This document shows, in pieces, positions 1-64,000 of a stretch of DNA of 64,000 bases. The first letter of the stretch is position 1, and the number at the start of each line of letters is the position of its first letter. Origin of the DNA: Pseudoflavitalea sp. G-6-1-2 (GTDB lineage: Bacteria > Bacteroidota > Bacteroidia > Chitinophagales > Chitinophagaceae); assembly GCF_012927185.1 (NCBI RefSeq), contig NZ_JABBGB010000001.1, positions 1,550,001 to 1,614,000 of the forward strand. The letters run 5' to 3'. The notes beneath the pieces were generated by a model. That model saw only the letters and a program-made list of their open reading frames with translations, did not search any database and was not told where the DNA came from. The position numbers and the translations under genes are program-made.

Positions 1-186
1 CCCGATAAAGTGGTATTCCTGTTCAATACAAAAGACTATAAATTACCCAAAGGCATTACGTTTGATTATGATACAGGTGAGAAACCTGCCACCAATGCAT
101 CTGACAAAGATCAAAAAGGTAAAGTAGAAATCACATATACAAACTACATAATCAACAAGGGGATTCCTGACAATATCTTCCAGTAG
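1..186 (+). CDS. C-terminal end of a LolA-like outer-membrane lipoprotein carrier (partial)
   Basis: Frame 1 is open from the first base to a TAG at 184-186, giving 61 C-terminal residues; the start lies outside the window. The fragment alternates short beta-strand patterns (VVFLFNTKDYKLPKG, KVEITYTNYIINKGIPDNIF) and ends in the style of Bacteroidota LolA-like proteins, half-barrel periplasmic chaperones that carry lipoproteins to the outer membrane. The match is by recollection of family style only. With no N-terminal signal peptide or core in view, a DUF4292 or another LolA/LolB-fold protein is equally possible. The reading frame itself is secure; the function is tentative. Confidence 0.5.
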   Translation, partial: PDKVVFLFNTKDYKLPKGITFDYDTGEKPATNASDKDQKGKVEITYTNYIINKGIPDNIFQ

Positions 187-872
187 ATTTCCTCCGTCTT
201 TTTACGTTTCAGTTTTCATTCACCTGCTGTACTTTGCCGGCTGATTCATCTTGATGTTAGTCAAGAATATTGACATCGGGGTGCCCTGACCGTATTTATT
301 TGGCATTCAGGTATACTATTTATTTACTATACCCGTTTGCTAGTCTGTACCTTAAACCCTTTTCGAAAACCCAATGTTTCCAAATCCTAAGAAAGCCCTT
401 TGCGCTTTATGGGTTTCTATGCTCATATGCTTCAAAGGCTTTAGCCACACCCCAGGTTTTTGCCAGATGGGTAGTAATATCGATCAGAATTACTACCGGT
501 GCAGCTGGCATGCGAACACCGGTAATGCCGACAAGGCAACCGGAAGTTTGGCAACGATTCATTTCGTTACAGTACGCCATGATGGCGGAGCTATTGCTAT
601 TGCAAAGCTTTCTGCTGCTGTTACCGATCAATCCCCAATTATTCTTTCCAACAATATTTGTGGTTCGCTTACCCCTGCGAATCATAAAACAGTGTTCTTA
701 TCTCCACTCGTTTCAGGGCCTGAAACGAAAGCAAACACTGTGACCATACCATCAGGAACCTATGTAATGCAACTCAAATGTGCAGAGCAATATCGTTGCT
801 GCACAACGGATTTTATTCCAGCATTGAACAGTTATGAAGAACGGTTACCCTTTAACGCCTAAACCGATGAGC
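187..872. other. Gene-poor stretch upstream of the first T9SS cargo gene
   Basis: About 690 bases separate the LolA-like gene from the adhesin-like gene. Two overlapping plus-strand reading frames of about 160 codons occur (270-743 and 374-862), but neither resembles a known protein, and neither shows the codon pattern of the neighbouring genes. The second begins MFPNPKKALCALW and could mimic a signal peptide. An 8-bp inverted repeat TACCGGTG (494-501) / CACCGGTA (517-524) is the only clear structure. The stretch may be a long leader or control region for the following gene, or a decayed gene. Confidence 0.4.
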
Positions 873-3800
873 ATGAAAGAAACTTTACTAAAACAGATCG
901 TAAAATGGTTCCTGATACCGGCACTGATGGCAGTTTCTGCCAACGCCGCTATGTCACAGAGTGCAACCGTTAGCCGCCCGTTTGCAATTGGTACGGGTAC
1001 ATGTAATGTTGCAGGCAGTTTGCTTCACTATTACTCGTATAATCCGAATGCTAACACGTTGCAGAGTACGCCGAACCTGGATTGTTTCGCGAAATTGGCT
1101 GATGCTTCGGGTGCAGCTATTTCGTTTTCGGCAAATAATGCAAGTGTTGCATACAACCCGAAAGATCAAAAAGTGTATTATCTCTGGCTGGATAATTCAA
1201 ATACAACTAATGTGTGGAGCTGGCCGGTAGGCACTTGCCCAAGTTCAACATCTTCGAGGCCGAGACCGATCGCTTCTTTCCCTTCCGACATTCTTGCTGT
1301 AACATTTGATGCGGATGGCAATGGATGGGTAATAGAATTTACAGGCTCAAGTCCAATTAAAGCCTGGCTCCGTAAGGTTGATTTTGCTACCGGAACAATA
1401 GGAGCGGCTGATGAGTTGCAACTGACAGGAGGCGCAACAATCACCAACTCAAGTGCAAAAGACATTACCATTTCTCCCAGTGGTCAGATGTTTTTTGTGG
1501 TGAACAATAAATTGTTTACGCCTGACTATAAAAGTTATGCAGGCACAGGAAAGAAGCTAACCTGTACTTATATCGGGCCTGTTAATGCAAGCGGCGATGT
1601 TGTAGGGCTTACTTATTCTGATGGAGAAATGGTGGCAGCATGGAACGGAACCGGATGCCCATTCTATGAGATCAACCCGCTGACCGGAGTTAAAAATACT
1701 GTTACAAAAACCGGTAGCATTAAACACGCAGCGAATGACCTGGCAACAGTAGCCAGTGGTATTGGTACAGCAAAAGAGTTGTCGAGTCTTACACCAACAG
1801 GAGTGGCCAATCAGTATACTGTTACGTATGATGTATATGTACATAACTATGGAAACTATCCGTTGGATAGCGTTGTGATTACAGATAATCTTGCTAATAT
1901 CAATGGAGCAGCAAATGTGAGCGGTGTGAGTGTTCAGTTTCTTTCAAATCCTGATGGGCTCACATTGAACCCCGGTTTCAATGGTGTATCCAATATTAAG
2001 TTGATCGATTTAGCCAATTTAAAAGCATGGCCTGTAGCTAAAAGCAGCTTCTCTGTAAGAATTACCTGCACTTTGTCCAATATTCAACCGGGCGTAATTT
2101 ATAAGAACAGCGCCAAAGCAGCAGGTAAGGGCTTTGAAGGTCAGGTGGTAATTGATTCATCTACCAACGGAAATGAACCAGACCCTAACTTCAACGATAA
2201 GCCGGATGATATTGGTGAGAATCAGCCAACACCACTGCTGATTGCTGTAACTGCTACAACCCCTCCCTGTACTTCATTGCAACGTGTGCTTTATACAGAA
2301 ACATTCGGCACAGGAGCCACCACCATAACTTTCCCCGGACCCAATACAGTTGGAACTGATTATGTTGGTAACATCACTCAACCACTGGGCGTAGACAGAT
2401 ACATGCTGACATCCAGCCCATACAATGGTGATAACGGACGATGGCTTGTAATGGGTGACCATACAACAGGTTCCGGACGAATGATGATTGTGAATGCTGA
2501 TGCCGATTCGAAAGTATTCTTCAAGGATACTGTTTCCGGACTCTGTGCAGGTCAGCAATACTCCATGTTCTTTTTCGCTTCCTACATCGGAAACCCGGCA
2601 TATAAAACTATCTGTGATGGGTTCGGCGGAACCAAATTTCCGCGAGTGATGATGACCATCCGCGATGCGGCAACCGGTCTTGTGATTACCCAGATCTCTA
2701 CCGACTATATCACCAATAACGGCACCTGGCAGCAATACGGCCTCAAATGGGTAATGCCTTCTGGTTACTCCAATATTGTGTTTGAGCTTGCCAACAATGC
2801 ACAGGGTGGTTGCGGAAACGATATCGCTATCGATGATATCAGTTTCGGATCCTGCGACCCTATGCCTACTGTATCTGCTGCTGTTCCTACCGCAGGTTGT
2901 ATCGGTGGCATCACTACACTCCGCGCTATTCCTATGGATCCGGCAGTAATTCCCGGACCTAAAGAATACCAATGGCAGATCAGCAATGATGGTGTTACAG
3001 GCTGGACTAACCTCGGCTCCGTAACTACCAATCAGGATTATACTATCAATCCGCTGGCTGTTGCCAATACCAACAAATACTATCGTGTGATCATGGCTGC
3101 TCAGGGCAATTTCGGTTCTGCTCCATGCCGCGATACTTCTGATGGATTCAGACTGCTGGCCAAAACGCCTCCAACAGCTCCCACTGCTGCTGCGAAGAAC
3201 AAATTGCGCATTTGTCCTGGTGACGCTGTAACGCTTCGTGTTACCGGCGGTACACTCGGCAGCAATGGCGTGTACACCTGGTATGCAGGTGGATGCGGAA
3301 CCGGTACCGCAGTAGGAACCGGCGCAACCATCACCGTAAACCCAACTGTTACCACTACTTATTATGTAAGGATAGAAGACGATTGTACAGTTACCTCCTG
3401 TGTTAGTGTAGCCGTTACTGTTAGCTGTGATATCGATCTCGATGATGATGGTATTATCGATAGCGACGAACTCGGCGGCCTCGATCCGATGCTCGACGAC
3501 GATTTCGATGGTATCGAAAACTATAAAGACAATAACACACCCGGTTTCGTGGATGCCAATGGCGACAACGTAGACGACCGCTACGACTTCGATCGCGATG
3601 GAGTTATCAATTGCTTCGATCTCGACAGTGATAACGACGGCATCCCCGATGTAGTGGAAGCAGGCGGTGTAGATGCAAACGGTGATGGCAAAATCGATAA
3701 CTACACCGATACCGATAATGATGGCCTGTCTCAGAACGTAGACAAAGCAGTTGGTGTAGCCGGTTCACTCGGTCTCGGTATTCCGGATTTCGATGGAGAC

Positions 3801-5309
3801 GGCATCCCCAATATGTTTGATCTCGACAGCGACAACGACGGTATCCCCGATATCCGCGAAGTGCTAGGCGCAGACAGCAACAACGACGGAAAGGTAGATG
3901 CAACAACAGATGTTGATAAAGATGGTCTGATGGATATCTACGATCAGGATACCAATAACGATGGTGTGATGGATGCCGCTCCGAAAGCGCTGCTGCGCAC
4001 CGGTGCAGATACAAACAGCGACGGAAAGCCCGAAACTTATCCATTCAAGAACCTTGATAAAGATGCGAAGCCTAACCCTTATGATCTCGACAGTGATGGC
4101 GACGGTATCCCCGATGTTGTTGAAGCAGGATTCCCCGATGCAGATCATAATGCCCTTTCCGATGGTGCACGCGGTGCCGTTACCGGATGGAGCACTGCCA
4201 TCGATGGAATGGCTGGCCCGCTGGTGTTCCGCAATTCCGATACAGACCCGGCAGGCGCTACCAACCCCGACTTCCTCGACATCGATTCAGACAACGACGG
4301 TATTCCGGATAACGTAGAAGGACTGCCTACCACCAACTATCGTTTGCCTACCAACACCGATACAGATGGTGATGGTATCGACAATGCCTATGATAGTCCG
4401 GGTAACGCATTCGGCGGAGCCGGTATAGAACCTTTCGATAAAGATGGAGATGGTACACCCGACTGCAGAGACCTCGATTCTGACAACGATACTGTACCTG
4501 ATGTTGTAGAAGGGAACGACTTCAACAACAACCATAAAGCAGATGATGATGTAACGCTCACCAACAGCGATGCCGATGGTGATGGACTCGATGATAAATT
4601 TGATGCAGACAATACAAGTGCGAGAGGTACATCCAGATACATGGGTGTTGCCGGATCTCTCTCTGGAGATGCTTCTCCGGGAAGCCGCACAATGTTGCAA
4701 TCTACTTACACTCCGCAACCGGACCGCGATTGGCGTTATATCGGATCTACACTCAATGTGAACTTCCTCAGCTTCACTGCTAACCGTCAGGGTGAAACCG
4801 TGAAACTCTACTGGAGCATCACTTCCGACAAACCGGTAGCTCATTTCATTGTGGAACGCAGTTCAGATGGAAGAAACTTCACCAGCATCGGAACAGTTGC
4901 TGCGGCAGCTGATCTCAGCAGACCAAGTTCTTACAACTACAGCGATAATATCAGCAATGCAAATGGCAGAGTTATTTACTATCGCATCACGGCTGTAAGT
5001 CCGGTGGCAGCACCGAAATCTACACAGGTGATCAGCGTGAAACGTCAGGCTGTAGGTAGCCTGTCGCTGAATCCGAATCCAGCATCGACCAACGTAAGCA
5101 TCAGCCTTGGTGTGCAGCGCGATGGTGTAGTGGAGATCCGTGTACTGGATGCCACAGGCCGTGTGGTGCTGCAACAACAACAGCAGGTGTATGCAGGAAG
5201 CAACAACTTCCAGCTGCAGGGTGTTGAGAAATTGGCAGACGGCTTGTATAATGTGATGGTGAAAACTGGTGATGATATTCATTACAGGAAGCTGATAAAA
5301 CAACGATAA
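873..5309 (+). CDS. Giant secreted adhesin-like protein with TSP3 calcium repeats and T9SS type A sorting domain
   Basis: A protein of 1478 residues, probably exported by Sec and then by the type IX system to the cell surface. I start it at the ATG at 873 because it opens directly into a signal peptide (MKETLLKQIVKWFLIPALM, cleavage near ANAAMSQS); an in-frame ATG at 834 would add 13 residues. Rough order of parts: a repeat-rich region (to about 290), a DUF11-like domain with VVITDNLANI (about 300-430), a jelly-roll-like domain ending NDIAIDDISFGSC (about 460-660), two Ig-like domains (about 665-850), thrombospondin type 3 repeats rich in DSDNDGIPD (about 850-1255), then a C-terminal sorting domain beginning LNPNPASTNVSI. 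TSP3 repeats bind calcium and stiffen surface proteins. The gene has its own terminator. Its partner in size and export route is the gene at 7482. The ligand cannot be predicted. Confidence 0.85.
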   Translation: MKETLLKQIVKWFLIPALMAVSANAAMSQSATVSRPFAIGTGTCNVAGSLLHYYSYNPNANTLQSTPNLDCFAKLADASGAAISFSANNASVAYNPKDQKVYYLWLDNSNTTNVWSWPVGTCPSSTSSRPRPIASFPSDILAVTFDADGNGWVIEFTGSSPIKAWLRKVDFATGTIGAADELQLTGGATITNSSAKDITISPSGQMFFVVNNKLFTPDYKSYAGTGKKLTCTYIGPVNASGDVVGLTYSDGEMVAAWNGTGCPFYEINPLTGVKNTVTKTGSIKHAANDLATVASGIGTAKELSSLTPTGVANQYTVTYDVYVHNYGNYPLDSVVITDNLANINGAANVSGVSVQFLSNPDGLTLNPGFNGVSNIKLIDLANLKAWPVAKSSFSVRITCTLSNIQPGVIYKNSAKAAGKGFEGQVVIDSSTNGNEPDPNFNDKPDDIGENQPTPLLIAVTATTPPCTSLQRVLYTETFGTGATTITFPGPNTVGTDYVGNITQPLGVDRYMLTSSPYNGDNGRWLVMGDHTTGSGRMMIVNADADSKVFFKDTVSGLCAGQQYSMFFFASYIGNPAYKTICDGFGGTKFPRVMMTIRDAATGLVITQISTDYITNNGTWQQYGLKWVMPSGYSNIVFELANNAQGGCGNDIAIDDISFGSCDPMPTVSAAVPTAGCIGGITTLRAIPMDPAVIPGPKEYQWQISNDGVTGWTNLGSVTTNQDYTINPLAVANTNKYYRVIMAAQGNFGSAPCRDTSDGFRLLAKTPPTAPTAAAKNKLRICPGDAVTLRVTGGTLGSNGVYTWYAGGCGTGTAVGTGATITVNPTVTTTYYVRIEDDCTVTSCVSVAVTVSCDIDLDDDGIIDSDELGGLDPMLDDDFDGIENYKDNNTPGFVDANGDNVDDRYDFDRDGVINCFDLDSDNDGIPDVVEAGGVDANGDGKIDNYTDTDNDGLSQNVDKAVGVAGSLGLGIPDFDGDGIPNMFDLDSDNDGIPDIREVLGADSNNDGKVDATTDVDKDGLMDIYDQDTNNDGVMDAAPKALLRTGADTNSDGKPETYPFKNLDKDAKPNPYDLDSDGDGIPDVVEAGFPDADHNALSDGARGAVTGWSTAIDGMAGPLVFRNSDTDPAGATNPDFLDIDSDNDGIPDNVEGLPTTNYRLPTNTDTDGDGIDNAYDSPGNAFGGAGIEPFDKDGDGTPDCRDLDSDNDTVPDVVEGNDFNNNHKADDDVTLTNSDADGDGLDDKFDADNTSARGTSRYMGVAGSLSGDASPGSRTMLQSTYTPQPDRDWRYIGSTLNVNFLSFTANRQGETVKLYWSITSDKPVAHFIVERSSDGRNFTSIGTVAAAADLSRPSSYNYSDNISNANGRVIYYRITAVSPVAAPKSTQVISVKRQAVGSLSLNPNPASTNVSISLGVQRDGVVEIRVLDATGRVVLQQQQQVYAGSNNFQLQGVEKLADGLYNVMVKTGDDIHYRKLIKQR
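3430..4640 (+). repeat. Imperfect DNA repeats encoding the TSP3 (DxDxDG) array
   Basis: Inside the adhesin-like gene, a roughly 33-base unit encoding LDSDNDGIPD recurs near 3618, 3820, 4083, 4278 and 4471. The first copies are nearly identical at DNA level (GACAACGACGG then TATCCCCGAT). The unit spacing of about 190-265 bases is set by the variable parts between the DSDNDG motifs. Such repeats can expand or contract by recombination. Confidence 0.75.
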
Positions 5310-5330
5310 CCATTATTCATAGTTCCCGTG

Positions 5331-5368
5331 AAAAGGGTGTCTCAATAACAGCGAGACACCCTTTTTTT
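5331..5368 (+). terminator. Rho-independent terminator of the adhesin-like gene
   Basis: A 13-bp perfect stem (AAAAGGGTGTCTC at 5331-5343 with 5353-5365) and a 9-nt loop run into a T tract, 22 bases after the stop codon. Confidence 0.9.
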
Positions 5369-5493
5369 ATTGCTGTCAGTTGCTTCTACTGCTGACTTGT
5401 TTGTTTTCATTACTTTTAGTTTTCAACAACCTCTGGAATTTATTGGGCGCCACTGCTGAAAAAACTGTTTGCATTTGTTTGAGATGGCTGGTG

Positions 5494-7248
5494 ATGATCA
5501 TCATTACCAGCGTCGGTTGTCCGTTTACGCAGGCGCAATCTTTCAATACTCAGGAGCTGATCAGCATCATGGCATCGGACCATGCCGGTCATGCGCAGGA
5601 AGAAGTGGCCAAAATTCCGGTAAGCGGATCATCAGAACCTTTCCTTTTCGATACGTTATTGCCGGCTGCCATTGCATATCAGCAAAAGCACCCGAGCCGG
5701 ATATTGCAGATACATATCCTGCGCCTTCAGGCGAATGCTGCATCGAATTACCGGAACTTCGATCCCGTCCGGCGCATACAACCAGCGTCGATAATTTGCC
5801 TCGAAGAAGCGGTAAGGCTTTGTTATGAAGAAAAAAATGATGTATTGCTGGCAGAGGTTTTCTTCGATCTGGCGGAGCTCTACAATCTCTACGGCAGGTT
5901 TGAGGAATACATGATCATGCTCTCCAGAGCATTCGATATTAGCAGTCGCCTCGAAGCAGGTACTTTCCCTTTATCGCTCCGCTACAATAAATATGGAGGC
6001 ATGTGCAAAGCAGCTTACTACCTGCACAGTTATGCGGAGGCCATTCAATATGGGCGGCTGGCATTGGCTTCGAAGCCATCTTCCGGAGATACTGAAAATG
6101 ATATAGGAGAGATTTACCTGCTCGATCTCATCGGCGCATCGCATAAGAAACTGAATCAGCCAGACAGCTCCATTAGTTGCTATGAACAACTGCTGGCAAA
6201 ACTGCCTCCATTTACCAATCGCCGCGATTTTCATGTTTTGTGGACTGCTATCGCCAATGGCAATATCGGAGAAAACAAAGTGTATAAAGGCGACTATGCA
6301 GCTGCACAACCGATGCTGGATCAATGGTTGCAAAGCGCTCTGGAGTTTAGGGATGATTTCAATGCCAGCCTTGCCCGCAATGCATTGGCAGCGCTTGATT
6401 TTCATACAAAGCGCTTCGACGCTGCATTGGAAAGCTGGAAACAAAATTTCCGATGGGCAGTAAACGTACGCAACAATGAGTATGCATTCAATGCTGCTAA
6501 AGGCATGGCAGAGATATATCGCCTGAAAAAAATACCAGACAGCGCCTACCATTATCTCGAACAGGCGGCTTTGTTCAACGATAGCCTTCAGTCGTTTATC
6601 AGTCAATCGGGCCTGCAATCGGTAAAGGCCAACGTTAAACTCGATGAACTTCAGTACTCTCTCGAAAAATCAACCTTGCTGCTCAGAGAAGAAAAACAAC
6701 AGAAATTGCAGATACTGGTAACAGTTGCTTTGCTGGCCATTATCGGCTTGTTACTGTACAACAGAAAGCGACTGCAAATGCGCAGCAAACTGCAGCAAAC
6801 CCGCGAACGGCAACTGGCAGCAGAGCGGGAAACCAATGAAGCCAGAAATCAGGTGGATGAATTTATTCAGCGTCTCAAAGAAAAAAACGACCTGATCGAA
6901 TCTCTGAAACTAAATCTCACAGCAGCGGAAAGCCTGAAAGAACGGCAGGATATTTACGATCATCTCTCCAGTTACACCCTGATGACGGACACCGAGTGGA
7001 TAATCTTCAAAGATCGTTTTACCAGAGTGCATCCCTCATTCTTCTCCAATATAGCAACCCGTTTTTCCAAAATCACTCCTTCGGAAGAACGCATGGTTAC
7101 CCTCATTTTTCTTGGATTGAACAAATTGCAGATCAGCAATGCCCTTGGCATCAGTCCGGATAGCGTTACCCGTTCGAGGCATCGCCTGAGACAGAAGCTC
7201 GGACTGGCAAAAGACGACAGTCTGGAAGAAATAATACTAAGCTGCTGA
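5494..7248 (+). CDS. TPR-containing membrane protein with C-terminal LuxR-like helix-turn-helix
   Basis: About 584 residues from the ATG at 5494, which opens a signal peptide (MIIITSVGCPFTQAQS). The frame stays open to 5380, but that would begin 12 bases after the upstream terminator. A helical tetratricopeptide-like region fills the first 380 residues; repeats such as EVFFDLAELYNLYGRFEEY are visible. A single membrane helix follows (ILVTVALLAIIGLLLY), then a coiled coil, then a DNA-binding end (ITPSEERMVTLIFLGLNKLQ, ISNALGISPDSVTRSRHRLR). This is a common Bacteroidota layout: a periplasmic TPR sensor joined through the membrane to a cytoplasmic LuxR-type HTH domain. Flanked by two T9SS cargo genes, it may control one of them, but that is inference from position only. 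Confidence 0.8.
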   Translation: MIIITSVGCPFTQAQSFNTQELISIMASDHAGHAQEEVAKIPVSGSSEPFLFDTLLPAAIAYQQKHPSRILQIHILRLQANAASNYRNFDPVRRIQPASIICLEEAVRLCYEEKNDVLLAEVFFDLAELYNLYGRFEEYMIMLSRAFDISSRLEAGTFPLSLRYNKYGGMCKAAYYLHSYAEAIQYGRLALASKPSSGDTENDIGEIYLLDLIGASHKKLNQPDSSISCYEQLLAKLPPFTNRRDFHVLWTAIANGNIGENKVYKGDYAAAQPMLDQWLQSALEFRDDFNASLARNALAALDFHTKRFDAALESWKQNFRWAVNVRNNEYAFNAAKGMAEIYRLKKIPDSAYHYLEQAALFNDSLQSFISQSGLQSVKANVKLDELQYSLEKSTLLLREEKQQKLQILVTVALLAIIGLLLYNRKRLQMRSKLQQTRERQLAAERETNEARNQVDEFIQRLKEKNDLIESLKLNLTAAESLKERQDIYDHLSSYTLMTDTEWIIFKDRFTRVHPSFFSNIATRFSKITPSEERMVTLIFLGLNKLQISNALGISPDSVTRSRHRLRQKLGLAKDDSLEEIILSC

Positions 7249-7481
7249 TTATAAGTTTGATAAACATTGTTGTTATTTCATCTATTACTGCAATAATCAA
7301 TTTGTCTGGATTTTGTCTGCTTGCTTTTTGTCAATGCTGCAACCCACTAACGTATCATTGTACCCGAATTATCACCCACTCAGATTATCGATCAGCTTCC
7401 TCTCTGTAAGGACCTTTTTATGCCTGGGGTCTGAATTGCTGATGTCAGCTATTTCCGGGTTCAACTGTAAACCACTGTAAA

Positions 7482-10400
7482 ATGAAAGGATTTTTTACCC
7501 TTCTTGCCTCGCTGTTAATTGTACAATGCAGTTTCAGCCAAACCGTCATGTATGTAAATGAAGCTGCCGCCGGCAGCAATAATGGAACCAGCTGGGCAAA
7601 TGCCTACCGTCAATTAAGTGAGGCCTTCCAGACAATCCGGGACAATCCTTCCACCAACTACGAGATCAGGATCGCTTCCGGTACTTATTATCCAACAGGC
7701 ATACAAACTGCTACCAACCGGGACTCCACTTTCTTACTAACCAGAGGCGGCGTTAAGATCTATGGTGGATACAATGCAACAACCGGTATCAGAAAGCTCT
7801 CCGAAAATGCTACCATCCTCAGTGGAAACATCGGGGCATTGGGCGCCAACACCGATAACAGTTACCACGTGATGGTGGTGATAGGGCTGCCTGCAAATGC
7901 CGACAGTGTGGTGATCGATGGAGTTACCATTACGGGCGCCAATGCCAATGGCTCCGCCAACTTTACTTACAATGGCATTGCCACTTCGCAGGTGAGTGGA
8001 GGAGGTATCAGGTTTCGCAATAATAATGGTCTAACTAAAATAGCGGTGCGCAACAGTTTCATTTACGATAACCGGGTGAATTATGCCGGAGCAGGGATTC
8101 TGAATGAAGTATCACCGATAGAACTGATGAACTGCGTTTTTGCTAACAATGAAAGCCTCAATATGGGAGGTGCGCTATTCAACAATGGCTCCAATGCACG
8201 CGTAATTAACTGCAGCTTCAGCAACAACAAAGCCACGAACAATGGCAGCACTGTTCACAATGATAACGCTTCGGTAGTGGCGATCAATAACAGCATCCTT
8301 TGGGGAAATTCCGGAGGCGGCAGCAGGGTTACAAGCTTAGCCGGATCTGCTGTTACTATGTTCTACTGCATTGTGGAAGGAGGAAGTACAACAAATAACA
8401 ACAGCAATAGCGATCCGCAATTCGTTAATGCCACAGATGCGGATGGAGCAGATAATCTTTTTGGCACAGCAGACGATGGTCTGATGCTGAAGAATTGCAG
8501 TCCGGCTTTCAATACAGGAGACAATAATGCTATTCCTTCGGGATCCAATACAGATATAACCGGTGCTGCGCGTATATTGCAAACCATTGTTGACAGAGGC
8601 GCTTATGAGTCGGCACAGGCAAACAGATTATATGTGAGAGCAGGCAGCGCTGCCGGCGCAGATGGGAAATCGTGGGCAACTGCTTTCAATAACCTGGAAG
8701 ATGCACTGGTGGCGGCCCGCAGCTGTGCTGTGATCGAAGAGATCTGGGTTGCAGCAGGCACTTATATTCCTTCGCGTGATCCATTCGGGAATGCAACTCC
8801 GGCTGACGCCCGCGACAAAACTTTTTATCTGAGAAGCGGACTGAAGATCTATGGCGGATTTCCTGCAACGGGTGATCCCGCAATGAACGACAGAAATCCC
8901 GGTCGCAATACAACAATCTTCAGTGGCAATATCGGCAATGCTGCTGATTCAAAAGATAACTGCTACCATGTTGTACTTACAATCAGCGATAACAACGCAA
9001 CGCTGATAGATGGCGTTACCATCCGAGATGGATACAACGATCTTAACAACAACGGAAGCATTACTGTAGAAACCCTTCCTATCAACAGATATTCAGGTGC
9101 GGGCATTTACAGCCTGTTCTCTTCCCTCAAAATACAGAACTGTATATTTACTGCCGATACGGCTATGAATGGCGGAGCAATCTATAATTTCGGTTCACCG
9201 GAAATTACAAACTGTGTGTTTGCCGGAAACAGAGGTGATGTTGGTGGTGCGATGTATAATGTAGGCAATACTAATACTCATTCCATTCCCGTTATTTCCA
9301 ACTGCACATTCGTGAACAATTCTATCAAGCAAAACGGATTGGGCAGCGGCGCCTATTTCAATCAGTATGCCGGAGGGAATATCCGTAATTCCATCTTCTT
9401 CAATAAACCTACACTCAGTTCTACCGATGGTGGCCGGGAAGAAATCTATAAAGAGAATACTGTTACACGTCCACTGTATGTAAGCTACTCCAATGTAAGA
9501 GACTATGCAGCTGCTACCTCTTTAAGCATTGAATGGGGAAGCGGCATCAGCACTGCAAATGCCGGATTCGAGAATATTTCAAATATGACCGGTTTGGATA
9601 ATGTACTGGGCACAGAAGATGATGGACTGCGATTATCGTCATGCAGTCCCTGCATCAGTGCCGGAAACAATGATTCTATTCCGGCAGGAAACATCACCGA
9701 CATTCGTTTTGAACAAAGGATCTTCAATGGTACTATCGATCTGGGTGCTTATGAATATCAACTGATGCCGGCCAGCGGTACTGCCTTGTATGTAGACAGC
9801 ACCAATGGCAACGATTACGCAAACAACGGATACAGCTGGGCTTTTGCTTTCAAGACATTGTCTCATGCGCTCAATTATGCACAGTTCAACAGTTGTGCAG
9901 CAGGCACCATAACGCAGATACACGTTGCCAAAGGAACTTATTATCCAACACAGAACAACCATCAGGATTCTTCTTTCGTCCTCAATAGCAATAACCTTGC
10001 ATTGCTCGGCGGATATCCTGCCGGTGGAGGAATCAGAAACGCAGCAAATAATCCTGTGATATTAAGCGGTAATATCGGCAACGTAAATAATGTTGGCGAT
10101 AACAGTTACCATGTAATGATCATTTCTCCGTTGTTGTACACCGGGGTTACCAATATCGATAACGTGGTAGTGGATGGTTTCACTTTTGCTGATGGCAATG
10201 CCGGTGCAGGAAGCATCATGGCAAACGGGCTGCCCAGATATTCCGGTGGCGCCATATTTATCACCAGCAAATTATCTGAACTCAATTGCACGCCAACGAT
10301 CCGCAATTGCAGGTTCATCAATAACCGAACCAGCGTAGCTGCTAATGGTGGCGCTATCTGGTACGATGGCGTCTCGGCAGGCAGCAACAAACTGATCATC

Positions 10401-12257
10401 GACTCCTGTTACTTTGAAAACAATACATCCTGGCATATGGGTGGCGCTGTAGGCATTATTCAGGAAGGCGCTGCAGCATATCCTATCACAGGTCTTTATG
10501 CTGTGCAGATTTCCAACAGCATTTTTAAGAATAATCTTACAGATAACCGGGGGCAGGGAGGAACGAGAGCTGGTGCAGGTGGCGCCATCTCTGCATTTGG
10601 GCCTGGTGAGCTGGTGGTGGAGCGATGCCAGTTCAGCAACAATATTGCTGAAAGATTTCAGCCAGTATTTGGTTCACCCAATCCGGGACTGGGACAGGGT
10701 TCTGTACTCGCTGCATTTGCAAAAGCCAAAGTGAAATTGCTGCAATGTTCGGGATACAATCTCACCGGAAAAGATTCGGCCATGATCTACAACAACGGAT
10801 CCGAAATTGAAAGCCATCTGAGCAGTTTCTATCAGCAAACAGGTAATCTGTTTGCAACTGAAGGAACCAATACGGTGAGCACATTGCGCAATACCATTGC
10901 CTGGAACAGTCAGGCAACGGCAGTGCCATTGTTGATACGAGCTGGGACAGGCCAGTTCAATGTTGACAACTCATTGCTCACAAGGCTCAACATCTCTAAT
11001 ATCGCAGGTACAAACAATATTGCCGGTGATCCGCTCTTCAAAAATGTATCGCTGGGTGATCTGCATTTGCTTGGTTGCAGTCCGGCTATCAATGCAGGAA
11101 ATACCGCAACTATTCCTTCAGGCATTACTGCGGATTTCGATCAGTTGCCACGCATTCAGCATGGCACAGTCGACATCGGAGCATTTGAAGCAAACAGTCT
11201 TACCAGCAATGCAGCTGCTTTGCAACAGGTAAATGCAACTGCCACAGCATGGCAGTTGAAAGATGATACAACTTTTTACAATCCCGATTGCAATGCCATT
11301 ATCGCAAGTGTATCCGGGACCAATACTGCGGCATCCATCACCGGAAATACTACGGCGAAAGTTTGGATAGAAGCTGCACAGCCGCCGCACTTTGTGAAAA
11401 GACATTTCGAGATAACGCCGGATAATAATGCAGCTGCTGCAACCGGAAGAGTAACCCTGTATTTTACACAGCAGGATTTCAATGAGTTCAATGCAGTGAA
11501 TACAGTGAAGCTGCCGGTTGGTCCGGCAGACAATGCCGGCAAATCGAATCTGCTGATAGAGAAACGTCCCGGTGTAAGCAATGATGGGACCGGACTGCCA
11601 GCCACTTACAGCGGCACGCCGCTCACCATCGATCCCACAGATGCGGATATTCAGTGGAATGCCACAGCAGGCCGATGGGAACTGAGTTTCAGCGTAACAG
11701 GGTTCAGCGGTTTCTTTGTAAAAACTCAAAGTGTAACACTGCCATTGAAGCTGGTGGGTTTTACCGGCACAAGGCAAAACCCGGTGAGCAAATTGCAGTG
11801 GGAAACGAGGGATGAACAAAATGCAAAACATTTCGAACTGGAGCGGAAAATAAATGATCAGTCGTTTGAGCCGGTTGCTATGATAAAAGCGCTTAATGGT
11901 AACAGTCAGTTATATGCTTACAACGATACCATACGCTTCAATGGCCTGATCTATTACCGGTTGAAAATGGTAGATGTGGATGGCAAGTTCACCTACAGCG
12001 ATATCGTAAGGCTGCGGGATACCCAGGCGGATTTTGTACAACTCAAACCGAACCCCGCTACCTCATGGATCATCATTGATTTTTATGAATCCTCTCTGCT
12101 GAATACCGAAGCAGTAATTGCCAACACACAGGGAGCAGTAATGAAAAAAATAAGAATCAGTGCAAGGCCACAAAAGGTAGAGCTGAATGGATTGGCGGCC
12201 GGTGTGTATTTCATCCGCTTTGCGAATGGAGAAGTACTGCGGTTCGTGAAACTGTAA
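7482..12257 (+). CDS. Giant secreted beta-helix protein (choice-of-anchor Q type) with T9SS type A sorting domain
   Basis: A protein of 1591 residues with a signal peptide (MKGFFTLLASLLIVQCSFSQ). Three homologous modules start near residues 23, 382 and 769, each opening with a YV...G..W..AF/AY pattern (MYVNEAAAGSNNGTSWANAY; LYVRAGSAAGADGKSWATAF; LYVDSTNGNDYANNGYSWAF) and closing with a D.GAYE or D.GAFE motif. Their interior is made of short N-rich turns (NCVFANN, NCTFVNN, NCRFINN), the mark of a right-handed parallel beta-helix as found in surface-anchored polysaccharide-binding or -cleaving proteins. A C-terminal region beginning LKPNPATSWIIIDF is a T9SS sorting domain. No catalytic triad is recognisable, so adhesin and polysaccharide lyase-like roles are both open. 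It is preceded by 233 bases without a gene. Confidence 0.85.
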   Translation: MKGFFTLLASLLIVQCSFSQTVMYVNEAAAGSNNGTSWANAYRQLSEAFQTIRDNPSTNYEIRIASGTYYPTGIQTATNRDSTFLLTRGGVKIYGGYNATTGIRKLSENATILSGNIGALGANTDNSYHVMVVIGLPANADSVVIDGVTITGANANGSANFTYNGIATSQVSGGGIRFRNNNGLTKIAVRNSFIYDNRVNYAGAGILNEVSPIELMNCVFANNESLNMGGALFNNGSNARVINCSFSNNKATNNGSTVHNDNASVVAINNSILWGNSGGGSRVTSLAGSAVTMFYCIVEGGSTTNNNSNSDPQFVNATDADGADNLFGTADDGLMLKNCSPAFNTGDNNAIPSGSNTDITGAARILQTIVDRGAYESAQANRLYVRAGSAAGADGKSWATAFNNLEDALVAARSCAVIEEIWVAAGTYIPSRDPFGNATPADARDKTFYLRSGLKIYGGFPATGDPAMNDRNPGRNTTIFSGNIGNAADSKDNCYHVVLTISDNNATLIDGVTIRDGYNDLNNNGSITVETLPINRYSGAGIYSLFSSLKIQNCIFTADTAMNGGAIYNFGSPEITNCVFAGNRGDVGGAMYNVGNTNTHSIPVISNCTFVNNSIKQNGLGSGAYFNQYAGGNIRNSIFFNKPTLSSTDGGREEIYKENTVTRPLYVSYSNVRDYAAATSLSIEWGSGISTANAGFENISNMTGLDNVLGTEDDGLRLSSCSPCISAGNNDSIPAGNITDIRFEQRIFNGTIDLGAYEYQLMPASGTALYVDSTNGNDYANNGYSWAFAFKTLSHALNYAQFNSCAAGTITQIHVAKGTYYPTQNNHQDSSFVLNSNNLALLGGYPAGGGIRNAANNPVILSGNIGNVNNVGDNSYHVMIISPLLYTGVTNIDNVVVDGFTFADGNAGAGSIMANGLPRYSGGAIFITSKLSELNCTPTIRNCRFINNRTSVAANGGAIWYDGVSAGSNKLIIDSCYFENNTSWHMGGAVGIIQEGAAAYPITGLYAVQISNSIFKNNLTDNRGQGGTRAGAGGAISAFGPGELVVERCQFSNNIAERFQPVFGSPNPGLGQGSVLAAFAKAKVKLLQCSGYNLTGKDSAMIYNNGSEIESHLSSFYQQTGNLFATEGTNTVSTLRNTIAWNSQATAVPLLIRAGTGQFNVDNSLLTRLNISNIAGTNNIAGDPLFKNVSLGDLHLLGCSPAINAGNTATIPSGITADFDQLPRIQHGTVDIGAFEANSLTSNAAALQQVNATATAWQLKDDTTFYNPDCNAIIASVSGTNTAASITGNTTAKVWIEAAQPPHFVKRHFEITPDNNAAAATGRVTLYFTQQDFNEFNAVNTVKLPVGPADNAGKSNLLIEKRPGVSNDGTGLPATYSGTPLTIDPTDADIQWNATAGRWELSFSVTGFSGFFVKTQSVTLPLKLVGFTGTRQNPVSKLQWETRDEQNAKHFELERKINDQSFEPVAMIKALNGNSQLYAYNDTIRFNGLIYYRLKMVDVDGKFTYSDIVRLRDTQADFVQLKPNPATSWIIIDFYESSLLNTEAVIANTQGAVMKKIRISARPQKVELNGLAAGVYFIRFANGEVLRFVKL

Positions 12258-12281
12258 CAATTCAAATGAGGATGTTATAGT

Positions 12282-13262
12282 TCACCAGTTGAAGTAAAGC
12301 GTGATATTGCCTACTTCGTGACTGCTCAGCCCTTTGATCCATGGCGAAAAAACTTTCTGTGTAAATGAAATGCCGAAGTTGCCATGTGAGAGCACGATGC
12401 CATAATCCAGTGTAGCTGTAAGCCGGTTGATATCCGGAGAGATCTTTTTGTCTTTTTTCAATATGATGCCTCCCTGCAGCAATGCATTGTAGGCTATAAA
12501 CTGGGCCGCTGGCCGGGCGAATACATACGCCTGCCAGCGGCCTCTTGCATTCGATCTGGCAGGTGTGCTGGTATGAGCCATCAGGCCTGTAAACCAAGAT
12601 TTCATTTTTCCCGCGCGCAGCACCACATAGGCTTCCAGCGCATTCGTCATGGAACCAGCATACACGCGACCACCTCCGATTATTTCTGCCCATTCAAAAC
12701 CGTTGAGTTGCTTCTCTGCTGTTACATCGATATTCAGGAGGATATCATTCGGCAACTGATTATCCCACCCTTTCGGTTGCTGGGTACCGGTAAGGCGATG
12801 TACGAACTCCTGTATTTCTCTCGCTCCGGATGCCTCTCCCAGCATGCCTGCCATGAAGCGGCTATGGATGGCATACTTCTTTTCGGGGTTGTAAGACCAG
12901 GAAGAGAAATGCCCCAATACTGCCCCAGCATAAGGAAAATCGTTATTGATCGGCTGCTCCAGTTTAGTGTTGTTAGGCGTAAACATGAGATGCAGGAGAC
13001 CCACTCCGTAAATGTTCACGGAATTGGGGCCGGCTTTGGGCGCCCATCTTTCCAGAAAGAAACCGGGTTGCTTCTTCGCGTATCTGTAATCGATGAAAGT
13101 GCCTGCTGTATAGGCTTTGTCCGTTCCCTGCCCGCGGATATTGATGAAGTCTTCGTCAACGGACAGCCGAAACTGATGGCGGTAATCATCCGGGGATTGT
13201 GCACGCAGCATCGTGCTGCTGATGATGATCAGAAATGATAAGTAATAGCGCCTGCTTTTCAT
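12282..13262 (-). CDS. LpxR-family lipid A 3'-O-deacylase-like outer-membrane protein
   Basis: A protein of 326 residues with a signal peptide (MKSRRYYLSFLIIISSTM, then LRAQS). It contains the LpxR (DUF2219) features: an early SVDEDFINIRGQGTDKAYTAG segment, which corresponds to the N-D...T..YT.G active-site region, and a late KGWDNQLPNDILLNI segment. LpxR is a 12-stranded outer-membrane barrel that removes the 3'-acyloxyacyl chain of lipid A and so softens immune recognition. In free-living Bacteroidota the role is unproven, so this is a family-level call. It sits tail-to-tail with the beta-helix gene and upstream of it on the opposite strand lies pdxA. Many strands alternate polar and apolar residues, as expected of a barrel. 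Confidence 0.75.
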   Translation of the reverse strand: MKSRRYYLSFLIIISSTMLRAQSPDDYRHQFRLSVDEDFINIRGQGTDKAYTAGTFIDYRYAKKQPGFFLERWAPKAGPNSVNIYGVGLLHLMFTPNNTKLEQPINNDFPYAGAVLGHFSSWSYNPEKKYAIHSRFMAGMLGEASGAREIQEFVHRLTGTQQPKGWDNQLPNDILLNIDVTAEKQLNGFEWAEIIGGGRVYAGSMTNALEAYVVLRAGKMKSWFTGLMAHTSTPARSNARGRWQAYVFARPAAQFIAYNALLQGGIILKKDKKISPDINRLTATLDYGIVLSHGNFGISFTQKVFSPWIKGLSSHEVGNITLYFNW

Positions 13263-13327
13263 CCTTAACCTTTGAAAGTGCCGGTTGAAAAATCATGCCA
13301 GGGGAATGGACGATAAAAACTGTGGAA

Positions 13328-14437
13328 TTAGATTTCGCGCTTGCTGGTGAGATCCATGTCGATCTTTTCATCCACTGCATTCGCAAGAATCTGATTCGTC
13401 ATCTTCTTCAGCGGATTGCGATGGTTCTCTGCATACTCGTCGCGCTGCGTGATGATATCGATGCACTCGAAAATAGACTGGAGGAAAGAGGAATGATCAG
13501 CTTTGTTCTTGCCTGCAATATCGAATGCGGTTCCATGGTCCGGAGATGTGCGGATCGCGGGCAGGCCAGCGGTATAGTTCACGCCTTCTCCGATAGCCAG
13601 CGATTTGAAAGGGATCAGTCCCTGATCGTGATACATGGCCAGCACACCGTCGAATTTCTCGAACTGGCGGCGGGCGAAGAATGCATCCGGACTGAATGGC
13701 CCGATCACCAGCATATTGCGTTTGGCTTCTTTGATGGCGGGTTTGATGATCTCTTCTTCTTCTTTTCCGATCAATCCTTCATCACCCGCGTGTGGGTTGA
13801 GTCCCAGTACAGCGATCTTTGGTTTGTCGATCCCGAAATCGCGCTGCAGTGAATTGTGCATGATATTGAGCTTGGAAAGAATATTCTCGCGGGTTACATA
13901 TTTGGCGGCTTCGGCCAGCGGAACATGCTCGCTGAGCAGGCCTACACGGAAATTGCCGGATGTCATCAGCATCAGTACATCCTGCATGCCGAATACCTCC
14001 TTCAGATAAGGGGTATGGCCGGTGTAGTTGAATTCCGCAGACTGCACATTCTTTTTGTGAATGGGAGCGGTTACCAGTCCCTGGATCTTCTGCTCTTTCA
14101 GTGCCTGTACGGCAGCTGTGAGCGAACGGATGGCATATTTGCCGCCCACGTCGGTGAGCTGACCGGGCTGAATGTTCACATCTTCTTCCCAGCAATTGAA
14201 AATATTCACCTGCTTATGGTTGATGCGGGTGAAGTCTTTTATGTTCTGATAGTTGAAATTGCAATCAGGAATGCCCTTTTTGTAGAAGTTGAGCACCTTG
14301 TTGGAAGCGAAGATAATAGGGGTGCACATTTCCAGTACACGGTGATCTGCAAAGGTTTTGATCACTAATTCAGGACCTATCCCGTTCAGATCGCCAATTG
14401 AAATACCGATTACTGGTTTGTGTTGCGGTGCACTCAT
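13328..14437 (-). CDS. pdxA: 4-hydroxythreonine-4-phosphate dehydrogenase
   Basis: PdxA oxidises 4-phosphohydroxy-threonine with NAD in the DXP-dependent route to vitamin B6 (pyridoxal phosphate). All the family landmarks are present in 369 residues: the N-terminal GISIGDLNGIGPELVIKTF, the TAPIHKKN loop, the metal-binding YTGHTPYL histidine, LGLNPHAGDEGLIG, and YHDQGLIPFK with the second metal-ligand histidine. Length is slightly above the usual 330 because of an inserted segment near residue 60-70. The start ATG at 14437 lies 42 bases from the divergent rsmA start. The pdxA-rsmA head-to-head arrangement recalls the pdxA-ksgA operon of enterobacteria, but here the two genes are divergent. Confidence 0.95.
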   Translation of the reverse strand: MSAPQHKPVIGISIGDLNGIGPELVIKTFADHRVLEMCTPIIFASNKVLNFYKKGIPDCNFNYQNIKDFTRINHKQVNIFNCWEEDVNIQPGQLTDVGGKYAIRSLTAAVQALKEQKIQGLVTAPIHKKNVQSAEFNYTGHTPYLKEVFGMQDVLMLMTSGNFRVGLLSEHVPLAEAAKYVTRENILSKLNIMHNSLQRDFGIDKPKIAVLGLNPHAGDEGLIGKEEEEIIKPAIKEAKRNMLVIGPFSPDAFFARRQFEKFDGVLAMYHDQGLIPFKSLAIGEGVNYTAGLPAIRTSPDHGTAFDIAGKNKADHSSFLQSIFECIDIITQRDEYAENHRNPLKKMTNQILANAVDEKIDMDLTSKREI

Positions 14438-14465
14438 ATTAAATATTTCAGGGGCCTAAATTACG

Positions 14466-14473
14466 TATTTTTG
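14466..14473 (+). promoter_or_regulatory. Bacteroidota -7 promoter element upstream of rsmA
   Basis: TATTTTTG matches the TAnnTTTG consensus and ends 6 bases before the ATG at 14480, which implies a leaderless or nearly leaderless mRNA. Confidence 0.55.
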
Positions 14474-14479
14474 CAGCTC

Positions 14480-15232
14480 ATGTATACACTTAAAAAATCA
14501 CTGGGGCAGCATTTTCTGAAGGATGAGAATATCTGCCGCCAGATTGTGGACTCCTTACAGGCATATCCGTTCAGTCAGTTGCTCGAAGTGGGCCCCGGTG
14601 GCGGCGCCCTCACCAAGTACCTGATAAAGTTGCCGGAGGTGGATCTCCGCTGTGTGGAGCTCGACGATGAGAAGGTCACCTGGCTGCTGAAAACCTACCC
14701 TGCCCTGGAAGGAAAGATCATTCACAAGAGCGTACTGGATATAGATCCGCCTTTTGAAGGACCATTCACCGTAGTGGGCAATTTCCCATACAATATTTCT
14801 ACTGAGATACTTTTTAAAGTGCTTGCCTGGAAAGATCAGATCCAGACCATGGTAGGCATGTTTCAGAAAGAAGTGGCGCAGCGCGTAGCAGCCAAAGAAG
14901 GCAGTAAAGTATATGGAGTAACTTCCGTGCTGATGCAGGCGCACTTTCAGGTGGACTATCTTTTCGAGGTGGATGAAGAGGCTTTCAATCCTCCCCCAAA
15001 AGTAAAAAGTGCCGTAATCAGAATGAAGCCGCTGGAGCAGCCCGTGCCCACCCGCAGCGACAAACATCTTGCCCTGCTGGTAAAAACTGCGTTTCAGCAA
15101 AGAAGAAAAACACTGCGCAATGCAGTGAAATCATTGTTCGATCCGGAGAAGTTGCAGGACGATATTTTCAACAAAAGAGCAGAACAACTGTCAGTTGCTG
15201 ATTTTGCAGCGCTGACCTACACAATGAGATAA
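14480..15232 (+). CDS. rsmA: 16S rRNA (adenine1518-N6/adenine1519-N6)-dimethyltransferase
   Basis: RsmA (KsgA) dimethylates two adjacent adenines in helix 45 of 16S rRNA late in small-subunit assembly. The 250-residue product starts [15 protein letters not shown] at the ATG at 14480; an in-frame start at 14420 would overlap pdxA. Visible motifs are the SAM-binding [15 protein letters not shown], the acidic ribose-binding CVELDD, and the catalytic NFPYNIST (the N-x-P-Y signature), followed by the small helical C-terminal domain with RRKTLRNAV. One base separates its stop from the next start, so it probably forms an operon with the dehydrogenase that follows. Confidence 0.95.
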
Positions 15233-15233
15233 G

Positions 15234-16157
15234 ATGCAAAAAGTAATTGTAACCGCTAAGGTTCACCCATACCTCATAGATCAGCTGACAGCAAAAGGAT
15301 TTCATGTAGAGTACCACACTGCCATCACTTACGATGAGCTGGCAGCGATGATACCCGATGCAACGGGGCTGATAGTAACCACCCGCCTCAGGATCGATCG
15401 CAGCATATTGGAAAAGGCAGACCAGCTGAAATGGATCGGCCGGCTCGGCAGCGGCATGGAACTGATAGATGTTCCGTTTGCAGAGAGCAAAGGTATCTTA
15501 TGCGTGAGCAGCCCTGAAGGAAACCGAAACGCAGTAGCAGAGCAGGTTCTGGGCATGCTGCTCAATCTCATGAACCGCATCGGCATCAGCCAGCAGGAGG
15601 TTCGTGAAATGAAATGGATACGCGATGCCAACCGTGGAACCGAGCTCAGCGGAAAAACAGTGGGCATCATCGGATACGGAAATACCGGAAGTGCATTCGC
15701 CCGGCTGCTGGAACCATTTGGAGTAACAGTGCTGGCGCACGACAAATACAATGTAGGTTTTGCAAAAGGATACATACACGAAGCCAATGCAGAACAGATA
15801 GCGAAATATGCCGATGTGATAAGTCTTCATCTGCCACTTACAGACGAAACATTTCATTATGCCGGCGAAACGTTTTTCAGTTCACTGAAAAACAAGCCCT
15901 GGTTCATCAATGCCAGCAGGGGTAAGGTGCACGATACTTCGGCAGTGATCGAAGCACTGAAAAAAGGCCAGATTGCAGGCGCAGCACTTGATGTACTTGA
16001 AAATGAAAAGCTTGATCTCTACACAGAACCGGAGAAGCAACAGCTGCAATGGCTCACTGCCCAACCCAATGTAATAGTAACCCCGCACATTGCAGGTTAC
16101 AGCCACGAAGCCTTCTATAAAATGGCTGCTGTAACGCTGGAAAAATTGAAATTGTAA
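15234..16157 (+). CDS. NAD-dependent D-2-hydroxyacid dehydrogenase (phosphoglycerate dehydrogenase-like)
   Basis: A protein of 307 residues with the two-domain formate/glycerate dehydrogenase fold. The Rossmann motif [17 protein letters not shown] is near residue 145. The catalytic arginine is in NASRGKVHD, the glutamate in LDVLENEKL and the histidine in [12 protein letters not shown], so the enzyme should be active. It may be a D-3-phosphoglycerate dehydrogenase (serine synthesis) lacking the regulatory ACT domain, or a related 2-ketoacid reductase; sequence alone does not settle this. It is translated one base after rsmA. A conserved link between rsmA and this enzyme is not known to me. Confidence 0.85.
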
Positions 16158-16170
16158 GGGGGAAATCCAT

Positions 16171-16178
16171 TATATTTG
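16171..16178 (+). promoter_or_regulatory. -7 promoter element for the greA leader
   Basis: TATATTTG fits TAnnTTTG exactly. Transcription should begin near 16184, leaving a leader of about 100 nt before greA that contains the hairpin at 16198-16223. Confidence 0.6.
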
Positions 16179-16197
16179 TAAGGAACATAAATAGTGC

Positions 16198-16234
16198 AAC
16201 GCTTCAGCACCAACTGAGGCGTTGTTCTTTTTTT
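16198..16234 (+). terminator. Hairpin plus T tract in the greA leader (attenuator or terminator)
   Basis: AACGCTTCAG (16198-16207) pairs with CTGAGGCGTT (16214-16223), 10 bp with one G-U pair and a 6-nt loop, followed at once by a T-rich run. It lies between the greA promoter-like box and the greA start. It could end the upstream dehydrogenase transcript, or stop early greA transcripts. Confidence 0.7.
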
Positions 16235-16273
16235 CTATTTTCGGAAGGAAGCAACGATGCCCTTCCTGCAAAA

Positions 16274-16283
16274 AGAAGGAGGT
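16274..16283 (+). promoter_or_regulatory. Strong Shine-Dalgarno site of greA
   Basis: AGAAGGAGGT lies 5 bases (measured from GGAGG) before the ATG at 16288. It is close to a perfect anti-SD match, unusual in this phylum where most genes here have none, and it fixes the greA start. Confidence 0.85.
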
Positions 16284-16287
16284 TATT

Positions 16288-16758
16288 ATGAGTGTTTTAT
16301 ATGTAAGCAAAGAAACACTGGAACAAATGAAAGAAGAGCTGCACCGTATGCGTACTACGGACAGACCTGCAGCTGCAAGAGCTATCGGAGAAGCCCGTGA
16401 AAAAGGCGATCTGAAAGAAAATGCCGAATACGATGCTGCCAAAGAGGCCCAGGGAATTCTGGAAGCCAAGATCAAAAAATTAGAAAGCGACGTGGCCAGC
16501 GCCCGCGTTCTGGAAGCCGACAATGTAGACACCAGCAAGGTGAGCATCCTCACCAAAGTGACCCTTACCAACCTGAACACCAAGAAGCAACATACCTATC
16601 ACATCGTTTCTGAAAAAGAGGCCGATCTCAAACAGGGAAAGATCTCCGTTACCTCTCCCATCGGAAAGGGACTGCTCGGAAAAGTGGTCGGTGAAGTTGC
16701 CGAAGTAACAGTGCCGGCAGGCATTGTTAAATTCAAAATAGAAAATATCACTGCATAA
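16288..16758 (+). CDS. greA: Transcription elongation factor GreA
   Basis: GreA rescues backtracked RNA polymerase by stimulating cleavage of the nascent RNA in the secondary channel. The 156-residue product has the N-terminal coiled coil (LEQMKEELHRMRTTDRPAAA) with the conserved acidic tip (REKGDLKENAEYDAAKE), and the C-terminal FKBP-like domain ending ISVTSPIGKGLLGK then VGEVAEVTVPAG. Length is as usual. The ATG at 16288 is chosen over an earlier in-frame one at 16222 because it carries a strong ribosome site and starts the family consensus. The leader has its own promoter box and a hairpin with a T tract, and a terminator follows the gene, so greA looks like an independent unit. Confidence 0.97.
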   Translation: MSVLYVSKETLEQMKEELHRMRTTDRPAAARAIGEAREKGDLKENAEYDAAKEAQGILEAKIKKLESDVASARVLEADNVDTSKVSILTKVTLTNLNTKKQHTYHIVSEKEADLKQGKISVTSPIGKGLLGKVVGEVAEVTVPAGIVKFKIENITA

Positions 16759-16764
16759 GCACTG

Positions 16765-16788
16765 AACCCCCGGATCGGGGGTTTTTTA
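16765..16788 (+). terminator. Rho-independent terminator of greA
   Basis: AACCCCCG (16765-16772) pairs with CGGGGGTT (16776-16783) around a 3-nt loop, followed by a T tract. Confidence 0.9.
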
Positions 16789-16803
16789 TTGAACGTGGTT
16801 TTG

Positions 16804-16811
16804 TAGATTTG
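16804..16811 (+). promoter_or_regulatory. -7 promoter element of the HIT gene
   Basis: TAGATTTG matches TAnnTTTG and ends 4 bases before the ATG at 16816, so the mRNA may be leaderless. Confidence 0.5.
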
Positions 16812-16815
16812 TTAC

Positions 16816-17211
16816 ATGACAATATTTTCAAAGATCATAGCCGGAGAAATTCCTTCTTATAAAATTCTGGAGAACGATAAGTTCTTCGCCTTTCTCGACA
16901 TCTTTCCGCTTACTCACGGCCATGTGCTGGTGATCCCGAAAATTGAAACAGATAAATTCTTTGATGTACCGGATACATTCCTAGCAGAAATACTGGTGTT
17001 TGCAAAACCTATTGCGAAAGCCATAGAGAAATCATTTCCCTGCAACAGAACAGGCATGGCGGTTGTTGGTCTCGAAGTGCCGCATGCCCACCTTCACCTG
17101 GTGCCCATCAACAATATCGATGATCTTAACTTTACGAGAGGGAAAATAAAAGTGAGTCCCGAAGAACTGAAGATCGCGCAGGAAAAGATCATTGCTAACC
17201 TGGAACTCTAA
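16816..17211 (+). CDS. HIT family protein (nucleotide phosphohydrolase/transferase)
   Basis: A protein of 131 residues with the histidine triad HAHLHLVP near residue 96 and the upstream signature FLDIFPLTHGHVLVIPK. It belongs to the Hint/HinT branch, which hydrolyses purine nucleoside phosphoramidates and related adenylated compounds; the cellular substrate is usually unknown. It follows greA after a terminator and has its own promoter-like box. It ends 8 bases before the convergent ruvC stop, with no room for a separate terminator. Confidence 0.92.
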   Translation: MTIFSKIIAGEIPSYKILENDKFFAFLDIFPLTHGHVLVIPKIETDKFFDVPDTFLAEILVFAKPIAKAIEKSFPCNRTGMAVVGLEVPHAHLHLVPINNIDDLNFTRGKIKVSPEELKIAQEKIIANLEL

Positions 17212-17219
17212 GCGAAATT

Positions 17220-17792
17220 TTATTTGGATGATCGGATGCGGCCGGGATTCTTCTTGAGAAAATCATCCCATCCTTTCAATACTTTGTCCTGATTGCCGAG
17301 AAAGGGTTTATCCTGAAAATGATGGCAGACAGCCACTGCCAGTGCATCGGACATATCGTGTGTATGAACCCAGGCATCCTGCAGATGGAGCATCTGCTGC
17401 AGCATCTTCCAAACCTGTTCTTTATCTGCATTACCATTGCCTGTAATGGATTGCTTGATCTTTTTGGGAGAATATTCGTGTACTTCAAGCCCCGATTGCA
17501 TAGCTGCTGCAATGGCCACCCCCTGAGCTCTTCCGAGTTTGAGCATGCTCTGAACGTTCTTGCCGAAGAACGGCGCTTCGATTGCGCAGTATTTCGGTTT
17601 GAACTGTTGAATAAGTTCACTCACCCGTTGATGGATCATGTGCAGGCGTTCGTAGTTGTCTTTTTTTGCGCTGAGGCGAAGCACATCCATCTCCACCACT
17701 TTGATTACAGAGGCAGTAACGGAAATAACACTGTACCCCATCAGCAATGTACCGGGGTCGATACCAAGAATTATTTTAGAAGACTTTTGCAA
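17220..17792 (-). CDS. ruvC: Crossover junction endodeoxyribonuclease RuvC
   Basis: RuvC is the dimeric RNase H-fold nuclease that cuts Holliday junctions with RuvAB. The acidic catalytic residues are visible in ILGIDPGTLLMGYSV (first Asp), CAIEAPFFGKN (Glu) and HDMSDALAVAVCH (final Asp). With a TTG start at 17792 the product is 190 residues and begins MQKSSKIILGIDPG, as in the family. No ATG precedes the first motif in frame; the only longer option is a TTG at 17867, which would overlap the divergent gene. A TTG start is therefore likely. ruvB is encoded 24 kb away at 41042. Confidence 0.93.
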   Translation of the reverse strand: MQKSSKIILGIDPGTLLMGYSVISVTASVIKVVEMDVLRLSAKKDNYERLHMIHQRVSELIQQFKPKYCAIEAPFFGKNVQSMLKLGRAQGVAIAAAMQSGLEVHEYSPKKIKQSITGNGNADKEQVWKMLQQMLHLQDAWVHTHDMSDALAVAVCHHFQDKPFLGNQDKVLKGWDDFLKKNPGRIRSSK

Positions 17793-17829
17793 TGAGTGTG
17801 AGGGGGATTCAATTAATTTGTAAATCGGA

Positions 17830-18828
17830 TTGTTACCACTGAACAAAAATATCAAATTAATCCTCAATTATGTGATAGGCCCGCTGGTGTTTTGCCTGCT
17901 GGCTTTTTCTATCTATAAACAATTGAACCGCCAGCCTAACTGGGAGCAGTCTCTTCATCAGATAAAAGAGGCGTTTGCAGGCATGCAGATCGGTAAACTG
18001 GTGGTGGTGATTCTGCTGATGCTGATCAATTGGGGAATAGAAGCACGCAAGTGGCAGCTGGTGATCAGAAAGCTGCAACCACTATCGCTGTGGCAGAGTA
18101 CCAAAGCGATCTTTACCGGTACAACGCTGGCCTTTTTTACACCCAACAGAATGGGTGAGTACTTCGGGAGAATTCTCTACATCGAAGAAGGCAACCGCAT
18201 CAAGGCCATCTCGCTTACCATTGTGTGCAGTATGGCACAACTGCTGGTTACTATGATTGCCGGATTGGTAGGCCTCATTTATCTGCGCCATACCATATTA
18301 ACTACCCAGCCGGCAGATGAGAGCATGGCATTCTGGATCAATACGGTTTTGTGGGTAACCGTGTTCGGCGCTGTGGTTTTAACCCTTCTTTATTTCAGGC
18401 TGGCATGGTTAGTGAAAGGATTAGAGATGATCCCGAAACTGGGTAAAATGGTTAAGTATATCCGGGTTTTGGATTCTTTTAACGCAACTATCTTATGGAA
18501 GATCTTGTCTTTGAGTATTATACGGTATGCAGTATTCGTAGCACAGTATTATCTGCTCTTTGAGGTATTCAATGTAGGCCTTACACTAACGGAAACCTTT
18601 GCTTCTATGGCAGTTGTGTTTCTGGTGTTGGCCATTGTGCCTTCCATTGCCATGATAACTGAATTGGGTGTACGCTGGAAGGCCAGTATCGAACTGGTAC
18701 AATTTTTTAGCACAAATATGATAGGGGTACTTGCCACTTCATTGTCTATATGGGTTATCAATCTGGTAATACCGGCATTGATTGGAAGTTTACTAATTTT
18801 AAGTATCCGAATTTTCAGAAACAGGTAG
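17830..18828 (+). CDS. Flippase-like integral membrane protein (lysylphosphatidylglycerol synthetase TM family)
   Basis: About 330 residues with seven to nine hydrophobic helices and the family's GTTLAFFTPNRMGEYFGRI signature near residue 95-115. Members (UPF0104 / LPG_synthase_TM) are polytopic inner-membrane proteins; some flip lipids, and most Bacteroidota members are uncharacterised. The start is not an ATG: a TTG at 17830 is the first possible one, and CTG at 17839 would give the more family-like opening (M)NKNIKLILNYVIGPL. It is divergent from ruvC with fewer than 50 bases between them, so the two promoters must overlap. The DUF3108 gene follows after 41 bases. Confidence 0.8.
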   Translation: MLPLNKNIKLILNYVIGPLVFCLLAFSIYKQLNRQPNWEQSLHQIKEAFAGMQIGKLVVVILLMLINWGIEARKWQLVIRKLQPLSLWQSTKAIFTGTTLAFFTPNRMGEYFGRILYIEEGNRIKAISLTIVCSMAQLLVTMIAGLVGLIYLRHTILTTQPADESMAFWINTVLWVTVFGAVVLTLLYFRLAWLVKGLEMIPKLGKMVKYIRVLDSFNATILWKILSLSIIRYAVFVAQYYLLFEVFNVGLTLTETFASMAVVFLVLAIVPSIAMITELGVRWKASIELVQFFSTNMIGVLATSLSIWVINLVIPALIGSLLILSIRIFRNR

Positions 18829-18869
18829 CGCCACGGTACATATTTTATAATTAATCAGACGAGCTATTC

Positions 18870-19664
18870 ATGAAACTCTACAGAACCGGACTTTTGGCAA
18901 TCTTAATCGTAGCCAGCTTTCCACTGGAAGCAGGTGATGGCTTCTGCAATCTGCGCAACACGTCGTTCGCAGCAGGGGAACAGATTACTTTCAAAGTATT
19001 CTACACAGTTGTGGGCGCATACTTCGGAGCAGGTGAAGCCAATTTCACTACCACGCTGGAGCGCATGAACAACAAGCCTGTTTATCACTTGGTGGGTGAT
19101 GGAAAAACTTACAGCTTCTACGATAATTTCTTCAAGGTGCGCGATAAGTATGAAAGCTATATCGATACCGCTACGCTGCAGCCATATCGTTTCGTGCGCA
19201 ATATCGATGAAGGCGGATACAAAAAATACGAACACGTTACCTTCAACAAAACCACCAATACAGCCGTAACCAATAACGGTGTGTTCAAAACGCCGGAGTG
19301 TATTCAGGATGTATTGAGCGCCATCTTCTACGCACGCAATATCGATTTCAACAGTTACAAACCCGGCGATAAGATCACTTTCTCCATGTTCCTCGATAAT
19401 GAGGTGTACGAAATGTATATCCGCTATCTCGGAAAAGAAACCATCAAAACCAAGTATGGTAAATTCCGTGCAGTGAAGTTTAAACCGCTGCTCATCAAAG
19501 GAACCATCTTCGAAGGTGGAGAAAAAATGACGGTATGGGTAAGCGATGATGCCAATCATATTCCGGTTCGCATCGAGAGCCCCATTTCTGTTGGAAGCAT
19601 TAAAGTGGATATGATCAGCTACAGAAACCTGAGACACAGGCTCACTTCTCTGATCAGCCTGTAA
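18870..19664 (+). CDS. DUF3108 domain-containing exported protein
   Basis: 264 residues with an N-terminal signal sequence (MKLYRTGLLAILIVASFPLE) and a DUF3108 domain over most of the rest: AAGEQITFKVFYTVVGAYFG, GDGKTYSFYDNFFKVRDKYE, CIQDVLSAIFYARNI, then GKFRAVKFKPLLIKGTIF and MTVWVSDDANHIPVRIES. DUF3108 proteins are periplasmic or outer-membrane associated with an up-and-down beta fold like LolA/LolB; no biochemical role is established. It lies 41 bases after the flippase-like gene on the same strand and is followed by a clear terminator, so the pair may be one unit acting on envelope lipids (inference). Confidence 0.85.
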   Translation: MKLYRTGLLAILIVASFPLEAGDGFCNLRNTSFAAGEQITFKVFYTVVGAYFGAGEANFTTTLERMNNKPVYHLVGDGKTYSFYDNFFKVRDKYESYIDTATLQPYRFVRNIDEGGYKKYEHVTFNKTTNTAVTNNGVFKTPECIQDVLSAIFYARNIDFNSYKPGDKITFSMFLDNEVYEMYIRYLGKETIKTKYGKFRAVKFKPLLIKGTIFEGGEKMTVWVSDDANHIPVRIESPISVGSIKVDMISYRNLRHRLTSLISL

Positions 19665-19693
19665 CCCACTTTCAGCTCCTTAAAAAAAATATT

Positions 19694-19722
19694 GGCCCGC
19701 CATCTGGCGGGTCTTTTGTTTT
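19694..19722 (+). terminator. Rho-independent terminator after the DUF3108 gene
   Basis: CCCGCCA (19696-19702) pairs with TGGCGGG (19705-19711), extended weakly at the base, with a following T-rich run. Confidence 0.85.
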
Positions 19723-19828
19723 TGATAATGGACTATTATCTTTAATATGTGGAAGAAAGTTAATTTATCATTGCCTTTTTCTTTGGCGCTGTTTTGATCA
19801 TTACTGTTGCTTTATTTTGGGCCCGGTT

Positions 19829-20425
19829 ATGGAAAGGAGTACTTCATATTGTGAGACTCAACTACTGCATCAGCTCGCCGATGGCAGCGATGCAGCGCTG
19901 AGGCAGCTGTTCAAAATTTACCGCGACCGGCTTTTCTTTTACATTGCTAAGATTACAAAATCGGAGCAGGTGGCAGAAGAGCTGGTGATGGATGTATTTA
20001 TGAAAATCTGGACCCACCGCTCGAAAATGAGTGAGGTGGACAATTTCGATTCTTACCTGTTTCGCATCGCCCGCAATAAATCTATAGACTTTCTCCGCTC
20101 AGCAGCCGGCAATGCCCGTTTGCAGGAACTGCTCTGGGATCAGATCCAGGCCATTGCTGCCAATGACCATGCTGATACGCGCCTGCTTGTAAAAGAGTTC
20201 GAATCGAAACAACGCGAAGCCGTACTGGCACTGTCCCCTCAGCGCAGAAAAGTGTACACGCTCAGGCACGATGAGCAGCTGTCTCACGAAGAGATTGCCT
20301 CTCAACTGAATGTATCGCGCTACACCGTAAACAACCACCTGGTTGAAGCACAGAAATTCGTACACAGATACCTGGCCCAGAACATGGACCTGGCCATGGT
20401 TTTGCTGATCGCAAAAATTCTGTAA
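19829..20425 (+). CDS. ECF RNA polymerase sigma-70 factor (Bacteroidota FecI-like)
   Basis: 198 residues from the ATG at 19829 (a TTG at 19817 is in frame but less likely). Region 2 is seen in LFKIYRDRLFFYIAKI, EQVAEELVMDVFMKIW and FDSYLFRIARNKSIDFLR. Region 4 is LSPQRRKVYTLRHDEQLSHE, then EIASQLNVSRYTVNNHL, a helix-turn-helix that reads the -35 box. The next gene is a FecR anti-sigma factor, then a SusC with an STN signalling domain, so this is the sigma subunit of a cell-surface signalling system. Its target promoter is presumably in front of the FecR or SusC gene, but I cannot define a motif. Confidence 0.93.
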   Translation: MERSTSYCETQLLHQLADGSDAALRQLFKIYRDRLFFYIAKITKSEQVAEELVMDVFMKIWTHRSKMSEVDNFDSYLFRIARNKSIDFLRSAAGNARLQELLWDQIQAIAANDHADTRLLVKEFESKQREAVLALSPQRRKVYTLRHDEQLSHEEIASQLNVSRYTVNNHLVEAQKFVHRYLAQNMDLAMVLLIAKIL

Positions 20426-20501
20426 GTTTTTTTTCTCCCTCACTAGTTAATCGCCTTTTTTACTTCGTCATTATTGGCAGCAACCATTATTGTCCACAAT
20501 T

Positions 20502-21734
20502 ATGAGCATGGATCAACAATACTCATGGCAGTATCTGATAGAAAAGTATTCCAGCAACACCATCTCCCAGGATGAGCTGGAAGCCTTGCTGTCGATGGCG
20601 CGGAGTGGACAATTCGATGAGGCTTTCACCGAGGCATTGCTGCAGCAATGGGAAGCAGCCAAAGAAGAGCAGCGCGAAACCGGCATCAACTGGGACGAAA
20701 AGTTCGATGCCCTGTTCAGCACAAGCAACGAAGCCGAAGTAATTCCCGTGCTTCCCAAAAACAACAGAAAGTGGTATGCCGTGGCTGCAGCAGTAGCGCT
20801 GTTGCTCAGCGCAGGTGTTTTCTACACGCTGAACCATTCAAAAACGCAGACTGCAAAAACAACTGAAACCGTTGCGCAGAAAGCCGCCACCATCAATATT
20901 GCTCCCGGCAATAATGGTGCAGTACTTACACTCGCCGATGGCAGCCAGGTAGTGCTGGATAGTGCCGGCAACGGCGTACTGGCCATGCAGGGCAAGACCT
21001 GTGTACGCAACAACAACGGAACATTGTTGTACGACGAAGGCAATGCTCAATCCGGCGATGTTCAGTACAACACGCTCACCACTCCCAAAGGAAAACAATT
21101 TCAACTCATATTGGCTGATGGCACCAAAGTATGGCTGAATGCAGCTTCTTCAATCCGTTACCCTACCGTTTTTACACAGCATACCCGCCAGGTGGCCATC
21201 ACCGGCGAAGCCTATTTTGAAGTGGCTCATGGCAAACGCAGTACCGGCGCAGGTTCTGTGGCGCAGCCATTTATAGTGCAGTTCAATAATGCAGCAGGCC
21301 AGAGCGGCCAGGTGCAGGTATTGGGCACTCATTTCAATATCAATGCCTATGAAGATGAGGCCGCTGTTAAGACCACCCTGCTGGAGGGCAAGGTGAAAGT
21401 GGCTATGAACAATCAGTCTGTGCTGCTCGATCCGGGACAGCAGGCATCTGTAAACAAGCAGGGCAGCATCAAAACCCTCGACCATGCAGATACCGATGCC
21501 GTAATGGCCTGGAAGAATGGCTTCTTCTCATTCAATGGAACCGATATGGAAACTATGATGCGCCAGATAGCACGCTGGTACGATGTGGAGATCGAATATG
21601 CAGGTGCAGTACCCAACAGAAAGTTCGGAGGAGAGATCCCCCGCAACAGCAATGCTGCACAGGTATTGAAGATCATGGAAGAAAGTGAAGTGCGTTTCAA
21701 AGTATCAGGAAAGAAAATAACCGTACTACCCTAG
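20502..21734 (+). CDS. FecR-family anti-sigma factor
   Basis: About 410 residues. An N-terminal cytoplasmic helical region (SWQYLIEKYSSNTISQDELE) binds the sigma factor. One membrane helix follows (WYAVAAAVALLLSAGVFYTL, about residues 87-106), then the periplasmic FecR domain with TPKGKQFQLILADGTKVWLN and RQVAITGEAYFEVAH, and a C-terminal DUF4974 domain (MMRQIARWYDVEIEYAG, NSNAAQVLKIMEESEVRFKV). The protein passes the signal from the STN domain of the neighbouring SusC across the inner membrane. It starts 76 bases after the sigma gene. ATG codons at 20502 and 20508 are both possible. Confidence 0.93.
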   Translation: MSMDQQYSWQYLIEKYSSNTISQDELEALLSMARSGQFDEAFTEALLQQWEAAKEEQRETGINWDEKFDALFSTSNEAEVIPVLPKNNRKWYAVAAAVALLLSAGVFYTLNHSKTQTAKTTETVAQKAATINIAPGNNGAVLTLADGSQVVLDSAGNGVLAMQGKTCVRNNNGTLLYDEGNAQSGDVQYNTLTTPKGKQFQLILADGTKVWLNAASSIRYPTVFTQHTRQVAITGEAYFEVAHGKRSTGAGSVAQPFIVQFNNAAGQSGQVQVLGTHFNINAYEDEAAVKTTLLEGKVKVAMNNQSVLLDPGQQASVNKQGSIKTLDHADTDAVMAWKNGFFSFNGTDMETMMRQIARWYDVEIEYAGAVPNRKFGGEIPRNSNAAQVLKIMEESEVRFKVSGKKITVLP

Positions 21735-21854
21735 AATTCTTTAACTGTAAAATACAGGATGGCCTGAAAAAAGAAACCGCCCCGATTGGAGGATCGTGAC
21801 GGTGAATTTGGGCAATCCACATTTGTTGTCGCAAACTGTTTCTTAATCCCAAAC

Positions 21855-24800
21855 ATGAACAAAAGTATGCAAAAAAATTCGTGCATACCCCTTGCTCTGT
21901 GCAGGCGTGGTATGCTCACAAAAACGCTGTTGATTATGAAGTTCACAGCAATTTTCTTACTGGTAGCCAGCCTATGTTGCAGTGCTGCCGCCATAGGGCA
22001 GAAAGTGACGCTTTTCGGAAAAGCAATGTCCATGCAGAAAGTGTTCCGTGAGATCAAAAAACAAACAGGTGTTGCTTTCTTCTTCGACGAAAACTGGTTG
22101 AAAGAAACAGCTCCTGTTACCATCGATGCAGCAGGCCTTCCGCTCGAAAAAGTATTGGATCTCTGTTTTGCAAATCAACCGGTCACTTACTCAGTTGTAG
22201 GTAAAACAGTAGTGATCAAAAAGAAAACCCCTGTTACCGATTTTGTTGATGCATTGGCAGATTTCGGCATCATCAAAGGAAAGGTTACCGACGAAAAGGG
22301 TGAGCCGCTTTCCAATGTATCTGTGATGGTTAAAGGAACTACCAAAGGTACTTCCACCAACAGCAATGGCGAGTTCTCCATCGATGCAGATGCAGGCAGT
22401 GTGCTGGTTTTTTCCATCATCGGATATAAATCTTCCGATTATAAAGTAGGAAACGCTGGTAACGCTTCGGTTAATATTCAAATGCAGGTAGAAGCTACTA
22501 CGTCAAGCGAAGTGGTGGTTATTGGTTATGGTACCATGAAGAAAAGTGATCTGTCTGCAGCGGTTTCTACAGTGCCTAATCTGGCACAGGCCAAAGACCG
22601 CCCCGTTACCAGTGTTGAAGGTATGATCCAGGGCAGGGTTCCTGGTGTTACTGTTATCAGCAATGGTGGCCATCCCAACAGTACACCGAAAGTTACTATC
22701 CGCGGTATGGGATCGAGAAGCGACGAGTCTATTCTGGTGGTAGTGGATGGTGTCCCCAATGCTATCTATAATCCTGCTGACGTTGAATCAGTTACTATTT
22801 TAAAAGATGCCGCTTCTGCTGCTATCTACGGTGCTTTTACAGGCGCTTCCGGTGTTATGCTTATCACTACGCGTCAGGCAGGAAAAGGAAAAACAGGTGT
22901 TGAATACAATGGCTTTGTTGGTATGAAGTCCGCCTGGAAAACACTGCAGTCACTCACTGCTGAAGACGAAGCGAAGGTTTCCAATCTCGCGTATACCAAT
23001 GCAGGTCTCGACCCGCTTGCAGGATGGAATGCTGCCCTTAACCCATATGCGCAGGTTACCCGTACCAACTGGATGGACGAGATCTTCAGAACAGGATTGA
23101 TTCATCGTCATACCATTTCATTGAATACCAGCGGCGAAAAATCTTCGACTATGCTGCAGGGAAGATATGAAGATGAGCAGGGAACCCTCCTGAACACCTA
23201 TAACAAAAATCTTTCTCTCCGATTCAATACCAACTATACTTTCAATCGTTTTGTGAAACTGCGTCAGGATCTGTTCTGGAACAATAACGACAGTCGCGGT
23301 ACACAAACTTCCAGCGGTTATAGCGGAGTGATCCTTTCCGCGATCTACATGCCGAGATCCGCTACTCCTTACTATGAAGATGGAAGCTTCGGTGGTGTTG
23401 GTCCGCGCGATTCGAAATACCTCGGTATCCATGGCGATGCCATCAACCCCGTTGGTACTTTGCTGAGGAACAAACCTTACAACCGGAATTCAGATGTTCA
23501 GTCGGTTACTGAACTGGGTATTTCTTCGATTGTTCCGGGACTGGCGCTCACTTCGAGATTCTCCTATCGTTATACAAATATTCTGTACAAGAATTTTGAA
23601 CCGATGAGAACAGAGCCTGGCAAGCCCAGCAATCAGAACTACCTCACAGATACAACCAACAGAGCGTATCATTGGATCTGGGAAAATACCCTCAACTATA
23701 CCAAAACCATTGGCAGACATAATATCGGAGCAATGGCTTCCATGACTGCTCAGGAAAGCCGCAACCGCCGTTTAAAGCTGGCCGCGCGTGGATTTGGAAA
23801 TGAAGAAGACTGGGCGCAGTTCTATGATAATGCAGGCATTCTGGATCAGGATCGTCCAAGAAGTTATGATGAGAAAGACCGGAATATTTCTTATGTAGGA
23901 CGTTTGTCGTACAGCTGGGCAGACCGTTATTTCCTTACTGCCAGCTACCGGTATGATATTGCAGCCAGACTTCCCATCAACAAAAAAGGAATCGGTACGC
24001 CAGGTGTAACTGCTGCATGGAAGATCAGCTCTGAACCATTTTTCAAATCGGAGGTAATTGATTTTCTGAAACTGCGTGCCAGCTGGGGACGCATCGGAAA
24101 CCTGAGCTCTGTAGGCAAAGGGTATGGCTATCCTCAGTTGTATCCGAGTGATCTTTATCAGGTAGGTAACGGAGCTCCACTTACCACTTCGCTGTACCTG
24201 AACAGCCAGTTCAATCCAAACCTCACATGGGAAACTTCCGAGCAGTGGGATATTGGACTGGATGTAACGTTGCTGGATAAACGACTTTCATTCACTGCAG
24301 ATTACTTCAATAAAGAAACCTTCGATCTGATCAAAACACAGGATACCAAATGGCCCAACTCCATGGGTCTGGGCGCTCCTCTTATCAATGAAGGCCTGAT
24401 CAGAAATACAGGATTTGAACTTTCTGCCAACTGGAAAGACAAAGCAGGTGAGATCACTTACGAAGTGGGAGCCAATATCGCAACCCTGAAGAACAGAGTG
24501 GTTGAGATCGATGAAAATCCTAAAAGCTTCTGGGCACACACCGAAAGCTGGAGAAGTGTTCTTACTCCTTACCGCAGTACTGCCGGTCAGCCTTATTATT
24601 CTTACTGGCTGATTCAGTCTGAAGGCATCTTTCAGTCCGATGCAGAGGCAGCAGCTTATACCGGTAAAGACGGACAAAGAATTCAGCCGAATGCAAAAGC
24701 CGGTGACCTGAAGTTCAAAGACAACGATGGCAATGGTAAGATCGATGATGGCGACCGCATGTACATGGGCAGCGCCTTCCCTGATCTCACATATGGTTTC

Positions 24801-25253
24801 AATGCAACCATCAACTGGAAGAATTGGGATTTCAGTGTATTTCTGCAAGGGGTGAGTGGTGTTAAACTCTTCAATGCCTTCAAGCAATCTACACTCAACG
24901 GATCTGAGCAGGGATACAACCGCTGGGATAAAATTCTCGGTGCATGGTCTCCGGAGAATCCAAATTCAGACATTCCGCGCATCTCTGCAAAAGATGCCAA
25001 CAAGAACTTCCAGACAGCTTCTGACTGGTATCTGGAGAACGGCAACTACATGCGTGTGAAGAATGTACTGATCGGCTACACATTCCCTAAAATGAAATGG
25101 AACTCCGGTCTTCGTGTATACATCACCGCAGATAACCTGCTTACGATTACCAAATACTCCGGCATGGACCCTGAAGTGGGCGGTGTAGGAATGGATGGCG
25201 GCCAGTTCCCTGTGTCGCGCACATTCGCGATCGGCGCCAAATTAAACTTATGA
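21855..25253 (+). CDS. SusC/RagA-type TonB-dependent outer-membrane transporter with STN signalling domain
   Basis: 1132 residues. After a signal segment (MKFTAIFLLVASLCCSAAA) come an STN domain (GKAMSMQKVFREIKKQTGVA), a carboxypeptidase-regulatory-like domain (GKVTDEKGEPLSNVSVMVKG), the TonB-dependent plug (VVVIGYGTMKKSDLSAAVS; TIRGMGSRSDESILVVVDGV) and a 22-stranded barrel that ends ISRTFAIGAKLNL-like (SRTFAIGAKLNL). SusC proteins import glycans or peptides captured by the paired SusD lid. The STN domain contacts FecR, so this pair both imports and reports its substrate. The start is the ATG at 21855; a longer frame to 21786 lacks a start-like context. SusD begins 20 bases downstream. Confidence 0.96.
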   Translation: MNKSMQKNSCIPLALCRRGMLTKTLLIMKFTAIFLLVASLCCSAAAIGQKVTLFGKAMSMQKVFREIKKQTGVAFFFDENWLKETAPVTIDAAGLPLEKVLDLCFANQPVTYSVVGKTVVIKKKTPVTDFVDALADFGIIKGKVTDEKGEPLSNVSVMVKGTTKGTSTNSNGEFSIDADAGSVLVFSIIGYKSSDYKVGNAGNASVNIQMQVEATTSSEVVVIGYGTMKKSDLSAAVSTVPNLAQAKDRPVTSVEGMIQGRVPGVTVISNGGHPNSTPKVTIRGMGSRSDESILVVVDGVPNAIYNPADVESVTILKDAASAAIYGAFTGASGVMLITTRQAGKGKTGVEYNGFVGMKSAWKTLQSLTAEDEAKVSNLAYTNAGLDPLAGWNAALNPYAQVTRTNWMDEIFRTGLIHRHTISLNTSGEKSSTMLQGRYEDEQGTLLNTYNKNLSLRFNTNYTFNRFVKLRQDLFWNNNDSRGTQTSSGYSGVILSAIYMPRSATPYYEDGSFGGVGPRDSKYLGIHGDAINPVGTLLRNKPYNRNSDVQSVTELGISSIVPGLALTSRFSYRYTNILYKNFEPMRTEPGKPSNQNYLTDTTNRAYHWIWENTLNYTKTIGRHNIGAMASMTAQESRNRRLKLAARGFGNEEDWAQFYDNAGILDQDRPRSYDEKDRNISYVGRLSYSWADRYFLTASYRYDIAARLPINKKGIGTPGVTAAWKISSEPFFKSEVIDFLKLRASWGRIGNLSSVGKGYGYPQLYPSDLYQVGNGAPLTTSLYLNSQFNPNLTWETSEQWDIGLDVTLLDKRLSFTADYFNKETFDLIKTQDTKWPNSMGLGAPLINEGLIRNTGFELSANWKDKAGEITYEVGANIATLKNRVVEIDENPKSFWAHTESWRSVLTPYRSTAGQPYYSYWLIQSEGIFQSDAEAAAYTGKDGQRIQPNAKAGDLKFKDNDGNGKIDDGDRMYMGSAFPDLTYGFNATINWKNWDFSVFLQGVSGVKLFNAFKQSTLNGSEQGYNRWDKILGAWSPENPNSDIPRISAKDANKNFQTASDWYLENGNYMRVKNVLIGYTFPKMKWNSGLRVYITADNLLTITKYSGMDPEVGGVGMDGGQFPVSRTFAIGAKLNL

Positions 25254-25273
25254 TCGATTAAACTCTGACAACA

Positions 25274-26875
25274 ATGATTAAAAATACGCTCTATAAAATC
25301 TCCTGTATCGCGCTGCTGGCAGTGCAGACAGGCTGTTCAAAAAACTGGGTGGATGTAACCCCAAAAGGTAATCCTTCCACAGGTGTGTTCTGGCAAAGCG
25401 ACAAGGATCTCGAAAAAGCTATCGCAGCTGTGTATGTGCCCATGGCTTATGAAAGCACCTGGGGCCGCGATCTGTTCTGGGTTCAGAATGCCAGTGACGA
25501 TCTGGTAGTAGGCCGTGTAAAAGCAGACGGAGAAAATATCAAGAACTTTATTCCTACCGGCCGCGAAGGATATCTTTCCGAAGGATACAACGATCTCTAC
25601 TGGCTCATCAACAAAGCCAATCAGGTGATCGAAGGCGCTCCTAAAGCAAAGAATGTTACTGAGTCTCTTCGTCAGCGCGTAATCGGTGAAGCATATTTCA
25701 TGCGCGGGTTTGCTCATTTCTGGATTGCATCTGTATGGGGTCATAAAGACCGTGGAGTAGCATTCGACGGACCTGAAAATGCAGAGTACGGCAAACGCAT
25801 TGCGCCACAGCTTCCTTCAGTTACCGATAATTACAAACAGGTGATCAGCGATCTTACCAAAGCAGCAGAACTGTTGCCGTTGTTTCAAAGTTATAATGCC
25901 GGTAATCAGGGCAGAGCGCATAAGGCGGCTGCATGGGGCTATATGGTGAAAACATATGCCTACTGGGCTCAGTACGATAACAGCAAATGGGCACAGATTC
26001 CCGATCTCTGCGAGAAAATCAAAAACGAAGGTGGCCGTGCGCTGATCAAGAACCAACCGAATGTTGCCGACAACTACAAAAAGGTGTTCGCTATCGAGAA
26101 CAACTGGAGCAGCGAGTACATCTGGTCCGTTACTTCCGGCGTAACCGGAGGATCTGAGTTTCCCGGTGTAATTCTGGAGAACAAAGGATGGGGTGTTTAC
26201 AACGGATGGGGCTACTTCCAGCCAACCGAAGAGCTGTACAAGGAGTACGAAGCGAATGATCCGCGCAGAGAAGCCACCATTCTGAAGTTCAACGATAAGT
26301 TCACATACTTCGGTGTAGAAAGAAAGTACTGGTCTACCAACAGCCTTTCCGGTTTCCAGATCAATAAATACATGGAACCATACAGCTATGGTAAAAACAA
26401 TAATGCAGCAGAAAATCCGATGATCAACCAGAGTGGTGATTATCCGACTACCAAACTGAACCTGCCATTGCTGCGTTATGCGGAGATCCTGCTCTTCAAG
26501 GCAGAGGCGCTGATTCAGCTGGGACGCAGCGGAGAAGCGGCTGCACCGTTGAATGAAGTTCGCGCACGTGTAGGGCTCGATCCTGTATTGTCTCCTACAA
26601 TGGCCGATCTCAAACACGAGCGTCGTGTGGAGCTGGCTTGCGAATGGACAGACAGACTGAAAGACCTCAAACGCTGGGGTGATTACGATAAGATCAATGC
26701 GCCGCTTCATGGCCGCAAGCATACAGATCTTACGAATCCTGAATCTCCATTTAATGTGGTGGAGATCTGGCCTGCGCGTCATTTCGATCCGGCAAAACAT
26801 ATGGCATGGCCTATTTCTCCGGATGAGATTGCAAGGGCCAACGGTGCATACAAACAAACACCGGGCTGGGAATAA
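25274..26875 (+). CDS. SusD/RagB-type nutrient-binding outer-membrane lipoprotein
   Basis: 533 residues. A lipoprotein signal ends at the cysteine of AVQTGCSKNW, so the protein is anchored in the outer membrane, and probably surface exposed. The N-terminal SusD-like region has TGVFWQSDKDLEKAIAAVY and RQRVIGEAYFMRGFAHFW. The C-terminal RagB/SusD domain has LNLPLLRYAEILLFKAEALI and LKHERRVELACEWTDRLKDL, both typical. It forms a lid over the SusC barrel and chooses the substrate, which cannot be read from sequence. No glycoside hydrolase, lyase or sulfatase gene is next to the pair, unlike a full polysaccharide utilisation locus. Confidence 0.95.
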   Translation: MIKNTLYKISCIALLAVQTGCSKNWVDVTPKGNPSTGVFWQSDKDLEKAIAAVYVPMAYESTWGRDLFWVQNASDDLVVGRVKADGENIKNFIPTGREGYLSEGYNDLYWLINKANQVIEGAPKAKNVTESLRQRVIGEAYFMRGFAHFWIASVWGHKDRGVAFDGPENAEYGKRIAPQLPSVTDNYKQVISDLTKAAELLPLFQSYNAGNQGRAHKAAAWGYMVKTYAYWAQYDNSKWAQIPDLCEKIKNEGGRALIKNQPNVADNYKKVFAIENNWSSEYIWSVTSGVTGGSEFPGVILENKGWGVYNGWGYFQPTEELYKEYEANDPRREATILKFNDKFTYFGVERKYWSTNSLSGFQINKYMEPYSYGKNNNAAENPMINQSGDYPTTKLNLPLLRYAEILLFKAEALIQLGRSGEAAAPLNEVRARVGLDPVLSPTMADLKHERRVELACEWTDRLKDLKRWGDYDKINAPLHGRKHTDLTNPESPFNVVEIWPARHFDPAKHMAWPISPDEIARANGAYKQTPGWE

Positions 26876-26904
26876 GAAAGCTTTTTCCTTTAACCCATAA
26901 ACAA

Positions 26905-26935
26905 AAGGGGCTGACCATCTGGTTCAGCCCCTTGT
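26905..26935 (+). terminator. Terminator of the sigma-FecR-SusCD unit
   Basis: AAGGGGCTGACC (26905-26916) pairs with GGTTCAGCCCCTT (26921-26933) with one bulged base, 29 bases after the SusD stop. The following tract is only moderately T-rich. Confidence 0.75.
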
Positions 26936-26981
26936 TATTGCAGCCGGTTGAAATTACTTCGGAAGCGTCTGAGCATAGCGC

Positions 26982-27030
26982 TACAAAACAGCATAGGCTG
27001 ACCTTTGGGGCCAGCCTATGCTGTTTTGTA
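26982..27030. terminator. 19-bp perfect inverted repeat, probable bidirectional terminator
   Basis: TACAAAACAGCATAGGCTG (26982-27000) pairs perfectly with 27012-27030 around an 11-nt spacer. It sits between the convergent SusD and metallo-hydrolase genes, 22 bases from the latter's stop. Runs of T occur inside and just beyond the right arm. Confidence 0.65.
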
Positions 27031-27052
27031 TTTTGATTGAAAACGCTGTCGG

Positions 27053-27892
27053 TTAAATTTCACTCAGCTTAAACAAATCCTTCTGGCGAATACCCTTCTC
27101 CGTTACTCCGAGTGTTGCGCACTCATACACAGGATCGTGTTCAAAGAAGAGAATGTATTCTTTCTCCACCGCTTCTTTCAGAAATTTTGCCTTTTCATTG
27201 AGTGTTGTCAGCGGGAACATATCGTATGCCATCACATAAGGAAGGGGGATATGTCCGATGCTTGGCAGCAGGTCGGCCATGAACACAACAGTTTTGTTCT
27301 TATAGCTGATCTGTGGCAACATCATGGCGTCTGTATGGCCATGCACATATCGTACAGTGATGCCATCCCCGAAACCGATGCCATCCACTGGCTCGATGAA
27401 TTTCAGTTGTCCGCTTTCCTGAATGGGCAGAATATTGTCTTTCAGAAAAGATGCTTTCTCGCGTTCATTGGGTTGGGTGGCCCATTCCCAGTGGCGGAGA
27501 TTGCTCCAGTATGTAGCGTTTTTGAAGGCGGGAGTTAATTTGTCTCCTTCGCGAATGATGCTTCCTCCGCAATGGTCGAAGTGAAGGTGTGTGAGAAAAA
27601 CATCGGTGATATCGTCGCGATGAAAGCCGTGCTGCTGCAGGGATTTATCGAGTGTGTCGTCGCCATGAAGATGATAGTGCCCGAAGAATTTGGCGTCTTG
27701 TTTGTCTCCGATGCCATTGTCTACCAGTATGAGTCTTTTCCCATCTTCGATCAGCAGGCAGCGCATTGCCCAGCTGCAGAGATTCAATTCGTCTGAAGGG
27801 TTGAGTTTGTTCCAGATCTGCTTTGGTACAACGCCGAACATGGCGCCTCCATCTAGCTTGAAATTACCGGTGTTAATGGTGTAGAGTTTCAT
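27053..27892 (-). CDS. MBL-fold metallo-hydrolase
   Basis: 279 residues from the ATG at 27892. The metal-binding motif is LTHLHFDHCGG (HxHxDH), with later ligands in the histidine of VRYVHGHTDA, the aspartate of VVFMADLLPS and the histidine of LFFEHDPVYECA. The overall layout resembles the N-acyl homoserine lactonase/AttM-like and glyoxalase II-like group of the superfamily, which act on lactones or thioesters. Substrate is not predictable from sequence. It is 19 bases downstream of the MFS transporter gene on the same strand and so may share its transcript. Confidence 0.85.
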   Translation of the reverse strand: MKLYTINTGNFKLDGGAMFGVVPKQIWNKLNPSDELNLCSWAMRCLLIEDGKRLILVDNGIGDKQDAKFFGHYHLHGDDTLDKSLQQHGFHRDDITDVFLTHLHFDHCGGSIIREGDKLTPAFKNATYWSNLRHWEWATQPNEREKASFLKDNILPIQESGQLKFIEPVDGIGFGDGITVRYVHGHTDAMMLPQISYKNKTVVFMADLLPSIGHIPLPYVMAYDMFPLTTLNEKAKFLKEAVEKEYILFFEHDPVYECATLGVTEKGIRQKDLFKLSEI

Positions 27893-27911
27893 GAACAAAA
27901 AATAGTGCTGG

Positions 27912-29243
27912 TTATTGAATGGCTTTTAGTTTCTTCTGTTTTACCAGGGCTGAGATGAGCCAGATAAAACCGAGGAAGAAAAATACGATCAAAGACAGTA
28001 CCGAGTTTTTCATTCCACCATGATGTTTGGTGAGTTCTTCAATTATTCCGAAGGAGAACATGCCTACAACGATGGCAATTTTCTCGGTAAAGTCGTAGTA
28101 ACTGAAGAAAGAAGCCGTGTCCTTGGTTTCGGGCATCAGCTTGGAATAGGTAGAGCGGCTGAGAGATTGAATGCCTCCCATTACGAGCCCTACTGCTACT
28201 GCCAGTCCGTAGAAAAGATATTCGGGGTCGCCGCCGTTCTCTTTCACTTCGGCTGTGAAATAGGCGCCGATACAGATGAGTATCCAGAAGAGTACCACAC
28301 CCATGAGCACCTGAATATTTCCGACGCGCGCACTGAGCCTTGCCATACCCCATGCGCCGAGGATGGCTACGAGCTGAATGATTACCGCAGTTAATATGAG
28401 TTTGGTCTGATCGAGCTGAAGCAGTTTGGCTCCGAAGAGGGTAGCGGCTAACATTACCGTCTGAACGCCCATGCTGTAAAAGAAGAAGCCACGGAGGAAG
28501 CGTTTCAGCACAGGCATGGTGGTAACCTGTTTGTATACTTTTTTGATTTCGCGGAAACCTTCGGTGAGTACGCTTTTGTCGTGTTTTTCGTTGGAAGGTT
28601 TACTGGCCGGTAACCTTTTGAAAGTTATCTGCGCAAATCCGAACCACCAGATACCTACAAGAAGAAAAGTTAACTGTGACGCATATCCTTCTTTTCCCGG
28701 CATCATAAGAATGAGTGCAAAACCGATCAGTTGGCAAAGTACACTGCCAACGTATCCATAAGAAAACCCGCGGGCACTGATGCGGTCCATATCCTGTGGT
28801 GCTGCAATTTCAGGCAGGTATGAATTGTAGAACACCAGACTTCCTGCCCAACCTATAGCGGCCAGCATAAAAAAGAATACGCCGAACCCAAGCGGAACCC
28901 ATTCCAGTTTGAAGAAGTACAGGGCTGAACATCCGATTGCTCCGAGATAACAGAAGAATCGCATGAATTGCTTTTTGTTGCCACGGGTATCCGCAATGGA
29001 TGTGAGGATTGGAAACATCAATGCAATGATGAGATAGGCTACAGAAAGAGAATAATCATAAAGAGATGTATTTACGTATTCCCTTCCGAGAAACGGAACT
29101 GAATTGGCTCCATATTCTTTTGCAGTGATGGCTGCAAAATATATCGGAAAGAAAGTAGTAGTAATTACCAGATTGTAGACCGAGTTGGCCCAATCATACA
29201 TGGCCCAGCCATTAATGACTTTTTTAGATGCAGTTGTTTGCAT
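27912..29243 (-). CDS. MFS transporter of the UMF1 family
   Basis: 443 residues with 11 to 12 hydrophobic helices. The signature NGWAMYDWANSVYNLVITT at the N terminus is typical of UMF1 (Atg22-like) permeases, and the internal loop RISARGFSYGYVGSVLCQL also fits. The yeast relatives export amino acids from the vacuole; bacterial substrates are mostly unknown. A basic cytoplasmic loop (KRLPASKPSNEKHDKSVLTE) separates the two six-helix halves. It is followed on the same strand by the metallo-hydrolase, and preceded 48 bases away by uppP. Confidence 0.87.
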   Translation of the reverse strand: MQTTASKKVINGWAMYDWANSVYNLVITTTFFPIYFAAITAKEYGANSVPFLGREYVNTSLYDYSLSVAYLIIALMFPILTSIADTRGNKKQFMRFFCYLGAIGCSALYFFKLEWVPLGFGVFFFMLAAIGWAGSLVFYNSYLPEIAAPQDMDRISARGFSYGYVGSVLCQLIGFALILMMPGKEGYASQLTFLLVGIWWFGFAQITFKRLPASKPSNEKHDKSVLTEGFREIKKVYKQVTTMPVLKRFLRGFFFYSMGVQTVMLAATLFGAKLLQLDQTKLILTAVIIQLVAILGAWGMARLSARVGNIQVLMGVVLFWILICIGAYFTAEVKENGGDPEYLFYGLAVAVGLVMGGIQSLSRSTYSKLMPETKDTASFFSYYDFTEKIAIVVGMFSFGIIEELTKHHGGMKNSVLSLIVFFFLGFIWLISALVKQKKLKAIQ

Positions 29244-29291
29244 GTACAGCGGTTGAACGGTTTATATAGGAGCAGAATCCTGAAACCCGGA

Positions 29292-30116
29292 TCAGTTGTG
29301 GATCACACCGGTCCAGATCAGGATCAGCAATGCAATACCTACGATGATGCGGTACCATCCGAATATGCGGAAGCCGCGGCGTTGAAGAAAACCAATGAAA
29401 AATTTAATGGCCAGCATAGCCACTACAAAGGCGGTAAGATTCCCCACAATGAATGCAGTGAGGTTTTCAGAAGAATCGAGGATCATCTTATATCCCTTGG
29501 TGGCTACTCCATCGATCTCGATGTCTTTGAAGAACAGGGTATATCCGGTTGCGGCACACATGGTTGGCACTGCCAGAAAGAAGGAGAACTCAGCTGCCAG
29601 CCTGCGCGATAATTTCTGTTGCATGCCACCGATAATGCTTGCGGCGCTGCGGCTCATACCAGGTATCATGGCCAAACACTGCCAGAGACCGATGATGAAC
29701 GCCTTGCGGCCGGTGATCTTTTCTTCAGTATCGATAGTGCTGTTTCTGAAAAGGCGGTCGATGAACAGGAGCACGAAACCTCCCAGCAGCAGCGTAATAG
29801 CTACGGTGGTAGGGCTTTCGAGCATCGCATCGATCTTATCGGAGAACAGTTTTCCCAGCACCAGTGCGGGGATCACTGCTATGATCAGTTTAACGTAGAA
29901 TTGCCAGCGTTTGAAATCGAAGAATTTTCTCCAGTACAATACCACTACAGAAAGGATGGCTCCCAACTGCACTGCTACCTCAAAAACTTTGGTGAATTCA
30001 TTTTTGTGGATCCCCATCAGGCTGCTGGTGATAATCATATGCCCGGTGGAAGAAACAGGTAAATATTCAGTAATGCCTTCAACAATGGCAATGATGATTG
30101 CCTGGAGTAAACTCAT
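29292..30116 (-). CDS. uppP: Undecaprenyl-diphosphatase (bacitracin resistance protein)
   Basis: UppP recycles undecaprenyl diphosphate to the monophosphate on the outer face of the inner membrane, providing carrier lipid for peptidoglycan and surface polysaccharides. The 274-residue protein has both catalytic motifs: EGITEYLPVSSTGHMII near residue 14-30 and PGMSRSAASIIGGM near residue 155-170, together with about eight membrane helices. It lies 15 bases downstream of the DUF3098 gene, in a run with ftsX, so it is probably in an envelope-related operon. Confidence 0.96.
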   Translation of the reverse strand: MSLLQAIIIAIVEGITEYLPVSSTGHMIITSSLMGIHKNEFTKVFEVAVQLGAILSVVVLYWRKFFDFKRWQFYVKLIIAVIPALVLGKLFSDKIDAMLESPTTVAITLLLGGFVLLFIDRLFRNSTIDTEEKITGRKAFIIGLWQCLAMIPGMSRSAASIIGGMQQKLSRRLAAEFSFFLAVPTMCAATGYTLFFKDIEIDGVATKGYKMILDSSENLTAFIVGNLTAFVVAMLAIKFFIGFLQRRGFRIFGWYRIIVGIALLILIWTGVIHN

Positions 30117-30131
30117 TGTACAGGATTTACA

Positions 30132-30386
30132 TTATGCTTTTGGCTTGCGGAAGATCGCAAAAACTTCGATGCCCAGGCCCAGGAGTATCAGAATCGGCGC
30201 TACAGTGATGCGGGTTTTGCTGTACACATCAGAGTCGTTGAATACATTGGGGTCGTTGCTTTTGCCACCAGACATCAGAATAATGCCCAGCGCCATCACG
30301 GCGATGCCAGCTACGATCCATACATAATTCTCTTTACCGAAAAGGCTATTGGTAGTTGAACCGGGTTTTGCTTTAATATCAGCCAT
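30132..30386 (-). CDS. DUF3098 small membrane protein
   Basis: 84 residues from the ATG at 30386, with two hydrophobic helices (VWIVAGIAVMALGIILMSGG and ITVAPILILLGLGIEVFAIF) joined by a short polar loop containing NDPNVFNDSDVYS. This is the pattern of DUF3098, a Bacteroidota-specific protein usually encoded beside ftsX and uppP, as here. Its function is unknown; the constant neighbourhood suggests a part in division or wall assembly (inference). It starts 31 bases after the ftsX stop. Confidence 0.88.
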   Translation of the reverse strand: MADIKAKPGSTTNSLFGKENYVWIVAGIAVMALGIILMSGGKSNDPNVFNDSDVYSKTRITVAPILILLGLGIEVFAIFRKPKA

Positions 30387-30417
30387 TGTACAATGTTGAG
30401 GTTGCAATATAGTGGTT

Positions 30418-31293
30418 TTAATACAGTTCGTCCAGTTTCATTTTCAGGTATTTCACCACGCTGCGCCATGTGCTGAACAGCGAAATGCTGATTCCCAGCA
30501 CCAGCAGGAAAAGGAAGAGAATGATTAATTTACTGTTATCGCGGAGATCTTTAAGATAGGGGAGAAAACGCTCGCTCAGCACCATCAGTCCATAGATTAC
30601 ACCGATGGCTATCAGTGCGGATATGGTTCCGTTGATGATGGCCCTTACATTCATGGGCCTGGAGATGAACCCGCGCGTAGCACCTACCATCTGCATGGTT
30701 TTGATAAGGAAGCGGTTGCTGTACATGGCGAGGCGAATGGTATTGTCTATCAGCACAATGCTGAGAATACAGAAGATACCGGCCAGAATGGCGAATACGG
30801 TGAGGCCTACTCTAACGGTAGATCCCATCTTCTCCACAATGAAGGCGGGGTACTTTACGCTTTCCACCACCATGTTCTGCTTTTCGAGATCGGCTTTGAT
30901 GGCTGCGATGGTATCTTTCTGAACGTATTCTGCTTTGAGATTGAGGTCGAATGAGTTGGGGAGAGGATTCTCATCGAGCAGCTCGGAGAAATCCTGTCCC
31001 TCGTCGGCGATCAGCTTTTTCTTCGCAGCTTCCTTATCGATAAATTCAAGGCTCTTGGTGTAAGGCTTGGTGGCGAGGTAATTCTTCATTCCCTCGATAT
31101 CGGTTGGCGTGATATTGTTCCTGAGGTAGATCTGCACTTTCACACCTTCCCTCAGTTCTTCGGAATACCGCTTGGCGTTGAGTAACAACCACCCGAATAT
31201 GCCTACGAAGAAAAGTACGATGGTTACGCCCAGGATAGCCATGAAATAACTAGGCTTGGAACGCTTGGCCGCTGCCTTTCCGATTTGAGCCAT
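30418..31293 (-). CDS. ftsX: Cell division protein FtsX
   Basis: 291 residues in the permease fold of FtsX: an N-terminal membrane helix (FMAILGVTIVLFFVGIFGWL), a large extracytoplasmic domain (EGVKVQIYLRNNITPTDIEG and following, to about residue 160), then three further helices with the MQMVGATRGFISRPM segment. With the ATPase FtsE, FtsX controls cell-wall hydrolases at the septum. ftsE is not in this window. Downstream genes are DUF3098 and uppP. An M23-type peptidase gene lies 3 kb away (34296) on the other strand, a possible but unproven client. Confidence 0.94.
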   Translation of the reverse strand: MAQIGKAAAKRSKPSYFMAILGVTIVLFFVGIFGWLLLNAKRYSEELREGVKVQIYLRNNITPTDIEGMKNYLATKPYTKSLEFIDKEAAKKKLIADEGQDFSELLDENPLPNSFDLNLKAEYVQKDTIAAIKADLEKQNMVVESVKYPAFIVEKMGSTVRVGLTVFAILAGIFCILSIVLIDNTIRLAMYSNRFLIKTMQMVGATRGFISRPMNVRAIINGTISALIAIGVIYGLMVLSERFLPYLKDLRDNSKLIILFLFLLVLGISISLFSTWRSVVKYLKMKLDELY

Positions 31294-31325
31294 GAAATAA
31301 AATTTTTGTGAGGTTAGTAGTGAGG

Positions 31326-31333
31326 CAAAAATA
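31326..31333 (-). promoter_or_regulatory. -7 promoter element of the ftsX operon
   Basis: On the minus strand the sequence is TATTTTTG (TAnnTTTG), 33 bases before the ftsX ATG. Confidence 0.5.
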
Positions 31334-31482
31334 ACAGATTTACTCCGTTTAAGCAGGATTATCCGTATTTTTGATGCCCCTCTAACGATTGAAAAGCCGG
31401 AAAAATTCTGAGGGCATGGGCTTTTAACGTTTCCTCAACTTTTATCTCAAACATAAAATTTGCCGCTGTTGGCGGACAAGGC

Positions 31483-34275
31483 ATGGAATACAATTTCAGA
31501 AATATCGAAAAGAAATGGCAGGAGCAATGGATCGCTTCCGGCGCATACAAAGTAAGCAACGACAGCACAAAGCCAAAGGCTTACATCCTTGATATGTTCC
31601 CTTACCCCAGTGGTGCAGGGCTGCATGTGGGCCATCCGCTTGGGTATATTTCCAGCGATATCTATGCAAGATATAAAAGGCTGAAAGGCTTTAACGTACT
31701 GCATCCTATGGGATACGACGCTTTCGGATTACCCGCCGAGCAGTATGCCATCGAACGTGGCATCCATCCCGCAATTTCTACTGAAGCCAATATCCAGACT
31801 TTCCGCCGTCAGCTCGACAATATCGGTTTCTCCTACGACTGGAGCCGTGAGGTGCAAACCTGCGATCCGAAATATTATCGCTGGACGCAATGGATCTTCC
31901 TGCAACTTTTCGAGAGTTTCTACAATCGCCACAACAAGAAAGCAGAGAAACTGGAAGTGCTGGTTGCCTCTTTCGAAAAAGAAGGCAACAAAGTGCATGC
32001 TTTCCCCAACAATAAATATGAACTGAGCAACGGCAGCAAAACCTTTACTGCAGCTGAATGGAAGGCAATGGACGAAGTAGCGCAGCGCGAAATACTGATG
32101 CAGTACCGCCTTGCTTACCTCGCTTACACCGATGTTAACTGGTGCGAAGCCCTCGGTACCGTTCTCGCTAACGACGAAGTGATCAACGGCGTGAGCTATC
32201 GCGGTGGTTTCCCTGTGATCAAAAAGAAAATGCGTCAGTGGAACCTGCGCATCACCGAATATGCAGAGCGCCTGCTCGAAGGCCTCGATGTGATCGACTA
32301 CTCCGACTCCATGAAAGAGATCCAGCGCAACTGGATCGGCAAGAGCTTCGGCGCAGAGATCAGCTTCAAAGTAAAAAGCGAACAAAATACCGTTACTGAT
32401 ATGACGGTGTTCACTACCCGCCCCGACACCATCTTTGGTGTGGACTTTATGGTAGTGGCACCAGAGCACGATATGGTGAAAGAGATCACTGCCGCCGATC
32501 GTCAGCAAGCGGTGGATGAATACCTCCAGTACGTGCAAAGCCGTTCAGAAGTGGAGCGCATGGCCGAGGTGAAGAAGATCACAGGATGTTTCACCGGCGC
32601 TTATGCCCTCAATCCATTCAACGGCCGTGAAATTCCTATCTGGATTTCTGAATACGTACTCGCTGGTTATGGAACCGGCGCCATCATGGCCGTGCCATGT
32701 GGCGATGAACGCGATCATAAATTCGCACAGCATTTCAATATCCCCATCACCAATATCATCGGAGCAGCATACGATGGAAAGGAAGCCAATCCTACCAAAG
32801 ATGCGGTTCTCGAAAATTCTGATTTCCTCAATGGCCTCGTAATGCGCGATGCTATCGAAGTGGTATTGAAGAAGGTGGAAGAAGCCAGAATCGGCAAACG
32901 TCAGGTGAACTACAAAATGCGCGATGCCGGCTGGAGCCGTCAACGTTACTGGGGTGAACCGTTCCCCATCGTTTTCAAAAACGATGTGCCTTACGCGATG
33001 GACGTAAAAGATCTTCCGCTGCAACTCCCGCCCAGCGACGATTTCAAGCCATCAGGCACAGGCGAAGGCCCATTGGCGAATGTGCCATCATGGGTGAATA
33101 TCAGCGACACAGAAAAGCACGATACGAATACTATGCCCACGCACGCAGGTGCAGCGTGGTACTTCCTCCGTTATATGGATCCTCACAACGAGCAGGAATT
33201 TGCGAGCCGCAAAGCCCTCGATTACTGGAACCAGGTGGATGTGTATATCGGCGGTTCCGAGCATGCCGTAGCGCATCTGCTCTACTCACGCCTCTGGGTG
33301 AAAGTACTGCACGATCTCGGTTTCCTCAGCTTCGATGAGCCTTTCAAAAAACTCATCAACCAGGGTAAGATCACCGGCGATTCAAGATTCGTTTACCGTG
33401 TACGCAACAGCAACGAATTCGTTTCTGCCGGATTGAAAGATAAATACGAAACAGACCAGCTCCATGTAGACGTGAACATCGTCGACGGACTGGAACTCGA
33501 TACCGAAGCCTTCAAAAAATGGAAGCCGGATTTTGCTGATGCTACTTTCATTCTCGAAGACGGCAAATACATCTGCGGATCTGCCATCGAGAAGATGAGT
33601 AAGTCGTACTACAACGTAATCAATCCGGATCAGGTAGTAGAGAAATACGGGGCAGACACATTCCGCATGTACGAAATGTTCCTCGGGCCACTCGAAGCAT
33701 CGAAGCCATGGGACATCAAAGGCATCGAAGGTGTTCACCGCTTCCTCAAAAAACTCTGGCGCCTTTTCTACGACGAAACAAAAGGACAGGTTTGGAACAC
33801 AGACAAGGCCACCGACGCCGAACTCAAAGTGATCCACAAAGCCATCAGGAAAATTGAAGAAGATACAGAGCGTTTCTCTTTCAACACAGCCGTGAGCGCC
33901 TTCATGGTTTGCGTAAATGAACTGAACGATCTCAAATGCAATAAGAAAGAAATACTCGAAAAACTGGTGATACTGCTTACTCCATATGCACCGCACGTGA
34001 GTGAAGAACTCTGGCAGCTGATGGGCAATGCAGGATCTGTGCTCGATGCCAGCTACCCTGTAGCTGAAGAGAAATACCTCATCGAGACCAGCAAAGAGTA
34101 CCCCGTTTCCATCAACGGAAAAGTGAGAACGCAACTGGTACTCAGTCTCGAAGCTACTCAGCAAGAGGTTGAACAACTGTTGCTGGCCAATGAGATCGTA
34201 CAGAAATGGCTCGAAGGCAAATCTCCCAAGAAGGTGATCTACGTGAAAGGAAAGATGTTGAATGTGGTGGTTTAG
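31483..34275 (+). CDS. leuS: Leucine--tRNA ligase
   Basis: 930 residues, normal for Bacteroidota LeuS. The class I signature HIGH-like motif is PYPSGAGLHVGHPLGY near residue 45. The editing domain in the CP1 insert includes VFTTRPDTIFGVDFMV. The KMSKS motif appears as EKMSKSYYNV near residue 705, and the anticodon-binding and C-terminal domains follow. The insert before KMSKS (NSNEFVSAGLKDKYETDQ and following) is a lineage feature. The enzyme charges tRNA-Leu. It is divergent from ftsX; the M23 peptidase gene begins 20 bases after its stop and may be cotranscribed. Confidence 0.97.
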   Translation: MEYNFRNIEKKWQEQWIASGAYKVSNDSTKPKAYILDMFPYPSGAGLHVGHPLGYISSDIYARYKRLKGFNVLHPMGYDAFGLPAEQYAIERGIHPAISTEANIQTFRRQLDNIGFSYDWSREVQTCDPKYYRWTQWIFLQLFESFYNRHNKKAEKLEVLVASFEKEGNKVHAFPNNKYELSNGSKTFTAAEWKAMDEVAQREILMQYRLAYLAYTDVNWCEALGTVLANDEVINGVSYRGGFPVIKKKMRQWNLRITEYAERLLEGLDVIDYSDSMKEIQRNWIGKSFGAEISFKVKSEQNTVTDMTVFTTRPDTIFGVDFMVVAPEHDMVKEITAADRQQAVDEYLQYVQSRSEVERMAEVKKITGCFTGAYALNPFNGREIPIWISEYVLAGYGTGAIMAVPCGDERDHKFAQHFNIPITNIIGAAYDGKEANPTKDAVLENSDFLNGLVMRDAIEVVLKKVEEARIGKRQVNYKMRDAGWSRQRYWGEPFPIVFKNDVPYAMDVKDLPLQLPPSDDFKPSGTGEGPLANVPSWVNISDTEKHDTNTMPTHAGAAWYFLRYMDPHNEQEFASRKALDYWNQVDVYIGGSEHAVAHLLYSRLWVKVLHDLGFLSFDEPFKKLINQGKITGDSRFVYRVRNSNEFVSAGLKDKYETDQLHVDVNIVDGLELDTEAFKKWKPDFADATFILEDGKYICGSAIEKMSKSYYNVINPDQVVEKYGADTFRMYEMFLGPLEASKPWDIKGIEGVHRFLKKLWRLFYDETKGQVWNTDKATDAELKVIHKAIRKIEEDTERFSFNTAVSAFMVCVNELNDLKCNKKEILEKLVILLTPYAPHVSEELWQLMGNAGSVLDASYPVAEEKYLIETSKEYPVSINGKVRTQLVLSLEATQQEVEQLLLANEIVQKWLEGKSPKKVIYVKGKMLNVVV

Positions 34276-34295
34276 CGTTACCTTCAGTACAGATA

Positions 34296-34991
34296 ATGGA
34301 ATCCCCTTTCAGTAATATTATCCGCCGGTATCAGTCTACATTCCATCCGGTAGTGAAGACTGATCCCGGTGAGAAATTGCTGGCCCTCGACCTGAGTGTT
34401 CACAATAATGCACTCACCGCAGAGACGCTGGCTACCACTGCGGGTTTCAGTAAATGGATCGACCGTCAACTGGAACAGCAGCAATGCCGCTATGCCATCG
34501 GAGGATATGCCGAAAAGAGAAAGCTCTACGACGCACACCCTGAGTTTGCCGGAAACAAACCCGGAGACGAACGCAGGAATATCCATCTGGGCATCGATAT
34601 CTGGGGGCCTGCAGGTACTCCCGTGTATGCTTTTATGGGAGGAATGGTGCATAGTTTCGCATACAACCAGGCCGATGGCGATTACGGTGCTACCCTTATC
34701 TTATTGCATCAGCTGGATGGTCTCCCGTTCTACTCCCTGTACGGCCATATGAGCCTGAAAGATATTCAGACACTTGCAGCCGGACAATACATTATCTTTG
34801 GTCAGGAGATCGCGCATTTCGGTACACCTTCCGAGAACGGAAACTGGCCACCCCACCTGCACTTCCAGATCATGCTGGATATGGAACTGAAAGAAGGCGA
34901 TTATCCCGGCGTATGCCGCGAGTCTGAAAAAGAAAAGTATTTAGCCAATTGCCCCGATCCTGATCTGATCTTACAACTCATTTCCACCTGA
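34296..34991 (+). CDS. M23-family metallopeptidase (lysostaphin-like peptidoglycan endopeptidase)
   Basis: 231 residues from the ATG at 34296. The zinc-binding motifs of M23/LytM peptidases are intact: NIHLGIDIWGPAGTPVYAFM (HxxxD) and NWPPHLHFQIMLD (HxH), with YSLYGHMS supplying the catalytic histidine. The protein lacks an obvious signal peptide and has only a short N-terminal part, so either it is cytoplasmic or it uses a non-standard exit route. Active relatives cut peptide cross-links in the wall; others are FtsEX-dependent activators, but those have degenerate sites. The short distance to leuS suggests readthrough from that transcript. Confidence 0.88.
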   Translation: MESPFSNIIRRYQSTFHPVVKTDPGEKLLALDLSVHNNALTAETLATTAGFSKWIDRQLEQQQCRYAIGGYAEKRKLYDAHPEFAGNKPGDERRNIHLGIDIWGPAGTPVYAFMGGMVHSFAYNQADGDYGATLILLHQLDGLPFYSLYGHMSLKDIQTLAAGQYIIFGQEIAHFGTPSENGNWPPHLHFQIMLDMELKEGDYPGVCRESEKEKYLANCPDPDLILQLIST

Positions 34992-35190
34992 AGTCTCCCC
35001 TCATCCCTTATTGAATTGGTAGCCCCCTTACCATTGTCCCTTGCCGTGGCATGTTGATAACCCGCGTGTATTATGTTATTATCTAATTCTTTTCATTCGG
35101 AGAATGAAGTGATTATTTGATTAAATTACAAATACATGCAATGTGAAGGGTTAATTCTGACACTATTTGATAACCTATAAACTTTCTCTT

Positions 35191-36489
35191 ATGTCATTCA
35201 ATCTTCTCGATTCGGTGAAAGGACTATTTACCAATGACCTAATTAGTAAGATGGCATCCTCTTTTGGTGAGAGCGAAGGAGGCATTCAAAAGGCAATCAG
35301 CGGCGCGGTTCCGGCAGTATTGACGGGCTTACTCAATAAAGGCAGCTCGGCAGACGGAGCCGCCAGCTTACTCAATCTTTCCAAAGATGCAGCCAGTGGC
35401 GGAATCATGAGCAATCTCGGTAACCTGCTGGGTGGCGGTACCCTGCTCACCAAAGGCATGGACATGCTGAAAGGTTTGTTTGGTGATAAAACCAATGCTA
35501 TCACCAGCACCATCGCCAATTTTGCAGGCATCCGCGAATCATCGGCTTCTTCGTTGCTGAGTGTGGCGGCTCCTGCAGCGCTGGGCTCACTGGGCAAACA
35601 GGTTACTCAAAGCAATATGGGCGTTTCGGGATTGACTTCTTTTCTGGCCGAACAGAAAGACAGCATTCTGAAAGCAGTACCATCTGGTTTGAATATCGCA
35701 GGTGCACTGGGACTGGGAAGTCTCGGTGATCTTGGCAGCAAATTATCAGGGCTCGTTGGTGGAGCAGCTGGTTCGGTGAAGCATGTAGCCGGACAAGCAT
35801 CTGCCTATGCAAGCGATACTGCCGAAAAAGCAAAAGGCGGCGCCAAATGGCTCTGGCCATTGTTGCTGGCATTGCTGGTGATACTGGCGCTGATCTACTT
35901 CCTCAGAGGAAAAGGCAAAAAAGACGACGGCATGGCAACCACTACCGAACAGGTGGCTACCGATACCAGCACAGCCAATACAGGAACCACCACTACTCCG
36001 CCTGCGGCACCCGCAGCTCCGGTAATGGAATCCATCAAAGTGAAACTGCCTGATGGCACCGAACTCGATGCATACAAAGGTGGTATCGAAGACAAACTCG
36101 TTGCTTTCCTCAACGATGCCAATTCAAAAGGTGGCAAAGACGTTTGGTTCGATTTCGATAACCTCAATTTCAAAACAGGAAGCGCCGACATCACAGATGA
36201 GAGCATGGTGCAGGTAAGCAATATCGCTGCTATCCTCAAAGCCTATCCGAAACTGAAGATCAAGATCGGTGGCTACACAGATAAGAGCGGTGATGAAAAA
36301 CTGAACATGAAACTGTCTCAGGATCGTGCCAACGCAGTAGATAAGGCGCTGAAAGCAAAAGGCGCAAACGCAGCACAGATCGCAGGTGCAGAAGGATATG
36401 GCTCGCAGTTTGCAAAAGCTGCTGCCACAGCACCGGATGAAGAAAGAAAACTCGACAGAAGAATTGCTGTGGGTGTAAGAGAAAAATAA
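35191..36489 (+). CDS. DUF937-OmpA fusion protein
   Basis: 432 residues from the ATG at 35191. The first 200 are a DUF937 (YidB-like) region of low-complexity helices (FGESEGGIQKAISGAVPAVL, ESSASSLLSVAAPAALGSLG). A membrane helix follows (WLWPLLLALLVILALIYFLR, about 220-240), then a Thr/Pro-rich linker and a C-terminal OmpA/MotB domain (YPKLKIKIGGYTDKSGDEKL, LSQDRANAVDKALKAKGANA, GYGSQF) that binds peptidoglycan. DUF937 domains have no known activity. The order implies a cytoplasmic DUF937 part and a periplasmic OmpA part, because the membrane helix is internal and no signal peptide is seen. A terminator follows. Confidence 0.85.
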   Translation: MSFNLLDSVKGLFTNDLISKMASSFGESEGGIQKAISGAVPAVLTGLLNKGSSADGAASLLNLSKDAASGGIMSNLGNLLGGGTLLTKGMDMLKGLFGDKTNAITSTIANFAGIRESSASSLLSVAAPAALGSLGKQVTQSNMGVSGLTSFLAEQKDSILKAVPSGLNIAGALGLGSLGDLGSKLSGLVGGAAGSVKHVAGQASAYASDTAEKAKGGAKWLWPLLLALLVILALIYFLRGKGKKDDGMATTTEQVATDTSTANTGTTTTPPAAPAAPVMESIKVKLPDGTELDAYKGGIEDKLVAFLNDANSKGGKDVWFDFDNLNFKTGSADITDESMVQVSNIAAILKAYPKLKIKIGGYTDKSGDEKLNMKLSQDRANAVDKALKAKGANAAQIAGAEGYGSQFAKAAATAPDEERKLDRRIAVGVREK

Positions 36490-36515
36490 TTTCCGCTTTG
36501 TTCCATAGTACATTT

Positions 36516-36547
36516 AAGCTGGCTGCGTTTGCAGCCAGCTTTTTTAT
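36516..36547. terminator. Bidirectional terminator between the DUF937-OmpA and lipoprotein genes
   Basis: AAGCTGGCTGC (36516-36526) and GCAGCCAGCTT (36531-36541) form an 11-bp perfect stem with a 4-nt loop, followed by a T tract on the plus strand. Confidence 0.9.
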
Positions 36548-36552
36548 TGTTA

Positions 36553-37329
36553 TCAGTAATATTTGAATGTAAACAATATCTTATCAGTTGGGCCTCTTTG
36601 AATTTTTCTGATCAACCGGTTTTTACTGTCGTAATCATTTACGTAGTTGGTGATGGTACCGTAAGGAGGATTATTCACAAAATCTGATATGCTGTTTCTT
36701 TTGTTGTTCCAATATTCATCGAATGACTCTTCAACAAAAATTACTTCGATGCCATGGATGGCAGCGAGGGGATTGAGCAGGGTGTCGTTTGAAAATGATT
36801 TCTGACTTCTTGAGCTGTTACTCCTGCTGATCCATTCCTTCAGCCCTATTTTGTTGGGATAATAATTGAAAGTGTCAGTTTCATGAAACCCAAATTCATT
36901 GCTTTTGGTTCGTACATGAAGATCTCCTGCATCATTGTACTGATGTGTGTAGTGAGTGGTTGGTGAATAGTACACGTACAATTGATAATCGTACGATTTG
37001 ATCTGCCCTTTGTTGTTGTACTGCACGTTCTTTCTCGATGAAAGCAATTTTCCGTTCTGCCATAGTGAAGATGAATCGATGTATTTGCCACGATGCGATA
37101 CTCGGTACGTGTAAGGGAAGCTACCCGGATCACGCGCTACTACTGAATCTACATAACCTAACTTGTCGTAATAAAAGTTGTAGACCCGGGCGTCTCTGGT
37201 AAATTCTTTCAGTCTGAAATTCTTGTCGGTGCCGCCACCTCCTCCATGAATTACATCCCATATTTTATCGCAGGATGCGAATAAGAGTACTGCCAGCATC
37301 GCTGCCATTAGTTGTTTCCAATGTTTCAT
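36553..37329 (-). CDS. Predicted lipoprotein of unknown function (DUF4595-like)
   Basis: 258 residues from the ATG at 37329, which opens a lipoprotein signal peptide (MKHWKQLMAAMLAVLLFASC) with a cysteine at residue 20. A glycine run (HGGGGGTDKN) follows. The rest is built of short beta strands with YYD, YNNKGQI and YNDAGDL turns (VQYNNKGQIKSYDYQLY), resembling YD-repeat-like lipoproteins of Bacteroidota. No catalytic motif is seen. Its role is unknown. The 286 bases between it and the next gene contain only the terminator at 37561-37595. Confidence 0.75.
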   Translation of the reverse strand: MKHWKQLMAAMLAVLLFASCDKIWDVIHGGGGGTDKNFRLKEFTRDARVYNFYYDKLGYVDSVVARDPGSFPYTYRVSHRGKYIDSSSLWQNGKLLSSRKNVQYNNKGQIKSYDYQLYVYYSPTTHYTHQYNDAGDLHVRTKSNEFGFHETDTFNYYPNKIGLKEWISRSNSSRSQKSFSNDTLLNPLAAIHGIEVIFVEESFDEYWNNKRNSISDFVNNPPYGTITNYVNDYDSKNRLIRKIQRGPTDKILFTFKYY

Positions 37330-37560
37330 AATTGTTTCAGGTTTATGTATTGAAGTAAAAAACAAGATAACCGGATGATTCAGCCGGAGCGGTTGCATTA
37401 CAGGAATGGATGATTACCGAGGGTGGGAATTAACAGCACAGTGGAGGAGGGGAATGCAAAGCTAGGCAATAGCCGTGTAGGAGTAGTGCGGGTTGCCGCT
37501 GTTTGCACCTGTGGCGGAGAATGAGTTTGCTCAGTAGTTCGTTTAGGATGATGAAAGCAC

Positions 37561-37595
37561 AAAAAAAAGAGCTGCCTGATTTCAGACAGCTCTTT
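37561..37595 (-). terminator. Terminator of the thioredoxin-like gene
   Basis: On the minus strand a 14-bp stem (37582-37595 with 37566-37579) with one mismatch and a short loop ends in eight T residues (the A run at 37561-37568). Confidence 0.85.
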
Positions 37596-37615
37596 CCATC
37601 ATTCACTATTCTTAT

Positions 37616-38230
37616 TTATGATTCGATGAGCAGTTTCAGCAGCTCGCGCTGTGTGCTCTGTGTTTTGTCTTTTGCATACCATGCATGCAGCTCAGTAGAG
37701 ATGGCGCTGTAGTCCATGCCTTCTGCCCGCATCTTCTTGTAGAGTTCCTGCAATACAGTGGGTCTGGGACCCCAGTTGAATTTTTCTTCCAGAGTTTCCG
37801 TATCGAGTACAATCAGTTTGGGGATGCTTCTGCTGGTACCGTCGGTGAGGTACTGATCCATCAGATCGAGGTTCTCGTCGCGCAATACCAGTTTCAGTTG
37901 AATAAGTGGATTATGTTCTGCTATCGCATTCAGAACCGGAACAATCTGCGAGGCATCGCCACACCATCCTTCGGTGATCACCAGCCAGGTCTGCGGGCGG
38001 TTGATGGCCTGCAGTGCGGTGCGTAATTCAGGCAGCAGTTGTATGGTCTTATCGATACGCTGCATGCGCTGTACATTCAGTTTGGTGTAGGCGGCAAAGG
38101 CTTCCGATTGTTGTGGACCGGTTACCTTTCCTTCGAGCAAAAGGTTGTCTATAAGTTCGCGATAGGCAGTGTAATCCATTGCACTGTCGATGTACTTCCT
38201 GTCGATCGTTTTTCTGTTCGTTGCAATCAT
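37616..38230 (-). CDS. Thioredoxin-fold protein (Thioredoxin_9 type)
   Basis: 204 residues from the ATG at 38230. The central thioredoxin fold holds an unusual active-site-like motif, EGWCGDASQIVPVL, in place of WCGPC; the second cysteine is absent, so it is not a normal disulfide oxidoreductase. Another landmark is SRSIPKLIVLDTETLE, which carries the cis-proline. This type is common in Bacteroidota and Firmicutes, and its function is not known. It is preceded on the same strand by the NmrA-like gene 57 bases upstream, and is closed by a terminator. Confidence 0.85.
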   Translation of the reverse strand: MIATNRKTIDRKYIDSAMDYTAYRELIDNLLLEGKVTGPQQSEAFAAYTKLNVQRMQRIDKTIQLLPELRTALQAINRPQTWLVITEGWCGDASQIVPVLNAIAEHNPLIQLKLVLRDENLDLMDQYLTDGTSRSIPKLIVLDTETLEEKFNWGPRPTVLQELYKKMRAEGMDYSAISTELHAWYAKDKTQSTQRELLKLLIES

Positions 38231-38287
38231 GATGAATGGATTAATGTTGTTCAAAAATATATTCTTTTTGCAATTGAGGCAGCTGCA

Positions 38288-39178
38288 TTATGCATTGTAG
38301 GCGGCTGCAAACTCAATGGCGAAATCTTTCAGTTTTGTTTTACCCAGTACGCGATTGGGTTGTTTGAAATAATCTTCGTTGATGATACCGCTTTGGATAC
38401 CTGTTCCCATTTCAACATAGTTCTGTGCGAGGTTTTCGCCAAGTCCTGCGCCAAGCATGCCCTGAAACGCCTGATCGTCGGGGAATTGCACCCAGGGGAT
38501 TCCGGGTTTGCCTACTGCATTGCCGATTTCGGTTGCAATCTGGTCTGTGCCTACTTCGTCACTGGCGATATACACATGCGAGTGTCCTTTGAAATCGAGT
38601 GCCAGCAATGCTTTTGCTGCAACTTCCGCGATATCCGATGGATGAACGATGGGGAACTTACCAGCAGCAAGACTGAAGTTGCTACCGATAATATTTGCGT
38701 TCCTGATCAGCGCCAGATTAGCCAATAAGTTATAATAGAAGTAAGCGGGGCGAAGATGGAGGATGTTCACATCATCCAGTTTATTCAGCTCCAGTTCTCC
38801 GAAATGCAGTCCATTGATTGGACCCGCTCCGTTCGTAAGATGCGCGCCGACGCTGCTCAGGTTCACCACATTTTTTACGCCCGATGCTTTGATCGCTTCT
38901 GCGTATCGTGTATCGGTAGCGTGGATATGAGCTTTGAGATCCGCTGCTCCGTAATCGGGCGGAACCATCGTGTACACTGCATCTTTTCCTTCGAAAACCG
39001 AAGTAAGAAATGCTACATCATTCACAGAGCCGATAGCAGCTTTGGCGCCTTTGTCTGTAAGCACTTTCAGGTTTTCAGCTGATCTTCCGATAACGGTTAC
39101 TTCATGTCCTGCTGCCAGTAATGCCAGTGCCAGTGGTTTTGATATATGGCCTGCGGCCCCTGTAATTGCATATTTCAT
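38288..39178 (-). CDS. NmrA-like NAD(P)-binding oxidoreductase
   Basis: 296 residues of an atypical short-chain dehydrogenase fold. The N-terminal nucleotide motif is YAITGAAGHISKPLALALLA, giving G-x-x-G-x-I. The loop VIGRSAENLKVLTDKGA should carry the NADP-contacting arginine. Family members include NmrA and NAD(P)H:quinone oxidoreductase QorB-like proteins, which either sense redox state or reduce quinones. The MarR gene directly upstream and a palindrome in the gap (39233-39244) suggest this gene is MarR controlled, as is common for stress-linked reductases. Confidence 0.87.
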   Translation of the reverse strand: MKYAITGAAGHISKPLALALLAAGHEVTVIGRSAENLKVLTDKGAKAAIGSVNDVAFLTSVFEGKDAVYTMVPPDYGAADLKAHIHATDTRYAEAIKASGVKNVVNLSSVGAHLTNGAGPINGLHFGELELNKLDDVNILHLRPAYFYYNLLANLALIRNANIIGSNFSLAAGKFPIVHPSDIAEVAAKALLALDFKGHSHVYIASDEVGTDQIATEIGNAVGKPGIPWVQFPDDQAFQGMLGAGLGENLAQNYVEMGTGIQSGIINEDYFKQPNRVLGKTKLKDFAIEFAAAYNA

Positions 39179-39232
39179 GTCTCTCAGAATTTTTAGTGGT
39201 TGTGATTTAAAATAGTGTTGTGTTTATATTAT

Positions 39233-39244
39233 TTGTATATACAA
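39233..39244. promoter_or_regulatory. Probable MarR operator in front of the NmrA-like gene
   Basis: TTGTATATACAA is a perfect 12-base palindrome in the gap between the marR stop and the NmrA-like start. It matches the site upstream of marR (39748-39763): TTTGTATATACAAG against TTTGTATATGCAAA. Confidence 0.65.
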
Positions 39245-39262
39245 GTATTGAGGCAAAAAAAA

Positions 39263-39691
39263 TTAAGGATCGAGTTTGTCGGCCATATTGGCCATTGTGC
39301 GGGTCAGTTTATCACATTCTTCCTTGCCCAGAATTGCGTAATACTTAGTGGTGAATTCTGTGGCGCACGCGATCAGTTTAGGAAAAAGTTCTTTTGCTTT
39401 TGGAGTAGGATATACGTTGGTGATCTTGCCTTCATTGGTTCTTACCACCAGTTTTCTGCTCTCCAGTTTTTCGATCAAACGCGTAATGGTAGAGGGTGTC
39501 AGCCGAAGCTGCCCTGCGAGCGAACCGGGTTGCATGCCGGGTTCTTCCACTACCAGCATCAGCAGATAAGCATGGCTGGGTGAAAGATCTACCTTCTTCC
39601 AAACATCGATCGATAGTTTCTCTACTACGCGGGCGAGTGCGTTGGAAGCGAAGTACATGCATTGTTTGTATTTGCTCTCTGAGGCTTTCAT
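39263..39691 (-). CDS. MarR-family transcriptional regulator
   Basis: 142 residues with the winged helix-turn-helix of MarR: LSPSHAYLLMLVVEEPGMQP, SLAGQLRLTPSTITRLIEKL as the recognition region, then the wing SRKLVVRTNEGKITNVYPT. Dimerisation helices lie at both ends. MarR repressors bind palindromes and leave DNA on binding phenolics or on oxidation; a single cysteine pair (C11 and C111 approximately) is present. Two matching palindromes flank its gene, one over its own promoter-like box and one before the NmrA-like gene, so it probably represses both itself and the reductase. Confidence 0.92.
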   Translation of the reverse strand: MKASESKYKQCMYFASNALARVVEKLSIDVWKKVDLSPSHAYLLMLVVEEPGMQPGSLAGQLRLTPSTITRLIEKLESRKLVVRTNEGKITNVYPTPKAKELFPKLIACATEFTTKYYAILGKEECDKLTRTMANMADKLDP

Positions 39692-39731
39692 TGCTGAGTG
39701 TAATGCGGGGGCTTATTCCCGAATGACTATG

Positions 39732-39739
39732 CAAATGTA
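39732..39739 (-). promoter_or_regulatory. -7 promoter element of marR
   Basis: On the minus strand TACATTTG (TAnnTTTG), with a TTTG -33 element at 39762-39759 and a spacer of exactly 19 bases. It lies 40 bases before the marR ATG. Confidence 0.65.
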
Positions 39740-39747
39740 CAACTAAT

Positions 39748-39763
39748 ATTTGTATATGCAAAT
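39748..39763. promoter_or_regulatory. Probable MarR autoregulatory operator
   Basis: ATTTGTATATGCAAAT is a 16-base palindrome with one mismatched pair. It covers the -33 TTTG of the marR promoter, so occupation would block RNA polymerase. Confidence 0.65.
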
Positions 39764-39906
39764 GTTAAAAACCTGATTGAGTTATTGGGAATAGCGTTGG
39801 CGGCCATGAACCTTAGCAACTGCTATGACCTCTTTGCATACAGATTTGAGCTCCATGCATCAGACTGATAATTATTAACCATTGAGGAGGCTGTGTATGC
39901 TAATGA

Positions 39907-40059
39907 GGCCGGTGAGGGGATTGCGATTCGAGGTAGTGAAATCTGCCGGGCAGCGTTATGTCTCCGATGAGCTGTTGCATGGAGGATGGGGCAATAGAAT
40001 AGATCCGGGGTGCCGCGCAACAGATTTCAAGACCTCTCATCGCATCCCCATCCCCGGCC
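39907..40059 (+). repeat. Hairpin element copy R1
   Basis: 153 nt. Outer arms at 39907-39927 and 40039-40059 pair over 19 bp with one mismatch and two single-base bulges (GGCCGG/CCGGCC, GGGGAT/ATCCCC, GCGAT/ATCGC). A short GAGGT/ACCTC stem follows, then an inner 8-bp stem GAAATCTG (39938-39945) with CAGATTTC (40021-40028). The 75-nt core begins CCGGGCAGCG, holds TGTCTCCGATGAGCTG and ends CGCGCAA. It shares this core with R2, R3 and R4, but not the outer arm sequence. Confidence 0.8.
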
Positions 40060-40119
40060 CTGTCCCGCTGAATATGTAACAGTTCTGCTGTTTAATTCCT
40101 GCTTTATCAACCATTCGCA

Positions 40120-40264
40120 GCAAAGAGATATTCAGACAATGGCCTTAAAATCTGTTGCACGAAAGCTGGATATTCTTCCAATGCTTCATCCTTCTTACCC
40201 AATGTTCATCGGAGACACATCTCTGTCCGGCAGATCTTTAGACAGTGTCTGAATATCCCTTTGC
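40120..40264 (-). repeat. Hairpin element copy R2
   Basis: 145 nt, core on the minus strand. Outer arms 40120-40138 and 40246-40264 form 19 pairs; the only non-Watson-Crick pair is G-U when read on the core strand (A-C on the other). The inner stem is AAGATCTG with CAGATTTT, again with a single G-U on the core strand. The 76-nt core begins CCGGACAGAG, holds TGTGTCTCCGATGAAC and ends CTTTCGTGCAA. It lies in sense 39 nt after the stop codon of the glutamine amidotransferase gene. Confidence 0.85.
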
Positions 40265-40303
40265 AAAGAAGCCAAAGAAGTTTTTCAAGAATAATGTATC
40301 TTC

Positions 40304-40993
40304 TCAAATCATTTCAAACGCATCGAGGAATTTCGCAAAGTATGCCTGCGTAGCGGCTGCATGTGTCTCCGTAAGATGCAGAATGGTAGCTTCAGATTGA
40401 ATGAACGGTGCGTCGGTGAGTTCTTCACGGCCATGTTGCAGCATCTGCTGTGCAAGCGGCGCATCCACTTCCATATGAAACTGCAGTGCAGCGAAATTGT
40501 TGCCAATCACATAACCCTGATTGGCGCAGGCAGCTGTTTCGAAGAGACGGATTGCATTGGAAGGCAGTTCAAATGTATCTCCATGCCAGTGAAAAACTGT
40601 AACTGAAGAGGGAAAACCCTGTGTAAGCGGATGTTCGGGATGCAATACCGAAACCGGCATCCAGCCGATCTCTTTTTCGGGGTTGCGGTACACGCGCGCA
40701 CCGAGCACATCGGCGATCAGCTGTGAACCGAGACAAATGCCCAGCACTTTCTTTCCTGCATCGATACATTCCCTGATGAATGTTTTTTCTGCAGCCAGCC
40801 AGCTGAATTCCGCTTCGTCGTGCACGCCCATCGGTCCGCCCATCACCACCAGCCAGTCGAGACTTTGCGGCGAAGGAAATACTGCTTCTTCATACAACTT
40901 CGTAAAACCGGTGCTATGCTGTTTGGATGCTGCCCAGTTCAGCAGGAAACCGGGGCTTTCAAAAGGAACATGCTGTATAAAATGTATGTGCAT
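40304..40993 (-). CDS. Class I glutamine amidotransferase-like protein
   Basis: 229 residues of the GATase1 fold. The nucleophilic cysteine is in KKVLGICLGSQLIAD, the histidine in AALQFHMEVD, and the WHGDTFELP segment is the usual substrate-loop motif. The oxyanion strand WLVVMGGPMGVHDE is clear. This resembles GMP synthase subunit-like stand-alone amidotransferases of the GuaA/YfeJ type, where the amido acceptor is unknown. The start at 40993 is 48 bases from the divergent ruvB start. Hairpin copy R2 sits in the 3' flank. Confidence 0.87.
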   Translation of the reverse strand: MHIHFIQHVPFESPGFLLNWAASKQHSTGFTKLYEEAVFPSPQSLDWLVVMGGPMGVHDEAEFSWLAAEKTFIRECIDAGKKVLGICLGSQLIADVLGARVYRNPEKEIGWMPVSVLHPEHPLTQGFPSSVTVFHWHGDTFELPSNAIRLFETAACANQGYVIGNNFAALQFHMEVDAPLAQQMLQHGREELTDAPFIQSEATILHLTETHAAATQAYFAKFLDAFEMI

Positions 40994-41006
40994 GGGTATA
41001 CTGCCT

Positions 41007-41014
41007 TACTTTTG
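41007..41014 (+). promoter_or_regulatory. -7 promoter element of ruvB
   Basis: TACTTTTG (TAnnTTTG) lies 27 bases before the ruvB ATG, in the short gap shared with the divergent amidotransferase gene. Confidence 0.5.
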
Positions 41015-41041
41015 TGTAGATTTACAAAGTTGCTGAAATAA

Positions 41042-42067
41042 ATGGCCAATCCAAACTTAAATACAGAGAAGGGCCCGCAAAGTGCGGCGGACAAGGAGTT
41101 TGAAAATAATATCAGACCCAGGGAGATACTCGATTTTGCGGGACAGAACCAGATCATCGATAACCTCAAGATCTTCATCAAAGCGGCAAAGCTGCGTGGT
41201 GAAGCGCTGGATCATATCCTTTTTCATGGTCCTCCCGGATTAGGTAAAACCACGCTGAGCCGCATTGTGGCCAATGAACTGGGTGTGCAGATCAAAGAAA
41301 CTTCCGGTCCGGTGATAGAGAAACCGGGTGATCTGGCAGGATTGCTCACCAATCTCGAAGCGCACGATGTATTGTTCATCGATGAGATCCATCGGTTGAG
41401 TACCGTGGTAGAAGAATATCTCTATGCCGCGATGGAAGATTACCGGTTGGATATCATGATCGACAGCGGTCCCAATGCACGCAGCATTCAGATCAATCTG
41501 AATCCTTTTACGCTGATTGGCGCAACCACGCGCAGCGGTTTGCTCACAGCTCCGTTATTGTCGCGCTTCGGCATCAAATCGCGACTCGAATATTACAATG
41601 CAGATACCCTGAAAGCGATCGTGCTTCGCTCCTCAGGCATACTCAATACAAAGATCACTTCCGACGCGGCAGGTGAGATTGCCAGAAGAAGCCGCGGTAC
41701 GCCGCGGATCGCAAACGGATTGCTTCGCCGCGTGCGCGATTTTGCACAGGTGCTCGGCAATGGAGTGATCGATCTCGGCATTACCCAGCACGCACTGAAA
41801 GCGCTGAATGTAGACGAACACGGACTCGATGAAATGGATAACCGCATTCTGTTGACCATCATCGAAAAATTCAAAGGTGGGCCTGTAGGCATCACTACCA
41901 TTGCAACGGCAGTAGGTGAAGAAACAGGAACGCTGGAAGAAGTGTACGAGCCGTTCCTCATTCAGGAAGGTTTCATCAAACGCACGCCCCGCGGGCGCGA
42001 AGCCACTCCTAAAGCATATACGCATCTGGGCAAGGACATCAAGAATGGTCCTACCATGTTGTTCTGA
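41042..42067 (+). CDS. ruvB: Holliday junction branch migration DNA helicase RuvB
   Basis: 341 residues of an AAA+ motor that, with RuvA, drives branch migration. Walker A is [19 protein letters not shown], Walker B is [20 protein letters not shown], and sensor and arginine-finger regions are seen in [20 protein letters not shown]. The C-terminal winged helix carries [21 protein letters not shown], followed by [14 protein letters not shown]. Length and motif order are normal. It is followed by a long bidirectional terminator. Confidence 0.97.
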
Positions 42068-42081
42068 TAAGCTATCGCATA

Positions 42082-42121
42082 AAAGAGAATGGCGACTGAA
42101 ACTTCAGTCGCCATTCTCTTT
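42082..42121. terminator. Bidirectional terminator between ruvB and the response regulator gene
   Basis: A perfect 19-bp inverted repeat (42082-42100 with 42103-42121) with AAAGAG and CTCTTT ends, 14 bases after the ruvB stop and 15 before the end of the convergent gene. Confidence 0.85.
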
Positions 42122-42136
42122 ATGTATAAGTGAGTG

Positions 42137-42838
42137 TTAAGCTACAGGAACAACCAGTCTGAAACCATTGCCGTGAATGTTCACGATCTCGATGGTATCA
42201 TCTTCTTTCAGGTACTTTCTCAGCTTGGCAATGTACACGTCCATGCTTCGGCCGTTGAAGTAAGTATCGCTGCCCCAGATCTTCTTGAGCGCCTGCTCTC
42301 TTGGAAGCAGATCGTTCATATGTTCTGCCAGCATTTTCAGCAGTTCATTCTCTTTGGGAGAAAGAGTCTGCATTTTGCCTGCATGGCTGAGCTCGCGCAG
42401 TTTGGGATTGAAGTGGTAGCTGGCGAGATCGTATTCTTTGTTCTCCTGCTCTTTGCTCACCTCTTCGTTGCGTTTGAGGATGGCTTTGATTTTGAGCAGC
42501 AGTACTTCGCTGTCGAATGGTTTGGTGATATAATCATCTGCACCCAGTTTGTAGCCCTGGATGATATCTTCCTTCATTGTTTTTGCGCTGAGGAAGAAGA
42601 GAGGAATATCAGGATCTACGTCGCGGATCTCTTCTGCGAGCGTGAAGCCATCCATATGTGGCATCATGATGTCGAGCAGACAGAGATCGAATTTTTCACG
42701 CTGGAAGGCGGCCAGTCCGAGGCGACCGTCCCTTTCAAGTGTTACGTCAAAATCGTTCAGTTCGAGGTAATTCTTCAACACACTGCCCAGGTTCGTATCG
42801 TCTTCACATAACAATATTTTCGGTTTCTTTCCTTCCAT
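42137..42838 (-). CDS. OmpR/PhoB-family response regulator (RprY-like)
   Basis: 233 residues. The receiver domain has the acidic pair in ILLCEDDTNLG, the phosphate-accepting aspartate D56 in LCLLDIMMPHMDG, and lysine in the DDYITKPFDSEV segment. The C-terminal winged helix (LSPKENELLKMLAEHMNDLL, SMDVYIAKLRKYLKEDD, VNIHGNGFRLVVP) is of the OmpR type. No histidine kinase gene is adjacent, so its partner is elsewhere. RprY in Bacteroides controls oxidative-stress and carbon genes; calling this an RprY orthologue is a guess from similarity of style. Confidence 0.92.
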   Translation of the reverse strand: MEGKKPKILLCEDDTNLGSVLKNYLELNDFDVTLERDGRLGLAAFQREKFDLCLLDIMMPHMDGFTLAEEIRDVDPDIPLFFLSAKTMKEDIIQGYKLGADDYITKPFDSEVLLLKIKAILKRNEEVSKEQENKEYDLASYHFNPKLRELSHAGKMQTLSPKENELLKMLAEHMNDLLPREQALKKIWGSDTYFNGRSMDVYIAKLRKYLKEDDTIEIVNIHGNGFRLVVPVA

Positions 42839-42934
42839 TGTTGGTAGATTTAGTTCGTATAAAGTGTAAATAAAATTAATTCATTTACCAGTTCCGGCAA
42901 GTGCCGTGTAATATTTTGTTAATAATGAATGAAA

Positions 42935-42968
42935 TGCCCCGGTACAGCTGAATGGCCATACCGGGGCA
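42935..42968 (-). terminator. Hairpin after the small lipoprotein gene
   Basis: TGCCCCGGTA (42935-42944) pairs perfectly with TACCGGGGCA (42959-42968); on the minus strand it is followed by a moderately T-rich run. Confidence 0.65.
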
Positions 42969-42985
42969 GGTATGTTTGAATGATC

Positions 42986-43396
42986 TTATTTTTTGGTAAC
43001 GGAGAATGAGCCGGGATCCGCTGATGGCTGTGTGGTTGATTTGATCACGCCATTCGCCATTTTTGTATTGTTCTCCGTGAGAGTGGCTGTGCAGGCCATT
43101 TTTTCGAGCCCTTTCATGAAGTCGAAGCTCACTTCAACCGATGCCTCGTCCTTGGCCCATTTTCCTGTGAAGGTAAACGGAGTGGGGGCGCCGGGCTTCA
43201 CAAAAACCAGTTCCACTTCGTTCTTTTCTTCCTTGAACTCGATAGTTACTCCATACTTTATCTGTTCGAGGGTTGCCTCGCCCTGCCATTGTGTATTGGC
43301 AAGATTGAAAGGCGCCGCATCTTTGCTCTTCTTGCAGGAAAACAACATCACGGTGCAGATAAGGGCTGCCAGCGGTAAGGCGAATAGTGGCTTCAT
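42986..43396 (-). CDS. Small predicted lipoprotein, lipocalin-like
   Basis: 136 residues with a lipoprotein signal (MKPLFALPLAALICTVMLFS, then C at position 21). The mature part alternates strands in the manner of a small beta barrel: LANTQWQGEATLEQIKYGV, TIEFKEEKNEVELVFV, PFTFTGKWAKDEASVEVSFD. The W-x-G opening resembles lipocalin-like proteins of the phylum (DUF4488 or Lipocalin_4 style). Ligand unknown. It is transcribed away from the HerA-like gene. Confidence 0.75.
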   Translation of the reverse strand: MKPLFALPLAALICTVMLFSCKKSKDAAPFNLANTQWQGEATLEQIKYGVTIEFKEEKNEVELVFVKPGAPTPFTFTGKWAKDEASVEVSFDFMKGLEKMACTATLTENNTKMANGVIKSTTQPSADPGSFSVTKK

Positions 43397-43415
43397 GATC
43401 TTGATTTGTATTGGT

Positions 43416-43423
43416 CAAATTTA
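43416..43423 (-). promoter_or_regulatory. -7 promoter element of the small lipoprotein gene
   Basis: TAAATTTG on the minus strand, 20 bases upstream of the ATG at 43396, matches TAnnTTTG. Confidence 0.5.
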
Positions 43424-43521
43424 GGTATTGATCCGTAAAATTCCCCCTCCGTTGCATCATGGGCAGGCAGGCTATTGAAATGTACACATTTTCAGTAACT
43501 TTCGCAGATCAAAATTCTACT

Positions 43522-45081
43522 ATGGCAGACCAGAATGCTTTTCTTCAATTGGTAAAAGACGGCTATACTTTCAAAGGCGAATCATTTTTGATCGGCGGTG
43601 CCATGCTCGATGGCAATGTGCTGCCGGAGGGAGCAATCAGGCTTCCGCTCAAAACAATGAACAGGCACGGACTGATTGCAGGAGCTACCGGTACCGGTAA
43701 AACGAAAACCCTGCAAGTGCTGGCCGAAGGCCTCAGTGATGCAAGTGTACCCGTATTGCTCATGGATATCAAAGGCGATCTCAGCGGCATTGCCGAACCC
43801 GGCACTGAAAACGATAAGATCAAAGACCGTATGGGCAAGATCGGCGGTACGTGGACTGCCTCCGGATTCCCCGTTGAACTGATGACGCTCAGCAACGAAA
43901 AAGGTGTTCGCCTCCGGGCAACAGTGAGTGAGTTCGGTCCCATCCTCCTCTCAAAGATTCTCGATCTCAACGATACGCAGCAAGGCCTCGTAGCCATGAT
44001 CTTCAAATACTGCGACGACAACAAAATGCCCTTGCTCGATCTCAAAGATTTCACCAAGGTATTGCAGTACATCAGCAACGAAGGCAAGGCCGATATCGAA
44101 AAAGATTATGGCAAGATCGCAACCACCAGCACCGGAACCATCCTGCGTAAAGTGATAGAACTGCAACAGCAGGGAGCCGATGTATTCTTCGGCGAGCCCA
44201 GCTTTGAAGTGGACGATCTCATGCGCATCTCCGACGATGGCCGTGGCATGATCAGCGTGCTTCGTGTAACCGATATGCAGAATCGTCCGAAGCTCTTCTC
44301 TACTTTCATGTTGCAGATGCTCGCAGAGCTGTACGCAACACTGCCCGAAGCAGGTGACCTCGATAAACCGAAACTGGTGATGTTCATCGATGAAGCACAC
44401 CTGGTTTTTCAGGAAGCAACGGAAGCATTGCTGCAGCAGATCGAAACAGTGATCAAGCTGATCCGTTCTAAAGGTGTAGGCATTTTCTTCTGTACACAAA
44501 ATCCGCAGGATGTACCTGCCAGTGTACTGAGCCAGCTCGGATTGAAAGTGCAGCACGCCCTGCGTGCCTTTACAGCAGCGGATCGCAAGACCATCAAACA
44601 AGCCGCACAGAACTATCCTGAAACAACTTTCTATAAAACGGAAGACCTGCTCACGCAGCTCGGTATCGGCGAAGCGCTGATCACCATGCTGAACGAAAAA
44701 GGTATCCCTACTCCATTGGTGCACACCATGCTGGTGTCTCCGCGAAGCCGCATGGATGTTCTCTCCGATAGTGAGATCGACGGATTTGTTGCCAAATCGA
44801 AACTGGTAAAGAAATACGCCGAAACAGAAGATGCAGAAAGCGCTTACGAAATTCTCACAGCCAAACTCGAAGACGCTGCTAAGAAAGCAGAGGCTGAGGA
44901 CGAAGAAAAAGCAGCGAAGAAAAGTACCAAAGAAGAAAAATCTACTATCGAAAAAGTATTGGATAGCGGCGCTTCCAAACAATTCATGCGCACCGTTGCA
45001 GGTGGACTCGGCAGAGCACTGCTCGGAGTGCTTGGTGTGGGAGGAAGAAGCAGCAAAAAGAAAAGCAGTGGCTGGTTTTAA
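43522..45081 (+). CDS. HerA-like (DUF853) hexameric ATPase
   Basis: 519 residues from the ATG at 43522. Walker A is LIAGATGTGKTKTLQVLA near residue 50, Walker B is LVMFIDEAHLVFQEATEALL, and the segment IRSKGVGIFFCTQNPQDVPA carries the sensor region. The C terminus is a charged coiled coil (ETEDAESAYEILTAKLEDAA) followed by a glycine-rich end. DUF853 (YjgR-like) proteins are RecA/FtsK-type DNA-translocating ATPases whose role is largely unknown. No nuclease partner such as NurA or an anti-phage module is next to it, and it overlaps the convergent recQ stop by four bases. Confidence 0.9.
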   Translation: MADQNAFLQLVKDGYTFKGESFLIGGAMLDGNVLPEGAIRLPLKTMNRHGLIAGATGTGKTKTLQVLAEGLSDASVPVLLMDIKGDLSGIAEPGTENDKIKDRMGKIGGTWTASGFPVELMTLSNEKGVRLRATVSEFGPILLSKILDLNDTQQGLVAMIFKYCDDNKMPLLDLKDFTKVLQYISNEGKADIEKDYGKIATTSTGTILRKVIELQQQGADVFFGEPSFEVDDLMRISDDGRGMISVLRVTDMQNRPKLFSTFMLQMLAELYATLPEAGDLDKPKLVMFIDEAHLVFQEATEALLQQIETVIKLIRSKGVGIFFCTQNPQDVPASVLSQLGLKVQHALRAFTAADRKTIKQAAQNYPETTFYKTEDLLTQLGIGEALITMLNEKGIPTPLVHTMLVSPRSRMDVLSDSEIDGFVAKSKLVKKYAETEDAESAYEILTAKLEDAAKKAEAEDEEKAAKKSTKEEKSTIEKVLDSGASKQFMRTVAGGLGRALLGVLGVGGRSSKKKSSGWF

Positions 45082-46976
45082 TTCCGGTCGCTGATCTCTC
45101 CTTTTTCGTTCACCTTAATTTTTTGTTCAGATTGCAGGAAGGTAATTGCTTCCTGCAATTTGTGTTTTTGGAGGTTGGTGAGCGACTGCATGAGTGTTTC
45201 AACAGTTACTGTTTTTTGTTTGCGGATCTGTTGATGCACCAGTGCCAATTCTTCCGGAGTAAGTGGTTGTTTTCTTTTTTCGAGACAGATATCGCATACG
45301 CCGCATGAGGTGGCGTTTGCATCTCCGAAGTACTGTGCAATCTGCTGGCTGCGGCACTGATCTTTTTCTGCCAGATAGTGCAGCAGGGTTTTTATTCTCG
45401 ACTCGTAGAGTTGTTTCCTTTTCTGATAGTGTGCGGTATCGATGCGCAGTTCTTCAACGCGCACCCTGTTGTGGCGCAGATAGAGCTGTGGCGTATCTTT
45501 CTGCGGAATGTATTCGATGATAGCGTATCCATGCAGCTGCCGCAGTTGCAGTTTCACTGTTTCTGCATCTGATCGCATGAGATAGGCGATATTCTTTTCC
45601 GAAATGGGAACAGGCACATCGAAAATGCCTTCGTAAGTGCGAAGCAAAGTCTGAACGATGGGCTCCAGTTGCGGATAGGTTTCCTGAAAATCGTAGAGCC
45701 ATTCTTTGCCGGTGATGAAAGTTACGGAGGCCGGAATGAAAACCTGTTCGTTGTAATTCATCCATCCTTCCTGCTCCATGGCTTTCAGCGCGTAGGTGGC
45801 GAGACGTGGTTCCGGATGGAACTTTGCGATGAGATCATTCAGCTCAAAGTCGTAGTAGTTGCCACTTCCAAGGCCATTGGGCACCTGGAGGTAGTTCATC
45901 ACATCGCTGTAGATTTTTTTGATGTCGTCGGTGCCGGGGAACCGGATATCGGGCAATGCGCGCAGTTCTTCAGCATCGGTGTGATCGCTGAGCAATACGG
46001 CGTAGGATCGTTTGCCGTCGCGGCCTGCGCGGCCTGCTTCCTGATAATAGTTTTCCATGCAGTCCGGAGGATCGGCATGTATCACCACGCGTACATCGGG
46101 TTTGTCGATGCCCATACCGAAGGCATTGGTGCAGACGATGCAGCGGGTCTCGTTCTTTATCCAGGCTTCCTGGCGGCGATTGCGTTCCTCGCGTGTGAGG
46201 CCGGCATGGTAACATGCAGACTGAATGCCGTACATATTCAGCTGATCACTGAGTTGTTTGGTGCGCTTGCGGCTGCGGCAATAGATGATGCTGCTGCCGG
46301 GAACTTTATCCAGTATCTCGCGGATCTTGTTCACTTTGCTGTCCACTTCAAACACGCTGTAGCTGAGATTGGGGCGTTCGAAAGATGTTCTGAAGATATT
46401 CCTTCCGGAGAACTGAAGCTTCTCGCAGATGTCCTCCTGCACTTCGGGCGTTGCAGAAGCGGTGAGTGCGAGAATGGGAACATCACCCACTTCGTCGCGA
46501 AGCGCTGCGATCTTCAGGTACGATGGCCGGAAATCGTAGCCCCACTGCGAAATACAGTGTGCTTCGTCTACTGCAATGAGGCAGAGATCGAGGCCGGGGA
46601 GATATTCTTTGAAGAGCGTTGTTTCAAGTCGTTCAGGTGATACGTAGAGAAATTTGCAGTTGCTTTCTGTGGCTACTTTGAGAATGTTGATCACTTGTTT
46701 GCGCGTCATGCCAGAGTCGATGGCATAAGCTGTGATGCCTTTCTTTCGCAGGTTCTCCACCTGATCTTTCATCAACGCAATGAGCGGACTTACTACCAGA
46801 CAGAGCCCTTCCATTATCAGTGTGGGCAATTGAAAACAAAGTGATTTTCCGCCGCCGGTGGGAAGTATTGCGAGTGTGTCTTCCCGGTCGAGCACGGAAT
46901 GGATGATGGCTTCCTGCATGGGGCGGAAGCCATCGTGTTTCCAATATTCTTTGAGTAATGAATGGATGCTGCTCAT
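45078..46976 (-). CDS. recQ: ATP-dependent DNA helicase RecQ
   Basis: 632 residues. The helicase core has ILPTGGGKSLCFQLP (Walker A), VDEAHCISQWGYDFRP (motif II with the aromatic loop), SIIYCRSRKRTKQLSDQL, and YQEAGRAGRDG (motif VI). A zinc site of RQC type follows: RSQQIAQYFGDANATSCGVC, then DICLEK. The C-terminal end is short (about 60 residues after the zinc site), with no clear HRDC domain, so it is a RecQ core plus RQC type helicase. RecQ unwinds recombination intermediates 3' to 5'. It lies 4 bases downstream of the copper ATPase gene and likely shares its transcript. Confidence 0.95.
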   Translation of the reverse strand: MSSIHSLLKEYWKHDGFRPMQEAIIHSVLDREDTLAILPTGGGKSLCFQLPTLIMEGLCLVVSPLIALMKDQVENLRKKGITAYAIDSGMTRKQVINILKVATESNCKFLYVSPERLETTLFKEYLPGLDLCLIAVDEAHCISQWGYDFRPSYLKIAALRDEVGDVPILALTASATPEVQEDICEKLQFSGRNIFRTSFERPNLSYSVFEVDSKVNKIREILDKVPGSSIIYCRSRKRTKQLSDQLNMYGIQSACYHAGLTREERNRRQEAWIKNETRCIVCTNAFGMGIDKPDVRVVIHADPPDCMENYYQEAGRAGRDGKRSYAVLLSDHTDAEELRALPDIRFPGTDDIKKIYSDVMNYLQVPNGLGSGNYYDFELNDLIAKFHPEPRLATYALKAMEQEGWMNYNEQVFIPASVTFITGKEWLYDFQETYPQLEPIVQTLLRTYEGIFDVPVPISEKNIAYLMRSDAETVKLQLRQLHGYAIIEYIPQKDTPQLYLRHNRVRVEELRIDTAHYQKRKQLYESRIKTLLHYLAEKDQCRSQQIAQYFGDANATSCGVCDICLEKRKQPLTPEELALVHQQIRKQKTVTVETLMQSLTNLQKHKLQEAITFLQSEQKIKVNEKGEISDRN

Positions 46977-46980
46977 TGGG

Positions 46981-49104
46981 TTACACCACTTTCTTTACGA
47001 ACAATCTGCCTGAGTTGATGGCGAGCACTACATCGCTCAGTCCCATCACCAACGCTCCAAAGGTAGGGGTCAGCAGGCCAAATGCCGCAACAGGGATCGC
47101 CACAATATTGTAAGCGAATGCCCAGAAAAGGTTTTGCTGAATGGTTTTGTAAGTATGTTTTCCCAGTCCGAGTGAGAGCGGGAGGTTTTTGATGCCGTTA
47201 TCCATCAGCACTACATCGGCAGTCTGCACGGCAATCTGCGATGCGGCGCTGAGCGAAATGCCTACGGTTGCTTTGGCAAGAGCCGGTGCGTCGTTGATGC
47301 CATCACCCACCATGGCTGTGGGGCCTTTGAGGGTGAGGTTCTCTACTACTTCGAGTTTCTGTTGCGGTGTTTGTTCGGCAATCACTTCGTCGATGCCGAG
47401 GAAATCGGCGAGTTGTTTGCATTTATCGAAACGGTCGCCACTCAGCAGAATGGTGCGGATATTCCGTTGACGGAGGTATTGCACTACGGGCATGGCTTCG
47501 GGGCGTACTTCATCTTTTACATCTATCCATCCGATCAGCTGATCGTTTTTGAGGATGTACACGTTGTGATTGGCATCGTTGGTATATGCCTGTGCAATTT
47601 TGTATGATCCTGCGAAAAAGGTGTCGCCCTCCTTTGTGATGGCTTTCATGCCAAGGCCTTTCTCTTCTTCGATCTTCGCAAACTGGATGGCTTTGTTCTG
47701 TTTCCATTCCTGCGCTATGCATTGCGCAATGGGATGGTTGGAGTATTTCTCCATCGAGAATACCAGTTGTTTGAAAGTTTCTTCGGAATATTCATTGGAG
47801 AGTATTTCAAAAGAAGCCAATGCAAATTTGCCGGTAGTGAGCGTGCCTGTTTTATCGAACACCACCTGTTGGATATTCTTGAATGTTTCGAGGCTGTGTG
47901 CATTGCGGAAGAGCACGCCGTTGCGCGCTGCTCTGCCGAGACCCACCGCAATGGCAGCCGGAGTGGCCAGTCCCATGGCGCAAGGGCAGGCAATTACAAG
48001 GACCGCGATGCTTCGCATGAGCGCCGCCGTGAAATCGTGGAGTATGATCCAGTTGGCGATCAGTGTAATTGCTGCTATGCCCAGCACAATCGGGACAAAG
48101 ATGGCGCTGATCTTATCCGCCAGTTGCTGCACAGGAGGCTTCTCGCTCTGCGCACGCTTCACCAGATTGATGATATTGGAAAGCACTGAATTGCCGGCTT
48201 CCGCTGTCACGTACACTTTCACGGTTCCTTCAACGAGCAGACTTCCTCCGATCAGATGCTCTTTTTGTTTTTTATGTATCGGAAGACTTTCGCCGGTGAT
48301 GATCGACTCATCGATAGTTGCATCGCCCCAGAGGATCTTGCAATCTGCAGGAACCTGTTCACCGTTTTTGATCAGCAACAGATCACCTACTTTGAGTGCA
48401 GTATTTTCAACGGGGAAGATATGTTCGTTGTGTTCATCGTCGTATGCGATCATATTGGCCATCACTTTCTGAGAGCTGGCCAGCTTGTTCAGCGATTTCT
48501 GTGTGCTCTGAATGCTGCTGTCTTCGAGGTAATTGCCGAGGAACACGAGGGTGATCACTGAGGCAGCAGTTTCGAAGAAGAGGTATCCTTCTCCCAGTCC
48601 GAATATGGCGCCCGCGAGGCTGTACACGAATGCAGCCGTTGCACCGATGGCCACCAGCACATTCATATTGGGCAGTCCGTTGCGGATGCTTTTGATGGCG
48701 CTTCTTCCAAAGAAATCCATTCCTACGATGAATACAGGAAGGCATAGTGCGAGCTGAATCCAGGGGTTCATCAGCCAGTGGATATGGATCCACTTATCGA
48801 ACATATGCAGCATCAGGGGAATGGTAAAAATGAGACAGAAAAGGAAGCGCTGCTTATGGTTTTTGAAGATCCTTTGGGGAGATGGGGCCATGGTGGCATC
48901 GCCGGTATCTACTGTGTAGCCCAGTGATTCGATGCCTTTGCGCAATTCTTCTTTTTTATTCTGACCGTTGATCAGGAAGCTGACATCGCCACCTGCAAGA
49001 TTTACTTTTACATCCTGCAATCCTTTCTTTTCGAGATACTGCCTGATGGTTAGAACGCAGCTGGAGCAGTCCATCCCATCTACTTTCCAATTCACTGTTT
49101 CCAT
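46981..49104 (-). CDS. copA: Copper-translocating P1B-type ATPase
   Basis: 707 residues. One N-terminal heavy-metal-associated domain has the metal motif VDGMDCSSCVLTI (CxxC). Eight membrane helices frame the actuator region with ESIITGESLPIHK. The transport site motif is LVIACPCAMGLATPAA (CPC), the phosphorylation site is VFDKTGTLTTGK, nucleotide-binding includes YSNHPIAQCIAQ, and the hinge has VGDGINDAPALAKA. The CPC motif and HP motif fit Cu(I) or Ag(I) export; a cytochrome oxidase-assembly role is an alternative. It heads a unit with recQ. Confidence 0.92.
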   Translation of the reverse strand: METVNWKVDGMDCSSCVLTIRQYLEKKGLQDVKVNLAGGDVSFLINGQNKKEELRKGIESLGYTVDTGDATMAPSPQRIFKNHKQRFLFCLIFTIPLMLHMFDKWIHIHWLMNPWIQLALCLPVFIVGMDFFGRSAIKSIRNGLPNMNVLVAIGATAAFVYSLAGAIFGLGEGYLFFETAASVITLVFLGNYLEDSSIQSTQKSLNKLASSQKVMANMIAYDDEHNEHIFPVENTALKVGDLLLIKNGEQVPADCKILWGDATIDESIITGESLPIHKKQKEHLIGGSLLVEGTVKVYVTAEAGNSVLSNIINLVKRAQSEKPPVQQLADKISAIFVPIVLGIAAITLIANWIILHDFTAALMRSIAVLVIACPCAMGLATPAAIAVGLGRAARNGVLFRNAHSLETFKNIQQVVFDKTGTLTTGKFALASFEILSNEYSEETFKQLVFSMEKYSNHPIAQCIAQEWKQNKAIQFAKIEEEKGLGMKAITKEGDTFFAGSYKIAQAYTNDANHNVYILKNDQLIGWIDVKDEVRPEAMPVVQYLRQRNIRTILLSGDRFDKCKQLADFLGIDEVIAEQTPQQKLEVVENLTLKGPTAMVGDGINDAPALAKATVGISLSAASQIAVQTADVVLMDNGIKNLPLSLGLGKHTYKTIQQNLFWAFAYNIVAIPVAAFGLLTPTFGALVMGLSDVVLAINSGRLFVKKVV

Positions 49105-49136
49105 TGCTTAGAGTTTAATTTCTGCTGAACGATATG

Positions 49137-49144
49137 CAAAATTA
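49137..49144 (-). promoter_or_regulatory. -7 promoter element of copA
   Basis: TAATTTTG on the minus strand, 32 bases before the ATG at 49104, fits TAnnTTTG. No copper-repressor palindrome is obvious nearby. Confidence 0.5.
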
Positions 49145-49303
49145 CCGATCATGCTGCGGAGGGCCTTATAAGTAAACGCCTTTTATCGCTTCAGGGTTGC
49201 AAAATCGGAGGTTATTATCGCTGCAATGTTGCAAATAAGCAGCATGAAATGTCCGAATCGGTGCGGGCACAGGGTTTAACCCAGAAAATCGCTCAGAGCC
49301 TTG

Positions 49304-49311
49304 TATATTTG
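49304..49311 (+). promoter_or_regulatory. -7 promoter element of tsaE
   Basis: TATATTTG ends 6 bases before the ATG at 49318, implying a very short leader. Confidence 0.55.
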
Positions 49312-49317
49312 TGCTTT

Positions 49318-49731
49318 ATGCAACTATCATTTACCCTGGATACCATCAAAGAAGCGGCGGCCACTTTCTGGCAGCAGCTGGGCGACCGTAAAGTGGTTGC
49401 GTTACATGGACAAATGGGAGCGGGGAAAACCACTTTTGTGCATGCGCTCTGTGATGCTAAAGGAGTTACCAGCACGGTGGGGAGCCCTACGTTTTCCATC
49501 ATCAATGAATATGCCTATCCGGGTGGACAGCTCTACCACATTGACCTCTACAGGTTGAAAGATGAGGAAGAAGCCATCCGCACGGGCGTGGAAGACTGCC
49601 TGTATTCGGGCAGTATCTGTTTTGTGGAGTGGCCCGAAAGGGCGGAAGGCATCTTCCCGGATGATACGTTGAAGTTGCATATCTCCGCAACCGGACCGGA
49701 AACACGGCTCCTCCTGATAGATGAGAAATAA
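49318..49731 (+). CDS. tsaE: tRNA threonylcarbamoyladenosine biosynthesis ATPase TsaE
   Basis: TsaE is the P-loop ATPase of the TsaBDE complex that installs t6A37 on ANN-decoding tRNAs. The 137-residue protein has Walker A in LHGQMGAGKTTFVHALC, then PTFSIINEYAYP, LYHIDLYRLKDEEEAIR (Walker B region) and FVEWPERAEGIFP, all standard. The start at 49318 is preferred over an in-frame one at 49249 because it matches family length and sits by a promoter-like box. The alanine dehydrogenase gene follows after 38 bases, with its own box. Confidence 0.96.
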   Translation: MQLSFTLDTIKEAAATFWQQLGDRKVVALHGQMGAGKTTFVHALCDAKGVTSTVGSPTFSIINEYAYPGGQLYHIDLYRLKDEEEAIRTGVEDCLYSGSICFVEWPERAEGIFPDDTLKLHISATGPETRLLLIDEK

Positions 49732-49732
49732 G

Positions 49733-49740
49733 TATATTTG
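49733..49740 (+). promoter_or_regulatory. -7 promoter element of alanine dehydrogenase
   Basis: TATATTTG begins 2 bases after the tsaE stop and lies 29 bases before the ATG at 49770. Confidence 0.55.
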
Positions 49741-49769
49741 ATGCAGCTGCCAATCAGAAAATAATCTTC

Positions 49770-50984
49770 ATGTCCCAGCAACGACCGTTTATCAGCACCT
49801 CTTTCAGCTATGAAACATTAGAAGAAAAGCTTGATGTAAAACCCAAGGGGGCTAAGCTTCATATTGGTATTCCCAAAGAAACCGCTTTTCAGGAGAACAG
49901 AATTGCATTGACTCCCGATGCCGTGGGAGTGCTGATCAGCAATGGGCATGATGTGGTGATCGAACACAATGCCGGTGAGGCATCGCATTTCCGCGATCGC
50001 GATTACAGCGAAGCCGGTGCACGCATCGTGTACGACAAAGCAGAAGTATTCAAGGCGCCCATTCTCGTAAAGAGTGCGCCGATTGTTGAAGAAGATATTC
50101 CCTACCTGCAGTTCAATCAGGTGATCATATCCCCCATACATCTTTCTGCCATGAAAGCAGAGCTGCTGCAGAAGATGATGGATAAACGCATTACCGCCAT
50201 TTCGTTCGAGAACCTGAAAGACGATAGTGATAGCCTGCCCATCGTTCGCAGCATGAGCGAGATTGCAGGCAGTGCCGTGATGCTGATTGCAGGGCAATAC
50301 CTCAGCTCCGCCAATCATGGGAAAGGAGTGTTGCTGGGTGGCATTTCGGGTATTCCTCCTACCAAAGTAATTATTCTGGGAGCCGGCATCGTAGGCGAGT
50401 TTGCGGCACGTGCTGCACTTGCACTCGGCGCTTCCGTGAAAGTGTTCGACAGCAGTGTGTATCGTTTGAAGAGACTGCAGAACAATATCGGTCAGCGTAT
50501 GTGGACCTCAGTAATTGAGCCACGCATTCTGGCCAAGCAACTCAAGACCTGCGAAGTAGCTGTTGGAGCGCTGGCATCCACTTCGGGCCGCACCCCTGTG
50601 GTGGTTACCGAAGAAATGGTGAGCAATATGCGCCCCGGCAGTGTGATCATCGATGTGAGTATCGACAGAGGCGGTTGTTTTGAAACATCAGAAATTACCA
50701 GTCATGAACAGCCGATATTTATGAAGTACGGCGTGATCCATTACTGTGTACCCAATATTCCTTCCGGATTTGCCCGCACGGCTTCGCAGGCCATCAGCAA
50801 TGTACTGATGCCGCTGTTGCTCGAAGCCGGAGAAGAAGGCGGCTTCGAAAATCTTGTATGGCACAAAGTGCATCTGCGAAGCGGCATCTACATCTTCAAG
50901 GGCGCACTCACAAATTTCCACCTGAGCCAGCGGTTCGATCTCAAGTATACAGATCTGAACCTGCTGATAGCAAGTCAGCGGTAA
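49770..50984 (+). CDS. ald: Alanine dehydrogenase
   Basis: 404 residues, of the AlaDH/transhydrogenase N-terminal family, which reversibly converts L-alanine to pyruvate and ammonia with NAD. The signature IGIPKETAFQENRIALTPDA opens the catalytic domain, the substrate lysine lies in the VKSAPIVEEDIPYL region, the Rossmann motif is VIILGAGIVGEFAARAAL, and GSVIIDVSIDRGGCFETSE and HYCVPNIPSGFARTAS are also typical. An N-terminal extension of about 30 residues (MSQQRPFISTSFSYETLEEK) is longer than in Bacillus. Hairpin copy R3 begins 33 nt after its stop. Confidence 0.9.
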   Translation: MSQQRPFISTSFSYETLEEKLDVKPKGAKLHIGIPKETAFQENRIALTPDAVGVLISNGHDVVIEHNAGEASHFRDRDYSEAGARIVYDKAEVFKAPILVKSAPIVEEDIPYLQFNQVIISPIHLSAMKAELLQKMMDKRITAISFENLKDDSDSLPIVRSMSEIAGSAVMLIAGQYLSSANHGKGVLLGGISGIPPTKVIILGAGIVGEFAARAALALGASVKVFDSSVYRLKRLQNNIGQRMWTSVIEPRILAKQLKTCEVAVGALASTSGRTPVVVTEEMVSNMRPGSVIIDVSIDRGGCFETSEITSHEQPIFMKYGVIHYCVPNIPSGFARTASQAISNVLMPLLLEAGEEGGFENLVWHKVHLRSGIYIFKGALTNFHLSQRFDLKYTDLNLLIASQR

Positions 50985-51017
50985 AATATCTATTCAAAGC
51001 ATTGGTTTCTCCGCTAT

Positions 51018-51167
51018 GGCGTGCAGGATCATGTGAATACGCCGCCAAATATGCCGGGCAGAGTTGTGTTTCCGATGGGCTGTAATCTCATGGGATTGAG
51101 CGCCGGCAATACTCTTCAGCTTTCGTGCAACATATTTGAAGGTCGTATTCACATGATCCTGCACGCC
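51018..51167 (+). repeat. Hairpin element copy R3
   Basis: 150 nt. Outer arms at 51018-51041 and 51144-51167 are a perfect 24-bp inverted repeat (begins GGCGTGCAGGATCATG). The inner stem is CAAATATG (51046-51053) with CATATTTG (51131-51138). The 77-nt core begins CCGGGCAGAGTTG, holds TTTCCGATGGGCTG and ends CTTTCGTGCAA. It lies in sense 33 nt after the alanine dehydrogenase stop. Confidence 0.88.
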
Positions 51168-51257
51168 CGATCCCCGGATGTTCAGCATTCATGTACACCA
51201 CATAATTCAATGATGATTACCCGATCGCAGGAGAGCACACTTGTATAATCAGTGACA

Positions 51258-51413
51258 TGGCTGCAACGGGACAGGCTAAACCGGCCTTCAAATATGTTGC
51301 GCAAAAGCAGGGCATTTTTACTGTTGCTTAATCCTTTTTCCCAAAAGTTCATCGGAGATACAACTCTGCCCGGCATATTTGACTGCCGTGTTTCGCCTGT
51401 CCCGTTGCAGCCA
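51258..51413 (-). repeat. Hairpin element copy R4
   Basis: 156 nt, core on the minus strand. Outer arms 51258-51276 and 51395-51413 form a perfect 19-bp inverted repeat (begins TGGCTGCAACGGGACAGG), with further pairing inside. The inner stem is CAAATATG with CATATTTG. The 77-nt core begins CCGGGCAGAGTTG, holds TATCTCCGATGAAC and ends CTTTTGCGCAA. It lies in sense 65 nt after the ABC ATPase stop. Confidence 0.88.
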
Positions 51414-51478
51414 CAAAACTGAAACAGACAAAACGATGAACCGAAAACCTGCGATAGTAGTCAGTAATAAAACAATAA

Positions 51479-52105
51479 CTATTTCTTGTAATCGAGGATA
51501 CTGAGCCTGTGTTCGCAGAAGCTGTATTCCTGTGTGTCGTTGGAGCTGACGATGAAGGTTCGGCCTTTGCCGTATTCTGCAATGAGACGCTGATACAGCG
51601 CTATGCCTTCGGCATCGAGGTTGGTGCAGGGTTCATCGAGCAAAATGCAATCTACGTGGGAGAAGATGGCCTGTGCGAGCTTTACGCGTTGCTTCATGCC
51701 ACTGCTGTAAAAACGGATCTGCTTATCGGCGGCTTTGCTGAGCCCAACTGTTTCGATGATCTGAGGAATAGTGATGGAAGAAAGCAAAGGTTTGAACTGC
51801 TGATGGAAATGCAGGAACTCGGTTACTGTCATTTCTTCGATCAGTTCGAGATAGGGTGCGGCGATTGAGATATGGCGGAATGCAAAATCAGGTTCTACCT
51901 TGCGGGCAGGGGCATCGATGGAGTAAGTGGCTTCGCCTTCACTCAGCGCAAGAGCGCCACCGATGGCCTGCAATAAGGTGCTTTTCCCCGATCCGTTGGG
52001 ACCAGTGATGGCATATGAGCTGCCTTCAAGAAAGGTGTAATCTACTTTTCGAAAAATCCATTCGTGGTTGAAACGCTTGCCTGCATTAGTCAGCGATATC
52101 TTCAT
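51479..52105 (-). CDS. ABC transporter ATP-binding protein
   Basis: 208 residues from the ATG at 52105. Walker A is AITGPNGSGKSTLLQAIGG, the signature is RFYSSGMKQRVKLAQAI, Walker B is CILLDEPCTNLDAEGI, and the switch region is TFIVSSNDTQEYSFC, in which asparagine stands where the H-loop histidine is usual. No permease gene is adjacent. Its start lies inside the last 20 bases of lpxA, so the two are translationally coupled. A role in the lipid A route, for example partnering a flippase, is suggested only by position. Hairpin copy R4 is in its 3' flank. Confidence 0.85.
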   Translation of the reverse strand: MKISLTNAGKRFNHEWIFRKVDYTFLEGSSYAITGPNGSGKSTLLQAIGGALALSEGEATYSIDAPARKVEPDFAFRHISIAAPYLELIEEMTVTEFLHFHQQFKPLLSSITIPQIIETVGLSKAADKQIRFYSSGMKQRVKLAQAIFSHVDCILLDEPCTNLDAEGIALYQRLIAEYGKGRTFIVSSNDTQEYSFCEHRLSILDYKK

Positions 52106-52892
52106 CCACACTGTTTTTAGTAGCGCGTTTAATGATACCACGTCCACTTTCGCGGATGAAGGTTACAATTTCATCGCGTTCGTCGGTGGCAGGGAATTCT
52201 TCTTCCAGGAATTCGAGCGCCTGTGAAGTGTTCATGCCTTTGTTGTAGATAACGCGATAGATATCGAGCAGGTGATTGATCTTATCGATAGTGAAACCTC
52301 TGCGTTTGAGACCTACAGAGTTTACGCCGGAATAGCTGAGGGGCTGACGTGCCGCTTTGATGAAAGGAGGAACATCTTTGCTCACCAGTGAACCACCACT
52401 GATGAAAGAATGTGATCCGATCTTCACGAACTGGTGAACAGCGCACATGCCACCGAGGATAGCCCAGTCGCCGATCTCAACGTGGCCTGCAATCTGAGAG
52501 TTGTTGCTCATGATGCAGTTGTCGCCGATATAACAGTCGTGTGCGATATGGCTGTATGCCTGAATGAGACAGTTCTTGCCTACTCTGGTAGTGCCTCTGT
52601 CTTTTGTTCCGCGGTTGATGGTCACGAATTCGCGGATGGTAGTATTGTCTCCGATTTCCGCAGTAGTGTCTTCACCACCGAATTTCAGATCCTGAGGGAT
52701 CGCAGAAATTACGGCGCCGGGAAAGATCCGGCAGTTTTTTCCAATGCGGGCCCCTTCCATGATGGTTACATTACTGCCAATCCACGTGCCTTCTCCGATC
52801 TCCACGTTTTGGTGGATCACGGTGAAAGGATCAACTTTCACGTTGGTAGCCAGCTTTGCATTGGGGTGAATGTACGTATGCGGATGAATCAT
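52086..52892 (-). CDS. lpxA: Acyl-ACP--UDP-N-acetylglucosamine O-acyltransferase
   Basis: LpxA catalyses the first step of lipid A synthesis: transfer of a 3-hydroxyacyl chain from ACP to UDP-GlcNAc. The 268-residue product starts MIHPHTYIHPNAKLATNVKV at the ATG at 52892; a longer frame to 53027 would add 45 unrelated residues. Left-handed beta-helix hexapeptides fill the first 190 residues (VDPFTVIHQNVEIGEGTWIG), the catalytic histidine is in YSHIAHDCYIG, and the helical C terminus carries GFTIDKINHLLDIYRVIYN. It follows the lpxC-fabZ gene in the same direction and overlaps the ABC ATPase gene. Confidence 0.96.
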   Translation of the reverse strand: MIHPHTYIHPNAKLATNVKVDPFTVIHQNVEIGEGTWIGSNVTIMEGARIGKNCRIFPGAVISAIPQDLKFGGEDTTAEIGDNTTIREFVTINRGTKDRGTTRVGKNCLIQAYSHIAHDCYIGDNCIMSNNSQIAGHVEIGDWAILGGMCAVHQFVKIGSHSFISGGSLVSKDVPPFIKAARQPLSYSGVNSVGLKRRGFTIDKINHLLDIYRVIYNKGMNTSQALEFLEEEFPATDERDEIVTFIRESGRGIIKRATKNSVDEDIAD

Positions 52893-53133
52893 CTGATTTA
52901 AGTTCTTAAGTGTTGTTGTTACAGGCAACGGGTTCATAGTATTGAATTCGACCCCATCCCCGTTGGGGCTCTGGTGATCTGTCCCGGTAAGCGGGTTTTT
53001 TTTCACAGTTTGGCGTTTGATACTCAATTGATCAGCTAAAAGAGTTAAAGGCCGGGTTTAATTCCGACCCGCAAAAATATAACTTATATACAAACGAACT
53101 TTTTTATTCTTAGTATACATCTGGCAATATGTT

Positions 53134-54540
53134 TTAACCACGTTTTACCAGTTGAGCCATCAAGTCCGCTTCTGTGGCTATCTTATTTCCGACGTAAACA
53201 GTACCTCGCATTTCGCAAATACCCCTACGGATCGGTGCAATTAATTCCATTTTCAGAATCATTGTATCTCCCGGAACCACTTTCTGCTTGAATTTACAGT
53301 TGTCGATTTTCAGGAAATAAGTGTCGTACTCTCCCGGAGGCATGGCATTGATACAGAGGATGCCACCGGTCTGAGCCAGCGCCTCCACCTGCAGAACACC
53401 GGGCATTACCGGGTTGTTGGGGAAGTGGCCAGGGAAAAACCACTCATCGTAGGTTACATTCTTTACGCCAACGATCTGTTTGTCGGAAAGTTCGATGATC
53501 TTATCTACCAGCAGAAACGGATGTCTGTGCGGTAAAGTCTTTTCTATCTGCTGCAAAGAATACACTGCCGGCTGATTGGGGTCGTAGACAGGTACGTTCT
53601 TTACGTGTTTGTTCTTCTTGATGTATTGCTTTATCACGCGGGCGAAATCCACATTGGTGCTGTGTCCTGGCCTGTTCGCAATAATATGTGCCTTGATGGG
53701 ATAGCCAATCAGGGCAAGGTCTCCCACAACATCGAGCAGTTTGTGACGGGCTGGTTCGTTAGGGAAGCGAAGCTCCAGGTTGTTGAGGTATCCTTCGCTT
53801 TTCACCTGCATATCTGTTCTGCCGAATGCTTTGGCCAGTCGGCTCATTTCTTCGTCGGTAACAGGTTTATCAACTACCACAATGGCATTGTTGATGTCTC
53901 CGCCTTTGATGAGGTTGTGTTCCAGCAGCATTTCGAGTTCGTGAAGGAACACGAAAGTGCGGCAGCTGGAGATCTCCGATCTGAACTCACCCATATTCTT
54001 CAGTCCGGCGTGCTGGGTTCCCAGAACGGGGCTGTTGAAGTCGATGAGGGTAGTGATCTTGTATTCTGTGGCAGGAAGAGCGGTCATTTCAACGCGCTTC
54101 TTCTCGTCGTAATGGCTGATATTGGTATCGATGAAGTACCACGATTTGGCGGCATCCTGTTCGAGAACACCTGCTTTTTCGATTATTTCAACGAATGGAG
54201 CGGAGCTTCCGTCCATGATAGGAATTTCAGGGCCGTTCAGTTCTATCAGGCAGTTGTCTACACCCATACCCACCAGAGCGGCGAGGATATGCTCAACAGT
54301 GCTCACTTTGGCGCCATTGTCTTCGAGGGTAGTGCCTCTGGAAGTATCAGTAACGAGATCACAGTCGGCCTTGATCACAGGCTGACCCGGCAGGTCGATA
54401 CGCTGGAACTGGTACCCGAAACCAGGATTTGCTGGTTTGAGGGTCATGTCTACTTTAGAGCCTGTATGCAGGCCCGTGCCTGAAATACTGATTGCCGATC
54501 CGAGAGTATGCTGCTTGTCAGGATTGAAATTCGCGTCCAT
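53134..54540 (-). CDS. lpxC: Bifunctional UDP-3-O-acyl-GlcNAc deacetylase / 3-hydroxyacyl-ACP dehydratase
   Basis: A fusion found across Bacteroidota. The LpxC half (residues 1 to about 300) is the committed, zinc-dependent step of lipid A synthesis; its zinc ligands lie in STVEHILAALVG and RHKLLDVVGDLALIG. The FabZ half (about 310 to the end) is a hot-dog fold dehydratase of fatty-acid synthesis with LPHRHPFLLVDKI, FFPGHFPNNPVMPG and the catalytic glutamate of LQVEALAQTGG. Two starts are possible, ATG 54546 or 54540; I list the second. Fusing the two balances lipid A and phospholipid supply from the shared 3-hydroxyacyl-ACP pool. lpxA follows after 241 bases. Confidence 0.95.
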   Translation of the reverse strand: MDANFNPDKQHTLGSAISISGTGLHTGSKVDMTLKPANPGFGYQFQRIDLPGQPVIKADCDLVTDTSRGTTLEDNGAKVSTVEHILAALVGMGVDNCLIELNGPEIPIMDGSSAPFVEIIEKAGVLEQDAAKSWYFIDTNISHYDEKKRVEMTALPATEYKITTLIDFNSPVLGTQHAGLKNMGEFRSEISSCRTFVFLHELEMLLEHNLIKGGDINNAIVVVDKPVTDEEMSRLAKAFGRTDMQVKSEGYLNNLELRFPNEPARHKLLDVVGDLALIGYPIKAHIIANRPGHSTNVDFARVIKQYIKKNKHVKNVPVYDPNQPAVYSLQQIEKTLPHRHPFLLVDKIIELSDKQIVGVKNVTYDEWFFPGHFPNNPVMPGVLQVEALAQTGGILCINAMPPGEYDTYFLKIDNCKFKQKVVPGDTMILKMELIAPIRRGICEMRGTVYVGNKIATEADLMAQLVKRG

Positions 54541-54558
54541 TCTCATTTTTTAGATGCG

Positions 54559-54566
54559 CAAAGATA
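54559..54566 (-). promoter_or_regulatory. -7 promoter element of lpxC-fabZ
   Basis: TATCTTTG on the minus strand fits TAnnTTTG and lies 12 to 18 bases before the two possible ATG codons. Confidence 0.55.
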
Positions 54567-54748
54567 CATTGGAACGGAATAATACCTCTGTATGTTGTAT
54601 TGATATTTTGCGGGATGGGAGTGACGTTTTGGCGTTTAAGGCGGGAATGTGCTAGGGGATTGGGTTTTGGGAGGATGATGGATCGTATAGTGTTGAAAAT
54701 TAGTTGTCTTTGGATGGGAAATATTTGAGAGATAAAGCTGATGAAAAG

Positions 54749-54863
54749 GCTGAAACCAGCTGAAAACAGGTAGAGTAATGGCTGCATAATGGCTCAATAC
54801 CGGCTGGCTTCCCCTTTAAAAGCGCTGAAAAAGCGCTGAAAAAGGGCAGAGAAAGGGCTGAAA
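54749..54863. repeat. Cluster of five GCTGAAA direct repeats
   Basis: GCTGAAA begins at 54749, 54759, 54824, 54835 and 54857, giving spacings of 10, 65, 11 and 22 bases. These are near multiples of one DNA helical turn, so the copies would lie on one face. The third and fourth are part of an 11-base tandem AAAGCGCTGAA. Confidence 0.6.
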
Positions 54864-54920
54864 TATGTTCATTCTACATTTTGGCAGGACCACTAGGGAA
54901 TTAAACCTCACTGGATAATC

Positions 54921-54953
54921 ATGAAAACAAAAGACCCGCTTCCGCGGGCCTTT
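54921..54953 (-). terminator. Rho-independent terminator of lpxD
   Basis: On the minus strand a 10-bp stem (54944-54953 with 54930-54939) with one G-U pair and a 4-nt loop runs into a T-rich tract. It lies 27 bases beyond the lpxD stop. Confidence 0.85.
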
Positions 54954-54980
54954 CAATTATATCAGATTAGTTGAATCTTC

Positions 54981-56030
54981 TTAATCTACTTTTTCTCCCA
55001 GCAACTGCTGCACCAGTCTCTCCAGCTCCTGAATTCTTCTTTCCAGATCCGGCAGATTTCTGCTCACCGCCTGCGATCTCAACGCACTCGTATAATCGAA
55101 AGCAGGTGATCCCGTCACAGCAGAATTACTTGTTTTGATCGACTTGCTCACGCCGCTCTGCGCATTGATCCTCGCGCCATCGGCGATCACAATGTGGCCT
55201 ACAATACCTGCCTGTCCGCCAATCATCACATTATTGCCGAGTTTGGTGCTTCCGCTAACGCCGGCCTGTGCTGCGATCACGGTATTGTTTCCTACTTCAA
55301 CATTGTGTGCAATCTGAATCAGGTTATCGAGCTTCGCTCCCGACTTGATCACTGTAGATCCCATCGTTGCACGATCGATAGTTGCATTGGCTCCGATCTC
55401 CACAAAATCTTCCACCACCACATTCCCGATCTGCGGCACTTTTTTGAAGCTGCCATCGGGCTGGGGAGCAAATCCGAATCCATCACTTCCCAAAACAGTT
55501 CCTGCATGCACGGTTACATTTTTACCGAGTACACAGTCGTGATAAATTTTCACACCGGGATGAATGATTGAATTATCTCCGATAGTTACTTTATCGCCGA
55601 TATATGCGTTAGGGAAAATCTTTACGTTATTGCCGAGCACTACTCCTTTTCCGATGTAGCAGAATGCGCCGAGGAAAATATTCTCTCCGAGTTTGGCGGA
55701 AGGATCTACATACACGGGGTCTTGAGTGCCTACCATCTGCTGCGTCATTACTTCCTGATACTTGGTGAGCAGGGTAGCGAACGCAGTGTAAGCATCTTCC
55801 ACACGAATCAATGTGGCGCTCACAGGCTGTTTCAGCTCCTGAGCAGCACTGATGATGATCACAGAGGCTTTGGTAGTATAAAGATGATCTTCATATTTGG
55901 GGTTTGCCAGAAATGCCAATTGGCCAGCCTGCGCTTCTTCGATCTTGCCGAAGGAGCCTACACTTGCATTGGGATCACCTTCTACTTTCCCGGTGATGAT
56001 CATGGCTATTTGTGCTGCGGTAAATTGCAT
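54981..56030 (-). CDS. lpxD: UDP-3-O-(3-hydroxyacyl)glucosamine N-acyltransferase
   Basis: LpxD adds the second 3-hydroxyacyl chain in lipid A synthesis, acting on the LpxC product. The 349-residue protein has the N-terminal uridine-binding domain ([20 protein letters not shown]), a left-handed beta-helix of hexapeptides, the catalytic histidine in [19 protein letters not shown], and a helical end ([20 protein letters not shown]). Length and order are normal. It is followed by a terminator, so lpxC-fabZ must be driven separately. It is preceded 48 bases away by the HD hydrolase gene. Confidence 0.96.
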
Positions 56031-56078
56031 GGTTGTTGAGCTTTTATAAGGGATGCTGCAAGGTACTGGTCAGATGCC

Positions 56079-57296
56079 TTACTTCAGATAACAAATGTAA
56101 TATTTTTTCACAGGGGTTTGGAGTGCCTGGCTGATCAGCGCATTGTCTACCTGCGAAATGTCTTTCACGGTTCCGTCTTTGAACAGAATATTGATCCGCT
56201 CCACTACCGGATTGTAGGTAGTGTTCACGGCTTCTCCGGTGAAAAGCAGGTAATGGCAATCGGCTGAGCTGATGCCTGTTTGCTGGCAAATCCTGTTCCG
56301 CTGTTCTTCGATCCAGGCTTCATTGATGGGTTCCGCCTGTAATTTAACTTTTAATAAACGGCGGTCGATCAGTCCTTCACACAATGTACGGAGTACGGTA
56401 TCTGAGTGGAACATCCAGTTCTTGATCGAGGCCATCACATCGAAATCGTCGAGCAGACAGAATTCTTTGAGGTATTTGTCTATTGGAGTCGATTCGTCTT
56501 TCGATTGCAGAAAAAGATCGAGCACAGGCGATGCTGCGTGCACTGTTTCTCCTCTGAGAATCAGTTCCCGTGCGCGTTCCAGCACACGAACCAGCATTTT
56601 CTCCGCACTCAGTACAGCCTTGTGCAGATACACCTGCCAGTACATGAGGCGGCGCGCCACCAGAAATTTTTCGATGGAGTAAATGCCTTTTTCTTCCACC
56701 ATCAGTTCTCCTTCGTGCACGGTGAGCATTTTGAGAATGCGGTCGTAACCGATCACACCTTCCGAAACACCGGTAAAGAAACTGTCGCGGCTCAGGTAAT
56801 CCATTCTGTCTACATCGAGCTGACCAGAGATCAGCTGGTACAGAAATGGCTTATGATATTGATTGGTGAATATGGAGATGGCAAGGTCCAGCGCTCCGTT
56901 CATTTCTTCGTTGAGGATCCGGATGATGCGGAGAGAAATATCCTCATGTTTCACTCCTTTGATCAATACGTTCTCCAATGCGTGGGAAAATGGGCCATGA
57001 CCAATATCATGCAGCAGGATAGCCACTTTCGCAGCCACTTCTTCTTCCGGAGTAATCTCGGTACCCTTATTGCGCAGTTCATAAATTGCATTGCACATCA
57101 GGTGATACGCACCCAGTGAATGATGCAGGCGGGTATGAACCGCCCCCGGATATACCAGATGCGCAAATGCCATCTGATGGATCCGCCTCAGTCGCTGATA
57201 ATAAGGATGCGCTATAACCTGGAAAATCACCGGATGATCGATAGTGATAAAGCCGTATACCGGGTCGTTTATGATCTTTCTTACAGGATGTGCCAT
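56079..57296 (-). CDS. HD-domain phosphohydrolase (dGTPase-like)
   Basis: 405 residues. The HD metal site is formed by the histidine of TRLHHSLGAYHLM, the HD pair of AILLHDIGHGPFSHALE and a distal aspartate in GQLDVDRMDYLSRDSFF. The arrangement is that of SAMHD1/dGTPase-related HD proteins, widespread in Bacteroidota. A nucleotide triphosphohydrolase activity is plausible but substrate is unproven. It lies upstream of lpxD on the same strand and is divergent from porX. Confidence 0.88.
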   Translation of the reverse strand: MAHPVRKIINDPVYGFITIDHPVIFQVIAHPYYQRLRRIHQMAFAHLVYPGAVHTRLHHSLGAYHLMCNAIYELRNKGTEITPEEEVAAKVAILLHDIGHGPFSHALENVLIKGVKHEDISLRIIRILNEEMNGALDLAISIFTNQYHKPFLYQLISGQLDVDRMDYLSRDSFFTGVSEGVIGYDRILKMLTVHEGELMVEEKGIYSIEKFLVARRLMYWQVYLHKAVLSAEKMLVRVLERARELILRGETVHAASPVLDLFLQSKDESTPIDKYLKEFCLLDDFDVMASIKNWMFHSDTVLRTLCEGLIDRRLLKVKLQAEPINEAWIEEQRNRICQQTGISSADCHYLLFTGEAVNTTYNPVVERINILFKDGTVKDISQVDNALISQALQTPVKKYYICYLK

Positions 57297-57340
57297 TCGC
57301 TGCTTGCCGTTTTGTTAAAGTTTCCCCTAAAGGCAGTCGG

Positions 57341-57348
57341 CAAAGGTA
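57341..57348 (-). promoter_or_regulatory. -7 promoter element of the HD gene
   Basis: TACCTTTG on the minus strand (TAnnTTTG), 44 bases before the ATG at 57296. Confidence 0.5.
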
Positions 57349-57412
57349 CGTTACTAATGATTATCAGTGATAATATGGTATTTTGCTACATAACCACCAT
57401 TAAATCGAATAC

Positions 57413-58969
57413 ATGGCAATTGGAAAAATACTCTGGGTAGACGATGAAATTGAAAGTTTGCAAAGTCAGATCCTGTTCCTGCAAGGGAAAGGATACGAAG
57501 TAAGCGCACTCACCAATGGGTTCGATGCTGTGGACTTTGTAAAGGATAATTATGTTGATGTTGTTCTGCTCGACGAAACCATGCCCGGCATAACCGGACT
57601 GGAAACCCTTGCCAAGATCAAGGAAGTGAATCAGCAGATACCCGTGGTAATGATCACCAAGAACGAAACGGAAAATCTGATGGACGATGCCATTGGCAGC
57701 CAGATCACAGATTACCTTATCAAGCCGGTGAATCCCAATCAGGTATTGCTCAGTCTCAAAAAGATCATCGATAAAAAAAGCCTGGTAGCAGAGAAAACCA
57801 CTTTTGCTTACCAGCAGCAGTTCCGCAATCTCTTCATGGCATTGAACAGCAATCCCGATTTCAATGAGTGGATGGAGATATACCGCAAACTGGTGTACTG
57901 GGAACTGGAGATGGAGAAAAGTGATAGTCCTGAAATGCAGGAAGTACTGCAGACACAAAAAAGCGAAGCCAATACCGAGTTCTTCAAATTCGTATCCAAA
58001 CATTACGCCAAATGGGTGAATCCCAAAGGCGATGATGGACCGGTAATGAGCCACACTTTATTCAAATGGAAAGTGATGCCGCATGTGGAGAAAGGAGTGC
58101 CTACCTTCTTCATTTTGCTCGATAATCTTCGTTTCGATCAGTGGAAAGCCATTCAGCCGATCTTTGCCGAAAGCTTCAGAATTCTGGAAGAAGATTGCTT
58201 CTACAGCATCCTGCCCACTGCCACGCAATACGCGCGGAACGCCATTTTCAGCGGATTGCTGCCCATCGATATCGAAAAGCAATATCCGCAGCAATGGAAG
58301 AATGATGATGATGAAGGAGGAAAGAATCTGTTCGAAGAAGACTTCTTCCGGTCGCAACTGAAGAGAATGAAAAGGGAGGATGTGAAGTTCTCTTACACCA
58401 AGATCCTGAACAATTCAGCCGGACAAGACCTGGTGAACAATATTCATAACCTGCTCGGCAACGATCTCAATATCATCGTATACAATTTTGTTGATATGCT
58501 TAGCCATGCACGAACGGAAATGGAAGTGCTGAAAGAACTGGCAGGCGATGAGATCAGCTACCGTTCTGTTACCCGCAGCTGGTTCGAACATTCGCCGCTG
58601 CATCAGGCACTGAAGCGGATTGCCGATAAGAAGATCAACCTGATACTGGCCACAGACCATGGCAGCGTGCAGGTGAAAACACCGGCAAAAGTGATCGGCG
58701 ACAAGCAGACCACCACCAATCTTCGCTATAAACACGGCCGTAATCTGCATTATGAAGCCAAAGATGTGCTGGCATTCAGAGATCCCAAAGAGGCGGGATT
58801 ACCGGTCCCGACCGTGAATTCGAGCTATATTTTCGCCAAAGAAGATCTCTATCTCTGTTATCCCAACAACTATAATTATTACGTAAACTATTACCGGAAT
58901 ACATTTCAGCATGGAGGCGTAAGTCTGGAGGAGATGATAGTACCTGTTATCAAAATGACCAGCAAGTAA
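57413..58969 (+). CDS. porX: PorX-type response regulator with PglZ/alkaline phosphatase-like domain
   Basis: 518 residues. The receiver domain has the acidic pair in ILWVDDEIESLQ, phosphate acceptor D54 in VVLLDETMPGITG and lysine in DYLIKPVNPNQV. After a helical linker, the PglZ (alkaline phosphatase superfamily) domain has FFILLDNLRFDQWKAI, the nucleophile region ILPTATQYARNAIFSG, and metal ligands in LILATDHGSVQVKTP. PorX is the regulator of the type IX secretion system; in Porphyromonas it acts with the kinase PorY and the sigma factor SigP, and its phosphatase-like domain cuts nucleotide-linked phosphodiesters. No PorY gene is in the window. Two T9SS cargo genes at the other end of the window fit an active T9SS. 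Confidence 0.93.
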   Translation: MAIGKILWVDDEIESLQSQILFLQGKGYEVSALTNGFDAVDFVKDNYVDVVLLDETMPGITGLETLAKIKEVNQQIPVVMITKNETENLMDDAIGSQITDYLIKPVNPNQVLLSLKKIIDKKSLVAEKTTFAYQQQFRNLFMALNSNPDFNEWMEIYRKLVYWELEMEKSDSPEMQEVLQTQKSEANTEFFKFVSKHYAKWVNPKGDDGPVMSHTLFKWKVMPHVEKGVPTFFILLDNLRFDQWKAIQPIFAESFRILEEDCFYSILPTATQYARNAIFSGLLPIDIEKQYPQQWKNDDDEGGKNLFEEDFFRSQLKRMKREDVKFSYTKILNNSAGQDLVNNIHNLLGNDLNIIVYNFVDMLSHARTEMEVLKELAGDEISYRSVTRSWFEHSPLHQALKRIADKKINLILATDHGSVQVKTPAKVIGDKQTTTNLRYKHGRNLHYEAKDVLAFRDPKEAGLPVPTVNSSYIFAKEDLYLCYPNNYNYYVNYYRNTFQHGGVSLEEMIVPVIKMTSK

Positions 58970-59023
58970 GATTCTCTCCACTGTCTGTGGATAACCTTTT
59001 CCGGCTGCAATCAGCATCACCAT

Positions 59024-59041
59024 TACATTTGGCTACCTTTG
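59024..59041 (+). promoter_or_regulatory. Two tandem -7-like elements before the 95-residue gene
   Basis: TACATTTG (59024-59031) and TACCTTTG (59034-59041) both match TAnnTTTG; the second ends 22 bases before the ATG at 59064. Confidence 0.5.
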
Positions 59042-59063
59042 TAATGCTCATTGTAGTACAACT

Positions 59064-59351
59064 ATGAAATACACACAAACCACTTTAGATAAGCTCGAAA
59101 CGTTACTGGATGAGATGGAGTACGTGGTACGGTACGAACGTGGCACATTCCAGAGCGGATACTGTATTCTGGAACAGAAGAAGGTTGTTGTATTGAATAA
59201 GTTTCTTCAGATGGAGGGCCGTATCAATACCCTTTTAGACATCATACCTCAGCTGAATGTCAATCCGGAATTTTTTACAGCAGAATCACGTAAAGTGTAT
59301 GAAGATGTGCTGATCAGACAAGCCGCCAACAGCACCGACAGTAACAAGTAA
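59064..59351 (+). CDS. Small conserved protein of unknown function
   Basis: 95 residues, MKYTQTTLDKLETLLDEMEY at the start, then VVRYERGTFQSGYCILEQKK, VVVLNKFLQMEGRINTLLDI and an acidic, polar end. It appears soluble and mixed alpha/beta, with no signal peptide or membrane segment. I recall near-identical small proteins in related Bacteroidota, but no function. It has its own promoter-like boxes, and the metallo-hydrolase starts 13 bases after its stop, so the two probably share an mRNA. Confidence 0.8.
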   Translation: MKYTQTTLDKLETLLDEMEYVVRYERGTFQSGYCILEQKKVVVLNKFLQMEGRINTLLDIIPQLNVNPEFFTAESRKVYEDVLIRQAANSTDSNK

Positions 59352-59364
59352 ATGAGCCTCCACC

Positions 59365-60159
59365 TTGAGTTATCCTGCACTCACCATAACATTTCTGGGA
59401 ACAGGCACCAGCAGCGGTGTGCCTATGATTGCATGCGAATGCCCGGTTTGTACTTCCTCTGATCCGAAAGACAATCGCCTTCGTTCCAGCATAATGGTGC
59501 AATCTGCTACAACAACACTGGTAGTGGATTCCGGCCCGGATTTCCGATGTCAGATGTTACGCGAAAAAGTGAAGAAGCTCGATGCAATACTGTTCACGCA
59601 CTCGCACAAAGATCATCTGGCCGGTCTGGATGATATCCGTGCGTTTAACTTCTTCTCGCATCTGCCCACGCAGATTTATGCAACAGAGCCTACGCAGGAG
59701 GCCATCGTGCGTGAGTTCCCATATGCCTTTTATGAAACACGTTATCCCGGATTGCCGGAGCTGAAGCTTAACACCATCAGCAGCGCCGTGCCTTTCAAAG
59801 TAGGAGATATTCCGGTAACGCCGATATTGGTATGGCATCTGAAAATGCCCGTACTCGGATTCCGTTTTGGATCTTTTACTTACATCACAGATGCCAATCG
59901 CATCGATGAAGAAGAAAAGGAAAAAATTCGCGGAAGCCAAACACTGGTGCTCAATGCACTCAGAAAAGAATCGCATATATCACATTTCAGTCTGAGCGAA
60001 GCAATTGCCATCAGCCAGGAACTGAAAATTCCTCAAAGTTTTTTTACACATATCAGCCATCAGCTGGGTAAGCATCAGGATGTGAGTGCTGAGCTCCCGG
60101 AAAACATTTCACTGGCATATGATGGCATGCGTCTGCAAGTGCCGGCCAGCGCGCAATAG
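59365..60159 (+). CDS. MBL-fold metallo-hydrolase (PhnP-like phosphodiesterase)
   Basis: 264 residues. The opening ITFLGTGTSSGVPMIACEC and the zinc motif FTHSHKDHLAGLDDIR are typical of the PhnP/YycJ/tRNase Z-like branch of the superfamily; further ligands are LVVDSGPDF and YITDANRID. PhnP cleaves cyclic phosphodiesters; a nucleic acid or cyclic nucleotide substrate is likely here but unproven. No ATG is in frame before the first motif, and an in-frame stop sits at 59353, so the TTG at 59365 is taken as the start. The small protein gene is just upstream. Confidence 0.88.
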   Translation: MSYPALTITFLGTGTSSGVPMIACECPVCTSSDPKDNRLRSSIMVQSATTTLVVDSGPDFRCQMLREKVKKLDAILFTHSHKDHLAGLDDIRAFNFFSHLPTQIYATEPTQEAIVREFPYAFYETRYPGLPELKLNTISSAVPFKVGDIPVTPILVWHLKMPVLGFRFGSFTYITDANRIDEEEKEKIRGSQTLVLNALRKESHISHFSLSEAIAISQELKIPQSFFTHISHQLGKHQDVSAELPENISLAYDGMRLQVPASAQ

Positions 60160-60308
60160 AGCTGTTTCCTGCTTTAATACTTTTTTCAAAGATCAATCAC
60201 TGTTTTTGTAACCTGCTTTCGCCATTTCTCCGATGATGGTATGGCAATTGCCTGGTACATCGATGTCTATCGGTATGGGATAACCGCGAATATGTCTTTT
60301 CAACTGGA

Positions 60309-60316
60309 TAGATTTG
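60309..60316 (+). promoter_or_regulatory. -7 promoter element of the HhH gene
   Basis: TAGATTTG matches TAnnTTTG and lies 21 bases before the ATG at 60338. Confidence 0.5.
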
Positions 60317-60337
60317 TGTCCATTAAACCGATGCCTT

Positions 60338-61489
60338 ATGAAAGAAAGCTGGAAAGACTATCTCGTTTTTTCAAAGAAAGAGCGTACCGGTATTTATCTG
60401 CTGTTGGTTATTCTTGGGATCGTTTGTGTTCTCCCACGATTCTTCTGTGCGCCGGAGCTTACTGTGGATGCAGATGCCGCAAAGAAAATACAGGAAGAAC
60501 TGTTGGCATTGCAGCATCAAAAGAACCAATCGAAATACAGAGGTGAAATTAAGCGTGATGGTAACGGCCCGGAACAGGAGGATGAAAATGATAGAGGCGA
60601 TAAAATGCCGCAACAACCGGATGCAGGTGAATTGGCAACGGCATCAACGGATCAGAGCAATGGAGCAGAGGTGAACAATCCTGTTTCCTTATTCAATTTC
60701 GATCCAAACACATTAGCATTTTCGGGTTGGAGGCAACTCGGTATCCCTGAAAAGATCGTTCGCACAATATTCAATTACCTCAGCAAAGGGGGGCGATTCC
60801 GGAAGCCGGAGGATATCACAAAGATCTATGGCATGCATGCAAATGATGCACAAAGATTGATGCCGTACATCCGGATCAATTCATCCGGTGAAAAACAGCT
60901 TGCAGATCGGAGAAGTTTTTATCAGCAAAGAAGTGGAAACGGGAGCTATCCAACTAGCGGTAGCAGTCTGTTCAGCGAAACTTTCAATAGAGAAACAAAT
61001 CAGCAGGGATCAGGTCTGCACTATCAACGAACCGATCAGAGCCGTTTTTCGTCTGCTGTAAATTATCCCCGGCGCAAGCAATACATCGTTACCGATATCA
61101 ATGCAGCTGATACTGCCGACTGGGCCCGACTGCCGGGCATAGGCAGCAGACTCGCTTTCCGCATTGTGCAATTCAGAGAAAAACTCGGAGGTTTCCATAG
61201 TATCGATCAGGTGGCGGAGACCTGGGCATTGCCCGATTCAACCTTTCAGAAGATCAAACCGTGGCTGAGAAGTTCCACAATTCAGTTACGAAAGATCCGC
61301 ATCAATGAAGCAGATCAGGAAACCCTGCGGCAGCATCCTTACCTGCGATGGGAGCTGGCCCGCGCCATTGTGGATTTCCGAAAGCAGCACGGACCATTCA
61401 AAAGCATCGGAGACCTGACAAAAATCATACTGCTTCCGCCGCTTCTCATCACGAAAATTGCGCCGTATATTGAGTTCAACATCCCCTGA
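60338..61489 (+). CDS. Helix-hairpin-helix (ComEA-like) membrane-anchored protein
   Basis: 383 residues from the ATG at 60338. One N-terminal membrane helix (GIYLLLVILGIVCVLPRFFC), a polar low-complexity linker (about 55-110), then three helix-hairpin-helix modules: WRQLGIPEKIVRTIFNYLSK, ARLPGIGSRLAFRIVQFREK, and a third, weaker copy, LRQHPYLRWELARAIVDFRK. HhH modules bind DNA non-specifically; ComEA in Bacteroidota is part of the DNA-uptake path, but here the protein is larger and its role is unknown. It is separated from the acyl-CoA dehydrogenase gene by 143 bases. Confidence 0.85.
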   Translation: MKESWKDYLVFSKKERTGIYLLLVILGIVCVLPRFFCAPELTVDADAAKKIQEELLALQHQKNQSKYRGEIKRDGNGPEQEDENDRGDKMPQQPDAGELATASTDQSNGAEVNNPVSLFNFDPNTLAFSGWRQLGIPEKIVRTIFNYLSKGGRFRKPEDITKIYGMHANDAQRLMPYIRINSSGEKQLADRRSFYQQRSGNGSYPTSGSSLFSETFNRETNQQGSGLHYQRTDQSRFSSAVNYPRRKQYIVTDINAADTADWARLPGIGSRLAFRIVQFREKLGGFHSIDQVAETWALPDSTFQKIKPWLRSSTIQLRKIRINEADQETLRQHPYLRWELARAIVDFRKQHGPFKSIGDLTKIILLPPLLITKIAPYIEFNIP

Positions 61490-61632
61490 CCCCCGCATAA
61501 TTAATCGCCAATCACTCAATTGTTAAGGGTGAAGTGTCGCGGATAAAAAATACCGCTAACAAATGTTAGTTTGTTTGCTGAAATCTGTTATCTTGCACTT
61601 GCCTTTAACGATTGTAGCCAATAGCATAACGT

Positions 61633-62775
61633 ATGAATTTTCAAACAGCTGAATTAACACAACAGGTAGCACAGACAGCAGCCGATTTCGCCCGCCAGTA
61701 CATTAAGCCATATGTAATGGAGTGGGACGAGAGTCAGGTATTTCCCATACCCGTTTTCAAGGAAATGGGTAAACTCGGACTAATGGGGGTACTGGTTCCC
61801 GAAGAATACGGAGGCGCCGGTCTCAGTTATTATGAATATGTTGCCATTATTCAGGAGATCGCCAAAGTGTGTGGTTCAGTTGGTTTGAGTCTTGCGGCTC
61901 ATAACTCCCTCTGCACCGGTCATATCATGACCTTCGGAAACGCAGAGCAGAAAAGTAAATACCTCCCCAAGCTCGCCACTGCAGAGTGGCTCGGTGCATG
62001 GGGACTCACAGAGCCCAATACCGGAAGCGATGCCGGCAATATGAAAACCACCGCCGTAAAAGACGGCGATCACTGGATACTTAATGGTACCAAGAGCTGG
62101 ATCACCCACGGCATCAGCGGTGATGTAGCAGTTGTGATCGCACGTACAGGCGAGCCCCGCACCAGCGGCAATGCCACTGCCTTCATTGTAGAGCGTGGCA
62201 CCCCCGGTTTCAGCGGCGGCAAAAAAGAGAACAAACTCGGCATGCGCGCCAGCGAAACTGCCGAAATGATTTTCGACAACTGCCGCATCCCCGATGCAAA
62301 CCGTCTCGGTGCAGTAGGCGATGGCTTCAAGCAATCCCTCAAGATCCTCGATGGTGGCCGTATCTCAATTGCAGCACTTTCACTGGGCATCGCAAAGGGC
62401 GCTTACGAAGCTGCGCTTCAATATTCAAAAGAGCGCCATCAGTTCGATCAGCCAATCTCTCAGTTCCAGGGCATCTCCTTCAAACTGGCAGATATGGCCA
62501 CTGAAATTGCAGCGGCTGAAATGCTCACGCTGCAAGCCTGCTCGCTGAAAATTGCCGGAGAAAAAATGACCAAAGAATCTGCCATGGCAAAATACTACGC
62601 CAGCGAAGTAGCTGTGAAAGTATCTACCGACGCAGTTCAGATCTTCGGAGGGTACGGTTACACAAAAGATTTCCCTGTAGAAAAATATTATCGCGATAGT
62701 AAACTCTGCACTATCGGAGAAGGAACTTCCGAAATACAGAAACTGGTTATCGCCAGAGAAGTGCTCGGAAAGTAA
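61633..62775 (+). CDS. Acyl-CoA dehydrogenase
   Basis: 380 residues in the three-domain ACAD fold. FAD-contacting [17 protein letters not shown], the mid-domain beta barrel with [14 protein letters not shown], the arginine-rich [19 protein letters not shown], and the C-terminal [17 protein letters not shown] are all seen. The catalytic base is the glutamate of [13 protein letters not shown], as in short-chain and branched-chain ACADs. The enzyme catalyses FAD-linked alpha,beta-dehydrogenation of acyl-CoA in beta-oxidation or amino acid breakdown. No ETF or thiolase gene is beside it. A strong terminator follows. Confidence 0.95.
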
Positions 62776-62811
62776 AGTAAGAATCCTAACTGGTTTTGTC
62801 TGTCATGTCTT

Positions 62812-62849
62812 GTAAAGCCCCCGAATGGTTGCGGGGGCTTTACGTTTTG
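62812..62849 (+). terminator. Rho-independent terminator of the acyl-CoA dehydrogenase gene
   Basis: A 12-bp perfect stem (62812-62823 with 62832-62843) with an 8-nt loop, followed by a short T-rich run. Confidence 0.85.
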
Positions 62850-62880
62850 CAATAAAAAAGCCGGCAATGAGCCGGCCTTC
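62850..62880 (-). terminator. Rho-independent terminator of the 57-residue gene
   Basis: On the minus strand GCCGGC pairs with GCCGGC around a 5-nt loop, extended by AAG/CTT at the base, then a run of T residues. It lies 20 bases beyond the stop at 62901. Confidence 0.85.
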
Positions 62881-62900
62881 AATAATGTGTATGCTTTCGA

Positions 62901-63074
62901 TTAAGGCATGAAATCATCTTCTTCTTTCGGACCATATTTCGCAAACATCTTGTCGATGACGCCTCCGAACAGCGGCAGCTTTTCTTTCGCGAAATTCTTG
63001 ATCACTTCGATGGCGCGTAATGCCTGCTCTTCGGTCAATCCTTCAGCTTTTAATTTTTCAATGAGATCTTTCAT
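62901..63074 (-). CDS. 57-residue acidic protein of unknown function
   Basis: ATG at 63074 to TAA at 62901. The product begins MKDLIEKLKAEGLTEEQALR and continues AIEVIKNFAKEKLPLFGGVI with an acidic tail ending KEEDDFMP. It is largely helical, with a T-E-E-Q-A motif like those of small Bacteroidota proteins that precede a P-L-F-G turn. There is a terminator just after it and clpX is next upstream on the same strand, so both the frame and its isolation support a real gene. No function is known to me. Confidence 0.7.
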   Translation of the reverse strand: MKDLIEKLKAEGLTEEQALRAIEVIKNFAKEKLPLFGGVIDKMFAKYGPKEEDDFMP

Positions 63075-63147
63075 GATAACAAGTTTTAAAAAAGATGCCG
63101 GGACTGTTTTCCCGGCACTGATTATGTAAGAATGTGACGATTAGTTA

Positions 63148-64000
63148 TCAGGCCACTTTCAGCATGCTCATCTTGCTCTTGTCGAACTTCTTCTGTGCGT
63201 ACTCAAGCGTGAGATTGAATACAGTTTGTTTGGAAGAAGGAAGCTCGAACATAGCATCGGTGAGAATGCTTTCGCAGATGCTGCGGAGACCACGTGCGCC
63301 GAGTTTGTACTCCATCGCTTTGTCTACCATAAAATCCAGTACTTCATTCTCGATATTCAGTTGAATGCCTTCGAGATCGAACAGTTTTTTGTACTGTTTG
63401 ATGAGCGCATTCTTCGGTTCTGTGAGAATGGAGCGGAGGGTTTCTGCATCCAGCGGATTGAGGTGAGTAACCACGGGCAGACGACCGAGCAACTCAGGTA
63501 TCAGACCAAACGATTTCAGATCCGTTGCAGTGATGTACTGCAGCAGGTTCTTCTTCATGGTTTCCTGCAGTTCTTTGTTCACGTTGAAACCGATGGCGTT
63601 GGTGTTCACACGGCGTGCGATCACACGATCGATTCCATCGAATGCACCACCACAGATGAAGAGGATATTCTGTGTATTGATCTTGATCAGTTTCTGCTCA
63701 GGATGCTTGCGGCCTCCCTGTGGTGGAACAAGTACATCAGTTCCTTCGAGCAGTTTCAGCAATCCCTGCTGAACACCTTCGCCACTTACGTCGCGGGTGA
63801 TAGAAGGATTGTCTCCCTTGCGGGCGATCTTGTCGATCTCATCGATATACACAATGCCTCTTTCAGCTGCAGGTACATCGTAGTTACAAACCTGGAGCAG
63901 ACGGGTGAGGATGCTTTCCACATCTTCCCCTACATATCCGGCTTCTGTAAATACGGTTGCATCTACGATAGCGAAAGGAACATTCAGCAGCTTGGCGATG
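63148..64000 (-). CDS. clpX: ATP-dependent Clp protease ATP-binding subunit ClpX (N-terminal part outside the window)
   Basis: The minus-strand frame is open from the right edge of the window to the stop at 63148, giving the last 283 residues; the zinc-binding N-terminal domain and Walker A lie beyond the edge. Visible are [20 protein letters not shown] (the pore-loop region GYVG), Walker [24 protein letters not shown]-like [20 protein letters not shown], sensor-1 [20 protein letters not shown], and sensor-2 [18 protein letters not shown]. ClpX unfolds substrates for ClpP. The frame is intact up to the edge. Confidence 0.97.

Follow-up and report, generated by a model that had tools for sequence, protein, structure and literature searches.

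A dispersed palindromic repeat family in intergenic DNA of Pseudoflavitalea, with inward-facing pairs and abundant compensatory change in a long hairpin stem

ERIC, YPAL and bcr1 are palindromic, MITE-like intergenic repeats of about 100–170 bp, found in one lineage. The palindromic intergenic repeats RU-1, RU-2 and RU-3 are presented in PMC2759123 as MITE-like elements of this same kind. REP, REPIN and BIME sequences are described in PMC3116915 as dispersed extragenic palindromes in which inverted doublets are over-represented, alongside singlets. The four hairpins considered here, R1–R4, lie in a window of 64,000 nt (the whole stretch of Pseudoflavitalea sp. G-6-1-2 DNA that was analysed) and belong to one repeat family, of which a literature search recognised no published description. 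With ERIC, YPAL, RU and bcr1 the family shares its palindromic form, intergenic position and limitation to a lineage; unlike them it has variable arms round a conserved core, inward-facing pairs and lineage-linked core types. It resembles REPIN and BIME sequences, as characterized in PMC3116915, in that its copies are commonly inverted doublets in extragenic DNA, but the unit measures ~150–190 nt with a variable stem of ~38 bp, as against the 20–40 bp given for a REP unit in PMC3733652, and its arms, unlike those of REP and REPIN sequences, differ between copies. Nor is any copy of the family found within 1.5 kb of an IS200-like gene, in contrast to TnpA_REP (RAYT) systems, and no GTAG-type REP foot shows up in the list of 5- and 6-mers enriched in the flanks. 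Because a flanking transposase was not found and the unit size does not agree, the family is termed REPIN-like in arrangement and is not filed as a REPIN. On balance it is probably a palindromic, likely once-mobile intergenic DNA repeat in a REPIN-like arrangement, far larger than a REPIN.

As had been noticed in the original prediction, R1 (core on the + strand) and R2 (core on the – strand) are both present and inverted relative to each other, with inner stems exactly as quoted there, namely GAAATCTG/CAGATTTC in R1, AAGATCTG/CAGATTTT in R2 and CAAATATG/CATATTTG in both R3 and R4 (Table 1). A search of the 64-kb window for 30-nt arms complementary at 25 or more of 30 positions across a loop of 60–180 nt returned three arm pairs, one within R3, one within R4 and one linking R3 to R4, whereas five Markov-1 random windows contained none and the best arm pairs of five more reached 20–21. 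R1 and R2 fall below this 25/30 cut-off, though they score highly with the covariance model. The hairpins are far beyond chance, R3 and R4 by comparison with random windows and all four by the covariance model.

Table 1. Features of the R1/R2 and R3/R4 loci, in window positions; R1 and R2 were both among the 15 sequences from which the scoring covariance model was built.
Feature	Position	Strand	Remarks
R1 hairpin	39907–40059	+	Single element, core on +; covariance-model match 39914–40051, 114.9 bits
R1 5' arm	39907–39945	+	Inner part GAAATCTG at 39938–39945
R1 conserved core	39946–40020	+	CCGGGCAG...CTCCGATG...AGGATGGGGC...CGCAA
R1 3' arm	40021–40059	+	Includes CAGATTTC at 40021–40028
R1 3' tail	40066–40082	+	CGCTGAATATGTAACAG, a version of the family tail CGCTGAAGGTGCAAC
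R1–R2 spacer	40060–40119		No strand
R2 hairpin	40120–40264	–	Faces R1, core on –; covariance-model match 40123–40262, 128.9 bits
R3 element	51018–51167	+	Covariance model 122 bits
R4 element	51259–51412	–	Partner of R3; covariance model 124.3 bits
Alanine dehydrogenase gene	49770–50984	+	Pfam; R3 begins 33 nt past its stop codon
ABC-transporter ATPase gene		–	R4 lies ~66 nt from the end of the gene
Class-I glutamine amidotransferase gene	40304–40993	–	Ends 39 nt before R2
MarR-family regulator gene	39263–39691	–	Start lies 215 nt from R1

The anatomy of a single element was derived from 59 copies of the G-6-1-2 genome and 46 copies of other genomes, with stem positions numbered from the inside outward. 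Each unit comprises an arm of ~38 bp, a core of ~75 nt conserved in sequence, the second arm and, often, a conserved tail of ~30 nt; the stem sequence is copy-specific, yet the arms remain complementary. The inner stem (positions 2–8, mismatched in 0–16% of copies per position) ends in a two-by-two mismatch at positions 9 and 10, of which position 10 is G.A in 43/59 G-6-1-2 copies and 30/45 others; at position 9 mismatches, of varying bases, affect 86% and 63%, respectively. Outward of this internal loop, helix 2, which is short, gives way to a looser stretch near positions 15–16 and then to a strong stem reaching to about position 37 and including a conserved G-C run at positions 27–29 (position 28 is G-C in 52/59 and 44/46 copies). 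The core folds no better than its dinucleotide shuffles on either strand, mean z-values being 0.13 for the core strand and 0.42 for the complement in G-6-1-2, and –0.18 and 0.54 in the other genomes. By a simple motif rule the cores were assigned to types A and B: G-6-1-2 has 51 of 59 copies of type A, two of type B and six unassigned, genomes G001, G002 and G004 together have 40 of 45 of type B, four of type A and one unassigned, and the single copy of genome G167 is of type B. Downstream of the stem, the tail motif CGCTG occurs within 60 nt in 33/59 G-6-1-2 copies (3.4 expected) and the hexamer CGCTGA in 24/59 (0.8 expected). When checked as terminal inverted repeats of a DDE-type MITE, the outer ends were found to differ from copy to copy. 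Likeness between the closest copies at different loci stops near the stem base and tail (–15 to 174 and –7 to 197 relative to the model match), giving a copied unit of ~150–190 nt, and since it ends at the limits of the element, single elements rather than pairs appear to have been copied. Two further copies (L063 and L067) are 92% alike over 461 bp including the 3' flank, and represent a segmental duplication.

The 6.1-Mb G-6-1-2 genome carries at least 59 copies, counted by BLAST and then with a covariance model trained on 15 copies, which scored 150 of the 1135 candidates from the first look; another model, derived from 71 copies and applied to 150 of 747 candidates, again gave at least 59. 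Matches were obtained in 4 of 29 genomes, G-6-1-2 included, all four within the same genus, in which three of the five other members carry the family and, counting G-6-1-2 itself, two of six are without it. A wider sample at family level, searched with stricter filters, yielded matches in 5 of 294 genomes, the fifth being one copy in another genus. A pattern scan, which excludes records of G-6-1-2 or its very near relatives, matched 45 stretches of named genomes and two of viral contigs; when 24 of the 45 and both viral stretches were scored with the covariance model designated R2 (distinct from hairpin R2), only two weak matches of 16.2 and 12.1 bits appeared, the 21 stretches left out of this scoring all being from Pseudoalteromonas.

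A functional RNA helix is usually demonstrated by compensatory change. The foremost alternative to a DNA repeat is a structured RNA made from the core strand, whose stem pairing is selected and which would serve as a small RNA or, at the 3' end of an mRNA, in stability or RNase III processing; we regard this as unlikely, although the massive covariation of the stem speaks for it. In an alignment of 105 copies that includes related genomes (A6, fitted to the covariance model and so leaning towards the model pairing), covariation is 0.704 as against 0.206 after shuffling, and drops to 0.137 or less when partners are slid by 1–3 columns. In the same alignment 86.7% of cells pair versus 59.3% in shuffles, and double-change cells number 1003 versus 315, neither value being reached in 500 shuffles. 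Less telling are the pairs with two-sided change (31 versus 28.1 shuffled, reached in 11/500) and the further pair types (103 versus 104.3, reached in 362/500). The covariation is overwhelming, and the stem changes, far above those of shuffles, are compensatory as the original prediction had proposed from four copies. Outer arms of orthologous elements show 19 two-sided Watson-Crick replacements, seven two-sided changes with a Watson-Crick pair in just one of the two sequences, and one-sided changes between Watson-Crick and G.T (8), A.C (10) or other mismatches (11), all counted over 14 overlapping and hence non-independent comparisons. The further step of that prediction, selection on RNA rather than on DNA symmetry, does not follow, since template switching between the arms yields the same signature without RNA. 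As described in PMC8794818, template switching makes reverse-complement copies, repairs stems and gives multi-base compensatory changes; that work concerns RNA genes, whereas the present family is a dispersed repeat lacking G.U preference in its long stem.

That preference is the premise of a strand test, by which a core strand folding as RNA should show G.T far above A.C. The outcome differs between parts of the element. In the long stem (helix 1) G.T and A.C number 28 and 41 (11 versus 25 in G-6-1-2, 17 versus 16 in other genomes), and in helix 3, formed by the inner stem and three core pairs, 28 and 40 (24 versus 27, and 4 versus 13), so that neither has the G.T excess expected of RNA. Further counts are 10 versus 24 in G-6-1-2 and 5 versus 9 elsewhere for single mismatches enclosed by two pairs on both sides, 1 versus 12 and 2 versus 1 for stem positions 2–8, and 15 versus 31 and 8 versus 14 for positions 17–37 (without positions 20, 21, 30 and 31, 14 versus 18, and 7 versus 6). 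Taking positions 2–8 and 17–37 copy by copy, G.T exceeds A.C in seven G-6-1-2 copies and falls below it in 29, the corresponding numbers for other genomes being 7 and 10. By comparison, acceptor stems of 28 distinct G-6-1-2 tRNAs contain 15 G.T and no A.C, a lenient control in that ARAGORN selects for pairing. On the side of RNA stand helix 2, with 75 G.T versus one A.C (37 versus 1 in G-6-1-2, 38 versus 0 in others), and core helix 5, with 64 versus 3 (10 versus 1, and 54 versus 2); helix 4 (11 versus 2, and 26 versus 18) also leans to core-strand wobble. One helix 2 pair is CG in 62 copies, UG in 17 and UA in 10, and the next is UG in 53, CG in 37 and UA in 6, with C.A in at most one, and such a CG/UG/UA series is the usual path of an RNA helix. 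Arm positions pooled in an identity-only alignment likewise favour RNA, with 146 G.T versus 99 A.C (p 0.003), made up of 77 versus 76 in G-6-1-2 and 69 versus 23 in other genomes.

Folding energies point in two directions. For whole elements the core strand is predicted to be stabler than its complement in 45/46 copies of other genomes and 36/59 of G-6-1-2, which would suit a structured RNA, while the arms alone are predicted to favour the core strand in 35/46 and only 14/59, respectively, so that whole-element and arms-only predictions disagree. The core, no stabler than shuffles, also counts against RNA, as does Rfam, in which the window has no match at gathering score (three sub-threshold matches occur near the R1/R2 locus). 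Taken together, wobble counts and predicted energies indicate that the long stem behaves like DNA symmetry, whereas the signals close to the internal loop and within the core speak for folding of the core strand, be it RNA or single-stranded DNA. The original prediction had read G-U pairs fitting only the core strand as a sign of folded RNA. Its two named deviations in R2 are indeed G.T on the core strand, but by simple arm alignment R2 has further ones (T.G at stem position 12, C.T at 15, A.A at 9 and four within 35–41), R1 has A.C at 26 and 40 beside one G.T at 41, and R3 has C.A at 9. The G-U statement is therefore limited to two chosen positions of a single copy; the pair, the inner stems and those two positions stand, the fit to the core strand only does not, and of the interpretation compensatory change survives while G-U pairs as general proof of core-strand RNA do not.

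The arrangement among genes bears on the same question. All 38 close pairs have their cores facing inwards, 20 of them in G-6-1-2 and 18 in other genomes, the latter from loci selected in part for a pair visible in the match list; the 20 G-6-1-2 pairs account for 40 of its 59 copies. Its 39 loci all lie between ORFs (20 convergent, 15 tandem, 4 divergent), in an approximate context provided by a simple ORF caller for ORFs of at least 70 aa. A co-directional ORF upstream of 41/59 copies is what a 3'-end RNA element would predict, but single copies in tandem regions run along the upstream ORF in three cases and against it in four, so that sense orientation is no rule. A sense 3'-UTR element whose pairs merely reflect convergent genes was rejected on these tandem singles and on the 2/20 pairs that lie in divergent regions. 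Overall, the evidence for the family acting as RNA is weak.

Several 5' flanks in relatives carry, by eye, an intrinsic-terminator-like hairpin and T run right before the element. Spacers between paired elements of relatives (L169, L170, L172, L176, L178, L181 and L182) share a recurring short motif, approximately GGATGGGGAAAG and then CTTCGGGATGCG or AGTGCGTCAGCG; it occurs in both orientations and looks like a portion of the core together with the tail. In one G002 pair (L185, 1546–2805) the two elements are separated by ~980 bp that include a gene-like stretch. A more widely spaced pair (L045, positions 1805 and 4343, 2.5 kb apart) was considered as an autonomous element with a transposase and rejected, its intervening ORFs being ordinary-looking.

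Members of a G-6-1-2 pair share their inner stem (reached in 0/5000 permutations) and core (1/5000), but not their outer arms (1792/5000), and pairs of relatives show the same trend more weakly (218/5000, 17/5000 and 4279/5000, respectively). Because inner stem and core are shared while outer arms are not, this sequence pattern suggests that cores may be exchanged between copies, above all inside a pair. Between three relatives, orthologous outer arms are alike at 0.81 versus 0.48 for random pairs, and cores at 0.69 versus 0.57. Between G-6-1-2 and the relatives, the values for orthologous elements are 0.50 versus 0.43 for the outer arm and 0.48 versus 0.48 for the core, hardly above random, so that core exchange is there indistinguishable from plain divergence.

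Searches for a candidate enzyme concerned transposase and reverse transcriptase genes. Covariance model R1 (distinct from hairpin R1) detected no element at nine IS200-like (Y1_Tnp) loci in six genomes, with ~1.5-kb flanks, and every one of the six genus members has Y1 genes, the two without elements included. Among 78 ORFs neighbouring the 39 G-6-1-2 loci there is no transposase in the 25 Pfam families listed of 133. A retron or group II intron would call for a reverse transcriptase gene, but RVT_1 is absent from carriers G000 (G-6-1-2) and G001, and present in carriers G002 and G004 as well as in non-carrier G003. G-6-1-2 has two IS200-like (Y1) genes, at L086 (1468–1896) and L091 (1198–1794), the former situated between what we take to be DAHP-synthase-like and dehydroquinate-synthase-like ORFs. 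The L091 Y1_Tnp protein is borderline in Pfam, with NHLH, WQ and HIHENP motifs and a Y motif that reads H. These motifs resemble those of the Bacteroidetes TnpA_Y1 subclass 2.6; according to PMC6006769, genes of that subclass have atypical secondary structures on their flanks, and copies of these structures recur at other places in the genome. The likeness is incomplete: subclass 2.6 has Y where the L091 protein has H and its structures are called weaker in PMC6006769, whereas the hairpins here are strong; no family element lies within 1.5 kb of the L091 gene; and a gene like that of L091 also occurs in G003, a genome without elements. The lack of a transposase near the repeats and the Y1 genes of element-free genus members argue against the mobile-DNA reading, as do the conserved G.A at position 10 and the wobble of helices 2 and 5, which look like selection on a folded strand. 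A more specific version, which must be rated as rather improbable, envisages a mobile DNA element confined to the genus and composed of two ~150-nt hairpins that face each other. Its locus-specific arms would be kept complementary by copying of one from the other, its core would be an exchangeable cassette that spreads through ~60 sites by conversion, and the enzyme behind it would be neither a reverse transcriptase nor a Y1 transposase of REP type working from a position next to the repeats.

The loci were also compared with those of relatives. The R3/R4 pair lies between the alanine dehydrogenase and ABC ATPase genes in G000, G001, G002 and G004, and the corresponding regions of G003 and G005 hold no element, the G003 stretch lacking the dehydrogenase gene and being perhaps another locus. 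A counterpart of R1/R2 is absent from G001, G003, G004 and G005, and in G002 the contig breaks off before this can be judged. Against 612 bp here for the intergenic region that holds R1/R2, two relatives have ~100 bp and ~75 bp, respectively, and two more have ~1.3 kb free of elements. In G001 the ~1.27 kb at this position (L112, 334–1600) is element-free and looks partly coding. Flanking genes are common to G-6-1-2 loci at 10 of 27 loci of other genomes, or 7 of 24 once three loci fetched by gene are left out. Such shared positions, together with inward pairing without exception among the pairs seen and a core type that follows lineage, could also be expected of chromosomal protein-binding or architecture sites, that is, paired inverted DNA to which a nucleoid or repair protein binds in duplex or cruciform form, selected and immobile. 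We consider this quite improbable, as alike elements with unrelated flanks and the apparently lineage-specific R1/R2 argue for copying to new sites, and we know of no binding protein. Chance inverted repeats or decaying functionless remnants are the least credible reading and very improbable, for although all mismatch types are present in the arms, random windows contain no such hairpins, which refutes a chance origin, and the core, the steady stem of ~38 positions and the internal loop are conserved.

In the favoured reading of a palindromic intergenic DNA repeat, R1/R2 would be one of at least 20 inward-facing G-6-1-2 pairs of a dispersed non-coding element, non-autonomous and probably once mobile, of the REPIN/BIME/MITE kind, whose arrangement is seen directly and whose mobility we infer. 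Copies would settle in intergenic DNA, mostly between convergent genes, and pair with their cores face to face; movement is likely to be slow or old, as four species share the R3/R4 locus. The core may be recognised by a trans-acting factor and homogenised between copies, since core types are lineage-biased and pair members share cores but not outer arms. Arm complementarity may be kept mainly at the DNA level, by template-switch copying between arms, by selection for a single-stranded DNA hairpin, or by both, because the long stem has no wobble preference. The family is rich in compensatory change, yet its long stem lacks the G-U preference that would be expected. Having ~60 copies per genome, variable arms and some loci common to species, it is well suited to testing whether RNA selection or DNA copying upholds long hairpins, and it makes the search for a core-recognising factor a concrete one.
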